Source of the DNA: Rhizophagus irregularis
Taxonomy: Eukaryota > Glomeromycota > Glomeromycetes > Glomerales > Glomeraceae
NCBI RefSeq assembly: GCF_026210795.1
Contig: NC_089433.1
Location: 2,319,001 to 2,383,000, forward strand
Direction: 5' to 3'
DNA: 64,000 nucleotides
Shown one piece after another: positions 1 through 64,000 of the stretch. The notes beneath the pieces are model-generated. The model saw only the letters and a list, made by a program, of their open reading frames with translations, was not told where the DNA came from and ran no database searches. Every line of letters starts with the position of its first letter. Position 1 is the first letter of the stretch. The position numbers and the translations under genes are program-made.

Positions 1-359
1 CTTACATATTTTTTTTTTACACGAGTAAAAAAAAAATAAAAATAAAAATAAATTAGGAATTTTATATAATAGTAACAAAACTATTTGATTTAAAAAAAAA
101 ATATATATATATATTTATAAAAAGTAAACTCGAATCATAATTTTATTATTTGTTCGTTTTAAGTTTATCCTTTGGTTGATTAAAATAATCTTTTAAAACA
201 TACATAATACTTAAATATAAAAGATATATTATTGTAATTGTATTGTTATTGATTTCATCCGACATAAACCGTTTGATTATTATCTCCTGGTTTCTTTTTG
301 GTTCCGGTTGCGCATAATTAACGTATATAATGCATATCCTGATCTCTAACACATATAAT

Positions 360-400
360 GCATAACGCATAACGCATAACGCATAATGCATAATGCATTA
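360..400. repeat. 7-bp tandem repeat (cataacg/cataatg)
   Basis: About five to six copies of a heptamer, cataacg changing to cataatg, lie head to tail. It is a simple minisatellite with no sign of function. Confidence 0.8.
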
Positions 401-924
401 CCGTATAAGGCATACAAGTGAAATTATATCAGTAATCATTGATTTTATTGATTTTGTTGATTTTATTGATTTTATTGATTTATTGGTCACGGAATGAATA
501 TTTATTTATTGATCGCATTTTTTACGGAAAATTTAAAAATGAAATCATAAATATTATGCCTGAAATTTTAACCAAAATGATGATAGAAAATCATTGATAC
601 CAAAAAAAGAATCAAAAATTACCAAGAGGATTTACAAAAAAAAGGATTTACTCAAGAGGATTTACCAGGAGGATTTACCAAGAGGCAAAAAAAAAAATCA
701 TATGAAAATTTTTGTTTTTAAAATTAACCGAAAATCGGAATTCGGAATTCAAAATCGGGAATCGGAATTATGAATAATATGAATGGATACAAGAATTAAC
801 CGATCATTTCATAATTTTTCCCCGAAAATCCCGAAAAGAAAAAAAAATTAAGAAAAAAACCTTTTTAAAAATCTTTTTTGAATGAACAATAAAGGGAAAT
901 TTCTAAAAAGAAAAAAATCTAATA

Positions 925-1010
925 ATAAATTAAAATAATAATAATAAATAATAATAATAAATAATAATAATAAATAATAAATTAATAATGAATAATAAAT
1001 TAATAATGAG
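925..1010. repeat. AAT trinucleotide microsatellite
   Basis: Nearly uninterrupted taa/aat triplets with occasional single-base interruptions. Open frames across it are made only of Ile, Leu and Tyr codons and are not genes. Confidence 0.85.
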
Positions 1011-1880
1011 ATAAATAAAATAGATAGAACCAAAAAAAGTAAGTAAATGTTAATTAAAAAAAATTTTTTTTTTTTTTATGTATTTTTGATTCATGTAAAA
1101 AGTCGTTGTAAAAAAGTTGTTAAAAAAAAAAACCTTTTTTGAAATTTTTCATAATAATGATGCATATAATAATTACTTTTTGATCGAATAATTTATTATA
1201 TAGGTTATATAAGTTTCTATTTTGAAAAAAAATTTTTTTTTTTTAAATTTAAAAAAAAAAATATATTTTTAAACCTATTGAAAATATTTTTTTTAAAAAA
1301 GTATTCATTATAATGATAAATATGAAAATTTCTAGAAAAATATTATAGAAACCTATTTACTAAATAAAGGAATTCATTATACTCGTTAATTAATTAGATC
1401 GAATTTTTTTTAGATGATTAATTGATTAATTGATGAAACAATTAGAAAATATAAAAGTACTTTTAATTCAAAACTTTAGAAACATAAATCTCACATGTCA
1501 CAACTTCCTTATTCTATTTAAAAGTAAACAATTAAGATCAGATTCGCGTTATAGAATTGAAACGCGGTCTATTGTATTATTTCCATCTAATTTAATATTT
1601 ATTGACGCAAAGAAAAAAATTAGGAATAATTCAATGCATAATTTTATGAATTTTATGACGTAAGGAGAATGACGAATTCTTCACGAAATTGTTTTTTCAC
1701 GAATTCTTCATGAATTCTTTCACGTGATTTGAAAATTTTGAATTTTTAATAAAAATATCTTTATTCAAAAATAAAAATAAATTGATTTATTAATGATAAC
1801 CTTTAAAAGAATTAATTCATGTAAAAACTAATCAAATAAAAAGTGAACTTGTAACTTTAGAACAAAAAAAATTACTTAAA

Positions 1881-2036
1881 ATGGATAATAATAATAATAA
1901 TAACAAAGGATCAAACACTTTAAAAAAAAAACTGACACAGGATCGACAAAAACCAGCCTCACATTTAGAAGTTGTCCTTTGTTTAATCCTTTTTTTACCT
2001 TGCATATTATATATTTCGTTAATGGTAATAAGATAG
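1881..2036 (+). CDS. possible 51-aa single-pass membrane peptide
   Basis: An ATG opens 51 codons. They begin with an Asn run (residues 2-8), continue with a basic stretch (KKKLTQDRQK) and end in one hydrophobic segment of about 20 residues (roughly 30-49, rich in Leu, Ile, Val and Cys) before TAG. The base composition is less AT-rich than the flanks, and the layout of basic head then membrane anchor is that of small tail-anchored or ER peptides. A GTAATA donor at the fifth-last codon and a downstream TTTCAG could give an alternative C-terminus. I do not recognise a family. It could be chance; only transcript data or conservation would settle it. Confidence 0.3.
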   Translation: MDNNNNNNKGSNTLKKKLTQDRQKPASHLEVVLCLILFLPCILYISLMVIR

Positions 2037-4141
2037 TAATGTTTACTTGATTTTGTTTCAGGATTTTTTAATAGAATAGAATTATTTTTAATAATTGTTT
2101 TTAATTGTTTTTAATAGAAATTTTTTTTTTTTAAAAAAAAAAAAATTCTATTTAAAAAAAAAAATAATAATTATTTCTTTTTATAACCAAAAAAATTTTT
2201 TCAATTATTATTATTATTTGAAACGTAATTTTTTTTTTTGGAGGCGTTAACATTCGACATTGACTATATTTTAGTTAACAGGTCGGCAAAAAAAAATCAA
2301 TTCTCATTCCTAATTGGTATACTATATATAAATTAGTGATTGTTTGTTAACAGATCTTTTTTTTTTTGATTATAATATGATTTACACATATTAAACGGTA
2401 GTAATAAAATACAATATCTCTATTGCATTATCTCGGTTATCAATATTTTTTTAAATATATATAAAAAAAAAATGGGGTCATCCCATATGATAGTTTAAAC
2501 CAAAAAAGTAAAAATTTAATTTATTTTTTTCTAAATTAGGATGAAAATACATGACATAAAACAATTATGATATTATTTATCTTGTTATAAAAGAAGTTGC
2601 AGCAGGACAGGAGTAACAAAGCACTTCCTGTAAGAAATGTACGAATTTGTAAAATAACTAATTATTTTTAGAATAAATAAAAATATAAATAAAAATATCA
2701 TTAATTTGCCACATCTATTTTCTGCATATTATAATTGCATGTTAATAATATTATTGGTTACTCAAATCATATAATAAATTACTGGATAATAAGTTGTTGG
2801 GAATAGTGGCAAATCAATTTGTTGTTTTTATTTTAAAAAAATTTTTCCTTTTTTTTCCTTTTGACAAATTATTTTATGTCATCGCATGAAATCTCCTGAC
2901 ATTATATTTAAAAAAGGTACTAAAAATTTTTTTTATTATTTTTAGAAATGAAAATCATGACAAAATTTTTTTACTCACCAAACCTGAAATAAACAATCAA
3001 TCACATCATAAATCACGTGTATAACAAAATTAACTAAAATCAAAAAGTTCTAGATAAAATTAAAGCTCAGCAGATCTTTGATAAAAAATTTTACTTCATA
3101 GTATCATGATATCATAGTGATACCAAATTCAGAGAATATGGAGAAAAGAAATCGAATATTCTTTAACCGAAAAAATTAATTTTTTTTTGGAACCAAAAGC
3201 TTTGACTATGATGTCGATCAACATATGAACATAAGATGAGGATGGCTTGGCAAAATAATTTGCCACATCGCCAAGGGAGGATAAGAAAGGATTTTCTGGA
3301 AAATAACCATTTTAAGGAGTTTCAACATAATATATTTTAATAATTGTATAATTGTATACGGTAATTTGCGAAATCCCTTTTAATCCCTTTATTATTTACT
3401 ATTATTGTAAAAAAATCTATTTTTGTTATAGAATTGTTACTAAAAAAAAAAAGTATCACATAAAAATAAAACTCAGACGCGTGTATTGAAATATTACCAA
3501 ATAAAGTGGTCATTCTTAATTATTTCATAATTTTTTTATGCAATTAATATAAAAGCATACGAGTAGGGTAAATCCGATTTTATCATATATAACAAACAAA
3601 AATATAAATTGTGTTCAACCACCACAGATTTTTTTTTTTTTTTTAAAAAAAAATTGATTTTCACATAATTTATATTAAAAAATTATAACAAAACGAACTT
3701 TCAAAAATCATATTTATATTTTTATATTTTTTCCTGTTAATATAATAAAGACCAGCAATACGCATGACTATGAATTTTTAAGTCGTAAATCTCTTTGTTT
3801 CGTTGTTTTTTCCGACATCTCTCAATAAAAGGATATTCCGAATAAAGATTTTTTTTTAGCATCATAGTTTTACAACAGCACTTGAATAACTTATATATAA
3901 ACCCCAAAAAATCTTTCTTAAATTTTTTTTCTTTACCTTTTTTTTTGGAATTTTTTTTTTATTAATTTAAATTTTAAGAAAAAGGTCTTATTTCTTTTAA
4001 CGAAAAAAATTTATATATTATTTTTTGAAAAAAGCAAAATCTTGAATTTTATCAATTTTATCGAACATAAAAGACTTTTTTTTAATTTTATACGAACAAT
4101 TCGATTTTTTTTACGAAAAAAAAAACGTTATATTATTAAGA
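2037..4141. other. AT-rich intergenic region
   Basis: No open frame of credible composition is seen on either strand. The last 300 bases before 4142 are rich in polypyrimidine tracts and presumably contain the promoter and 5' leader of the small gene that follows. Confidence 0.6.
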
Positions 4142-4475
4142 ATGTTGACAACAATCAACAATTATTTTTCATTAATGAAATATCAAAGTGATATATCTAC
4201 TTCTAAATCACTTGAACCTTGGGAAAAAGCTTTATTCAGTAAGTATTAATTGCGCGTAAATTGCGTAAATTGCGTAAATTTTTTGTAAATTTTGTTATAT
4301 TTTATTTTATGAGAAATTAATTTTAAAACCTTCTTCTTTCTTTTTTTTTCTCTCAATAATAGATTCATGTATTATCGTTGGAATAACGCTTCTCGCCTAT
4401 ACAACATTCGCACAATCAAATAATATGTTTTTAACAAACTTCGATACAGATTTTCACTCGTCGTTATATTTATGA
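4142..4475 (+). CDS. Small activating subunit of serine palmitoyltransferase (ssSPT-like)
   Basis: Two exons (4142-4238, 4363-4475) encode 69 aa. The segment around residues 23-34 reads SLEPWEKALFNS and is followed by a hydrophobic stretch of about 20 residues. The LEPWE motif before a single transmembrane helix is the hallmark of the small SPT subunits (mammalian ssSPTa/b, about 70-76 aa). These bind the catalytic heterodimer in the ER membrane, raise its activity and tune acyl-CoA choice in the first step of sphingolipid synthesis. The intron has GTAAGT and polypyrimidine-AATAG borders and splits the Asn codon of the motif. Length and motif order fit the family well. It is easily missed in annotation because each exon is short. 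Confidence 0.8.
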
Positions 4476-7317
4476 TTTTATTAATGTCTTTAGATTATTA
4501 TAAAGAACAATTAGTATAATTAAAACTCTAATAATAATTCTTTCAATGCTGCGGTGGTGTTGAAAAAAAAAAAAACTTTTACAAAACTTTTTCGTTTATT
4601 TTCAATTTATTTCATTTTTCTTCTTTTTTTTTAAAAAAATGTATCATAATATTTCAAAATTTAAATTTCTTTTTGTTTTTTTTAACGTGTTTTAAATGGT
4701 AGTTCATTTTTTTATTTTTGGGTTTTTATATAAAGCGTTTGAACTTTTTTTTTCTCTTTTTTATTCACATTTTTTTTACAAAACATAACCTTTTTTTCTT
4801 AGAAAAAATTATCCATTTTTTTTTTAATTAATTAATTATTACTTTTTGATAATTTTTTTTTTATATTTCTTCCTGTGCGGGTTAATCATTAAAGAAAAAA
4901 AATGTAGACATTTTTAATTATATTATTCTTTTTTTAGACATTTTTATCAGATTTTTTTTCTTTTTTTATATTCTTTCATAAAAAAAAATTTTTTTTTTTT
5001 TTTTTTCCTTTCTAATAATTAATTACACGGAGATTAGTATTTTTTTTTTTATATTATTTTTCAGTTTTTAAGAATAACCTTGAGGTTAAACAATAAAAAA
5101 AAAATATTAATTCAACATCCATGATAATAAACACTATATCAGGATCTTAACTAGAAATGACTTTTTCAATGACAAAACCAAAAATGGAAATAATATAAAT
5201 AAACAAGGGTGTTCCTCCCCGGTAGTTGTAATTTTATAACGGGCTAAATACTTTTTTTGGGAAGTATGATTAACAAACGTGTAAATGGTAATTATTGAAG
5301 CGGGCGTTCGCTTTTTACACTCGAATAGAAAGAGATGTTGATGACATTACCTTTTCCTTCTCCAATAAAGGTTTTCCCCCATTAATGTTCGTGAAACTAA
5401 AAATTTATTTGTATGATCTGTCCAAATTTACGCGCCTATAAAATATATTACCCTTCTTTTTTTTTTAAAAAAAAAAAATCGTTACGATTGTAAAAATCCA
5501 AAAAAAGATCTCATGTTTATATAAACAATTTATATATTTCTTGGCATGACCATTTTGGTTAAAATCGTTTTTAACATTTTATTTTTAGAGAAAAAAATCA
5601 TTGTACAGTCAAAATTTGCTCGTGAAAACAATTATTCATTATCATTTTAAAAGAAAAAGTGCACATGAATGAAAAAAATTGGGAAATCAAAGAATGAATG
5701 AAATGATACATACAAAACCTTTCTATTTACATAATATGTTGATTTGATAAGCTTTACCATGTTTACCGTAAAAGGTGATGGCAAATCAACTAAGTTTTCA
5801 TAATAAAGAATTCCTGTTCGAATACTACCTTTTAATATAAATGATCGACCAATTTAATTTGAGATAAAGAACGTTAGCCCTCTTTTTTTAACCAATCAAA
5901 ATTAATATTCAATGGATTTTAATGAATTTTTACTCCGGTAAATCAAATACTATCAATACTCCGGTAATATCGGTAATATCAGTGATATCATAAAGTAAAT
6001 ACCCAAGTAATCCATTTTTCATCTTTGATCTTTAAATATATTCCCATTACAATGCTTTTAAAAAATCAGTTCTCATTTTGTAAATTACACAACAACTTTA
6101 AATATTATGTAATTTACCTTACCTGTCTTTTTATTGCAGATTATCTATCTTCTATCATCACAATGGAATTAACCGTTTATTTGTTCCGTGAAAATGAGAT
6201 CATAGTACAAATCTTCCATTTTTTTTTTCTTTTCTCCTATTTTTTTTGCATGATCGTTAATGAAAAGAAGTCGGATACACAATCGATTCTCGTCAATTGC
6301 AGGGGTTAACCTACCGTATAAACTTAATGATCTTAGTTACAACAAACTAATAATCAATTAAATGAAATGATGATGACTTTTTAATGTTAATCCCAGTTTT
6401 GCAGGATCCCCCCAGTTTTTCTAACGTCAGAGACAAATTGGGTGATTCAGTTGGGGAGTCTGTGTAATGTGTAAACACATGTTATTCCGTGTGGAAACAT
6501 CGGGTGTAAATACAGTATAAAAATCATAAATTATATCAGATATTGAGAATTACTATTTTCATTTTCTGTTGCCTTTTTCATGGGATAAATGTGGTATATT
6601 CATATGAATTTGTAAATGTACAATTTGTACATATAATACAGCATTAAGTTACAGTGCATTAATAGAATTACTGATTATATGGAATTACTATAACAAGTTT
6701 CAAAGTTCAAACTGTTATTTGGTTTACACTGAGTCGTCTAATTTATTTATAAAATATATTTTTAAATTACATACTTTTTATTTCATGGGTATCAAATATC
6801 AATGAATAACTGAAATATTCACCGATGCCTTAGGCCCCGAAAAGGAGGGGACTCAGGGGAGTATCGGTGTATATGGAGTATTTATTAGATATGGAATAAC
6901 GGAATAACACATTGTGCGGTTAAACGATATTGAGTATGATATATACCTCCGATGTTGTATAGTATAGTTGACGAAAATCTATACAGTATAATTTTTTATT
7001 TACTGTATACAGTATAGCTTTTATCTATACAGTATAGTTTTTTTACATTATACTATACAACATCGGAGGTATATATCATACTCAATAACTATATTATCCA
7101 CATTGTGTATGACGTATACACCGATGGATTTTATACTTTTTTTTACTTTTTATATAATTTACAAAAAAAATACGTGATTGGTTAGTTGATCATTCTACAG
7201 TTAAAATTTATTGGTCGTAATTTTTAGTGTAACCGATCAAAAATCAAGATCACATACGATCAAGTCGATCAATCAATTCCTGAAGTATTTTTTAACTATA
7301 ATCACTCGAGCCAAATA
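4476..7317. other. Intergenic region with one palindromic element
   Basis: No gene is supported. An open frame at 6025-6309 has composition like the flanking DNA and no recognisable motif. The only clear structure is the inverted repeat near 6.9-7.1 kb, listed separately. Confidence 0.6.
6929..7086. repeat. 158-bp palindrome (MITE-like foldback)
   Basis: The arm at 6929-6966 (attgagtatgatatatacct and onward) is the near-perfect reverse complement of 7051-7086. The centre repeats a tatacagtatag motif that can itself pair. A second, outer inverted match (gtatcggtgtata near 6862 and tatacaccgat near 7107) suggests the element may really extend over about 6860-7122. There is no coding capacity. 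It fits a non-autonomous foldback element; I saw no clear target duplication. Confidence 0.7.
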
Positions 7318-9903
7318 ATGACCGAAACCACAACTTATTTTAATACGCCTTCCGAAGAATGGAACTTCCTTAGTTACTACAAGCACCGCCGTAATGAAAA
7401 CAACTTCACCTTTTCTTTCAGAAAGGAATCATTTTTACTCAAGAAAAATCTTGAATCCCGTCAAAAAATATCAAAGGCCAAACAGTTGTTAGAAGCATTT
7501 AAGGTTATTGTATTGCAAAGCGGTGCGGTATGAGGTTTTTGCAAAGTTGCTTGCGACTTCCACGACTATGAGGACGTTCTACGCGCCGTTCCTCTAATAT
7601 TCTACGTGAATGTGGTGGTGTGTGGGAACCTCAGAAGTCATTTATGACTCTCACAGCTATGAGGACGTTCTACGCGCCGTTCCTCTAATATTCTACGTGA
7701 ATGCTGTGGTCCGAACCTAGATATTCTTTCATCGGCACCATACAACATCGTCATTACAAATTTTTAATGTTTCCCTTTTCTTTTTTCTAGAATCATCGAC
7801 AGCATAACGAGGATGTCAACATTTTCTGGAACGAAATCGAGCTTATGTATTTAGAGTATGAGAAAAATTTGCGAACAGTAAGCATATTTTTTGCTGAAAA
7901 ACTCTTAGAGTTTTTACTAAATAGCTTTCTTGTGCAGAAACGATGTCATGTAAATATTAGTAGTAAGACGCAAGATATGATGGAGAACATGGCTGAAGAA
8001 ACTGTGAAAGCACATTTAGCTACAACAAAGGTGATTCTTTAAAAAACGTAAAACAGACTTCAAGTTCATAATACATCCAATGTTATTGACCTTGCATTTC
8101 TGTAGGATTCGAATGATGAAATTAATGATTTTTTCCAGAGTTCTTCCGAGCAACAACTTCCCACCTTGTTTTCTGATCGAGATCATTGTTCCAAATGTCA
8201 CATGGAGGTAAATGCATTAAATTTGTCATTGCAATGGATAACAACATTTACCTTTTATTTTGATTCTTTAGATTAATATTTCCGGACCAATGAGATTTTG
8301 TCCTTATTGCGGAAGTAAAGTTGCTTCGTCCGATGATATTGAGTTTGAGGAGTTTGAGAGTGACAGTGATGAACCAGTTGAAGTATGTTAATAACAGAAT
8401 TCTTATTATTTTATTTCACATATCTCACAGTTTAATTATGTTATTTAGTCGGATCATGAAACAGATGAAATTAAGGACGATGAAAATCCTCCTAAAATAG
8501 ACAAATTGGCTTTTCGCGAATCGCACCATGCTATTCCAGATAATGCGAAGATGCATTTGAAGTCAGGAAAAATAGTTGAAGATGTTCTTTTCGATTTCGC
8601 CAAAGATATGGAGCATGAACAGTCAGTTTTCTCAAAATTTGATCACTCTTTTTTTTATCTTATTATTCGTGATCCTGACATATGTTATCAGCCATGCCCA
8701 TTCCTACATTATAAATTATGACGACGAAAATGTCAAGGCATTGTTCACCCAAACGGAGTGGAACGAATTAACTGAGGATCGAATTAGGATTCCAGGTGTT
8801 CCGCGTGAAATTGGGGAGGAGCTGGTGAGATACGGGAAGAAAACATTAAGTGAGCTTCGTAATTCCGTGTTGACATCGTATTTACAAGATGGGACCATCT
8901 ATGATATCAACAAGCACTACAATCAGGAGTGGATACAAATGGCAGTGCGAACACTAGTAAATCTATATGAAAATATAGATGCCCCCTTAATTAGAAACCA
9001 ATACGAAAATTGGTTTACTGTCGCTTTTTTTGGGACGTGCATCGACCTTTGTATGAGGGATATTCAATTATGCACGGATATTAAGAGGTTTAACCATTTT
9101 TTCCACTGGTGTATATAATATATTCACTTTTAACATAATTTTATTTATCACTACTTGTAGGACCGACGCACCATCACTAGCTAGCGCCAACAGGAAAAAC
9201 CGCGGTCGGTCAGGAAACACAAAAACCAGAAAATTGACAGGACGCAAAATCGATGGGATAGTATACATAGTTGACAGAAATCTTGAAGTGGGTGTTATCG
9301 AAGCGGCGAGATCATTTTTGGGTGTTTCGGATCGAAAGTATCTTCTTGAAACGTTCAAAATGCCGAAAACGCTTCGAGATATGTATGCTGATCTTGTGAG
9401 AACAGCAAATTATGACGAACAAAAAGCTAATAATCTTCAGGTTTTCGGTATTTTGCATCTCGGTCTATGGATTCAGTTCACGAGATTATATCGTGCCGGA
9501 GGATCGATTTGTATTTTTAGGAAGGATGTTGTATCTCACCATGTAGATAGCAAATTCTCTGAAGATGGAATAAAATCTTTTCTAAAACTTATGGCAGCAG
9601 TATATCAACATAAGGTAAGACTTGTACTGTACATACGGTTTCATTCATCTTACTGTTTTCCTAATCATTTCACAGCTTATTATAAGGGATAACTTACGTA
9701 TACTGAATATCCGGAATGCAAATATTGAACCAGGAGATGATGATGATTTGCTAAATGATATATTAAATGTTGGAAATTATTCTTCTACGTCACAATCATC
9801 GATTGAACGTTTCGCCGATTCTTGGCCCACCCCAAGAAAGAAAAAGAGACCAAAGAGTGAAAATTCGAAGAAAAAGAGCGCAGTAAAAAAGAGAAGGTTG
9901 TAG
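7318..9903 (+). CDS. Lineage-specific zinc-ribbon protein, probably nuclear (617 aa)
   Basis: Nine exons join in frame: 7318-7527, 7791-7877, 7938-8030, 8106-8207, 8272-8382, 8449-8621, 8692-9087, 9161-9614, 9676-9903. Residues 158/161 (CSKC) and 174/177 (CPYC) form a four-cysteine zinc ribbon; exon 4 supplies the first pair and exon 5 the second. An acidic linker follows (EFEEFESDSDE). The 240-550 region is a folded, Trp-containing domain. It includes KIDGIVY (D422) and, after a short strand, LEVGVIEAAR (E433/E438). That D...ExG/ExK spacing resembles a PD-(D/E)XK-type core, but this is only a pattern resemblance. The tail is a dense basic nuclear signal (KKKRPK, KKKSAVKKRR). I recall many Rhizophagus proteins of this build but no assigned function. 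Intron 1 holds an odd tandem duplication, and a decayed inverted copy lies at 12.5-13.2 kb. Confidence 0.75.
7553..7703. repeat. Tandem duplication inside intron 1, GC-richer than surroundings
   Basis: A segment of about 55-60 bases (ctatgaggacgttctacgcg and onward through ctacgtgaatg) occurs twice, at about 7553-7612 and 7647-7703. The central 47 or so bases are identical. It sits wholly in the first intron of the zinc-ribbon gene and is markedly richer in G and C than the intron around it. Confidence 0.8.
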
Positions 9904-10497
9904 ATAAGCTTCTAACCTTCCTGCTAACTTCTTTTGCTTTATTTGCTTTCTATACCTACTTTCTATACCTTTGATTGGTGAGTCAATTTCTTTTCTCAAT
10001 TGCTCTTGCAAGTGACTAATTTTACTCTTGATTTGAGTTGTGATTCAGAATTTTGATCTATTGGTTTATTCGATAAAAATGTTTGCTGGGTCTTGCTATA
10101 AGAGACGGACACTTAATATAAGTTGCAAGGAACCTTTTTTAATATAGTGCGCTAAAATGAAAATGCAGTTCCCGATTTTTTTATTGTTCGCCTTGTATTT
10201 TTTAACGTGTATTTTACGATGTGGAGATGTAACATGATTGGAAAATAAAACAGGCTTTTATTGTATAGACGTCGGTATTTTTATCGGTGTTCCGAAACAA
10301 AACGCGCATGTGATTTTTTTTTATCTTAATAAAAACACAATTTGTAACGCCGGCAAGAAAAATTTTTATAATAAAATTTATTACACATATATATAAACTG
10401 ATAGTACTGCATGCATTGTGTGAAGAATCTCTCACGTATAGTTGTTTCCGAAATTTTAAAAATTTGTATAATAGTGCGAAATTGCAAATATCTCAGG

Positions 10498-10900
10498 ATC
10501 TAGTAATCAGATTTCGATGCTCTTACTATTCATTTGATTCGTCTCATCAAGACAAATCTAATGATATGTATATCATTTTTATAGCATCGATATTGATGGA
10601 GTAAAATTACTATAAACATTTAATGAATGTTGGTGTTGAAGCACGATCTAGTAATTGGATTTAAATGAATTTACCACCATTCGATTCATCATGATGAGAT
10701 AATTCTAATGGCGGTAAGATCATCTTTCTAATATTGAAATTGATGGAGCTATTATGCTATAAATATTTAAAAGTTATTGGTATCAGAGCGCGATCTAGTG
10801 ATTGGATTTAAATGATCATACTACCATTAGAATCGCCTTATCGAGATGAATCAAATGGTAGTAAGATCATCCAAAACGGATCACTGGATGCTGAGTTATT
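10498..10900. repeat. Three-copy hairpin repeat array (copy group A)
   Basis: Three copies begin near 10498, 10644 and 10790, a period of about 146 bp. Each starts with gatctagtRattggattt, then has an imperfect stem (catttgattcgtct / agacaaatctaatg in copy 1; accattcgattcatc / gagataattctaatgg in copy 2), then ggtaagatcat and a tail like attgatggagttatt. The same unit recurs near 46.2-46.8 kb. Confidence 0.75.
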
Positions 10901-11123
10901 ATTTATTAAAGTTTTTATATATAAATCAGCCAAAATTAAGGCTAATTCTGGCCAAATATTTTCGTAATACAAAATTAATTACGGAGTCCGAAATTAATTA
11001 CGGAATACGGAGTTTTTCTAATGAATTACTTAATAATTACAGAATTACGTAATTACATATTTCTGTAATACTAAAATAATTTTGGATATAAGTATACTTT
11101 AAAGTTCAGGTTGCTGAAAACTA

Positions 11124-11450
11124 TCATACAGTCAGATCACAGTAAAGAGCTGTCCAAGTTCCTTCATTCCACAAATTCAATATCCTCTTGAAGAATCCTA
11201 TTGACAGTGTAACTGTCACATACTTCTTTTGCGTCTTTATTTTCATTACAATAACATAGCCCCAATCTTTAAAGCCATTAAGAATTTTGAATTGAATTTT
11301 TGTTGCAGGAATATCATATATTACAATCTCTTTAACGCTCTCTTTATTTTGAGGAGTATAGTTGGTTATAATTGTAGATATTCCTTTTTCTGAATCATGT
11401 TGCTTGGTCTCCTTAACCTTCTGCGCCTATTGTTTGTCCTTTGATGTACT
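11124..11450 (-). pseudogene. Decayed coding relic, minus strand
   Basis: Read on the minus strand from about 11450 to the TGA at 11124-11126, one frame gives about 105 codons with a single internal TAG near 11427. The composition is protein-like and includes IVIYDIPATKIQF, LNGFKDWGYVIVMK, KKYVTVTLS and LWNEGTWTALYC. This resembles the N-terminal nucleic-acid-binding region found in ORFs linked to transposons in Glomeromycotina, but that is recalled resemblance, not a search result. There is no start codon in context and no intact upstream exon. Confidence 0.5.
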
Positions 11451-11519
11451 GCTCTTTATAAAAGTATATTGAGTGTTTCATTTAGAGCCAATAGGTGATG
11501 GTGACATAAATCTATTATC

Positions 11520-11755
11520 ATCAGTGGTATATTTTTATATTAAATTATATAAAAATATGAATCAGTAATATCACAACTCACTTTTTTTATATAGAATCAA
11601 TATAAAAAAGTGAATCGCAATACTGCAACTCACTTTTTTTATATAAAATTAATATAAAATATTAAATTTCAATATCACAACTTACTTTTTTATATAGAAT
11701 TATTAATAAAAAAAGTAAAACCCAATACCCTAACTCACTTTTTTTTATATTTAGT
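11520..11755. repeat. ~65-bp tandem repeat, about 3.5 copies
   Basis: The unit aatatcacaactcacttttt, then tatatagaat, then tattaataaaaaaagtRaa, repeats at roughly 65-bp spacing with accumulated point changes. Within each unit, cactttttttatat and atataaaaaagtg can pair, so the array is also a series of small hairpins. Confidence 0.75.
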
Positions 11756-12489
11756 TATTACTAGATCTATAAAATCTATAAATAATTTAGTTCAGAACCA
11801 AGTCCTGGGACTAGATCTAAGATTAATCCTAACAGAACCTGATTTATAGGTTCATTCAATAGGACTGATAGGTTTTGAGACCAGAATCAAATCAGGACTG
11901 ACTTAACCATTTCTATTTCTAAGATAAGTAGATAATATATTTTTTTTATTATATTATTTGAGATTAAAATTAGGCTAGAACAGCTAGATGAAATGGGTTT
12001 GTTCTTGGTATTTCAGGTTTAATTCTAATTTAATTTTAATACCAGAAATTTTAAATAGTAGAAAAATAGTCCAGCCTGATTTTAAGCATAAATTCAATAT
12101 AAGGGTTCTATATATTAAAATAGAATCAAGTAGGTCTAGAACTGAATGATAGAATTAATAAGTAGTTATTTTAAGCATCAGATACTTGCTAAACCTATTT
12201 TTTCAAAATTTTAGTTTAGTTAAAATTTAATTTAAAATTCTTTTATAATAAAATTAATTGCTTAAACTGTTTTTATATTTTTTTAAAACTATTATAATTT
12301 AGAAAAGTTTCAGATTTACCAATTTTTTCATTAAAAATAGATTTTGAGTTTCAGATTTTTGAATTTTATTGTTAAATGAGTTTCAGGCAGCAATACTATC
12401 AAAGAATTCTTGACTATATTATTTGTTATTTATCTTCTTTAAGTTCATAGTCAAATTATTTAAACCTGCTTATACCCTTTGCAGATGTC

Positions 12490-13155
12490 CTGCTGCTTAC
12501 TCTATATTTTTAGTAAAATTGTAAAAAATATCTTCAACTATTTTTTCTGACTTCAAATGCATTTTTACATTATCTAAAATAATATAGTATGCTCATAAAA
12601 AACTAATTTGTCTATTTTAGAAGGACTTTTATCATCCTTATTTTCATCTGCTGCTTTATAATTTAACTAAATAATATAATTAAACTGTGAAATATCAAAT
12701 ATATAAAATAAAAAAATAAGAATTCTATTATTAACATATTTAAACTGGTTTATCACTGTTATTTTCAAACTTCTCAAACTCAATAATATTAGATGAAGTA
12801 ATTTTACTTCCGCAATAAGGATAAAATTTTTATTAGTTTAAAGATATTAATTTAAAAAATCAAAAAAAATAAATGTTATTATCTATTGCAATAATAAATT
12901 TAATATATTTATTTTCATAATATTTGAAATAATGATTTTAATTAAAAAACAGATTGGGTAGCTGTTGTTCAGAAGAACTCTAAAAAAAATTATTAATTTC
13001 ATTATTTAAATCCTATAAAAATGCAAGGTTAATAATATTAAATATATTATAAACTTGAAACCTATTTTAAATATTCTTTCACAGTTTCTTTAACTATATT
13101 CTCTATCATATCTTATATTATACAATTTATATTGACATGATATTGCTTCTACATA
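12490..13155 (-). pseudogene. Inverted, decayed copy of the 7318-9903 zinc-ribbon gene (exons 3-6)
   Basis: Read on the minus strand, this block follows exon 3, intron, exon 4, intron, exon 5, intron and exon 6 of the gene at 7318-9903. Matches include ttattgcggaagtaaa (zinc-ribbon CG), agttcttctgaacaacag, gagaatatRgttaaagaaac and aatgcatttgaagtcaR. Most differences are G to A or C to T relative to the intact gene. They create stops and remove splice sites: the exon 5 donor gaagtatgtt has become taaatatgtt. The retained introns show that it arose from genomic DNA, not from a processed transcript. Confidence 0.85.
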
Positions 13156-14860
13156 AAAAAGTAAAAGGCAAAAAAAAAGTTGGCAACTATAGAAGATATT
13201 CATTTTAGTAAATCTAAATCAAATTCTATTTATTAGTTTAAATGCTTTTTGCATTATATTTTTGTCTTGCTTTTTTTCCTTTTGCAAGTTCAATAGAATG
13301 TTAAATTTTAGCTAAATTGTAAAAGAATTATCTTTTATTTACTGAAATCAAATACAATAAATTTATCCTTACAGAAGTAACTATTAATAATCATATAGAT
13401 ATATCCTTTACATCATCAGTATATTATTTAATAACTTTAACCAAATCTTATGTATTATTGCTAGCATTAAACTGCACTAGAAACATTAAATTTTCATAAA
13501 TGATCATTGATATATAATGGTACTTTTGAGTAGAATAGCAAGAAGAAATATTCTGATATTGCCTATATAAAAATAGTATAATTCAATTTTAAATAAATTC
13601 AAAAGTAATATATATATCCTCAAAAATGATTACAACTAATGTAAAAATGATTTTACACTAGAAATTTATTCTAATCTAATATTCTTATAATAGGGTTTAC
13701 TTGATATTATCTAACAAATATCTATTTTAGTTTATCAAAATGGTAAATACAAGATTTACCAGTAGATTGATTTTACTTGTACTATTTCTTTTACTAACTA
13801 TCATACTGAAAGACCATGTTATTGCTAGATGTTTAATATTTTGGATAATTTATGCTTTATGCTCTCATCTATATTTATAAGATAACTAAATCATTTTTTA
13901 TTTGTACTAATTTATTATTCTTTTTAATTAATGAATCTTCTAAATTCCTTTTTATCAATCTAAACTAATATTTTCAGTAGTTAATTTCCATTTTTCAGTT
14001 TCAATTTATATTTGAGAAAATCCATTTCTAATAACTTCTTCCATATTAAAAAAGCATTCTGCTCCAACTCTTTTACTCTTAATTGAAGTACTTGCATCTC
14101 TTCTTTCATTTTGAATTTAAGAACTAGTATTTTTTCTAATTTTATAAAAAATTCATTTTTAATATCTATAAGAAAAATATTTTTATAGGTAATTTAAAGT
14201 TTAAAATCTTTTATAATTGCTTTATCTTGTTTTCAAACTTAAGATTATTTATCTCTAAATATAACTGTATTATTTTCTCTTCAAGTTAATATATACAATT
14301 AGAAAGTTTTTCATTTTTTTTTTTAGATTTATTAAAGTCATCATCCTGTATGCATTTATTTTCTTTTTTTATTGGATTTAAAGAATTCTACATATGCTTA
14401 TTTTTTCTATTTAAGACATCATAACTATTTGCAAATTGACTTTTCCAATATATAGCAACTTCATGGTCTTTTTTTTATGTAAGAAAGCTCTTTTTTAAAT
14501 TCTATTTAGCTTAAAAAATATTAATTTACTAAAGAATCTTCAAGTTTATTACCATTATTTAAATTTTTAAAAGTATAAATTTGGATATTTTATTGATATT
14601 TTTTTTTATTTTGAAGAAAAATTCAGCCAGATTTTTAAATTAAATTATTTTTTTTTTTGGCAAATCTAATACCTATTGATATTTATTGAAAAAAAAAAAT
14701 CTCTAATATATACTGAAAAATACTAATATACATTCATACTTATTAATATATACTGAAAGAAAATATTGATTCATATTAAAGAATACTAATATGTATTGAA
14801 AAACACTAATTTGTACCAAAAGATATTGATATAATTATATTGAATTATCAGAAATAATAA

Positions 14861-15039
14861 GGGAGTTTACAGATATTATGTAATTATCAAAGGGGGAAGG
14901 GGGTAACCAAAATCTTACGTTACACTTAATAAAATATATAATTTATAAATATTATAATTTGATTGGTTATTAAATCTCGAAAGTGGGGGGGGGGGTAGGT
15001 TTATATTAAACTGAATATTACATAATATATGTAACTCCC
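14861..15039. mobile_element. 179-bp MITE with G-runs near each end
   Basis: Terminal inverted repeats of about 25 bp, with three or so mismatches, read gggagtttacagatattatg inward from 14861 and the matching attacataatatatgtaactccc at the right end. Just inside lie gggggaaggggg (about 14892) and an 11-12 base G-run (about 14985). It has no coding capacity. A flanking taa on both sides might be a 3-bp target duplication. Confidence 0.7.
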
Positions 15040-15374
15040 CTAATATATATTAAAAGATATTAAAAAAAATTATTAGTAGTTTTTTGCATATATATTCTGA
15101 CTAAAAATGGTTACCTATCTTCATGAAAAATTTTATTAATTCAATGCAACTTAATCATTATTAGAATTTGATATTAAAGAGATTTGAGAATTAAAAGGTA
15201 TAATATTCAATGCATTAAAAAAAATGGCTGAAAAATACTATATTGATATTTAATATATTTATGAAATATAAAACAATAGTGAATATCTTTAATAAGAGCT
15301 AATGTTCTACACAAATCAATTCATGATACGGTGTAACCCTAATTGCTTCTGAATAATAAAAACATATTTTACGA

Positions 15375-15490
15375 ATAATTTTTGATCTAGCAGTCCGATT
15401 TTAATAATTTTTTTTTATTTTGATTAGGGCAATGAGACCTATCGATTAAAAAAAGATCATTGAAATTAAATCACTAGATCTTGAGATAAT
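15375..15490. repeat. Degenerate hairpin repeat
   Basis: gatctagcagtccgatttta on the left pairs imperfectly with taaatcactagatcttgaga on the right. This is the terminal motif of the hairpin family seen at 10.5, 16.8, 43.2 and 46.5 kb. Confidence 0.5.
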
Positions 15491-16707
15491 AATTTTTGGA
15501 GGTCGAATTGAGTCTGAATCAAATCTGAATCGAATCTGAATCGAATCGAATTTCAGAACTTTGAATAATAATTTTCAGACTGATAATATAGAGCTAAATT
15601 TTAAAATGATATTAGAAGTAATAGATATTCTCTCTTCAGCTATATGCTAATACTTAAAGTCAAATAGAACATTTCTTTGGTCTTTATAAGATGCTTTTTA
15701 AGCTTTTTATATTTTTTTTAAGTCTTCTTTACTAGTCAGATTAAAGAAATTGCTAGATACTTGAAGTGATAAATTTTATTTATCTTAATAAATCTCTAAT
15801 TACTGAAAAATTGTAATAATATATATCTTTCTATAATCCTTTATATAAAACTAATTTTTAGTTGAATTAGAAATATCTTTAACTTTTCAAGTTCTTATTA
15901 TATTTATTAATCATAGAATTGGCTTGAACTTACCATTATTAATACAAGTATAATTTTTAATAATAGTGATAATTAAATTTTCTTTCATGTTCTTTAGAAT
16001 AATTAGAAATAACTACTACATTTATATACTATTTTAGTGCTTTAAAAATATATTCAGAATTATCTTTTATAGTAAATTTAAAAGGTTTATTAACTTTCCA
16101 TCTAAGCGCTTTAGTAATAGTTAAATTAAATCCATTAAATTTGCTTTTATTATTTGAAAAAAATTCAGAGATTGGTAAATTATTTGTATTAGTATTTAAG
16201 TATTCAGTATTTAAAATTTTATTTATACTTAAAATATACTAAAATAAGCAAAATTTAATATCATTTAAGTATAATTTAAGTATATAATAATATACTTAAA
16301 ATATTCTTATTTTAAATATCCTTAAAATATACTGAAATAGACAAAATTTAAGTGTAAATTAAATATATTTTAAGTATATATTAAATACAAGTTAATTCAA
16401 ATTTTGCAAAAATTCAATTTTCAGTATATTTTAAGTGTAAAATAAGAAAATTAAATATATTTTAAATATATTTTAAGTAAAATTTTTTTTTATAAAGTAA
16501 ATTCTAATATGTAAATATGTAATCATATAAATTTCTGTAAGTATATGTATTAAATTAGGATTTTGCTTCTTAGATCTAAGGTAAAAATTATATATAAAAT
16601 TCTTTGCAGATCTTATTATAAAAGGAAATTTTATATTATATTATATTGATTTTTTTCCTTTTTAGCTAATTAACCAATAGAATTTAAGAAAAAAGTAAGG
16701 TAAAAAC

Positions 16708-17020
16708 TACCGTATATCGCGGGCCATAGCTCCCCCTATGCATAGCACCCCTTAAAAAATTTCATAGAATTGTATAAGTACCCGGGAGGATATTTTACAA
16801 TTATCTTGTAATCCAGTGATCAGATTTGAGCCATCTTTTTTTGTTTGATAGCTCTCATTGAGCTCTTCAAAATAAAAAAAAGATCGTTCAAATTAGACTG
16901 GTAGATCGTGAGATATTTGCAAAAAATGGAATTTTTGGACTTTGCCTTAGACTGGAAATACAGGGTCAAACCCCTGATTTTTGCAAGATACCAAAAGATT
17001 GCGGCCCACTATATACGGTA
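16708..17020. mobile_element. 313-bp TIR element carrying a hairpin-repeat core
   Basis: The left end taccgtatatcgcgggcc matches the reverse complement of ggcccactatatacggta at the right end with two mismatches over 18 bp. Inside, at about 16805-16920, is a copy of the hairpin repeat: agtgatcagatttgagc on one side and gttcaaattagactggtaga on the other. It is non-coding and is probably a MITE that acquired, or shares ancestry with, the hairpin unit. Confidence 0.7.
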
Positions 17021-17069
17021 TTAGTAAAGAGCTAATTTTCTATGGTGGGATCCTATTGAATTTTCATTT

Positions 17070-17734
17070 AATTGGTGATCCGCGAGTCAAGTAGCGAAAA
17101 CGATAATAAAATTTGACGGAAATTTATTAATTAAAAGCCGCATTTCTGAATGTGGGGTTGTTACGAATTTCTTCTAGCCAAATGTTTAAATAACGCCATT
17201 TTTCTTTAATGAAATAGTTTTCCACAGTTTTCCCACCAATCTCATGCAAAAAAATCATAATGTAACATTGGAAAAAAGTCCAATTTCTAAGAGATCTGAG
17301 ATTCGAAAGACAAAAACTAGTTTTATCATACCATATCACTTGTATAATGAGTGTGAAAAAGTCTTGAATTTGTCGAGTTAAAAGTTATTACAGCATAGTT
17401 TACTAATAAAATAAATCAAAAATAAAGCAATATGCATGAAAGTTTAGTGAAATATAAAAAAATTTCCATAATTTGTACTTTTAAAACCTTAGTTTACCTA
17501 ATAACATAGTAAATGCCGCGTGCTCAAGGTAAACTTCGTCAAAAAAAAGTTTTACACTTTGTAGCTTTGAAAAATAAAAGTGCGACATTTACTTTATTGT
17601 TTGTGTTATTTTTAGTAAACTACGTTTATAAGCTTACATCAATCATTAAAGTTGGCGTATTATGACAAATTAGTATATGATTTGCGTCAAATTTTATATG
17701 TAATTTCTCTAGTTGACTCGCGGATCGTCAATTA
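17070..17734. mobile_element. 665-bp element with ~30-bp terminal inverted repeats
   Basis: aattggtgatccgcgagtca at 17070 is the inverted match of tgactcgcggatcgtcaatt ending near 17733. The complementarity continues inward to gtagcgaaa / tttctctag. Subterminal aaatttgacg and cgtcaaattt also pair. An internal minus-strand frame of 70 codons (17127-17339) ends in YLNIWLEEIRNNPTF. It has protein-like composition and could be a transposase remnant, but I do not recognise it. Confidence 0.65.
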
Positions 17735-20005
17735 ATTTACATGTTATTATATAGTTTATAGAGAAATTGTAAAAAAAGAAAATTGAATTAAAATTGCAAA
17801 AAATTTATATTATTATTGCAAATTATATATATTAAATTTTATATTATTTAAAAGTTATTGCTTTAAAGAATTAGTATATAAATTTTTACATCTTTATTTT
17901 TTTTAGAAATAGAAATCAAAAAAATATTGAGTATTGATATCAATTGTATTTTTCATTTTTTTAATTTAGTAGTTATTTACAAAAAAAAAATATTTTTTAA
18001 TTATTTAATTAATGAAATTATATAAAAGCTAACAATATAAAATTTTAAATACTGTATATAAGCACCTTCACAAATATAAGCATTCACAAATTTTTATATT
18101 ATCTGAAAGCAAAGTTAACGTTCCTTAACTTGAATGGCTATGATAATTTTGGTCAATCTCAAGGTGATTCCATTTTGAGAATAGCAAGTGATAGTTATTT
18201 TTAAACCTGATGTTCTAATGTCACGAACTTGTTTAATATCACAAAAAATTTTAGTTCATTTTTGCATCAAAGATCCCAGAAAAACTTTTTTTAAAATGGA
18301 CACATTTTATACCAAATATATAAATTTATCCAAATATAAGTACTCCTATAACAAAAAAAATGTTGCTTATATTCAAAACTTTACGGTATATGTTTTTTAG
18401 TGTTCATTTTATTATATATTAAAATTTTGAGTAATATTAATATATATATTTTTGAACAATTAAGTAAAATTAGGTATTTGCTACTTTTATCCAAGTAGTG
18501 TATTTTTAAAACAAGGTATAAATTACATTTTTAGCAAATTAGCTATTTGTAACTTTTTGAATTTTACAGTTTAAAGAAAATTTATTAAAATTGGACTACA
18601 AGATGCCAAAAAATTTGTAAAAAATGATTTTTTGAATTTTAGTAAGAAAAGGTAATTTTGATTAAAAGTCCATTATAACCTATATATTAGATGTTCAGGA
18701 TTCTATTACAATATATTTTTATTTTAAATACTAATAATTTTAGTTAAAATTATTAAAAAATTGTAAGATAAGTGTTAAAATAACTAAGTAATAAGATTAA
18801 AAAAAATGTTTGCAGAATATAAAAAAGGTTTTTACATTCTAATATTTTATATTATTATTATTATTTTACATTTTATATTACTATTATTAATTATTAACTC
18901 TTTTTTATAGTCTTTGAATACTTTCAAATACAGCTTTTTTCAGAAAATAAACAATTAAAGTTACTACTTGTAAATAGAAATTTATACAATTTATAGCCAG
19001 ATCATTTTTTATAGGTGCAAGATTTGAAAGTTGTAATGTAGTGTCCAACATTACAAAAAATAAACCTGCTGCTTACATTCAAAGTAAATGCTTGCTCATT
19101 CATATATTGTACTCTTCCCTTATCTAATATTATACAAATCTTAATGTCAGATGAAATATTAGCAAAACCATCTAAAATAATCTGCATTTTCAACATTGAT
19201 CTTATCCAGTTCTTTTTTATCTTTGATAAATTTCATAGATTTGAAGTCTCCAATATACTTTATTCAAAAATTCATCTCCCTATAAAAGAGATTGTTTTTG
19301 GCAAGAAAACATTGAACCAATTATTAGGGTTTTTAAACTTTTTATTAACATTTGATGAAATTCTTGAATGGGTTGAAGGAATTTCGATCAATACTTAAAA
19401 TTAGGTATTACTGCTATGCATGCTCTTTATGGGTCTTTGACTTGCCGTAACACGAAGATTGTCAATAGGCATTCTACGTGTAAGTATCTATAGATCTGTT
19501 GTGACATGATTTGACTGATGTACAGTACTTCTGGAATTTTCAACATAATTTGAATGATTTTTGAATTCGCAATTGAATGCGGCAGAAGCGTGTATAATTC
19601 TACATTTTCATGGATGAATATTCTGAATATCATAATAATTGACAAATTGTATCCTTTTAAGCAAAAAAATTAACAGTAATCCTATTCTGTTATAAAAGAG
19701 CATACTTACTCACCACAATTGAATTGCGGTATCAACGTATTTTATAAAAAGTTGATCCAATTTGAAACATTCGTTTTACTTACTTTTTGTGGTTGGAAGA
19801 TTTAAAATAGGGAAAACGTTTTTCCCAAATTCCCAAAACAAACGTGACTTAAAGAATTGACGACGCATGTGATTTTCATAATCTCAAGGCATTTTATTTT
19901 ACGCCCACAGAAAAGGATAATAAATAAAAACATAAATATATTCTTTTTCACATACACATATTTTTTTACGCAATACAAAAATTATTTTACAAAACAAACG
20001 GATGT

Positions 20006-21567
20006 TTAAGATGATTCATCGGTTTTTTTAAAATGATAAACTTTTTCTTCTCCGGTTCTTGGTATACCTAATTCTAAAAGCTTATGGAATGCAGCAGCGA
20101 AATCTTTGAAAAATAATTCTTCATCTTTAGCATATTTCTCTACCCATGGTCTAAAATTTTTATCCTAATCATTAAAATAACCATAATTAATACTGAGATT
20201 ACATTAATAATAACCAAATTTACATAAATTACCTGCATCAATGCCATGTCAGCGGGAAGCATCATAAGTTCACCTATAAAAGCAAATAAGTAAGTAAGTA
20301 AACGAATGAATAAGTAGCAAAATAATGTTTCTTGTATATTACACACCAGTCTCTTTGTCAATATATTGTTTTGGACCTTTCCATTTTTTTTCAACCCACT
20401 TTCTACCCAAAAGTTCGGTAAAGAAATTATTTGTAAACATTGTAGGACTAGCAGTCCATGGACCGTCAAAACCACTTCGATCAGGATGACAACGACCTAA
20501 AGCGTGAGCCCCAACAAGTGCTACAATTTCACTGCGTTGAATATTCATAAACAAATTTACGAGAATAAATTATACTGAAATGGCTGGAATAAATAGAAGT
20601 ATAAGAGTATATTAGTTACCGATCATCGAATCCCATTCGATAAAAAATATCCCGAATGTGAGATGGACCTTTAGTAGCATCGGGAAGACGACCATCAGGA
20701 GAACAAGCTGTTGCGGCGTCAGCATCCTTACTATAATAATTATAATACGAACATTACGCGTGAATTTACATTATCAATTAAAATTAGTAATATCCGACTT
20801 AAAATTGATTAACTTACCGTCCGGGAATCCATGGAATTGTAGGACCTCCCTAAAAAAATATATAACAAGTAAATTGTAAATAACCCACAATACGAGTACT
20901 AATTCAAGCAAATACGCATAAGATTAATTTATACCATTTCCTGAATAGCGGTAACACCAGCTAAACTCCATAAATCAGAATAAGATATTTCTGGATTTTT
21001 TTGTTTAATAGGTTCCAATTTATCTCTAGCAAACTTAAGTCCTGCATTAGCACCATGATCAGATTCGGGAGAAAATCTCATGGTAGCACCATTACTGCCA
21101 CCGGTCTTAGATACTTTATCATAAGTGCCGGCCGCATGCCATGCAAGACGAACAAAAACTGGTCCATTAGAACCATCATCCCAATCGTTATCTTCTAAAA
21201 TATCAGCTATTTGATTATAAATTTTTTGATAATCAATAGTTTTTGGTTTTATAGGCACTTGAGTTTTTTCTAAAATACCACCATTGTTGGTACTGTAAAA
21301 ATAGTATCCCACTCCTGCTCCTAAAAGACCAGCTGCTCCCAACCAAAGCATACCGCTGCTACCACCGCTGCTATCACCACCGCTGCTACCACCACCAGTT
21401 TTTTGCTCTGTTTGTTCAGTACTATAAGCACGTTTCAAATTTGGAATTGCAAAGGAGCGAAAATAAACTGAAGTATTCAAAACAGTTTTAGGGTAGGTTG
21501 CATTAGCGGCAAACTTTGCTGTGTTAGCACGTGTAGAAAAAGCGCGAAGAACTCGTAACGAAGACAT
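20006..21567 (-). CDS. CCP1: Mitochondrial cytochrome c peroxidase
   Basis: Six minus-strand exons (21567-20935, 20849-20818, 20730-20620, 20531-20347, 20273-20233, 20164-20006) encode 386 aa. The enzyme uses ferrocytochrome c to reduce hydrogen peroxide in the intermembrane space. Visible features are a basic, acid-free leader suited to mitochondrial import, a Gly/Ser spacer at 58-72, an inner-membrane anchor at about 73-92, and the distal pocket R140, W143, H144 (RLAWH). The proximal haem ligand is H268 in [11 protein letters not shown], and the radical-forming Trp is W284 in DGPWTASP. The H-to-W spacing of 16 matches yeast H175/W191. The presequence-plus-anchor layout matches Ccp1 maturation in yeast. 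All introns have GT-AG ends, although exon 4 uses a weak GTGTGT donor. No catalytic residue is missing. Confidence 0.95.
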
Positions 21568-23133
21568 TTTCTTTTTTATTTACAATAAAGTGGAATTTGT
21601 TATCCAAAGGTAAAAAGTACTCCTAGATTGAATGTGGAAATAAATTTTTTTTTTTTTGCATGTTGTGTTCAATTTGATTTTCCCATCAAACGCATTCATT
21701 CCCGATTATAAAAAATCTGATTTTATAAAAATGATTTCATAACCTATTAAGAACTAGTTTTAATTGCGTACCTATTACGAATTAGTTTTTAATTGCGTAA
21801 TTTCCAAAAATTAAAAATGTTTGGCCATAGAGAGTTAAAAATCCTACTAATACGTATTTAATAAAAATAATAATTTTTTAATATTTTTAATGGTTAATAC
21901 GTTTATCCGAAGTCGCGCGGACTGAGTTAACATTTTGCGAAAGATGATTATTACCTATCACGCCTATCACATCTCAAAAATAAGGTGTGGATCGTCATGA
22001 TTATCATCTCATATAAACCAAATTAGTCTATATTATTTTTTACAGAATGGCAAAAATCAATTTAATAAAGGGAATTGTACTATCGAAGCCTTAATAATAC
22101 TTACTATTAAAAAATAAATAGTAAAAAAATAATTGTACAAAGCATTTTTATACAAAATTTTTAAGTTATATAGCTAAAATTTTGTAATTGATTTGATTTA
22201 TTGAAATAAAGCTAATTAAGTATAAAAAATTTTACAAGTAAAAATAACAATTTAATTAAATTAAAAAAAAAAAACTTTTATTTTTGTAATCTTTTATATA
22301 ATGCTAAAGCAATACAAGATCCTTAATTTTCATATAAAATTATAAATATTTTAAATTAGAACTTATATTTTAAATTAATACTAAAAAAATAGGTTTATAA
22401 AATTCATTAATAAATTAATAATAACTAATATAAAATTATTATTAAATTATAAAATCATATAATTTTTACAAATTACTATATATATTAAGTAATTTAACTA
22501 TAATATTAATCATATAATTTTTACAAATTAAGTAATCTAAATTAATATTTATATAATTCAATAAAGTTTTCATATTTTAATTATATTAAATTACTATTAA
22601 TTAAAATAGCTTTTAACTTTAAAAATATTATTAATTTCAAATAATAGTTAATATTTTTTATTTATTTTATTTATATATATATTTGTATTATCCAGCTAAT
22701 TTTTTATATTTTAATTTCATTTTTTCAACTTAAACCTGATATTATTTGTTAATAATTAACATATAGTTTCTTTTATCACTTTTTTAATAATCAAAATTTA
22801 CATTTTATAAGTAAAAACAATAATACAGAATTACATCTATCTGCTATATAACTTAATAAATCTTTTTACAATTATATATATAAATAATTTAATATTATCA
22901 GTAAATTGAATAAAAATATTGATAAGAAATAATAATAAAGATATATTACCCACTCATTATCCTTTTATCTAGTATATAAAATAAAATATCTTATTATTGA
23001 TTTCAACTTTCAGCTGATCTGAGTTTTTTCGATATAGCCTTTCTTAAAAAATTCTCACTTGTCAAGATTTTAAAAAACTCGAAATTCCAAGAAAAAAAAG
23101 AAAGTATTTAAAATTCCTCTTGATGACTTTACA
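21568..23133. other. AT-rich intergenic region
   Basis: Upstream of CCP1 and downstream of YSC84, both on the minus strand. About 21820-23000 is almost pure A/T with no credible frame. The CCP1 promoter presumably lies in the first few hundred bases. Confidence 0.6.
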
Positions 23134-24267
23134 TCATTTCTGTTCAACATAATTAGCAGGAAAATTTCCTTCTTTTCCGTTACATTTACCGACCCACCAA
23201 TCATTAATACTATCGGTTTTCTTTATAATAATAATTATATCGCCCTTACTAAAACTTAGATCATCATCCTGTTCGCCTTGAAAATCATAAGCAGCAATAG
23301 CAGTTTCTAACTTTTTACGAGGTGGCATAGGAGGTTTGTTTGGTTTTGGAGCCAAAGGAGGTTTACTAGAAGCAGTATGATAAGAATGTGTTTTTTGTGA
23401 ATTCGATGTATTTGAAGTTATTGATGATTTCTTATCATTATAATTTTCTTCCTCTTTTTCAAAAGGATTGTTGGTAATTTTTGGAGTATAAGGAGGAGGT
23501 TGACTAAATCTATTTTGATGATTATGATTATTATTGATATTAGTACTAAGTCTTGATGAACGAGAACGAATCGCATCATCATTAGATGAATCATTATCTT
23601 GATGATCAATGATAGTTTTTCTTGAAGCTTTTGCATTTAAAGCTCTATATAAAACATCAGCTTGTGGGGGAGGTGTAACTTGACCTGAAAGTAATTCTTT
23701 TGCAGAAATTTTACGATTATAAAATTTTGCATTGGCATCTTTTCTTTCAAAAATAACACTACCTTCAACTGATACACCAGCAAATAAACCTTTTGATTTA
23801 CTATAAGAAAATATAGCAGCAGCGTGACCAAGTGATAAAGATCCAGCACCTTCAGCCGTACGTCCAACAGGACCAGCAGCAACAGATAAATTTCCTCCTA
23901 ATGTAACATTACCACCTTTCGTAAATGTTTTCACAGCATCCTTACTATTTAATACTATAACAAAATCCGTCATTTCAGCACCTATTTGACCTCCAAAACC
24001 CATACCTCCAGTACTTATTGCTGATGGTGCACTCCAAGTTCCATCTTCTAAACGTGCTACAACTAGACCTGCTCCCATTCTACCTGAAAATAAAAAACCT
24101 GCTTTAATAACTGTAAATATAGCAAAACCTTTAGCTTTTTGCAATACATTTGGAGGAATAACTTTATCGGGACCCTTTGCTGCAACAGGGTCAATAAAAC
24201 TATTGAGAATCTTTGCAGCTTTTTTACATTCCTCTGCAAGATCTTGTGGTAAAGGTGTATTAACCAT
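23134..24267 (-). CDS. Ysc84/Lsb3-type actin-patch protein (SYLF domain plus SH3)
   Basis: A single uninterrupted frame of 377 aa. Residues 1 to about 205 form the lipid- and actin-binding SYLF (Ysc84) domain, recognisable from KAKGFAIFTVIKAGFLFSGR, GGMGFGGQIGAEMTDFVIVL and KSKGLFAGVSVEGS. A Ser/Asn-rich linker with polyproline stretches (PPLAPKPNKPPMPPRKK) leads to a C-terminal SH3 domain (about 322-377: ALYDY-type AAYDF, WWVGK, GNFPANYVE). In yeast such proteins act with the Arp2/3-activator network at endocytic actin patches. It is intronless, unlike most multi-domain neighbours. It shares an upstream region with the divergent membrane-protein gene at 24953. Confidence 0.93.
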   Translation of the reverse strand: MVNTPLPQDLAEECKKAAKILNSFIDPVAAKGPDKVIPPNVLQKAKGFAIFTVIKAGFLFSGRMGAGLVVARLEDGTWSAPSAISTGGMGFGGQIGAEMTDFVIVLNSKDAVKTFTKGGNVTLGGNLSVAAGPVGRTAEGAGSLSLGHAAAIFSYSKSKGLFAGVSVEGSVIFERKDANAKFYNRKISAKELLSGQVTPPPQADVLYRALNAKASRKTIIDHQDNDSSNDDAIRSRSSRLSTNINNNHNHQNRFSQPPPYTPKITNNPFEKEEENYNDKKSSITSNTSNSQKTHSYHTASSKPPLAPKPNKPPMPPRKKLETAIAAYDFQGEQDDDLSFSKGDIIIIIKKTDSINDWWVGKCNGKEGNFPANYVEQK

Positions 24268-24952
24268 TATTTAGTGTGTTTTACAAAATAAAGGAAAAAA
24301 AAAAAGAAACGACGCTTTTTTTGTTAAGTGATTCTTTAATCTTCAGATCAACCTTTATATAATATTTATATCTGATCAGTCATTGTCAAGTATATGATCG
24401 TCGGCCGAAATTATATCAAAATAATTTTTAAATTTTTGTGATGCTTACTTAGCCTTTAGCTTGGTGTGTTATGATTATTGTATTACATAAAGACCGGTAA
24501 GGTAATACAAAGTAAAAAATTTTGACGTAAAATTTGAAAATGCATAATTATATCATTCATACCAAATAAATTATCGTTTACATAACAATTCGGTAAAGTT
24601 ATTAGCATAAACCAATTAACCGTATTATACGGAACTTTGTAATTACCGTATAAAGTTGCCGTATGATTAACATTGAATAATTTTGTGATAATTTATTTAA
24701 TAATATATTTAAATATATATATACGGAATTAAATAGTTCCAAATAAGGATTGTGAAACTTTGAAAGAGTTGATTATAAATTAGTAATTATTCTTTATTAT
24801 AAATTTCAAACGGCTTTTTTTTCTCTTTATGATTCTAATTTCTTTCCCAATTAATTGACAAATCTATCTTTAAAGAAGATTTGTAAACTAAATATACGTT
24901 TTTTTAAGTATAATAATAATAAAAAAAAAAAAAAATTAAACAATAATTAATT
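24268..24952. promoter_or_regulatory. Divergent intergenic region between YSC84-like and TMEM41-like genes
   Basis: The two genes are transcribed away from each other, so both promoters must lie in these 685 bp. A poly(A) tract (24921-24936) sits just before the rightward ATG. I see no specific factor site that I would trust. Confidence 0.5.
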
Positions 24953-26053
24953 ATGTCTACTATTCCGGTTATGAAAGAAATAAGTCGAACATCATCAATT
25001 AATGACTCAATCATTGAGATTTCACTAACTTCGGATACCGATGAACTTAAATTACCAAAAAACAAAACTTCTAGCATATTAATAGTAAATTTTATGCCAA
25101 GAATAGTCTTCGTATTAGGGCTCGCATTTATATTATTATATGTTATATTATTATTAATACAAAGTATACCGAATTTATCATTGCCTAGATCTGTTGAAGG
25201 TGTTAAATACCAAGCCATCATATTGGAAAATTATTCTAATGAAACTTGGCAAGGCTATTTACATATTCTTGTTGTTTTTTCTTTGATTTATATTTGTAAA
25301 CAAACATTTTCCATTCCAGGAGCCATCTTTCTTGTAAGTATTAAAATATTCTTACCGTTACGTTAAAAAGAAAAAAAAAAGATCATTTTTGCTACATTTT
25401 TGCTAATTTTAAAAAATAAAATGTCGTTTTTTTTTTTTCAAAAAAGAATTTATTGGCAGGTGCTTTATACGGTACAATAATTGCTACATTGTTAACTTCT
25501 TTGTTGACTGCAATAGGGGCTTCTGGTGCATACCTTATAAGCAAATTTATTGGACAACCAATAATGAATCAATTTTTAAGTAATAAATTGAATTATTTAA
25601 GAAAACAGGTTAATGAAAATAGGGATGGATTATTCTATTATTTACTATTCATTAGAATGTTTCCTTTGTCTCCATGGTGGTAAGTAAATAAAATATGAAC
25701 CAATTAACATGATTCTCTAATGTTAATTTTAAATTTTATTTATTTTTAGGTTTCTTAATATAGCATCACCATTATTATACATTCCATTTGGAATATTTTT
25801 TACGACAATGTTTTTTGGATCAATATCATATAATTTAGCTTGTGCTCAAGCTGGTGATATTTTATCAGAATTATCTTCTACTACTGATATCTGGCAGCCA
25901 ATGCTAATTTTTAAAATGTTTTTGGTTTCTTTATTAAGCTTATTGCCTCCTTTATATACGAAAAAATTTAAAAGTAATAATACTATTATTAAATCAACAA
26001 AAAATTCTTTTAATGAACAATTAATTATAATTGAAACAGGTCAAATTATATAA
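24953..26053 (+). CDS. TMEM41/VTT (DedA-like) multispanning membrane protein
   Basis: Three exons (24953-25333, 25447-25679, 25750-26053) give 305 aa. After a 45-residue cytosolic head there are about six hydrophobic segments. The VTT/SNARE-associated core is clear: FSIPGAIFLNLLAGALYG, then LTAIGASGAYLISKFIG, VNENRDGLFYYLLFIRMFP and FLNIASPLLYIP. The order and wording match TMEM41 proteins, ER phospholipid scramblases that support autophagosome and lipoprotein formation; the broader family includes yeast Tvp38. The exon 2 start is set by the conserved NLLAG segment; a GCAG thirteen bases later would delete it. The second splice splits a Trp codon. I am confident of the family, less so of the subfamily. 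Confidence 0.88.
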
Positions 26054-26997
26054 TTTTAATCTTAAGGTTTTGATTTTATTATTTTTTTTTTCTTAAAAAT
26101 AAAAAAATTAATATTTTATATAATAAATCCACGTGTTTATATTTTAAATTTCGGAAAATAAAATTAGTCTTTTCCTAATTAATGCGGCGAGTGAAAATTA
26201 TTTTGTGATTGACGAATCGTTTCTCCTTTTAGAGTCAAATTCAATGATTTCATTCTTTTTTTTCCTAAATTTATTTCATTGTAAATTTATAAAATAGAGT
26301 GCACTATTTATTTTTTTTAAATATGAATAGATATGGAATAGATATGGAAATTGATGACAAGGTCGCGATTATCCATTTTATGTGTTAAATAAACTTATCC
26401 CTATTATTGTCAAAATGCTTGACTGCTTGTAAATAATGATATATATATCAATATTTAACTATTTTTCCAAGAAATGCTAATATAATTAAGTTTGATAAAG
26501 TGAGCACGACACGAGAGAGCATTTAAAAGTTTACTTTTATTAAATGAGACAAAAAGTTGACCAAATTCTCCAAGTTGTTCTAGAATAACTATAATATATT
26601 GAGTTTTCAAACATGTCTTAGAACAATCCAATTCTTCATAGAGATACAGGGGCTATTTCTCAAGTCTATCCCGTTTCCAATTTTTTTTTTACTAGTGAAT
26701 TTAATCGAGTCAATTTAGTCTCGTTGGTCGGTCAATTTAATCGATCATTTGTTTGTTCGAGAAAAATTGACAAATGATCTACAAACAAACATATGATAAA
26801 TTTGAGAGAATGATCAAATTAATTCATTCCTTTTTTGATATGATTGGCAGATTAAAATGTAATGATTTGTTATATTAGTAGACTTTCATCATTCGATATT
26901 GTTATTAAATAAATACATCATTTATCTCCTAGATCGGTTTAGCTAATGTTAATTATTCTCTCTCTTTCCTTATTTCGTTTCATAATCATCCGGAAAT
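26054..26997. other. Intergenic region
   Basis: No gene is seen. Around 26745-26795, caaatgatc and caaacaaac motifs repeat in both orientations. Nothing else stands out. Confidence 0.5.
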
Positions 26998-27984
26998 ATG
27001 AAAAATCGTATTTCCTCAAAGTCTAAACCTAAAATTACATCTTCAACAATGAAAAATTCTCAAAATAACGTCAAAGTTCTTAATATTAAACGTTCAGATT
27101 ATCTTTCTTATGATGATTTGAGGTCAATGAGAAAAAAAGTTAATGAATTAACTACATTAAATTACGATAATGAAGAATCAAATAATATTAATATTACTGA
27201 TGACACAGGAGATTTTATGCAAGATTTTAATAAAAATTTTGAAGAAAATTATTCAGGAGTTATTTCTATTGCTACATTATTCTGTACTATTAATAAATTA
27301 TTTGAAGATGTTGGATGGAAATTTTCTAATTATAATAAATTAGATGTTAGTAAATGTGAATTGACTAATCTTATAACCAAACAAAAATTTAAAATTAACA
27401 TATCTTTTGATGAAGGTTATGAAGCTGATATTAAAGAACATAGAATGAAAAAGAAAAATGAAAAACCTGAATATTTTCATGTTTATGATAACGATGAATC
27501 AAAATATTTGTATATGAATAATGATGATGATATTAAAAGTAAAGTTGTTGATTTAAATGATGTGAAGATTATTAATGGAGTTCATGATGAAAATACTATC
27601 GATGGAAAATTACATGCTTATTCCGCTGCAAGAACAAGAATTAAAAGAAATTTACCTGATCTTCAAGAAGAAATTTATGTTATTCTTGAAGAGGTTAGTG
27701 ATGAGATAAAAAATAGAGTAACACATTTTGATGATCCTTTCTCTCTACTTAAAATTTTTGAAGAGAATTCTCACGAAATTAAGAATTCAACGAAAGAAAA
27801 ATTCGATTGTGATGACGATCAAGAATATTTAACAAGAGAATATGAAAAAATTGAAAATAATAGTTATCATTTCGTATTGGTTGAAGGGATTAACAACGTT
27901 AATAGTGAAGAAAGGCAGATTACAATGCTACCGACAAACCAAAGTTTAATGACAACGAACCCTTCTAAAGATTTTTATTACTAG
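26998..27984 (+). CDS. Unrecognised 328-aa acidic protein
   Basis: A single uninterrupted frame of 328 codons with ordinary codon use. The first 70 residues are basic then Asn/Asp-rich and look disordered. Residues about 85-150 form a compact alternating hydrophobic segment (ISIATLFCTINKLFEDVGW ... ELTNLITKQKFKINISFDEGY). The rest is acidic and helical (LQEEIYVILEEVSDEIKNR). There is no signal peptide, membrane segment or zinc site. The LFEDVGWKF...C...KFKI pattern is faintly like the globular C-terminal domain of Csm1/Pcs1 kinetochore proteins, but I would not assign that without a profile search. The length and composition make a real gene likely. Confidence 0.7.
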   Translation: MKNRISSKSKPKITSSTMKNSQNNVKVLNIKRSDYLSYDDLRSMRKKVNELTTLNYDNEESNNINITDDTGDFMQDFNKNFEENYSGVISIATLFCTINKLFEDVGWKFSNYNKLDVSKCELTNLITKQKFKINISFDEGYEADIKEHRMKKKNEKPEYFHVYDNDESKYLYMNNDDDIKSKVVDLNDVKIINGVHDENTIDGKLHAYSAARTRIKRNLPDLQEEIYVILEEVSDEIKNRVTHFDDPFSLLKIFEENSHEIKNSTKEKFDCDDDQEYLTREYEKIENNSYHFVLVEGINNVNSEERQITMLPTNQSLMTTNPSKDFYY

Positions 27985-28425
27985 CGCTTTCGATAATATG
28001 ATTATACCCTAAAAAAGTATTGAAATTTCAATTTGATAATAATGAAATAATGATGAATAAATAAATAGTTTGATCCATTCTTGCTTAATATTCAGGAGAA
28101 ATGTGTAATGCTTTTATGCTATGAATTAATATTATTTAAAAATTATTGCAAAAATAAAATAAATCAAGCGCACGTGCATTTTACTAAATTTATGTCTTAC
28201 AATGGTGCTTTACCAATTAAGCTGTTCATTTTTTTGATTAATATATATTAAGCTATCAAAGGGTAGGCGCTCTGTATTGTGTGACAATCTGTGTAATTAT
28301 AAATAACAACTACGTTATTTAATGAATAATAAATAACTTCCTCTACTACAAAAAAAATTTTTTTCAATTTTTATTTTTATTTAAAAGAAAAAAAAAATTA
28401 TTTTGTAAAAATTTAGAGGAAAATT

Positions 28426-30956
28426 ATGAGTAAAGAAAAAGTAAATAGGGACCTTCCTTCTCCTTCTGAGATAGTAATAGAAAAATATGGTAGGTCAAGA
28501 GAAGATAACTCCAGTGATACTAGTAGTGTAAGAGGAAGAGGAAGACTTAAAGCTTTAACTAAAAAAGTTATTGCTGCTAATCGTCTTCTTTCAGGTATAT
28601 AATTAAGCATTTCTTACTTTAATTTATTCCATTACAAGTTTATTATAATTTTTGCTTCTTTTTTTTCTTTTATTTATAGCCGAACAAATTCATTTAGCTG
28701 GTCAAGACCCAGGAATTGACCCAAAATCTGTTGATTATGATATTCATGTAAGTTAATTTAAATTTAACATGCACTCTTAAATACTTTTGATTAACAATTA
28801 CATTGCCACAAACCGTGAAATATTACAGACCAGATGTAAAATTTTTTGTGCGGATTTTAGCGAGAAAGATGCAACAACGGTTAAGAATTTAACTAATGAA
28901 TCACTAGAAGAATTTCTTCAAAAAGAACGTCCTCCAGAAAGTAGAGTTCGATGGATTAATATTGATGGAATTTCATGGGACGTTATTAAAATTCTTTCAA
29001 TCCATTACGGTATGTCAAGTTGGTAACACTACTGCGGATTTGGCTATGATTTGTTTTGATGGTGTCACAATAAAATTCGAATTTTATTGGTTAAAATAAA
29101 TTTATTCGAGTACCAATTAATTAGTAACATATTAAAGTTTTTTTTAATTTCAGATTTACATCCACTGGCTATTGAAGACAGTTTGCAGGGTGACCAACGT
29201 AAGAAGCAAATAAATTTTAATACTATCTGATATCTAAATTGTTTAATTTCTGACTTTTAGTCAATTCACCTTAAAGGAACAAAATTGGATCAATATCAAA
29301 ATCATCTTTACGTCTCGCTATTACTTCATTCCCTGGTTGAACCAACTGATAAAAAAAATGGTGAAAGAAATAGTGAAAGAAATAGTGAAAGAAATAGTGA
29401 AATAAATAGTGAAATAAATGATGAATCGGATGAAAAGACGAGAACGAGATATCGTAAAGACTTATTAACTATGAATCATCGTGAAGATAGTATATATTTG
29501 GAGACTCATAGACTCCTCAGAAAACAAAAATTACACGTTACTGTCGAACAAGTTAGCATTTTCTTACTAGAAAATCGTAAGTTTTATAATTTTAGATCTT
29601 TCTATTTGGTTTAATTATTGTATTAACATATTGTTCTTTTCGGAAATCATAAGATATTCTTATTACCATATTCAAGTGTAGCGGAAGCTCTGTTTATAGA
29701 CCCATCCTTGCGCGTATTAATCAACCTAAAACTTTATTAAGAACTGCTCAAGAAGCAAGTTTATTAATGGAAGCCGTAATTGATGGTATTGTGGATTTGT
29801 AAGTTTCCACTAGATCAACTCAAATGATTATTATAAGATTTGTAAATAAAAATTATTTATTTTCTTGTAGAGCTATTCCAATTAAGGATTCGTATCGACA
29901 TCAGATAGCTGAGTTGGAGGGAAAATTATTAATAAGGCCAAAAATGGATTATACGCGTGGTAAGCCATTTAATTAATCTAACTATTTAAGCTCTATTATT
30001 TGTTAATTGTTTATTTTCAGAGCTTCATATTATTTCGGGAGAATTGACTATTCTTAAAAGAACTTTGGGACCTGTTCAAGGTTTGGTTACTTTGTTGAGA
30101 GAACATAGTGATGAGAAAAATCTTATTTCTAATTTGGCTAGAACTTATTTTATGGACGTGTCGGTAAGTTTAAACATCTAATATTTATGACTTTTATGTA
30201 ATATTTCGATATAATTGTTCGTAACCTTATTTTGATGAATAGGATCATATTATAGAAATTGTAGATGATTTAGATACTATGACTAAAATAACAGAGAACT
30301 TAGTTAATATGGTTCGTATTATTAATTATTTAGTTAATAATTAAGTTTTTTGTTCTTAGATTATGATATTAATAAACATTTTTAAATTTCGCTTTAGATT
30401 TTCAATTTGATTGCTTATGAGGTATCGTGTTGGATAATATTCTTTTATTTATCTTAATATTCTTAAGATTAACATCTTTTCTTTTTAAAAATAGACAAAT
30501 GAAAACATGAGAATAATTGCAATATTTAGTATTGTTTTCTTGCCGATGACTTTCATAGCAGGATGTAAGTAGATATTGAAGATCGTGAAATTTGTTTATA
30601 CATGATAATAGACAGCTTAGCTTTTGTTCTTTCTTTTAGTTTTCGGAATGAACTTTTCAAAATTTCCTGAACTGAATTATGATATGAGGTATTTTGTCTT
30701 AATGGATATTCTGTAACATAAGTTTCTTGAGTAGATATTGTAAATAAATAATAATAATGATACCTTATTTTATAGTTACTTTTGGTGGGTTACTGGAGTT
30801 AGTACTGCAATAATGTTTATGGTAGGGACTTATTCCATATGGATAAAATGGGTTTCTAGATTTTTCAGGTATTTACAAAGGAAAAGGAATATGTCAGCTC
30901 GAAAATCTGATAGACGAGAAATAGAAAAAAGAAATCTGGTAACAGACGAGAAATAG
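28426..30956 (+). CDS. CorA-family metal-ion (Mg2+) transporter
   Basis: Thirteen exons (28426-28594, 28680-28747, 28829-29009, 29154-29198, 29277-29576, 29654-29798, 29871-29959, 30021-30163, 30243-30311, 30398-30421, 30495-30564, 30640-30688, 30776-30956) give 510 aa. The soluble domain has VRWINIDGISWDVIKIL and HPLAIEDSLQGDQR, then long helices. Near the C-terminus is the first membrane helix (about 415-433), followed by the selectivity motif GMN at 437-439 and a second helix (about 455-475). GMN after the first helix is diagnostic of CorA channels, which are homopentamers. Exon 5 has an inserted low-complexity loop of repeated ERNS/EINS units encoded by a 12-bp microsatellite. Two boundaries are chosen by family alignment rather than strong sites: the acceptors before exons 5 and 6. 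The exon 9 donor is an unusual GTTCGT. Confidence 0.87.
29356..29420 (+). repeat. 12-bp coding microsatellite in CorA exon 5
   Basis: The unit gaaagaaatagt, changing to gaaataaatagt, repeats about five times in frame and encodes ERNS/EINS tetrapeptides. Copy number should vary between strains without breaking the frame, since the unit is four codons. Confidence 0.85.
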
Positions 30957-31330
30957 AAAAAAGCTTATAAAATTTTGATTGTGTTGTGGGTTTTCTTAAT
31001 CAATAAATTTATTTAATTTATTTAATTTATTATTAATTTGAAAAATAGACTTTGTAGAGAAAGTATTAATAATTTTATTAAATTTTATAAAAAAAAAATT
31101 ATAAAATATTGGGGTAATTATAGAGGTCTCGTGAACCGCAAACAGTTTACGTAATTGTCACAAGATCGCGATTCGCGAAGCGGAAGTTAATGACGTAGTG
31201 ATTTACAAATAAATATTTGTTCAGATGACGGATAAAATTTTGTTTTCCTGATTTCCTTCCTTTGATAGTATAATATCAATAAAATTTTTTGTGTATTAAA
31301 CGCCCTTTTTCAAACTCAAAAAAAAAGAAA
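30957..31330. other. Intergenic region upstream of kinase 1
   Basis: 374 bp with no gene. A relatively GC-rich patch (about 31125-31200, including gatcgcgattcgcgaagcgg) contains the self-complementary tcgcga/ttcgcgaa and may be promoter sequence. Confidence 0.4.
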
Positions 31331-32737
31331 ATGTCTCTCGGAATTAATAGTTATAGTTACAACCAATTAATCACCGAAATACAAATAAAAATGCAAAATA
31401 TATTTCGAACAATGAATACAAAATATTGGACAAGTGGAAATAATCAAATCGATGAAATTATAAGAGCGTCACAACGTAGAGCAACGGATAATGAGGATCG
31501 AAATCATTTCCTTGAATGGATAAATATTCATAGATTTTCCAACATAAGATATATTTCCAGCGGAGCTTTTGGAGACGTATCTTACGCTATTTGGTTCGAT
31601 GGGCCACCTATCGATGTTGAACGAGTTAAAAGAGGCCCACCATGTGATGTTGCAATCAAGTTCTTTGATTCGATTACAGAATTTATGAAAGAGGTACGCG
31701 TCAATTTTACGTGTATTTATTATGTTGAAGTTTGGGTTATGTAATTATTTTATTTTAAATAAAAAATTATAGCTAATACATAATCATAAAATGATCGAAG
31801 CCTGTTCAAGTGCATCCGGGTATTTTATTAATCGTAATTACCTTTTAAAATTTTAAATTTTAAAATCATTGAAGAAATAAAATTTTTATCTTTTATAGAT
31901 TTGGAAATCTCATTCACGTTTATGGGGTCACGAGAGGCTTAAATGGAAATTATGGAATTGTAATGCAATACGCGTCAGAAGGAAGTCTTGATTCATTTTT
32001 AAAGAATAATTGGAGATATATATCATGGGAAATCAAATTAGGAATACTTAAAGATATAGCACGTGGATTAAAAAATTTACATGATGCAGGATTAATTCAC
32101 GGAGATTTGCATTGTAATAATATAATGATAACACGAGATCGGGTGAATTATTCGATTACAGCATATATCGGAGATTTTGGATTTACAAGATCAGAAGAAC
32201 GTTATACAAATCGTACACAAATTGTTGGAGTAATTCCATTTATTGCACCAGAAGTATTGGCAGGAAAAAAATATACCAAAAAAGCTGATATATTTAGTTT
32301 TGGCGTTTTAATGTATCAAATCGTTTGTAACAAAAAACCATTTTTTGATCAAAATCATAATTTTCGACTGGCAAGATCTATATATGAAGGGTTACGACCT
32401 CAATTTAATAGAGATTTAATGCCTATATGTTATGAAACTTTAATGAGAAATTGTTGGAATTATTGTCAAAGAAGTCGTCCTAAATCCGAAAAACTGTATG
32501 AAAAATTTTCTGAGTGGGAAAGTAGTGTTTATGAAAGAGATTCTCCTTTTGAACAATATAGGTTAATAGCTGTTCCTTTACCTAATAAATGTGATCATCA
32601 GTTCGCTGTTTATACAACTCGTGTCTGGTGAGTTATTTATTTATTCTTGAATTTTTTTTAGTTAAATCTTTTGTTAATAATTATTTAAATATTTTAGGCA
32701 TTCACCACTTGCCCATTCATATTCAAAAAAAAAATAG
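31331..32737 (+). CDS. TKL-type protein kinase, paralogue 1
   Basis: Four exons (31331-31693, 31773-31819, 31899-32627, 32698-32737) encode 392 aa. The leader SGNNQIDEIIRASQ and FLEWI before the domain are typical of the hugely expanded tyrosine-kinase-like families of Glomeromycotina. Catalytic features are all present: a Gly-rich loop ISSGAFGDV, K110 in VAIKF, HGDLHCNN with D206, DFG at 229-231, and a PFIAPE activation-segment end. The usual HRD arginine is replaced by Gly (HGD), as in many family members. The last exon adds only 13 codons and its size relies on a short splice. It lies tail to tail with a close paralogue at 33177-34430. The start at 31331 is chosen because the upstream in-frame ATG-less extension has poor composition. 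Confidence 0.9.
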
Positions 32738-33176
32738 AAAACGTTAGCTGTAATGTATAAAATTTTTAAAAAAAGTACGAATTATCAGTTATGGAAACTT
32801 AAAAAATAAAGACTTTTTTTTTAAAAAAATTTCAAACTAAATAATTAAGTTTAAATAACTCTTAACCGGTCTTATCCGTCAGTCCGGACTCAAAAACGGT
32901 TGAGAAGAGAAATTGTATGAACTGGTCGTGCAAATCGTTTTTGTTTCCCAAATTAGATTAGAAATAGTATGTTAATTGCCGATTTCAGTTTATAAAAATT
33001 CATCAGTACAGAGAGAAATCTTTGATCGTTGAAAAAATTTCTTAGTTTAGAATATCATATGACTAAATCGAAAATTATTAAAATTATGATTATTTTTATA
33101 ATGTAATTTATTATATGCACTTTTGTATTGTAAAAATGAAGTGACTAATTTATTTATAATTCAATCATTTTGCGAT
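32738..33176. other. Intergenic region between convergent kinases
   Basis: The region between the two stop codons holds both 3' ends. No gene or structure is seen. Confidence 0.5.
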
Positions 33177-34430
33177 TTAAAAATAACCATTACCATTACC
33201 AGAAGGTTCAACTCTCTGAAGCCTAAAATTTTTAAAAGGAGAATTCCGTTTATAATAATTTTCTTCCCATTCACAAAATCTTGCATAAAGAGTTTCAGCC
33301 TTAGGACGATTTCTTTTCCCATTACTCCAACAATTTCTCATTAAACTTTCATAACAATGAGGCATTAAATCTCTATTAAATCCAGGTCGACGACCATTAA
33401 GAATATCATTAGCTAATCTATGTTTATAATGTCTATACCGCTCTGGTCTTGTATTGGTAGCTACTTGATACATTATTAATCCAAAACTATAAATATCAGC
33501 TTTTTTAGTATATCCTTCGCCCAACAATAACTCTGGAGCCATATACGGAATTACATTTTTTTGTATTCTTGAATTACTTTCATTACTTTCATCTGTTCTA
33601 CATAATCCGAAATCTCCTAAATATCCCGTAGGATGATCATAAAGATTTGTTGAAATCATTACGTTTCTGGTATGTAAATCTCCGTGAATTAATCCTGCAT
33701 CGTGTAATTTTAACAAACCATGCGCTGCATCTTTAAGAATTCCCAATTTTTCTTTCCAAGTTATAGATTCCCAATTATTTTCTAAATATTTTTCAAGATT
33801 TCCACTATTTAAGTATTCCATGACAATTCCATAATTTCCATTTTCATAATCTCTTGTTGCTCCGTAGATATGAACAAGATTTTCTAATCTATGAAATAAC
33901 GAAAAAAAAAAATATTAATATGTAAAAAAAAAAAATATTAGTATTTTATAAATATTTACCCGGAAGCTCTTGGACAAGTTCCAATAATCTTGTAAGTTTT
34001 TATAAGCTAATATAAAAAAAAAAATATGTATATATATATATAAAAAAAACTCGTGATACTTATTTTATTTTATATTTATTTTTTATGAGCGTACCTCATT
34101 AAAAAATTCTTTATCCTTTTTAAAAAATTTAACAACGATGAAACATTCTCCCTTCCTATTAAATAACCTATCAAATATATCAGCGCTATTTGATGGACCA
34201 TCTTTCCAGATAGCGGAATATATTTCACCAATTCCTCCTCTTGAAATATATTTAAAATTTACTAATTTATTAAATTCAATCCATTCAAGAAAATCATCAT
34301 CGTCAATTGAATTACGTTGTGATGCTTTTAAGATTTCATCAATTCGGTTGTTTCCACTAGATATATTATTATCATAAGGTCCCAAAAATCTTGCGAGAGC
34401 TTTCATTAAATCTTCATTAAATTGGGTCAT
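33177..34430 (-). CDS. TKL-type protein kinase, paralogue 2
   Basis: Three minus-strand exons (34430-34095, 34006-33960, 33888-33177) give 364 aa. Both intron positions and phases, and the 47-nt middle exon, are the same as in paralogue 1. The leader is SGNNRIDEILKASQ and FLEWI. Catalytic residues are the loop ISRGGIGEI, K101 (VVKFF), D198 in HGDLHTRN, DFG at 220-222 and PYMAPE. HRD is again HGD. Unlike paralogue 1 it has no extra C-terminal exon; it ends in a Gly/Asn-rich tail. The ATG at 34430 matches the paralogue start context. I expect an active Ser/Thr or dual-specificity kinase; substrate unknown. Confidence 0.9.
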
Positions 34431-35586
34431 TTTTTTTTTGACTTTAAAGAAAGACGGAGACAACAAAAATCATGCACGCACGAGTTTTAGAAAACGAATG
34501 TCACACGAGGCACAGAGATCACGCGAATTCAGTTTATTTAAGTATGCTGAATTACCAAATGCGGCTTAGTTAAACTCCATAAAATTTAGTAACATTTTAT
34601 TTTATCCGAAATCCTTAAATGATACTTTGAGAGAAATGATTGTATTGAGGAATGAAGATAATAATCGTAAAAAAATGCCAAAAAGAACTTATTGGAGAAC
34701 CAAATTTGGAAAAAGAACCTTTTTATTTACGGTTAATCCACTAAAAATGGGCTCGTTATTATTGGAAGAAACTTTTGATGAGGCCTAATCATTTAGATAA
34801 AGGAACAGATCAAAACTGACATATCAGGAGAGCACAACGGAATTTCTCTTGTTCTAAAAAGCCAATTAATTTTACATGCTAAACGACAAACTATTTATTT
34901 ATTATGATAAGGGTTTATTGTACAGGTGACTTACCCAATAAAATTAAACTCTATTGTGAATAAATTAGGTTATATTAATTACACGAATGGTAAATTCAGA
35001 GATCATACCGGTTATAAACGGCAGAATACAAAATGATCGAAACTGACTCATAATTTATTCTCGGAATGATTATTTATTCTTACTAATTTTTGTAACGGCT
35101 TGATTATCTTTAAATCTAGATTAAATACAATTTAGATTTTTCATTTAATTAATTTATACGTTACACAGATTTTTCTTATTTTTGGCGCAGAATTACGTAA
35201 ATAATGATCCGATTTTTCTCCACGAAAACAAATTAATAATCAGCATAAGAGATAAATAATTTTTCATACATTGATTTATTTACTAGAAAGTTCTATCATT
35301 TGATGAAAAAAATGTATATGTATTGCCAATTTTTGCCATCATTTACTAAAAAAGCGAAAAAAAAAACAATAATAGTAATAAAATAAAATCGTCATATATT
35401 CAGATTCGTTTGCCAATTTAAGAACCTTCGTTTGAACATACTTATATTTACTTACGCCTTATATTAAGAAGATTTTTACCCGAAAATTTTTTTTAAAAAA
35501 CTAAAATTTCATAAATAAACATAAACTTAATATTTTCTGATGAAAAGTAATTTCAAAAATACTAAAAAGATTCGATTAATTTTTTG
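34431..35586. other. Intergenic region
   Basis: Upstream of kinase 2 and downstream of the HMG gene. No credible frame or repeat was recognised. Confidence 0.5.
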
Positions 35587-35916
35587 TTAGTGAATTATTA
35601 GTCGATTCACTTGCGCCGCTAAATTTACGTAATCATCTTTTTCATTCGGATTTGCATTTTTCCACAAATAACTAGTTACCAAGCCAATTATATTTGAACT
35701 AACATTTTGACCTTGCAATGAAACAAAATATCGTAAAAGTCTACATCCATTAATACGTTGATTGGTGTTGTTGTTTAAAAGTCCGATCATAATGTTGGGA
35801 TTTATAATTGGTGGAGGAAAGACTAACAGTCTATTCGCATTAAACACTCCTAATAACGCTTCATATTGTTGATAACTATGGTTATTGTTTATTCGTAGGG
35901 GCGTATTTTGGTTCAT
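35587..35916 (-). CDS. MATA-HMG-like DNA-binding protein (109 aa)
   Basis: A single exon of 109 codons. After FPPPIINPNIMIGLLN (about 33-48), residues about 55-106 follow the three-helix HMG-box layout: INGCRLLRYFVS, then VSSNIIGLVTSYLWKNANPNEKDDYVNLAAQVN. The position of the W and the EK..Y..LA.. helix match mating-type HMG boxes. In Rhizophagus the MATA-HMG family is greatly expanded, and PPxINPxELI/NNNN leaders are common there (established knowledge, recalled). The box is divergent: the usual helix 1 NAFILYR is NGCRLLRYF. That may mean reduced DNA binding or a decaying copy. The frame is nevertheless intact. Confidence 0.68.
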   Translation of the reverse strand: MNQNTPLRINNNHSYQQYEALLGVFNANRLLVFPPPIINPNIMIGLLNNNTNQRINGCRLLRYFVSLQGQNVSSNIIGLVTSYLWKNANPNEKDDYVNLAAQVNRLIIH

Positions 35917-37561
35917 ATTTTAAAATTTGAAATTTTTATCTTATATATTAAAAATTTATACAAACTTAACAAACTTAAGAAATCTTAAAAAAAACATTAG
36001 AAATTTTCTATAGAGCTAAGCATTATGCATATATATTTATATTTTAGTTATTATATTCAATTAATACATGTACGGAATAAATAGGGAATTTTCGGAACCG
36101 TGACAAAAAGCTTTAAATTATAGCAGGAGTCATAATGAGTCACTTGTTATTCTATCGCGTTAAAATCCATAAAAAGAAAATATTTTCCTCCGATTTTAAC
36201 ACTTATTAGCACAAAAGGTAGTTTGTATTACTTGATTAAAAATGATAGTATATAAAAAGAAATTTTTATTTGTAGTTTCTACTAGAAGTTCACGCAAAAA
36301 TACAAATTTTTTTACAATGACAGTAAATTATACAAAAAATTACTTGTTTTTTTTACTACCATAGATGCCTAATGTTGAAATCGAAATACATGGATAATAT
36401 AATATTTGCCGACCAGGAACAGATAAAAATTTGTGCCGTTTACATAATTGGCCAAAAGTGATCGGCGGTAATTCGGGCCAAATTTATAGCCCCCTCCCAG
36501 AATTACGAATTTCAGATTTAATGTATATATCACGTGACTTCCCGTCCATAATTTAAATTGAAAATAAATCCTATTCCTTGGTTACATTTTCAGTCAGATT
36601 TGAGTTTATTTTGATTGGGTTAATCAGTTTGTATAATGCAACTATTTTCCGAACTTTAGAGTCTAATCCAATCTTTTTGAGTCAAATGTCAAAAAATAAC
36701 CAATTACAATTAGATAATTTCTATTTACATGATATTTTAAAAAAATATATCAATATAAGAATATAAGAAGTTTAGTCAAACTAAATTTCAATTTAAAGCA
36801 ATTCATAATTTGTGTATAACAATATCTAATTGAAAAATATGACTGATTGGAAATGAATAGGGCTATTAAAGTTATATTTAAAGTTAAAATTTTTTCAATA
36901 CTAAAATATGAATATTTTATTCCAAATCATGTAATTTTATATGTATTAATATATAATTGAAAAAATTAAAAATTTAATAAATTAATTAATTATTAGTAAA
37001 CAGTTATTTTAAACCAGTTTTTATATTTTATATATTTTTTATATAATTTATATAAATTATATTTTATTTTACTTTTTTAAAATAATTAATATTTAATAAA
37101 ACATATATATATTTTTTTTTTTTGGCTGCAGTACATTCAGAATTTTATTAGAATTTAAATAATTCAATATATGAGTAAGACAAATGGTAAAAGAAAATAA
37201 AACCTAATTAATTAAAAAACTGAATTACTTGTTAATTCAGACCAAATAACCATGTATGCACTATCAGGAAAAGCTCTGAACTGATAAAGTAAGTTTAATG
37301 TGTAATTGTTCTTTTTTAGATGGGATCCTCTTTTCCAAATTTACACTTTAAGTACTTCTCAAAACTTACTGTAATTGCAACACAAAACTCACAGTTAATG
37401 AACAAAAAAGAAATAAAAGAAGCAATAAAATAAAAGCTGAGGTAAAAAATAAAATAAAAAAAGGGTTAGTAAAATAATTCAAAGTAAGTAACTACTATAG
37501 TATCCCATTCGTCTTGCCTATAGCTCTTTTAGCTTGCCCAGTCCTCCCATCAGTTAGCAAA
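35917..37561. other. Intergenic region
   Basis: AT-rich. An open frame at 36578-36766 has no supporting motif. No structure is seen before the palindrome at 37562. Confidence 0.5.
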
Positions 37562-37838
37562 CACTGGTAAAAAAATGGTCTATCCTATACATATCCTACA
37601 CATATCTTACATATATCGGGTACTCAAAATGTAGAAAATCATACACAAATAATACACATATACAGCATATCGGGTACTTATATATATAGTATACCTATTA
37701 GGTACCTGATATATGTATGATATATATATTAGTACCCGATATGTGTATGATATGTGTATTATTTGTGTATGATTTTCTACATTTTGAGTACCCAATATGT
37801 GTAAGATATGTGTAGGATAAATCATTTTTTTACCAGTG
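37562..37838. mobile_element. 277-bp foldback element with perfect 16-bp ends
   Basis: The left end cactggtaaaaaaatg (37562-37577) is the exact reverse complement of the right end catttttttaccagtg (37823-37838). Complementarity runs almost the whole length: cgggtactcaaaatgtagaa on the left against ttctacattttgagtaccca on the right. It has no coding capacity. Flanking aaa on both sides may be a short target duplication. Confidence 0.8.
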
Positions 37839-37949
37839 AAATCTACTAAGTAAACTTCATATTTCAACTAAAAGTGTTAACTTTGAAGTACTGTCAAGAT
37901 TCTTTTTCATAGTTTTTATTATTTTAGTAACGTGTTTATTCCAAGATCT

Positions 37950-38180
37950 TCCCTTCTATTTCTTATCTTTTAAATTTTTTGATGCTACATTTGGATTCAC
38001 CTCTTGGTTCTACTGTAATGCAAGTTCTTATTCTTTAGTGACCTACAAAATCTATTTAACTTAAGTGTAAAATATCTTATCCAAACATCTTTAAAATTTT
38101 TGAAGTTGAATTCTGTATTAGTGATTTTATTCAAATCAGCTCACATTTCAAAATATGTAATCAACTTTGAGCATCTTCAT
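37950..38180 (-). pseudogene. Coding relic split by the hAT insertion (part 1)
   Basis: Read on the minus strand across the hAT element, from about 41340 to 41251 and then 38180 to about 37950, one frame gives protein-like sequence. It includes YYFHPLDAKLLKLFKNEDAQS before the junction and LHILKCELI, STSKILKMFG and DILHL after it, with several stop codons. This is an old decayed gene fragment into which hAT inserted. The family is not recognised. Confidence 0.4.
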
Positions 38181-41100
38181 TAGTGATCCGATCCTATTTC
38201 TAAATGGTCATCCGGATCCAATCCCAAATCTCTTCAGCAGATCTGGATTTCCATCCGGATCTGAAATTTTACGAATTGATCCTTAATTTAGGATCTATCC
38301 GGATTAATCCTTATTTGCATTAATTTAAGATCTATCCAGATCTATCCCAATCCGAATTTTAGCAGATCATCTGTGATCCATAAATTTTTATTGGTCCATT
38401 TACTTGAAGCTTGCGCCTTCGGAGAATTTATTTATTTTTTTTAAAAAAAAAATTAGTCCGCTAATATATTATTATAGAAATTAGTAGTTTATATTTAATA
38501 TTAATGAATATTTCATTTATTCCATATATTCTTGTTATTTATTACAAATTTAAATACTAAAAAGTAAAAAAACGGTTTAACAAATAACAATTCATAAATT
38601 CAAGGTTAATATTATTCAACTTCGTCCCACTCTTTTGCAAAAACTTCCATTGAACGGATATTCCTCTTTAAAAACAATATCTGACCCACTAAACTTGTGT
38701 CTAAACGATTTCTTTTTGCTGAAATTAGTGAACCAGCGTGAGAAAATAACCTTTCGCTTGACACAGAAGTAGCTGGAATCCCAAGGTATTTGCGGGCAAT
38801 TTGTGATAACTTTGGAAAATTTCCTGCATGAACTCGCCACCAATCCAATGGATCTTCTGCTTTCAATGCAGCTGGCATTGCCAAATAACTATCAACTTCA
38901 TCAATAGTTACAGGTGTTAACGGTTTTTTAGTCTTACTTTGACGGCGCTGGCGGTATTCTTTTTGTGAACGCAATGAAGATTCTGCACCTGAAAAAGGTA
39001 TGATTGGATTAGATGGCTCTGCTATAGGTGCTATTGGTGTTGTGTTATTTGAGTTATTAGAATTCAACTCATTAAACTCATCACAAAGTTTTTGAATTAT
39101 TTCAATTTTTTTATCTTCTAGTTCTAAACTTAACTCCTTATAACGCAGATCTAATAAAGTAGCCATTAATCCTGTATCATTGGGGTATCCCAGTAATAAA
39201 GTAATGCATTGTAAACATTATTTTTTACTTTTTCCAAAATTCCTTCAGTCTTTAATGGATCTTTAATAGAGATTTTCTTTTTGGTAATGTTGCTTATAAT
39301 CTCTTCATTATCGATTTCAACATCACCTTCTTCAAATATTGTGTCTTCATTAAGATAATCAGCATCATTTGATGGCAGGTTTTCTGAGTCAGTAGCTAAA
39401 TCAAAGGTGAATTCCTTAATAGTTAGCATCATTTTACTAAGCGTTACATATGTACCTCCAGAAAAATATCGAGTTGCTCCCTCAAATGGAGATAAAAGAT
39501 CAATTAATTTGTCTAACAATTCCCATTCTTCTTCGGATAACATGATTTTTTTTAGTTTAGTACCATCCTTTTTATCCTCTCTATTTGTACTAGTATATAA
39601 ATCAGTCTGAAGTTGAATTATTGCATCTTTGAGATAAAAAAGTCTATCCCAAGCATAATATGAAGAATTCCAACAGGTCTGTACATCTTGTATACAGCGC
39701 ATTATATCCTCATATCCCAACTTACGCTGCACTTCTTCCAATCTTTCTATCTGCTTTTGTGTTGAAAAAAAATTGAGTATATGTTTTGTACGTGCAGCTA
39801 AAATTTCTACAGGTACCAATCCTTTCCCAATTGCTAATTGAAGTGTGTGTGTAACACAGGGAAGTCTTTGAATAGTTTCACATTGATCTTTTTGAGTTAA
39901 AATAGGAAATGCCGCCTTCATATTAGAACCGTTGTCAGTAATAATTGCTGTTACACGCCCATTAAGATCCCAACTTGAAATGCAATCATAAAGTAATTCA
40001 GCAACTAAATTTGCAGTATGAGGAGATGGTGCATACTTTATCTCTAACATTACATCTTTGACCTTAAAATTGGGCGTAATCCATGCAGCCGTAATACCAA
40101 TATATCCATGCTTAGCCCTACTGGACCAAAGGTCCGTGGTAAGAGATACTGTTGCAGCAGTTTCGTTTAGAATATTCTTTAAATTTTCATAATTATGTTG
40201 ATAACTTTTAGCTATCATAGTTTTAATTTTTTGTTCTCCAGGTACTACAAATGAAGGATCAAAATGGGACATTTTTTCTTTATATGCTGGATTTGTAATA
40301 GTAGCAAGAGGTTGATCGGTAAGCAACATCCATTTAAGAACTGATTCTTCTCGTTGTTTTTGAATATGCTTAGGATGAGGTCGACAAAATTGAGCAAAAT
40401 CTGTGATTTTTGTATTTCGTAGCTAAATTTAAATATAATTAAAACATTAATAAAAAACTTTAAATAAATTTTTAATTGTAGCAAAAAATTTTACCCTTTT
40501 CAGAGCATTTTCATTATCCTCATCGATAATTTGATGAACATCTCGTAAATGTACAACAAGATTTCCAGTTGAGCTTCCTGTATTTCGATATACTTTACCA
40601 CATCGATTACCATTTTTATCCAAGATTATACAAGTATGAGTTTATTCTCCTTTTATATTGTATCTTATTTCAAAGTGATTTTTCGTAAATGATGATTTTT
40701 TTCTTTTATTTACATGATTTCCGCTTATAGAACTTAATAGGGAACTTGTTTCAGTTTCTTTTTTTTTAATAAAAATTTGAATGATTATTAATTTTATTAT
40801 TGAAAAAAATTTCTTAATTTAAGCTTATTTAGATATCTTTATCTTTTTCTGAAAGGTTTTGTTCGATTATGTCAATATTAAAATCATCACTTTGAATATA
40901 GTTAGAATCATCCATTTTATTTTTAATATTTTGTATTTTATTTATTAGAGTAATTACATTTCAAAGAAATTTGAGGGATTGGAGAAAAAAAATTCAGTAT
41001 TAGTAAAGAAGGAAATAAAAAGGGGTTGTATAACCGCTCCATTTCATAAAATTTTTTTATAAACGATAAAATGGAAAAGTTCAGGAAAAAATCAAACATT

Positions 41101-41242
41101 GGACATCCAGATGGTCATCCGGATGATAGTCATCCGGATTATTTAACGGATCATCCTTTTAAAAATTATAGGATGCAGATATCCAAATTCAATCCGGATT
41201 GAGGATCTATCCGGATTAAACGGATTTAGGATCGGATCACTA
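38181..41242 (-). mobile_element. hAT-superfamily DNA transposon, complete ends, 8-bp target duplication
   Basis: The 3062-bp element is bounded by perfect 15-bp inverted repeats (tagtgatccgatcct / aggatcggatcacta) and by an exact 8-bp duplication, atcttcat, at 38173-38180 and 41243-41250. Eight-base duplications are the hAT signature. The 150-200 bp inside each end are packed with atccggat/atctggat octamers in both orientations, the expected subterminal transposase sites. The interior encodes a broken transposase on the minus strand. The intact duplication and ends imply a fairly recent insertion. Confidence 0.95.
38612..40915 (-). pseudogene. hAT transposase with BED finger, broken by stop and frameshift
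   Basis: The order on the minus strand is: an acidic N-terminal exon from ATG 40915; a BED-type finger region (about 40700-40495, with THTCIIL and C/H ligands through LVVHLRDVH); an intron about 40494-40423; and the RNase-H-like catalytic region (40422-39166: TDLWSSRAKHGYIG, ITDNGSNMKAAF, LPCVTHTLQLAI). Last is the hATC dimerisation domain (38612 to about 39166: DPLDWWRVHAGNFPKLSQIA, TSVSSERLFSHAG). Two lesions are visible. One is an in-frame TAA at 40642-40644. The other is a one-base frameshift near 39175-39190, where the first frame ends and the second overlaps it. The first exon also lacks an obvious GT donor. The protein cannot be made whole from this copy unless one lesion is an assembly error. 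Confidence 0.88.
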
Positions 41243-42294
41243 ATCTTCATTCTTAAACAATTTTAAAAGCTTTGCATCTAGTGGATGAAAGTAATAATTG
41301 GCAGAGTTATCTGCAGGATATATATTACCGGTTGTCATAGATTTGGAAATATTCATTAAAACTGCTTAAAATTTCTCATGTTCTTTATATTGCTTTAAGT
41401 TTCAAGTTGTAGAAAACTATCTGATTGGCAAATCTTCTAAGAAAGCGGTCTAAACTCTACTATTTTATTGACTTAAAACTGTATCAGTTGATTGATACAA
41501 TGATACTATTACCGTAACATATTTTTTTGCATTTTGACTTTTGAGTTTTATAGTTAAAATATTACCTAAGTTTTGAGATAATTAAGAATTTCTACTATTT
41601 GGATCCACTTGGAGAAAATATCATACACAACTATTTTACAAATATTATTCTTGAGTATAGACTCATATCCAGTTATAATACAATTATTCCTCTTTATAGC
41701 TACCCTCTATATAAACACATTCTCTTTTAAGTTATATCACTTTTAAGTTCTGATTTTTTATATAGTAAAATGCCTTTTATATAGTCACAAATTGATTATA
41801 GTCGCTATCACAGCAATCATTAATCCTAATGTAATAGTTAACATATGGAAAATTTTTCACTTATAATCATTTTACATGATTAAAAGTATATTCAAAAAGT
41901 GTATACTATGTTTTGAAGATAATTACTGGTCAAAATTAAAACTTTCGGTCATATAACAAATCGGCAAAAGTTTGGCAGATCTGTCACACATTTTAGCTCA
42001 ATTTTAGAAGTTATTAAAAATCATTTAAATTTTAACATATATGATTTATGGTCAATTTATAAAAATCATCGGATATGTAATATTTGATTAAGTTTCATAA
42101 ATACAATCGGTTATTAAGTTTAAGTAAAGCAAAATAAAATATTTAAATTTTATTTACTAAATATTTCCTTTAGATTGCCTGCCAATTATAATCTGCAGTT
42201 CGCAGATTTTTATTTGATTTAGATCAGATGATTGAATCAAATAATCTTTTTTTTACTTCAGTTTCATAAGTATTACGTTACAAAATTTATTTGA
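41243..42294. other. AT-rich region with relic sequence
   Basis: It begins with the second target-site copy and the rest of the split coding relic (to about 41340). Around 41690-41830, ctatataaacac and tatatagtcac motifs look like a worn pogo-like end. No gene is seen. Confidence 0.45.
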
Positions 42295-42970
42295 ATTTTT
42301 TTATTTTTTATAGGGACTTTGGCTCCAATATGAACACCAACTTTCCAATTAAGTTTTGAAATAAATTTTGTAACTTTTATTTAAAAAAACTGTTTTTTTT
42401 TATATACTATATATATATATTGTAAAAACTTTAATTCTAACATAAACATAAATACCAAATCTTCAGATAAAGTTTTAAAAAGAGAAATTTTGAAACTTAA
42501 TTAAAAAAAATTAAATTATTTTTTTTTATTTTTATTTTTGTAGGATTTTGGTTCTGACATAAACACCAAATCTTCAGATAAGTTTCAAAAAGAGAAATTT
42601 TGAAAAGAAAAATTTTGAAATAATTAAAAAAATTATTATTTTTTCTTTTTTTATAGGACTTTGGTACTGATATGGATAACCAAATCTCTAGATAAGTTTT
42701 GAAAAGAGAAATTTTGAAATTTAATTAAAAAAAATTAGTTTTTTTCTTTTTTTGTAGAACTTTGGTACTGACATGAATATCAAGTCTCTAGATAAGTTTT
42801 GAAAAGAGAAATTTTGAAACTTAATTAAAAAAAATTAAATATTTTTCTTTTTTTGTAGGACTTTAGTTCTGATGTGGATATTAAGTCTTCAGATAAATTT
42901 CAAGAAGAGAAATTTTAAAACTTAATTAAAAAAAATTGTTATTATTTTTTCTTTTTTTGTAGGACTTTGT
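42295..42970. repeat. ~100-118-bp tandem array, about six copies
   Basis: Units start near 42312, 42421, 42540, 42655, 42756, 42857 and 42960. Each runs taggactttggttctgaca, then tgaataccaaatcttcagat, then aagttttgaaaagagaaatt, then an A-run and a T-rich tract ending in ttttttgtag. Each boundary therefore looks like a spliceosomal acceptor (polypyrimidine plus TAG). The last unit runs directly into the TIR element at 43042. Confidence 0.85.
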
Positions 42971-43041
42971 ATTTTTTTTTTACTCTCATTTATTTCCTTT
43001 ATCCTTTTTTCATTCCTTTTTTTATTTCTTTATCTCTATTA

Positions 43042-43604
43042 GGAGCGTGCCAGAAATCAGCTGATTTGAAAGAAGATCAAGCTTCAGATCAAGTCTATAT
43101 ATATCACGTGATATTTATATATCTAAATATAAATATAAGTAATTTAATTATTTTTATATATTTATTATAATGTAATTATCTTGACTTCTAGTAATCCAAT
43201 TTTAATAAACTTTTTTTTAATTTATAGCTCTTATCTCTTATTTAGCTCTACAGATCTAGCTTTATAAAACAAAAAAAAGTTTGTTCAAATTGAATTACTA
43301 AAAGCCAAGATATTTGTATTTACATTATAATAATTATTATAATACAATTATCTTGACTTCTAGTGATCCAATTTTAATAAACTTTTTTTAATTTATAGCA
43401 CTATAAATCTAGTTTTACAAAACAAAAAAAAGTTTGTTCAAATTGAATCACTAGAAGTTAAGATAATTATATAATACTGATTATTATATATAATATTTAA
43501 TATTTAATAGTAATAATTTTTTTAGCCAATCAGATTTCAATCAGGTAGGGGTGGGAGATTAAAGCTACTAATTGAGAGAAATTAGCTGATTTTTGGCACA
43601 CCCC
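43042..43604. mobile_element. 563-bp TIR element carrying two tandem hairpin units
   Basis: ggagcgtgccagaaatcagc at the left matches gctgatttttggcacacccc inverted at the right, over 26 bp with four or so mismatches. Inside, two units at about 43185-43310 and 43335-43460 each have ends ttgacttctagtgatccaat and attgaatcactagaagttaa that pair. They are variants of the hairpin family. A worn inverted copy of the right end lies at 48630-48710. Confidence 0.75.
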
Positions 43605-44196
43605 TTATATCCCTTTACTTTTCCTTTATTTATCTCTATTTGTTCTTTGTTTCTTCTTATTTCACTTTATTTCCTTTTGTTTCTTTCATTGTTTTATCAT
43701 TATTTATTTATTTTATTTATTGATATCTGCTATTTTAGCTGGAATTATACTTTATTGTTAGTTCCTTTATTTATCAGTAAATTTTTATCATTGTAATTCT
43801 TTTATTTTTATTAGATCATCTTTGTATTGTTTACTGTTAGTCATATACTCATGTTAAAATAAAATTTTTGATTTTAAATTTATTAATCTTTTTAATAAAA
43901 TATAAAATAAACTCATGATTTTTAACACTATTATAAAGTATAAATGTGTTAGTTTTGCTTTAGTTTAACAGTGTATCTAATATAATAAATAAAATTATTT
44001 TGTGAGAAAATTGTTAAGTTAAAAAATTTATAATATTTATCACGTGATCCAATTTTTAGCTGTATTGTATGAATTTTTTTTTGTTTTTTTCGTACAGTAC
44101 AGTACAACTCTTATATATTATATATATATATAAGCATTGTACTATATTGTATAAACTTTTTTTAATTCAATCGTACAGTACAGTTTATCTATTTAC

Positions 44197-45212
44197 CTTA
44201 GCATTACCATGTAAAAAATGTTAGCCAGATTTATTGCTAGATTACACATGATTTGCACACATGATCCAGACAATTATTTTTGGTAATTATTTATTGATTA
44301 AAACTGTTGCTGTCTATATATTTAAAATAAAAATAAAAAAATATTAGTTAAAAAAAAGCTATTTTACCTATGAAAGTATAGTTATACAAATTTATATAAT
44401 TAAACCTGAAAAATTTTTGTGTTAAATTATTTTTGATAATTTTATTTTATTGTAATGTATTTTTTTATTGGCAAAAAATGTGATAAAGTTATTTTATGTA
44501 TTTTTAATTTTATTATTTATTATAATAAATTATTAAGATATTACATTTTTCTTACTTTTATTATAATAAATTATGTATTTTATTTGTAAATATAATTAAC
44601 ACTAAATAGTTTATTCCTATGCATTACAAATATAAAATATTATTAAATATGTTATATTAAAAAAAAAGTGTTCTTTTTCTAATTTAATATGTAAACCCAT
44701 ATATAACCATCATCTTCTGATATAAGAAGTACTATTTAATGCCTAATTTCATAATTAAATTATTCAAACTTATGTTTAGTTCAGTATTTTTTCCTTTATA
44801 AAGTTTATTGATATTATTTATAAGAGATTAAAGAAATATTTATGATTTCTTATATTCTGCATAACTAATTATCACGTTAGATTGTTTGTTTTCTTTTTAT
44901 TGAATGTGATTTTATAATATTATTTTAGTATTTGCAACATTTTTCAAAATAATTTCTTTTTATTAAAAAATTCCCAACTTTCTTTAATATAATAATACCC
45001 TTTACAAACCTTATTTTATTGTCGATATAATATGTTAACAATTTTTTAGAAAAATATTTCATATAAGAAAAAAAGGTGATGTGTAGCATAAAAGAATCGA
45101 TCAGATCAATAAAAGTTTTATAATTACCAAAAATAATCATCTGGATCATATATGTAGATTATATGTAATCTAGCAACAAATCCAGCTACCATTTTTACAT
45201 GGTAATGCTAGG
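44197..45212. mobile_element. ~1-kb element with ~94-bp terminal inverted repeats
   Basis: The left end ttagcattaccatgtaaaaa and the right end ttacatggtaatgctagg are inverted. The match continues inward about 94 bp at about 80-85 percent: gctagattacacatgatttg against its counterpart, ending at ttggtaattat / ataattaccaa. It has no recognised transposase; a 74-codon minus frame at 44925-45149 is AT-driven. Long TIRs suggest a MULE-like or other DNA transposon derivative. Confidence 0.75.
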
Positions 45213-45484
45213 ATCATTGTAATTTTGACTATTTTGACTTTAATTTTAACTTTTGACTTTCCTAAGTTGAAATATTTTGACTTTTGAACTTCATATATAC
45301 TTTATGTTATAAAGTAATTTATTTTAATAGTAAATAGAATCCTAATTAAAAATTTATTTGAATTTTAAAAGAATTCTCAGAAAGTTTATAAATAAAGCTG
45401 ATAAAAGCATTTTACAATTACTTGAGTGAAAAAAATTAAAGCTTTTTCTTCAGTAACTGAACTTTTATTAAAAAAATGACCAAA

Positions 45485-45664
45485 TACAGTCAAACTTTGA
45501 TATAGCGAACCCTTAATAAATATAGTGAATTTTTTAGATAACTATAACAAATTTCCCCTCGCTATAATGAATTAACCAATCAAATCTCTTAAAATTTTCA
45601 CTATAACTTTATAGCAAAGTTGAGATCTGAACCTTAGGATTCGTTATAACAAGGGTTAACTATA
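45485..45664. mobile_element. ~180-bp pogo-like MITE, degenerate
   Basis: The left end TA-cagtcaaactttgatatag and the right end ataacaagggttaacta-TA are inverted matches at 19 of 26 positions. Almost all mismatches are C/T or G/A transitions. TA at both borders and a CAGT start fit the pogo/Tc1 group. Confidence 0.5.
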
Positions 45665-45904
45665 ATTAGTAGGTGAAAAATATAGTTAATCTCCATTTTT
45701 TTTATTACATTTTAATAATAAATAAATTTTTTAATGCATTTTTACAGGTCAAAAAGTGAAAAATCAAGTATCAATCAGGATTTTAAATATCTCTCATGCA
45801 ACCTACATTAGAGTTTGTATAGAGTTTATATGTTAATTTTAGTCAGAATTGCATATTTTAGAGGTATTTTCAAATTTTCTTATTTTATATATCCCATTTT
45901 TAAG

Positions 45905-46018
45905 CGATCTAGTAATTGGATTTTGACAAATTTAGGCTTATTAGATTTGTTTTAATGAGACAAATCATAGTAAAATCGCATTTTTAGCATTGATTAAGTT
46001 ATTGCTAAAAATGCATTT
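45905..46018. repeat. Hairpin-family copy, degenerate
   Basis: gcgatctagtaattggattt starts the unit. The stem is aggcttattagatttgtttt / aatgagacaaatc, followed by a second hairpin (gcatttttagcat / attgctaaaaatgc). It abuts the pogo-like element that begins four bases later. Confidence 0.6.
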
Positions 46019-46021
46019 TAC

Positions 46022-46986
46022 TACAGTCAACTCCCTCTATAGTCACTCCCGTTATAGTCACATTCTACTATATAGTCACACCAGTTGAATGTTCAAAACA
46101 CTTTATTATTAAAATTTATCCTATATAGTCACAATCTATCTATAGTCACTATCACACCTATCCTCAAAAATCTTATATTAAAAAGAACCGTTTATAATCA
46201 CAGTTATATAAAGAATATATTAAATAACTTGGCATCTAATAATCGTACAAAGATGTATCATAGCTTGTTAGAATCGTCTCACTGAGACGAATCGAATGGT
46301 GGTAGTTTTATCCTTTTCCGATCACTGGCTGACGAGTTATTCAACAAAATGTTGAACATCGGCATTATAATATTTCTTGATTTACGTTTACTGCGCCATT
46401 TAACATTTTGCTAGATTTCTCAGTACCTAGTGATTGTAAAAAGACGATTTATAGCTCGTTGGAATCGCCTCATCGAGACTAATCGAATGGTGGTAAGCTC
46501 ATCTCTCTGTGATCAATATTGACGGAGTTATTACTTAAAACCCATTTAATATTTTTTAATTTCGGAAATTGATCTAGTGATTGGATTTCGATGTATCTTA
46601 TACCATTAGAACCGTCTCATCAAGACGAATCGAATGGCGGTAAGATCATCTCTCTACGATTAATATTGGCAGAGTTATTACACAAAAACCATTAATATTT
46701 TTTTAATTTCGGAAATTAATCTAGTGATTGGATTTCGACGTATTTTATACCATTAGAACCGTCTCATCAAGACGAATCGAATGGCGGTAAGATCATCTCT
46801 CCACGATTAATATTGGCGAAGTTATGATACAATAAAGTTTTAAGTATAATTCTGGCTAAAATTATGTTAATTTTTGGCAGGAATTATGATATACAAATAT
46901 AAGAAATTTTTTATATAGTCACATCTCTTTATAATCACCAAATATGGACTGTCCCAAATGTGTGACTATAAAGAGAGTTGACTGTA
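46022..46986. mobile_element. 965-bp pogo-like element (TA borders, CAGTCAACTC ends)
   Basis: TA-cagtcaactccctctatag at the left and ctataaagagagttgactg-TA at the right match inverted, with two mismatches in 25. Subterminal tatagtcac motifs repeat near both ends (46038-46150 and 46915-46970). TA flanks and a CAGT start are pogo/Tigger features. There is no transposase; the interior is filled with hairpin-family repeats. A partial inverted copy of the left part lies at 48190-48360. Confidence 0.75.
46245..46840. repeat. Four-copy hairpin repeat array (copy group B)
   Basis: Copies lie near 46245, 46440, 46565 and 46715. The two best-preserved copies have an identical core: ctagtgattggatttcgatg, then accattagaaccgtctcatc, then aagacgaatcgaatggcggt, then aagatcatctctc. 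The stem ccattagaaccgtct / agacgaatcgaatgg is near perfect with a four- to five-base loop. It is the same family as at 10.5 kb, here nested in a pogo-like element. Confidence 0.85.
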
Positions 46987-47294
46987 TATATTACCTTTAA
47001 GTTATTTAAAAGATATTCAGAGTTCTCATTAATTAGTTACCAATTGGATTTAACCTAGCATTATTTCAAAAAAAAACACTAATAATATAATCATATAAAA
47101 ATTATCATATCCATTATATCCTTGGTATTTTCATTATTTATATTTATCTGAGGAATTTAGTTTTTTTAAATTAGTAAAAACTTATTTGTTACATACTTAC
47201 ATATTATTTATCACTACACTGTTTACATGACAGTACATAATTCTACATAATACTGATCACCAATGCTTTTTTTGAGATAACGCTAGAATAGTTT

Positions 47295-47705
47295 ACCAAT
47301 CGATTACTAATTAAGTATTTGATTGGTGACTGATTGGTAATTAATTAGCATTTTTACCAAATATTATTACCAATCAAACAGTTTGCTAATTTTTGATTCA
47401 ATAATTAAAAAAGGATAAAATATAGCTTATTGGAATCATTTTAACAAGACAAATCTAATGGTAGTGAAATTGTATTTCTAGATAAAAGTTGATAAGAAAT
47501 TAAGTATTAATCCTAAAAATGCAATTTTACTGCCATTAGATTCGTCTTATTAAGATGATTCCAATGAGCTATATTTCATCTTTTTCTGATTACTGGGTCA
47601 AACGGTATTTGACAAAAATATTAATTAGTCACCAATCATCAGTTACTAATCAGTTATCTATCAAGTATCTGATTGGTGACTAATTGGTAATTGATTGATA
47701 TCTGA
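47295..47705. repeat. ~400-bp nested palindrome
   Basis: The inner arms tatagcttattggaatcatt (47425) and gattccaatgagctatattt (47560) are inverted copies that enclose two hairpin cores. Outside them, gattggtgactgattggtaa (about 47320) and gattggtgactaattggtaa (about 47668) are direct-type matches. Additional caccaatc motifs occur in the opposite sense. It looks like several insertions and a local inversion of the hairpin family. Confidence 0.55.
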
Positions 47706-48189
47706 TTTTTTACTTTTCAACCTGTATTTATTATAATTTATTAAAAAATATATATATATTATTAAATAAATTAATTTATTCCTTATCCTAAGTAAGATTT
47801 GAAATTTTTTATTTCTAAATCATAAATCGTTTAAAAATATTAAAAATAGTATTTATAATTTTTCTTAAAATATTAAGTAAATTTGTAAAGCAGTTAAAAT
47901 TACCTATAAATTATTATTTAAAGGTTGTATGAAACTTATATTAAGTTTTATTTTAAAAAAAAATTTATTTTGTTAAAAATTACATTATTTCTTTTTTTAA
48001 AAAATAATTAGCAAATGATCAGTATAACATTATTTTTATATATTAAATTCAGGGAGTATAAGAAATTATTCAGATGAAAAATAAATTTTTTTTTATTAAA
48101 TTAGTAATTAATAATTATAAAAAAATGCAATACAACTTGTTAGAATTATCTTACTGAGATAAATCAAATAATAGTAGTGCAATTTATTA

Positions 48190-48360
48190 TATTTTTTATA
48201 TAACTATGACTATAAATAATACTTTTTAATATAAGATTTTTGAAAATAAATGTAATAATAATTATAGATAAATTGTGACTATATAGAATAGATTTTAATA
48301 ATAAAATGTTTTGAACATTTAATTAATATAATTATATAATAAAATGTAACTATAATGTTG
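48190..48360. repeat. Worn inverted fragment of the pogo-like element
   Basis: attgtgactatatagaatag, then attttaataataaaatgttt, then tgaacattta is the reverse complement of 46085-46140 (ttcaaaacactttattatta) with mostly transition differences. Confidence 0.6.
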
Positions 48361-48629
48361 AATAATAGAAAAGTTTATTAGTAATGTAAGAAACAGAATA
48401 TTGCATCTATTTAAAGTATCACCTAAAATGCAATATTCAACAAATGTAATTATGATAAAAAAAATATATATTTTTGAAAATTAGTTATATAAATAACTTT
48501 ATTATAAAGATAAAAAACTTTATAAAAGATATAAAGGTAAAGAATTGACTCAGTACAAAATAATTTATTCAGATTATAAGAATAAGAATTAAATTTTAAA
48601 ACAAAAAAGCAATTTATTTAGAAGTATAC

Positions 48630-48710
48630 TAAAAATCAGCTAATGTTTTTCAATTAGTAGTTTTAATCTCTTCACCTCTATATTGATTGAAATTTGATTG
48701 GCTAAAAAAA
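48630..48710. repeat. Worn inverted fragment of the 43042-43604 element
   Basis: aatcagctaat, then ttttcaattagtagttttaa, then tctcttcacctctatattga, then aatttgattggctaaa matches the reverse complement of about 43525-43595. Confidence 0.6.
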
Positions 48711-50059
48711 AATTTTATTATTAAATATTAGAATAAATCTAATTGTAATAACTTGTAATAACTCCAATTTTATCCAATTAAAATTTAAAAACAAAAGATT
48801 AAAGACAAGAATTTTTTTAAAAAATTTTAAGAAACTGCTAAATTTTGTCTATAAGTAAAGTTCTCTAAATTAAATTTTGCATACAAAAATTTGCACATAC
48901 TAAATTTATTATTAAAAAAAACAAAAAAAGGATGTTATAAATAAAATATGTAACAAGTTGTTATAAATACATTTATTCTAAATATTAAATATTATATATA
49001 ACCTATAAAAAGTATTTTTATTAAATATATTTAAAAATATATTTAAAATATGCTTAAATTTTATATTATACTGAAATGAAAAAAATTAAATATAATTTTA
49101 AAAATAAAAATTTTTCCTTATTTTAATATAATTTTCTATTTTAAAAGAAAGTTCAAAAATTTTAACAGTTTGTTATAGCATAAAAGCATAAACCTATGGA
49201 ATAGTTAATGGCAATTATCCTTACATATTTTATGTTTGTTATCGGTAATAAAGAAAACTATAATAAATTATACCATTTTTACTCTTTGATCAACAAGAAT
49301 GATTCATTGATAATTGACGTAGCTGTCGTAGCATAATCGTCTTATTATCTGATTATCTTATCATCGCATATGGCGTGAGTACTGGAACAGAAAAATATTC
49401 TAAAAAAGAATAAATAGTGTAACTGGTAATAAATGTGTTTTTTGCCTATTTTTTGACTTATTTAATTAAAAATATTTTGTTTTGGGTAAAATTAATTTAT
49501 ACTTTTTTGGATACGATAGAATTATTAAGTTTTTATATGTAAAGTCAAGAATGCCTTCTGGCCTTTAAGTAAACTTGTAGAACAGTTAAAAATGTGCCTA
49601 CAGAAGAATCTTCAAAAGCTTTTTTAAGAAATAAAACTTGGTTGTTTATAACTCATAAATTACTGCACCACCAACCTGGCACACATTCCAGACGTACGTC
49701 CCATTTATTTTCTGATGCCGGCCAAAGTTCCATTAATGCCATAATTCTGCCCAGAATATACATTAAGATTTACGCTAAGTACCTATACAATATTTAGACA
49801 TAGTAGCATTATCAATATTTTGTATCATTATTTTAGGTTAAAAATTCATAAAAACAGAGTTCTATGAAATACCTACCAATTTCTTTTATCATTTCGTTTC
49901 TAACTAATTCACAAATTATGATTGGTTAAAATAGTTACAATAGTTACACAAATGAATGGCGTATGGCGTATTAATCTATTAAGATCAGATTCTTTGGATG
50001 ACATCTTTGAATAATACCTTCCTAGTTTAAGGACCATTCCTTTCATTAATTTATCAAAA
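48711..50059. other. Intergenic region upstream of VPS39
   Basis: AT-rich to about 49150, then more balanced. A 67-codon frame at 49594-49797 has slightly better composition than its flanks but shows no recognisable motif. The VPS39 promoter presumably lies in the last few hundred bases. Confidence 0.45.
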
Positions 50060-53000
50060 ATGCACGATGCTTTCAATGTTTTTTTAGCGTTAGATAAAGT
50101 ACCCTATAAAATAGAATCGATTTTCGCTTGTGGTTTGTTTAATGCTTTTCTTTGTTGTTAAAGTTTATAAGTTGAACCGAATGCTTACTTTTAAGATAAA
50201 AATCCAGGTCAAAAGTTATTTACGGGAACCGCTTCAGGCGCCTTGTATGTTTACGAAGTTAATGAGCCCATAGGTACGTTCTATTTTATTATTTTTCAGC
50301 CAAACTTGAAATTGAAAGGAGATTTACTTTCCTCTATATAATAGAGGATGAAGAGGTGAAAGTAGACTTAAAGGAAACTAAGAATTTTTTCAAAAAGCCC
50401 ATTGAACAATTGGATATTATTAAAGATATTGAAGTGTTGATATCGCTTTCTGGTATTTTATTATAATTAATATTATATTATTTAATCGAAATTACATTAT
50501 TATTATTCATTAATTAACCACCATTTATGTTTAAAACTTTACAAGATGGATACGTGAATATCTATGATCTGCAAACCTTTGAGTTACAAAGGCAATTAAC
50601 AAAAACACGTGGTGCAAATATATTTGCTATTGATACCAATGTAGAAATTAGCGAAGATAATGAAGGGATTCCAATGATAGCAGTTGGTGTAAGAAAAAAA
50701 TTGCTTGTTTTTACATGGCGAGATACAGAATTCATTTGTACTCAGGTGAGTAAACCTTCTTTCTCTTTTTGACTTATCTATAATTAACTTGTCTCTCTAT
50801 TACAACTCCTAAACTATAACATTCAGGAACTTTCAATTCCAGATAGAATTAAAACAATGGTTTGGGTTAATGGTGATAAAGTTTGTCTTGGGTTAACGAA
50901 TGAATACGTCTTGATAGACGTTAATTCCGGTGTGATGACTGAGCTGTTTGCTTCACATAATACACCTGGAGGTGCTTCATTTGCATATATGGGAATGTCA
51001 ATTGGTGCTAAGGCCAACAAGCCGTTAGTGACAAAATTACCTCAAGGTGAAATTCTTCTGGTTAAAGATAGTGGGTATCATATTTTTTATTGATATCGAG
51101 AAATATTATTAGTTTTTTTGTGATCTTTAGCTATAAATTGACATTTAATTTTGAGTATGAACATTTACTAAAATAGATATGAGCATTTTCACTGGACTTG
51201 ATGGAATTACTACTCGGAAAACAGGAATTGACTGGACAGGAACTCCAGAAGAAATAGGTGCGAAATTAAAACGTAAATTGTTGTATCCATATTATTAAGC
51301 GCTCACTCTTCTTATAATTAAAGGATGTTCTTATCCGTATCTTATTGCGATATTACCGAAACATGTGGAAGTCAGAAACATTGTAACTCAGAAGTTGGTC
51401 CAGACTTTTGACCTTCCTCAAGCACGATTAATTAACCAAGGAAAATATTTGTATGTTGCTAGTATTAGTAATGTTTGGAGATTTATTCCTTTGAATTTCG
51501 AAAAACAGGTATAAGAAATGGAGACTACTTTAGATTATAAATTATTTTATTAGTCAACATAAATTCAATACTTTGTTTAACATGACATATAGGAGAGAAG
51601 TCATTGATTGGTTGAGATTTGAATGATGTACGCAGCCACACGGGGGGATGGTTATGTTAAACAAAGTATTGGAGTATGTTCGTTATTGTGTTTAATCTTT
51701 TTTAATTTATACTCATAAGATCGATCAATTGGTTGAACAAAATGAATTTGATGAAGCTTTAAGTTTAGCTAAAATTGAACCTACTTTGCTTAAAGATAAG
51801 GTAATTATATCTAAATGATTGTGATGTTATTATAATGATTAAACTAATGTCATTTGTCATTTATATAGGACGCAAAAATTCGAGAGACACGTAGACTTTA
51901 CGCACATTATCTTTTCCATCAGAATAAGTTTGATGATGCTATTACAATTTTTCAAGAATTAGACGTGGACCCTAAAGAAGTTATTGCATTGTATCCCCCA
52001 TCGATATCAGGAGCTCTCCACAAGCCTGTACAACGTCCGAAAGTTTTAAAACCTTCAGATGAAATAGTTGATGATGAAATTAATAATGATCAAGAAGAAA
52101 AATCTTCGGAGGATGAGATAGAAACCGAAAATTTGGAAATTCTTGGTATTCATTTAAAAAGATATTTTTTAAAATTTTCTTATTTCAGTATTTTAACTAC
52201 TTAAATCATTTAGAGGGGAAGCTGTTGGAAGAAGCGGTTCAAACATTAATAAAATTTTTGACTGATCGGCGTCATAGAATATCTAAAATTCTAATTCAGC
52301 AGCCTCATAAAACTAACGAACCAACACCGCCAGCTTCGCCTTCGCACCGAACTAATTTAGTAAATGGGAATTTGAGTGGTACTTTGGAGCTTGCAGAATT
52401 GGTGGACACCACTCTTTTAAAATCTTATATGGTCATTAATGATGCATTGGTTGGTCCACTTCTTCGGGTACATAATTATTGTAATGTTGAGGAAGTAGAA
52501 GGACTGTTATTAGAGCGCAAAGTATGTATATATATGAAAAATTAGTGTTATTTTATTCGAGTAATAATAGATAACTTGATTATTTAGAAATACAGAGAAT
52601 TAAAAGACTTGTATCATGGAAAAGGCTTACATCGCAAATCTCTGGAACTTTTAAAAAAGTTAGTTATTGTTTTAAAGCACTTAATGTGTTATAATATTAC
52701 TCATACAACTAAATTTTTTTTAGACTTGGACAATCTTCAGAAGGCTTAATGAAAGGGACCTTTCAGACCGGGTATTATCTTCAAAAGCTTGGACCAGAAA
52801 ATTTTGATTTAATTTTAGAATTTGCAACATGGGTGTTGCAAACCAATCCTGATGAAGGGATGGAAGTGAGTTTGTCCTTTTTTTTTTATAAAATTTACTA
52901 AGAAATAAATTTACTAATTATTGACTATTTAGATATTTATTGGTGATCATCCAGAGGTTGATAATCTTCCGAGGAATAAAGTATTAGAATATCTTGAGGG

Positions 53001-54495
53001 ATTTTCATACGATTTATGCATAAAATATTTAGAACATATCATTTATGTACTTAAAGATCCGACTCCAGACTTTCACAATAAATTGATATTTAAATACCTG
53101 GCCAATGTTCAAAAATTAGAATCGCAAAAATCAGAATCGAATTCAGAAGAAGTAGGAGGTAATTAATTAAAAATTTCTTTCTAATATTTCATTAAGTTTA
53201 AATATATGTAACGTTTCTTTTTTTTTATTCTATATTAGAGGAAATCGAAGATACAAATAAAAGATTATTGAAATTTTTGGATGAATCAATGCATTATAAA
53301 GCAGAAAAAATATTAGGCCGTTTACGTTTAGATGGTACACCATTTTGTAATATTTGTGTCATTAAACTAAAAGAATTCAAACTAAATCAAACATTTTTAT
53401 GCACTACTTAGACTTTTATGAAGCTCGTGCGATTCTTCTTAGTCGTCTCGGCCAACATGACCAGGCTTTAAATATTTATGTGCACAAGTTAAAGAACGAA
53501 AAGTTGGCAGAAGAGTATATATAGAACTTAATACTCATATTTTTTAAAAAAGAACCATTTATCGTTATCTAAATATATTTATTTATGTGTAATAGATATT
53601 GTGTGAAGAATTACATTGAAACTGACGATCCTACGAAAAACGTATTCATATCGTTACTGAAAGTATATCTACGACCAAGTAATGGCGAAAAATTAATGTT
53701 AGAACCAGCAATACGATTGTTATCGCGGCATGGTTCATTTGTTAGTGCTTCTGATGTAAGTTAACTTTCCTAATAATTCATTATTATATGGAATTTTATG
53801 ATTGTAAACTTTGTCATTATATAGGCTTTGAATATGCTTCCTCTCACAACTAAAGTATCGGAATTGTATCAATTTGTCGAAAAATATATCAGGGAGAACA
53901 ATAAGAATAGGAATATGAATATGATTATTAAGAATTTATTGAAAGCTGATCAACGCCAGGTAAATAAATCTATGCAAACTAGCGAAATATACCAAATTTC
54001 TGGTCCCAAACCAATATTTAGATTAGTCTGCTAATAGCTTAAATATTCCGCATATCAGATGACTAATGCTGGCCAACTCTTATTAGGCATTATAAAATTG
54101 GCCAATAAATTAAATTATACCAATTGTGAGATACAAAATTAATTACGTTTTGATATAAAAATCTAGGTTGAAGAACAATTAATGTTTTATCGATCTCGGA
54201 GAGTTAAAATCGATGAAGATAAGATGTGTCCACAATGTACGCGTCGTATTGGGCAAAGGTATGCGGTTTTGTCTGCTATTATAATCATCATCTTGTTACA
54301 TCTAACCATTATGATTACTAAATTTATTTTTTAGTGTATTTGCCGTTTTTCCTAACGGTGTTGTTGTTCATTACCATTGTAAAGAAAAGGTATAATTAAT
54401 ACATGATTCTACATTTAGACTTCCAATTCTAATTTCTAATTTATAAATTCATTTTTCCGTAGTATTCACAATCGAATGACACGTCAATATTATAG
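50060..54495 (+). CDS. VPS39: Vps39/Vam6-like subunit of the HOPS tethering complex
   Basis: Twenty exons encode 915 aa: 50060-50132, 50196-50273, 50345-50452, 50546-50745, 50827-51070, 51177-51257, 51324-51508, 51720-51800, 51869-52145, 52214-52521, 52588-52658, 52724-52865, 52933-53158, 53239-53334, 53412-53514, 53596-53755, 53825-53959, 54167-54258, 54335-54389, 54463-54495. Residues about 15-300 are a CNH beta-propeller (KLFTGTASGALYVYEV, MIAVGVRKKLLVFTW, KTMVWVNGDKVCLGL). A long helical solenoid follows (FDDAITIFQELDVDPKEVIALYP, ARAILLSRLGQHDQALNIYV). The C-terminal zinc site is CPQC near 878-881, then HYHC. Vps39 binds Rab7/Ypt7 and tethers late endosomes and vacuoles. An acidic insert lies at about 410-440. 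Exon 1 begins at the only ATG in a good context. Intron 7 contains a hairpin insertion. Confidence 0.92.
51566..51671. mobile_element. 106-bp inverted-repeat insertion in VPS39 intron 7
   Basis: caatactttgtttaacat at 51566-51583 is exactly inverted at 51654-51671. The interior is comparatively GC-rich (cgcagccacacggggggatgg). This is a perfect 18-bp TIR around 70 bp of unrelated sequence, like a very small MITE. The intron is the longest of the gene. Confidence 0.7.
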
Positions 54496-55192
54496 CTTCA
54501 TTCGAGTTGAGTATGATCCTTATAACTGTTAGACAATTCAAATCTAGCACGGGATTACTTTCATTTTAATATCATTTTATCATTTTATAATATTATTTAT
54601 TTTTGTGGACTACAATTTGATTTCTTAACGTTGGATTATATGATCAAACCATTTTGCATATCATGAAACTCTGCAATATAGAAATTTATTTACATTCGTT
54701 TTCGCCTTATTTGTAAGTGGAATATCATAATTTATTAGACATTTTTGATTTTTTTTAACAGAAATATCGATTATTTGTAATTAATTTATAGTTCATTTTA
54801 TTTATATGCATATTAAAAAAGAATTTCTTTACAATATCAAATTAATGCGTCACAAATAATAGAAAAAAAATACAAAGTTCCTACATATCTGCTTAAAAGA
54901 TAAAACTCTATAAAAACTCTTAAATTTGAAATTATAGGTTCTCTATATATATAATAAAAAATTAAATGCTTTCAGATTACTAAATAATCGTCATTTTGTT
55001 TTTAGTGTAATAAAAATGTTTTTTTAATGATTTCTACACATATATATATATATATATAATGAAAAATAAATAATTAATCCTGCTACAACTAACAAATACA
55101 TTAATCCGAGATGCATCTATTATAAAGATTATTTTGTGAAGACCATAAATAATATCATGAATATTAAATTAGTGTCATTTTCGGCTAAAAGT
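54496..55192. other. Intergenic region between convergent VPS39 and ABCD genes
   Basis: Holds both 3' ends, AT-rich, with an AT dinucleotide run near 55043-55059. No gene is seen. Confidence 0.55.
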
Positions 55193-58100
55193 TCAATCTG
55201 AATTATTGCTACTAGAAGAGCTATTCTTTTCGTTATCAGCTTCTTCACCCTCATCATCTTGTCCAAGCTCAAATTTCTTTTTACTAGCTTTACCGGTTTT
55301 ACCATGTGAGGTAAATGGTGTTGTTAAATCGCTTTCTTCAAGTCTATAAATATGTATAATGTTTAATTGGTATAAAAATAAAAATATATTAAATAACATA
55401 AATATCGATAAAGAAGATACTTACTTTCTAAACTCGTAACCTCCTTCTCCATCAAAACGAAGCAACCATTCGTGATATTTAACTAATTTGTTTAAAAGTA
55501 AATATTAAAACTATATATATCTCAACAAAAACAAAAAAAAAGGCAACATAAAAACTTGTAGTACACTCACACTATAATAAAATTAAAGCATAAAAGCACA
55601 ATAATCAAAAAGTTAAATTAATTAGCAATGAATATCCAAGGAAAAATGTAACGAAATAATTAAAAAAAAAATTATTACCAATGAATGCCTATGAGATACA
55701 GTAAATAATGTAATGCCTAAAGTACGAGCATGGGTGTACATAATACCCTCAACATCAACACTTACTGCACTAGTACATTCGTCTAAAATTGCCTATTGAA
55801 AATTATAGTCAATAATTCGTAATTCGTAAATCAAGTAATATCAAAAGGAAATTTCTTACAAATTGAGGACGGTGGTAAAAAAGTCTAGCCATGGCTATTC
55901 TCTAAAGTTAAATGAAAAAGGTTAATCAAATCTCGATTAATATACAATGTTCAAATTTATTCACCTGTTTTTCCCCACCCGACAAAACATCAGCCCAATC
56001 TTGAACTGCATCCCAGCCTCCATCACGCTTCACCAAATATTCTAAATGAACGACATTAAGTAATTCCATTAATTTGCCATCATCAAACTCCTTGAAACGT
56101 GCTTGAGCTTTCGTATCTGGATAGATAACCTAATTAAAGAATATATATTCAACAAAAATAATTATGTAAAATAAACGAGAACTAATAATAATCTATTTCA
56201 TACCTGATCACGGAGCGTGCCAAGCGCCAAGTACGGTTTTTGAGGTACGTAAAACAATTTTGATGCTGTTGGCTTAGTAACAACACCATCTATAAATTAG
56301 GATTTATCTTAGTTTATATTATGAATCTAAATAGAAATTTAAACAAAATAATAACATACCAAATAAGGGCCATAAATCACCAAGAATACGGAAAAGAGAA
56401 CTTTTTCCCTAATTTAAAAGAAATTAATTGTACGGGACTTCTCCGATATGCTAAAGTAAAGTAATAGTTAAGAAAGTATACATACGCATCCATTAGGTCC
56501 GGAAATAAGGCAGTTCATTCCCGTTTCAACTTCGAAAGATAACTCTTTCACCTATAATTATCGAACTATAAGCAATTTGCAACGAACAAATATAGATAAA
56601 GGAATGGCATTTACCAATATGTCATTATTTGGTGTAACAATAGGAACTTTTTCAAAAATAATGACTCCATCTTTTGTTATAATTTTTCCTTTGAGATCGT
56701 TCGGTGTAACCGCTATGGTTCACAGAGAAATATGCAAATAAATTACGGATACTTGAATAATCACAAATTATAAAATCAAAGCGTTTTATTACCTCGGCTG
56801 ATATTAGCTTCATTTGAGTCATTGTTTATCATTGTACGTTCATATCGCCCTTTATTAACATCCTCAAGAACATCAAAAAGTTCTGCAACACGCGACTATT
56901 TAAATAGAGAATAATTTGATTAATAAATATCTAGAATAATTGAGAAAGAGAAAAGTAGACATACAGTATATCCCGCAAATCTGGTCAAATCACGTCCAGC
57001 AAGAATTAATCTACCCACAGCTTGTGATAAATTTACAAGATAACCAGCTAAATAAAAAAAAAAGAGTTAATCTACATTACAATGTTAAAATAAATAAATC
57101 AATGTTACTTACAATTTCTTGAATAATCTTCCATAATCTTCGTTGGGTCGGAATCGAGTTTGCCCATATATTCAGTGGCTTTAAAGATAAACAGATTATA
57201 TTTTATAATTTTATATTAAAACATGATGAAATATTTACTTAAACATACCATATTGCGGGTTAAATACAGGGCGTGCCAGCAAGCTAAAAAGGATTATATA
57301 ATTTTGTGATTTCAAAAGTAATAAGTAATATAAAATAGTAGATAACATACTAGTACGCTGTCATAGTGGCACAATATTTAACCAATACTGAATCGAAAAT
57401 TCCATTAGCGAACCGAAGTCGATATATTTTTTTCACGTGTCGCACAATCTTATCAAAACTTCCATTTACAACAGTTCGCTCTCGTTCACCACCGCCATAA
57501 AAGGCAATTTCTTCAGAGTGAGTGATAATTCTCGACTAGAAAATGAATAATAAAGTGAATATCGAAGAATCAATGAATCCTATAATCCGAAGGAAAAAAA
57601 AATTTATTATTACATGTGTGAACCTAAAATCACCTTCAAGTTTTTGTTCTATAGCGGTAACTGTATAAAATTCGGAGAGAAGGAATTTAGTCACAAAAAA
57701 AAATTTCTAAAAAAAAATGGAAATACCTTACATTTTCCGAAAGGTGGTGAAATTGCACGTAAAAGAGCACCGGAAGTAAGGAAGTACACGATCATATAAA
57801 TCGGAGCTAAATAATAAGAAACAAAATAGAATGAATACATAATTTAACTGAAAGAATATAGCTCATTAATTAGATTACCTTCTCGACCACTAAAACGCGT
57901 TACACGTATACGTTTTGGAATTTATATGAATAATTTGTCATTTTTTCTTTCTTTCTTTTTTTTTTTTTAACAAAAACATGGATAAAAAATGAATTGAAAA
58001 TTATAGTTCATACATGGCTTCACCCAGTTTATATGCAAACAAAACTATGTCTACTAGGGGCTTGGTAATATCCGAATATAAATGACTTAGATTTTCTGCG

Positions 58101-59277
58101 AATTTATCAATGTCCTAATCAAAAGAAGGAAGCTTAACCATCTTGCAGGTTTTTAATATGATAAACCGAAAGTAATCGAGTTTATACCTGTGTCAGCAAT
58201 TGATCCGAATTCTGGATTCGGTTATCGATATTCGATATTTTGTAGAAAGTAATATCTTTTAAATATTGTTCGTGAGCATACTGTAAGAAAAGAAAAGTTT
58301 ATTTTAATTTAAATCGTAAAAATTAAATAACAAATAAATTTACCCTTGTAAGCCTAGTTCGGAACGCTAAAGACAACGCGCTTATAGTAAGTTTCAATGA
58401 ATTATTCACTATACTCATTGGCCACTATTATAATTAACATAATTGACTATATAAATAGAAATAATAGACGCGTGAAAAATAAAAAAAAAAGTTAACAAAG
58501 TGAAATACCATCATAAATCCAAATTCCACAACGGCTCGAGCGATAAAAGTTTTCCGATCGCGAGATACAATCGCTTTAACAACATGTCTGTATAAATTTT
58601 AGAACCGAGTACTGTGAGTGCGACTAAAACAAAAAACTAATACAACATCACTTAATGACACACCCGTTAAATCCAGAAAACCTATAAAATGTAGCAAATA
58701 AATAAAAATTATAATTAATTATGAAGATAAATAATTTATTAGTCATTCTTATAAGTTCATTGCATATTATTAGGTGACAATTTTTGTCAATATAACTGAC
58801 AAAATAAATTTTAATAGTTATACACGCTTTTTTTTATTGATAGATTGCTAATCTGATATTTACCATATATCAAGCCATGTGCGAGCTATTAATACCATAG
58901 CTAAGCTTATAAGCAGAGCGGCTTCCTTACTGGCGACTCCTAATAAAAGTCGAATATATAAAAAATGAACGCGGAAATTGCTGAAAAGACAAAGGTTAGA
59001 ACAACAACTTACCTGGTATACAAATTGGCAATAATTTTTTGATCTGCGCTAAGAAACGCGCGTCTACACCGATTCTTTTTTGTTTTCTATTTCTGTTATC
59101 TTGGCCTTCTGCAGCACGCGCTGCGGCACGTTCGGACTGTTTCTTTTTCTCTTGTTCGACATATTGCTTGATTAAATATACAGCCGCAACACTAATAATA
59201 AGTACAGCCGATCGCTTCTTTGAAGAAATTAATGATTTGGGAGATATTTCGGCAAATGAAGACATATTCTGCCCCAT
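55193..59277 (-). CDS. Peroxisomal ABCD-type half transporter (fatty acyl-CoA), with microexons
   Basis: Twenty-five minus-strand exons, 715 aa: 59277-59013, 58939-58864, 58681-58664, 58587-58509, 58424-58344, 58280-58188, 58114-58014, 57889-57879, 57806-57732, 57660-57614, 57535-57351, 57283-57249, 57178-57113, 57047-56965, 56895-56793, 56712-56615, 56551-56486, 56408-56360, 56289-56204, 56129-55965, 55901-55860, 55792-55679, 55571, 55482-55425, 55343-55193. The subfamily D membrane domain shows [21 protein letters not shown] and an EEIAFYGG-type EAA loop. The nucleotide-binding domain has Walker A GPNGCGKSS (490-498), signature LSGGEKQ (588-594), Walker B AILDEC and H-loop H642. These proteins dimerise and import long-chain acyl-CoA into peroxisomes for beta-oxidation (Pxa1/Pxa2, ABCD1-3). 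Exons of 18, 11 and 1 nt are required by the frame. The Ser/Asn-rich acidic tail is extra. Confidence 0.9.
55571..55571 (-). other. Predicted single-nucleotide exon of the ABCD gene
   Basis: On the minus strand the sequence reads ttttattatag-T-gtgagtgtac. It is an acceptor with a polypyrimidine/AT tract, one base, then a near-consensus donor. Exon 22 ends in phase 0 after HRHSL; exon 24 needs one extra base to give [14 protein letters not shown]. The single T makes the codon TTT (Phe 647) at the junction, where family members carry an aromatic residue (SLWKYH in ABCD1). Confidence 0.65.
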
Positions 59278-59560
59278 TATGGCCGTTTATAGAAACGTAA
59301 AAAAGAATACTCAAACGTCGGTTTAAAAATCAAACAAACCACCGAGATTTTTTTTTTAAAAAAAAAATATTAAAAAATTTGTGAAACATAGTATTACGTC
59401 AGCTGTATTTATGATGAATAAGGAACTTCACTCAAATTTCCTTATTAAATTTTTTTACAAACCAATATAGGAATAGTTTAAAGGAGAAATTTTATTTGAT
59501 TTATATTAACTTTTTTTTTATTATAATATGTTACTAAGCTACCTCTCACAAAAATCATAT
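59278..59560. promoter_or_regulatory. Short region between GATA gene end and ABCD gene start
   Basis: Both genes read leftward. These 283 bp hold the 3' end of the GATA gene and the promoter of the ABCD gene. A poly(T)/poly(A) tract lies at 59349-59368. No specific site is assigned. Confidence 0.45.
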
Positions 59561-62500
59561 TCAAAAATAACTAGCATTCTCGTCCATTTCAATAGCAGAC
59601 CATCTTTGAAAAAGTGTTCGCAAATCAATCGTGTCATTGCCTTCGTCAACAATGATACCACTATCTGCAAGTAACCCTGGTTCAAAATTCAAATCTAAAT
59701 TTACGAATTTGAACACAACAGAGGAATGTTCTCCGTCAAGTATTACCATGTCGAACCTAGAGAAATTTTATATTAGTCTTTAATCACTATAACAATCATT
59801 ATAACGTCATTATTATTATTAAAATTATTACCTAGTAATATATTGTCCTATATTCACTGTTACCTCTAACATTGGATATCCTGTCGACAAATCTTTCTCG
59901 ACAGAGTAATTGATGTCATCTATATAATTTTTCCAGATTTCGATTTCCGTTGGATCGTGGCCATCTTTTTTTAAGCCAATTAATATTTTATTTTTTTCGA
60001 GAGTTACGTAACAATCGGGTTCCGAAAAAATTGCCAATCCAGGACCAAATGAAATTGAAGTAATTGCAAGTTCCATAGGGAATACCGATGAATTTTGAGA
60101 TGGCGTAAAATTAGGTTTAGAAACAGGAGTTTCCGGAACTGATTCAGGTTCTAAGTATTATCGATAAAAAAAAAAATGTTGCATAAATATCTACTAAACC
60201 TATATTTGCCTGATATTTGTGCTCTGTCTATACCTAAATATCGAGATGAAAATAATGTCTCGAATACAATATAATCAAGGTAGTAAATGGAAAATATGAA
60301 GAATAGCACCTTTCTTTGACGATGATGAAGCTCTTCTACCACGTTTAGGTGTTCCTGTGGTAGAACCTCTGCGTGATACCCGAGTTTTTTCAGCACGATT
60401 TTCATCTTCATCTGTATGTGAAATTGCATCTTCGTTAAATGAAAGTAACCTATTAGGTTTTTTTCCTGGCTTTGCAGGTGAAGAATGTGCAGTAGCCTTT
60501 CCGGCAGAAATCGATGATTTCCTTGATTTAGAAGGTTGAACGACTGGTATGGAATTATTAGGCTCAGTATCATCATCTGGGCTTTCTTCGATTATGATTT
60601 TTCCTTGTTTCCACTTTACTCCACATGCGTTACAGAGAGTTCCTAAATAATAATGTTGTTATGTTTTAACACGTGTAAAATTTTAAGTGTTATGATAAAT
60701 CATTAAGATTTACCTGGCCCTTTAGGTCCTCTTCTCCACATTGGAGTATATCTTGCACCACAGTACATACAATTTTTCTTTTCAGAGCTCGGTTCTACAG
60801 TACCAGTTGGATCAAGAACGGATCTCGATTTTTTTGACGTGTTTGTAGAAGACTTTGTTTTTTTACTAGCTAGATAAAAAAAAAATACGATTAATAAATT
60901 TAAAATTCCATAAATTATATTACCACCATGTCGAAATAAATAAATTCATACTATCATTTTTAGAAGTATTTTTTGTTTTTCTGACTTTTTTGGCAACTGT
61001 CTTAAAAAGAAATATAGTTTTTTTTAAAAATATAAAAATATTAATTTCTGAATAAAATAAATTTCCCCTTTTAAAAATATTATGAGAAATAAAATTACTT
61101 ACAGATGCTGTCCTTTTTTGTCCTGGAGCTTTTCGTTTTCCTCTTTTCCTTCCAACTGTAATATCGATATCCACGTCTATCTCTGAATCATCAGTTTTTT
61201 TTTCAATATCAATTACTTCGTCTACTGTTTTACTTTCATTAACGTGTATCGTTGTTGTCCATGTTTTTTGATATTTCTTAAAGATTAAAAAGATATATTT
61301 AATTAAAATTATGAAAATCCTCGATAGTAAATTAAATTTTTCTTTCAATATACCTTTATTTTTTCCCTATTAAAGTCACGAGGAACGCGCATTTGTAAGT
61401 AACGTTCTTTACATTTACGTTTAAGCTTGAAATATAACAAATTTTTTTTTTAGATTACTTCGGATTAATAGGATGCAATACGATTAAGATTAACAACGTA
61501 CCTTTTCATCCATTAAACGTTCGACCGTATCTTCATCATTTACAGTTCTATATAACGCGTTCCATATCTCTTCAGTTACCGATTTTATGCTAATTTCCCA
61601 TTCTTCTGGGTTATCACGAGATCTTTTCACGTCATTTTCATCAGATGGCGAAACATAACTTGCAATAACCTATTATATATCTTATTAATAAATTAATAAT
61701 ACTAAATAAAATTAAGTTTTCCCATTTACCTCGTAAAAATTATCATCGCCTTCTGGATTACGCTCAATAATAGCATCTTTGGGAAACAAAAATCTAGTTT
61801 TTCGATCTTCCTTAAACGTTAAAATTACCTCGCATCTCACTGCATGTTCATATGCAGTAGATGCGGGAATTTCTGCAGGTTGATTCCATATTTTAAACTT
61901 GTTAAGTGCTGCATAATGAGCAGATTCAGTAGCTACTAACATTCTCTGCGAGGACAATGAGTTAACCGTTTGTCTTTTCTGTAAAGGAAGTTCAACTTCC
62001 ACATGATTTTCTAAAGATGGACTAAGTTGTTGGAAAACATTACGTTTTTGTGAAGATGTCGTTGTTTGTCGTTCTGGTGACGATAGCGATTGAATCTCCC
62101 GATTTTGCTCAGTTAACGAATCTGATTGTATCATTTGATTTTGCTCATTAGGTAATGAAGTTGGTTGCTGCTGTTCGGAAGATGGTTGAACTGGACGATG
62201 TTTCTCCGAAGTCTGATCTTGTGAAAGTAAGAATTGTCCCGATTGATATTGTTGCGATTGTGTAGTCTTCGATAAAATTGAATGAGAATTAGGACGTTGA
62301 TGCAACACAGGTGCAGCAAGAGGTTGAGATGAAGTGTTGGATTGTGATGCTAACAGATAACTTAGATGATTAATTAAAGCATTTTTCTGTTCTTGCGATA
62401 AGTTAGGTGCTGTCTCAGGCTGAGATAATTGTTTTTGTATTGCTAATATCTGTGCTGGATTGTAGGTTTGAAGTAACGTTTGCATAACACTTGTCAATTG

Positions 62501-63363
62501 AGGCGAGAATCTAACAGAATTATTTGAAGACGATGATGAAGAACTGATTGTTGGGCTCGTTCTAGGTTGTTGTGAAGATAAACGCGGTATAGGCATTCGC
62601 TGCTGAACTTGAGGATGAGATATCACTTGTGTTAATTGAGGTACCTGAGATACTTGTGATTGTGGTTGTGGTCGTGGTTGTATTGCAGGTTGTTTATATA
62701 CACGAGAAGATGATTGAGGGGACGACTGTAAATTTGTCATGATTGGAGCGGGAGCTAAAGGTCTTATTGTGGGATATGATGTTTGACCAAACGTTGGTTG
62801 TGCTTGTGGTGTGTGATGTACAGTTGTAAAAGCTAGTTGTTGAGGTTGTTGTTGAAAAAATTGATGAGTTTGTTGTTGATTCTGTTGTTGAGTTTGTGAA
62901 TGAACTTGTTGAGAAAATGAATGTGACGCGTCTTGCGTTTGATTTTGATCAAGGAGAATTTGCTGACTAACGAATAAAAGTTCATAAATTTGAGTATCCA
63001 AATATAAAAATGGACCTATAGATAAAGTACAAGTTCCAAGAAGACCTGTATATGGAATTGGGAGGGAATTTTCAGGTAAATCTGGACGAAAAAAGATTTT
63101 ATTTTGAACGGAATATTTTGTAAAAGAAGCTTTTAAATTATTTTCTCGAGAGAATCGTAAAGCAGGTAGTAATATACCACTATCAATAATCAGATAAGTG
63201 TAAGTAAACTTTGAATAACTTCAAAATAAGGAGTTTTATAAAGATCTAAAATATATATATACCTATCTCTAACGTTGAGAAAGCCATTCTGATCATCTTT
63301 TTCATCGTCAGGTTTAACTGCTGTTACAGGGAAATCGGTTGTAAACTTTCTTTTGACGCTCAT
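59561..63363 (-). CDS. Large GATA-type zinc-finger protein (1005 aa)
   Basis: Ten minus-strand exons: 63363-63263, 63179-61730, 61669-61502, 61425-61354, 61276-61103, 61000-60952, 60869-60714, 60642-60310, 60150-59832, 59756-59561. The N-terminal 110 residues form a compact domain (GILLPALRFSREN, TGLLGTCTLSIGPFLYL). Residues about 125-430 are Gln/Ser/Pro-rich, typical of activation regions. Residues about 465-535 form a second folded unit (RCEVILTFKEDRKTRFLFPK). Basic stretches precede one CX2CX18CX2C finger: C705, C708, C727, C730, with the finger split by an intron. The last 165 residues are a folded domain (LAITSISFGPGLAIF, GYPMLEVTVNIGQYITR, DLRTLFQRWS) that I cannot name. It is likely a nuclear transcription regulator binding GATA-like sites. 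The single-gene model is supported by in-frame phases at all nine junctions. Confidence 0.85.
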
Positions 63364-63935
63364 TTTAATTTAGAACTTTTACGCGATTCGACTGATGAAT
63401 GCGAAAATTGGTAAAGAAAGTAAGAACGAAATCGTTGATCGTGAAAAGTAAGAGTACACTCCATACCAGGTGACCGGAACGATTATATAATTTTTGTTAG
63501 AAGTATACAGTTTAAATTCTCAAAGTTATCAAAGATAATAAATAAAATGAAGATCAATACTAAATAAATATAAACTATACAAATACAAATACTTGAAATT
63601 CTTTCCCCTCAAAAATAAAACTTTTGTATACATCCTCAAAAAATACAAAGTAAATCAACTTTTACTTTTTTACGCGATTATAGGTAATCAAATCAATTAA
63701 TTTAGAAAATAATGGCTAGATTTGCAAATATGACTTTTTTATTTAAAAAGAAATCCAAAGTGACACTACGGAAAAGCGAATTAAGAAATAATTTCATTTT
63801 CATTTTGTTTTTTTATCCGAGATATGAAATTGTCCTTTTTTTTTGTGTTAATTGGTACAATTATGGTTAATCACATTTTCGAAAATCAATATATATTGAT
63901 TCCAGGGCATTAAAAAAGGTTGACTTTACATAATG

Positions 63936-63977
<42 letters not shown>

Positions 63978-64000
63978 ATTTTATAAAAGTATTTTTAGAT
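63364..64000. promoter_or_regulatory. Upstream region of the GATA gene
   Basis: Contains the promoter of the leftward GATA gene. An AT dinucleotide microsatellite fills about 63937-63973. No other gene is seen to the window edge. Confidence 0.5.
63937..63973. repeat. AT dinucleotide microsatellite
   Basis: About 18 uninterrupted at units. Confidence 0.9.

Follow-up and report, generated by a model that had tools for sequence, protein, structure and literature searches.

Can a single nucleotide serve as an exon in a conserved fungal gene? An ABCD-type transporter gene on the minus strand of the window (by which we mean the whole 64,000-nucleotide stretch of Rhizophagus irregularis DNA analyzed here) raises this question where its exons 22 and 24 meet. 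The best explanation that we found is that one base, T55571, is a constitutive one-nucleotide exon with an ordinary GT-AG intron on each side, the first of 107 nt and the second of 88 nt; judged from genomic sequence, we put the probability of this reading at roughly 84%. The original prediction had proposed such an exon. Splice-site models, path enumeration, paralogs, and residue spacing all favor that candidate, but the proposal had overlooked rival exons of 7, 10, and 16 nt, which must be weighed against it.

By its translation, the host gene is an ABCD-type half-transporter gene, nearest to ABCD3. Its predicted product of 716 residues, encoded by 25 exons if the one-nucleotide exon is counted, carries three matches to PF06472 (ABC_membrane_2), all over the cut-off in a profile search, and contains GPNGCGKSS, LSGGE, and SHR, which we take to be the Walker A motif, the signature, and the H-loop. 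When a C-terminal piece of 77 residues was compared with the Protein Data Bank, its residues 1-75 aligned to ABCD3 without a gap (E about 5e-33), and ABCD3 is the best match both among half-transporters and for a single stretch; by total score the top match is a two-domain protein, ABC transporter D family member 1. We found ABCD-type genes at three further places in the genome, one each on C16, C29, and C32. A published survey of ABC-D genes in this species counts 4, or 5 with fragments, and speaks of exon boundaries corrected by hand; its passages on ABC-D genes say nothing about an exon at T55571 (PMC4692070). The region that holds T55571 occurs once in the genome: a second copy was considered and rejected, the sole match in a DNA search being the region itself.

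The model of the transporter gene includes two other short exons on the minus strand, of 11 nt (57879-57889) and 18 nt (58664-58681). Among the ten control genes retained, the shortest listed core exon is at least 38 nt, a false 24-nt exon of L004 aside. Elsewhere in the window, two long overlapping minus-strand frames (38612-40422) resemble, by eye, a hAT-type transposase split in two. At 31283-34469, similar kinase-like frames face each other on opposite strands and, also by eye, resemble an inverted pair of related genes.

Exon 22 ends in CATTCATTG at 55679, in phase 0, with the donor GTAATA next to it; exon 24 begins with TTAAATATCACGAATGG at 55482 and is preceded by ACAAATTAG. The start of exon 24, TTAAATATC, needs to be read xTT AAA TAT, which leaves it one base short after exon 22. 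The 196-nt gap between these exons contains TTTTATTATAG-T-GTGAGT, with the T at 55571. The features of the locus, from the whole gene to the disputed junction and the exons that follow it, are these:

55193..59277, minus: ABCD-type half-transporter gene (gene model and translation, PF06472, structure matches)
55679..55792, minus: exon 22, ending in the H-loop stretch TVSHRHSL (sequence and gap-free alignment to ABCD3 and paralogs)
55572..55678, minus: first sub-intron, 107 nt, GTAATA...TTATTATAG (donor 5.17 bits, acceptor 7.35 bits)
55571, minus: candidate exon 23, a single T that would open a Phe codon (path ranking and homology)
55483..55570, minus: second sub-intron, 88 nt, GTGAGT...ACAAATTAG (donor 4.87 bits, acceptor 3.68 bits)
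55425..55482, minus: exon 24, two bases of the Phe codon and then 18 residues (sequence and paralogs)
55193..55343, minus: exon 25, C-terminal tail and stop (gene model); a skipped, frameshifted form would also terminate in it

When T55571 is included, the junction reads TTG-TTT-AAA (Leu-Phe-Lys) and the frame is restored; when exon 22 is joined directly to exon 24, the result is a foreign 25-residue tail with a stop in the last exon. Inclusion of the base is required for the reading frame, for the conserved motif, and for its spacing. Each element of the anatomy first described here (the end of exon 22 at 55679, the GTAATA donor, the acceptor-T-GTGAGT arrangement, and the T itself) can be read in the sequence, and the accompanying claims about the frame were borne out: direct joining does break it and loses the conserved segment, and the T does restore it and supply Phe.

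Homology bears on this junction through spacing more than through identity. A search of bacterial and archaeal genomes with the C-terminal alignment gave at least 554 confirmed relatives, the best 80 of which, many of them cyanobacterial, were used. A His stands exactly eight residues past the H-loop, as in SHRHSLFKYH, in 79/79 script-readable sequences of these best 80, and the remaining relative (L049) has the same spacing by eye. Against a profile of the best 80, the protein with the one-nucleotide exon scores 96.5 bits, followed by the forms with 7 nt (89.9), 10 nt (88.5), and 16 nt (86.5) and by the skipped form (78.3). Because replacing the Phe with Val, Ile, or Leu still gives 96.2 bits, and with Trp 95.2 bits, the profile evidently favors the spacing far above the residue. 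The three paralogs, which carry no intron at this junction, align without gaps and read SLFKYH (C16), SLWKYH (C32), and SLLQYH (C29). It had been suggested that ABCD proteins carry an aromatic residue at this position. Phe is indeed the commonest residue among 79 of the best 80 relatives (28, with L 21, K 18, V 4, I 4, D 2, E 1, and T 1), and two paralogs have Phe or Trp, but an aromatic residue is not universal, as the many Leu and Lys attest.

Splice-site strength provides a separate line of evidence. Donor and acceptor models were trained on introns of the same genome, drawn from the transporter gene (minus the disputed intron), its paralogs, and chaperonin genes. The final training set holds 85 introns from 11 genes and was reached from earlier sets of 104 and 102: three false introns and one missed intron were corrected (L008, L011), and then L002 and L012 lost all their introns (7 each), L004 lost two, and L008 lost one, on the grounds that coding sequence had been excised as introns in L002, L004, and L008 and that L012 had doubtful extra exons. 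L002, which is the C29 paralog and was read directly, and L012 were retained as sequence. Under a model that excludes the transporter gene itself, the sites at T55571 are an AG acceptor and a GT donor of normal strength: the acceptor (7.35 bits) exceeds 54/85 true acceptors, and the donor GTGAGT (4.87 bits) exceeds 13/85 true donors. For the outer sites, the donor (5.17 bits) exceeds 17/85 and the acceptor (3.68 bits) 13/85. A test for branch points in the 102-intron set found no clear motif, so none was used.

In enumerating all paths between the flanking exons, we accepted GT or GC donors, required introns to be 40 nt or longer, and capped internal exons at 150 nt. Of the paths that reach an 11-residue stretch past the junction, 113 keep the frame and contain no stop; 7 of these use a single intron and 106 use two. 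The one-nucleotide exon ranks highest (19.78 bits with the 85-intron models), ahead of exons of 16 nt (16.58) and 7 nt (16.02), all with the full exon 22; next come paths that use T55571 with a shortened exon 22 (15.00 and 14.47). The first training set gave the same order, which held before and after cleaning: 20.53 bits for 1 nt, 17.72 for 16 nt, 17.45 for 7 nt, and 13.43 for 10 nt, with a second one-nucleotide path, a T at 55565 behind an acceptor ending TGTGAG, at 13.15. One-intron paths were rejected, the best of the 7 scoring -5.61 bits with the 85-intron models; with the first set the top score was -4.89 bits, for a path that depends on a GC donor and puts 18 residues in place of the Phe. 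Also rejected was the acceptor GATATATATAG upstream of exon 24, which restores the phase and produces a stop (TTG-TTT-TAA). It had been claimed that every other nearby GT or AG choice introduces a stop or leaves the phase wrong; this is mistaken, because the 7-, 10-, and 16-nt exons are in frame and stop-free, although they rank lower. On splice sites alone, the one-nucleotide exon leads its in-frame alternatives by no more than about 3 bits; on homology it leads the 7-, 10-, and 16-nt forms by 6.6 to 10 bits, and gene finding that takes no account of homology disagrees.

That disagreement deserves description, although the gene-finder and crude-model results rest on uncleaned models. Run with no penalty on short exons, the gene finder placed 10-nt and 5-nt exons at the site and a spurious one-nucleotide exon elsewhere in the transporter gene; penalizing exons shorter than 15 nt made it choose the 16-nt exon. 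A crude first model that allowed one-nucleotide exons picked T55571 but used a strong false donor that wrongly shortened exon 22; with a minimum exon length of 12 nt, it too chose the 16-nt exon. Ab initio gene finding from splice and codon scores, then, does not reliably choose the one-nucleotide exon, and the test is not discriminating. Within exon 22, on the minus strand at 55765, a strong donor, GCA-GTAAGT, lies where the conserved SAVSVDVEG is encoded; it leads gene finding astray and may be cryptic or alternatively used.

How readily might such a site arise by chance? Among 40,000 simulated 196-nt introns of intron-like composition, scored with the 85-intron models, 168 (0.42%) contained a one-nucleotide exon with sites this good, and 602 (1.5%) contained any frame-restoring, stop-free exon of 1-28 nt that was as good; the uncleaned training set gave 220 and 634 of 40,000. 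Across both strands of the window, 6/174 AG-N-GT sites score as high, T55571 included (8/174 with the uncleaned set). The site is unusual for one intron and not unique in the sequence, so the case rests on its coincidence with the base that the frame needs.

Intron length points in the same direction. Undivided, the intron would span 196 nt. No intron among the 85 measured reaches 190 nt; the two longest span 176 and 182 nt, and 5/85 are at least 107 nt; the divided introns would be 107 and 88 nt. A 176-nt intron in a CCT chaperonin gene (L011 934-1110) was itself given a false exon by the gene finder, and there one ordinary intron is enough.

The alternatives differ in what they ask of the locus. 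Longer microexons sharing the acceptor of T55571 or using a nearby one would place extra residues before KYH, and there are three of them:

55556-55571, minus: rival 16-nt exon, CECTTI replacing F, donor GTTTTT
55565-55571, minus: rival 7-nt exon, CEF, donor GTACTA
55556-55565, minus: rival 10-nt exon, CTTI

All three are in frame and stop-free and leave exon 22 whole, the 16-nt form is what the gene finder selects once very short exons are penalized or forbidden, and the gene model already has exons of 11 and 18 nt; longer microexons are, moreover, far commoner than one-nucleotide exons in general. Against them stand their donors, GTACTA (0.97 bits) for the 7-nt and GTTTTT (1.57 bits) for the 16-nt exon, each of which exceeds only 3/85 true donors, and the residues they add where the best 80 homologs and the three paralogs have none. 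On splice sites and homology together they lose about 10 bits (7 nt), 13 bits (16 nt), and 15 bits (10 nt, first training set) relative to the one-nucleotide exon, before any prior on exon length, and we regard a longer microexon as unlikely. A base missing at an exon edge, from the assembly or from the gene of this strain, is somewhat less likely still: exon 24 might, for example, begin with TT in place of TTT, so that one 196-nt intron would suffice. A missing T there would yield an identical mRNA, and introns of 176 and 182 nt show that long introns exist. The assembly, which we take to be the published one of strain DAOM197198, was polished with Nanopore and genomic Illumina reads, the Illumina reads at 227-232x coverage (PMC10234402), which argues against a lost base. 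About 14,700 coding bases in the ten control genes gave no noticed frame break in translations or alignments, a count to be read with the caveats that the gene finder's choice of splice sites can hide such a break and that the genes were not checked singly. The lost base would also have to fall in the junction codon itself, and a site of the quality of T55571 would then be present by chance (0.42%).

Two further readings dispense with both an added exon and a lost base. If one 195-nt intron were removed with non-canonical GT-TA ends, which amounts to TA-AG, an extra G would stay behind and the junction would read TTG-GTT-AAA, with a Val that the homolog profile accepts nearly as well as Phe (96.2 vs 96.5 bits) and that occurs in 4/79 of the best 80 homologs. 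To our knowledge GT-TA introns are vanishingly rare; such an intron would exceed all 85 measured, and it would leave the sites flanking T55571 unexplained, so that we judge it very improbable. Least credible of all is that no extra exon exists and that the 196-nt intron is removed whole, giving a protein with the frameshifted 25-residue tail. The stop of that form lies in the last exon, where exon-junction-dependent decay would not be expected, and the form is plausible as a minor isoform; it loses a conserved 17-residue segment (78.3 vs 96.5 bits) whose counterpart all three paralogs keep. The longer microexons would insert TGTGAGT or TGTACTACAA between the exons. The predicted mRNA strings across the junction are:

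CATTCATTGTTTAAATATC: one-nucleotide exon
CATTCATTGTTAAATATC: skipped form
CATTCATTGTGTGAGTTTAAATATC: rival 7-nt exon
CATTCATTGTGTACTACAATTAAATATC: rival 10-nt exon
CATTCATTGTGTGAGTGTACTACAATTAAATATC: rival 16-nt exon
CATTCATTGGTTAAATATC: GT-TA intron
CATTCATTGTGTGAGTGTACTAC: half-spliced, first intron removed and second retained
TTTTATTATAGTTTAAATATC: half-spliced, second intron removed and first retained

The strings of the one-nucleotide and skipped forms would be hard to tell apart by Nanopore because they differ only in the length of a T run, and cDNA alone cannot separate a one-nucleotide exon from a T missing at the start of exon 24, since both give TTG-TTT-AAA.

If T55571 is a one-nucleotide exon, it would supply the first base of the Phe codon (T-TT) just past the H-loop, and the last conserved segment of the nucleotide-binding domain would again be read in frame. 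The complexes of both splice sites would hardly fit on one base together, so removal of the two introns is most likely stepwise, in a recursive-like manner, and each removal would leave the other intron's site intact beside the joined exon. Either order is workable on paper. After removal of the 107-nt intron, no donor close to the joined ends outscores GTGAGT (3.95 bits), the out-of-frame GTGTGA having 1.96 bits; after removal of the 88-nt intron, the acceptor of T55571 still scores 7.65 bits.

This arrangement invites comparison with the stwintrons of fungi, nested twin introns in which two introns occupy one place and are removed consecutively (PMC9024468, PMC12403724). The geometry of a [D1,2] stwintron is also found here, where G55679, an intron, and T55571 follow one another. 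Unlike in a stwintron, the in-frame donor GTGAGT is intact (3.95 bits) and one exonic base stays behind. Membership in the [D1,2] class was therefore rejected: the donor that would result, GTGTGA (1.96 bits), is out of frame, with an offset of -1. One may nevertheless imagine that the exon arose when a second intron appeared beside a phase-1 intron, so that stwintrons and one-nucleotide exons would be two outcomes of one kind of event, and that T55571 acts as a splicing switch—its inclusion giving the full ABCD3-like transporter, its skipping a last-exon stop and an ATPase domain whose final part is broken. We consider this combined scenario doubtful, about as unlikely as a longer microexon.

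The constitutive one-nucleotide exon that we prefer would join a short list. Among the cases found in the open-licence literature, nuclear one-nucleotide exons are few, namely two plant gene families and one Fusarium P450, and no report of one in Rhizophagus irregularis was found there. Single-nucleotide exons are reported from mitochondria too. The mitochondrial cases splice by other means. Since exons of this size escape automatic annotation, conserved genes may be on record with false frameshifts.

For the exon of Arabidopsis APC11, proof came from cDNA and from substituting the base in protoplasts (PMC4674806). The likeness to T55571 lies in one base between AG and GT, a conserved protein whose frame depends on it, and an annotation that missed it; the differences are that the plant base is an A and the undivided intron 422 nt, as against a T and 196 nt in the present case. 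The one-nucleotide microexon of plant VPS55 is likewise absent from reference annotations, and its GTRAGT donor is comparable to GTGAGT here; it differs in being conserved across land plants, backed by RNA, and alternatively included in some plants (PMC8831610). The closest counterpart is fungal. The single-nucleotide exon of Fusarium CYP621A, which its authors claim as the first in a fungal gene and which has 18 reads behind it and occurs in 20 orthologs, also lies within the codon of a conserved motif, and its undivided intron is, as here, more than twice the median length (PMC12940212). That exon, an AG-G-GT in the Ascomycota, is documented by reads and orthologs, whereas the candidate T in Glomeromycotina is known from genome sequence. 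With the Fusarium case already published, T55571 would not be the first one-nucleotide exon in a fungus (PMC12940212); it is probably a further exon of a known sort, in another gene and another fungal group.
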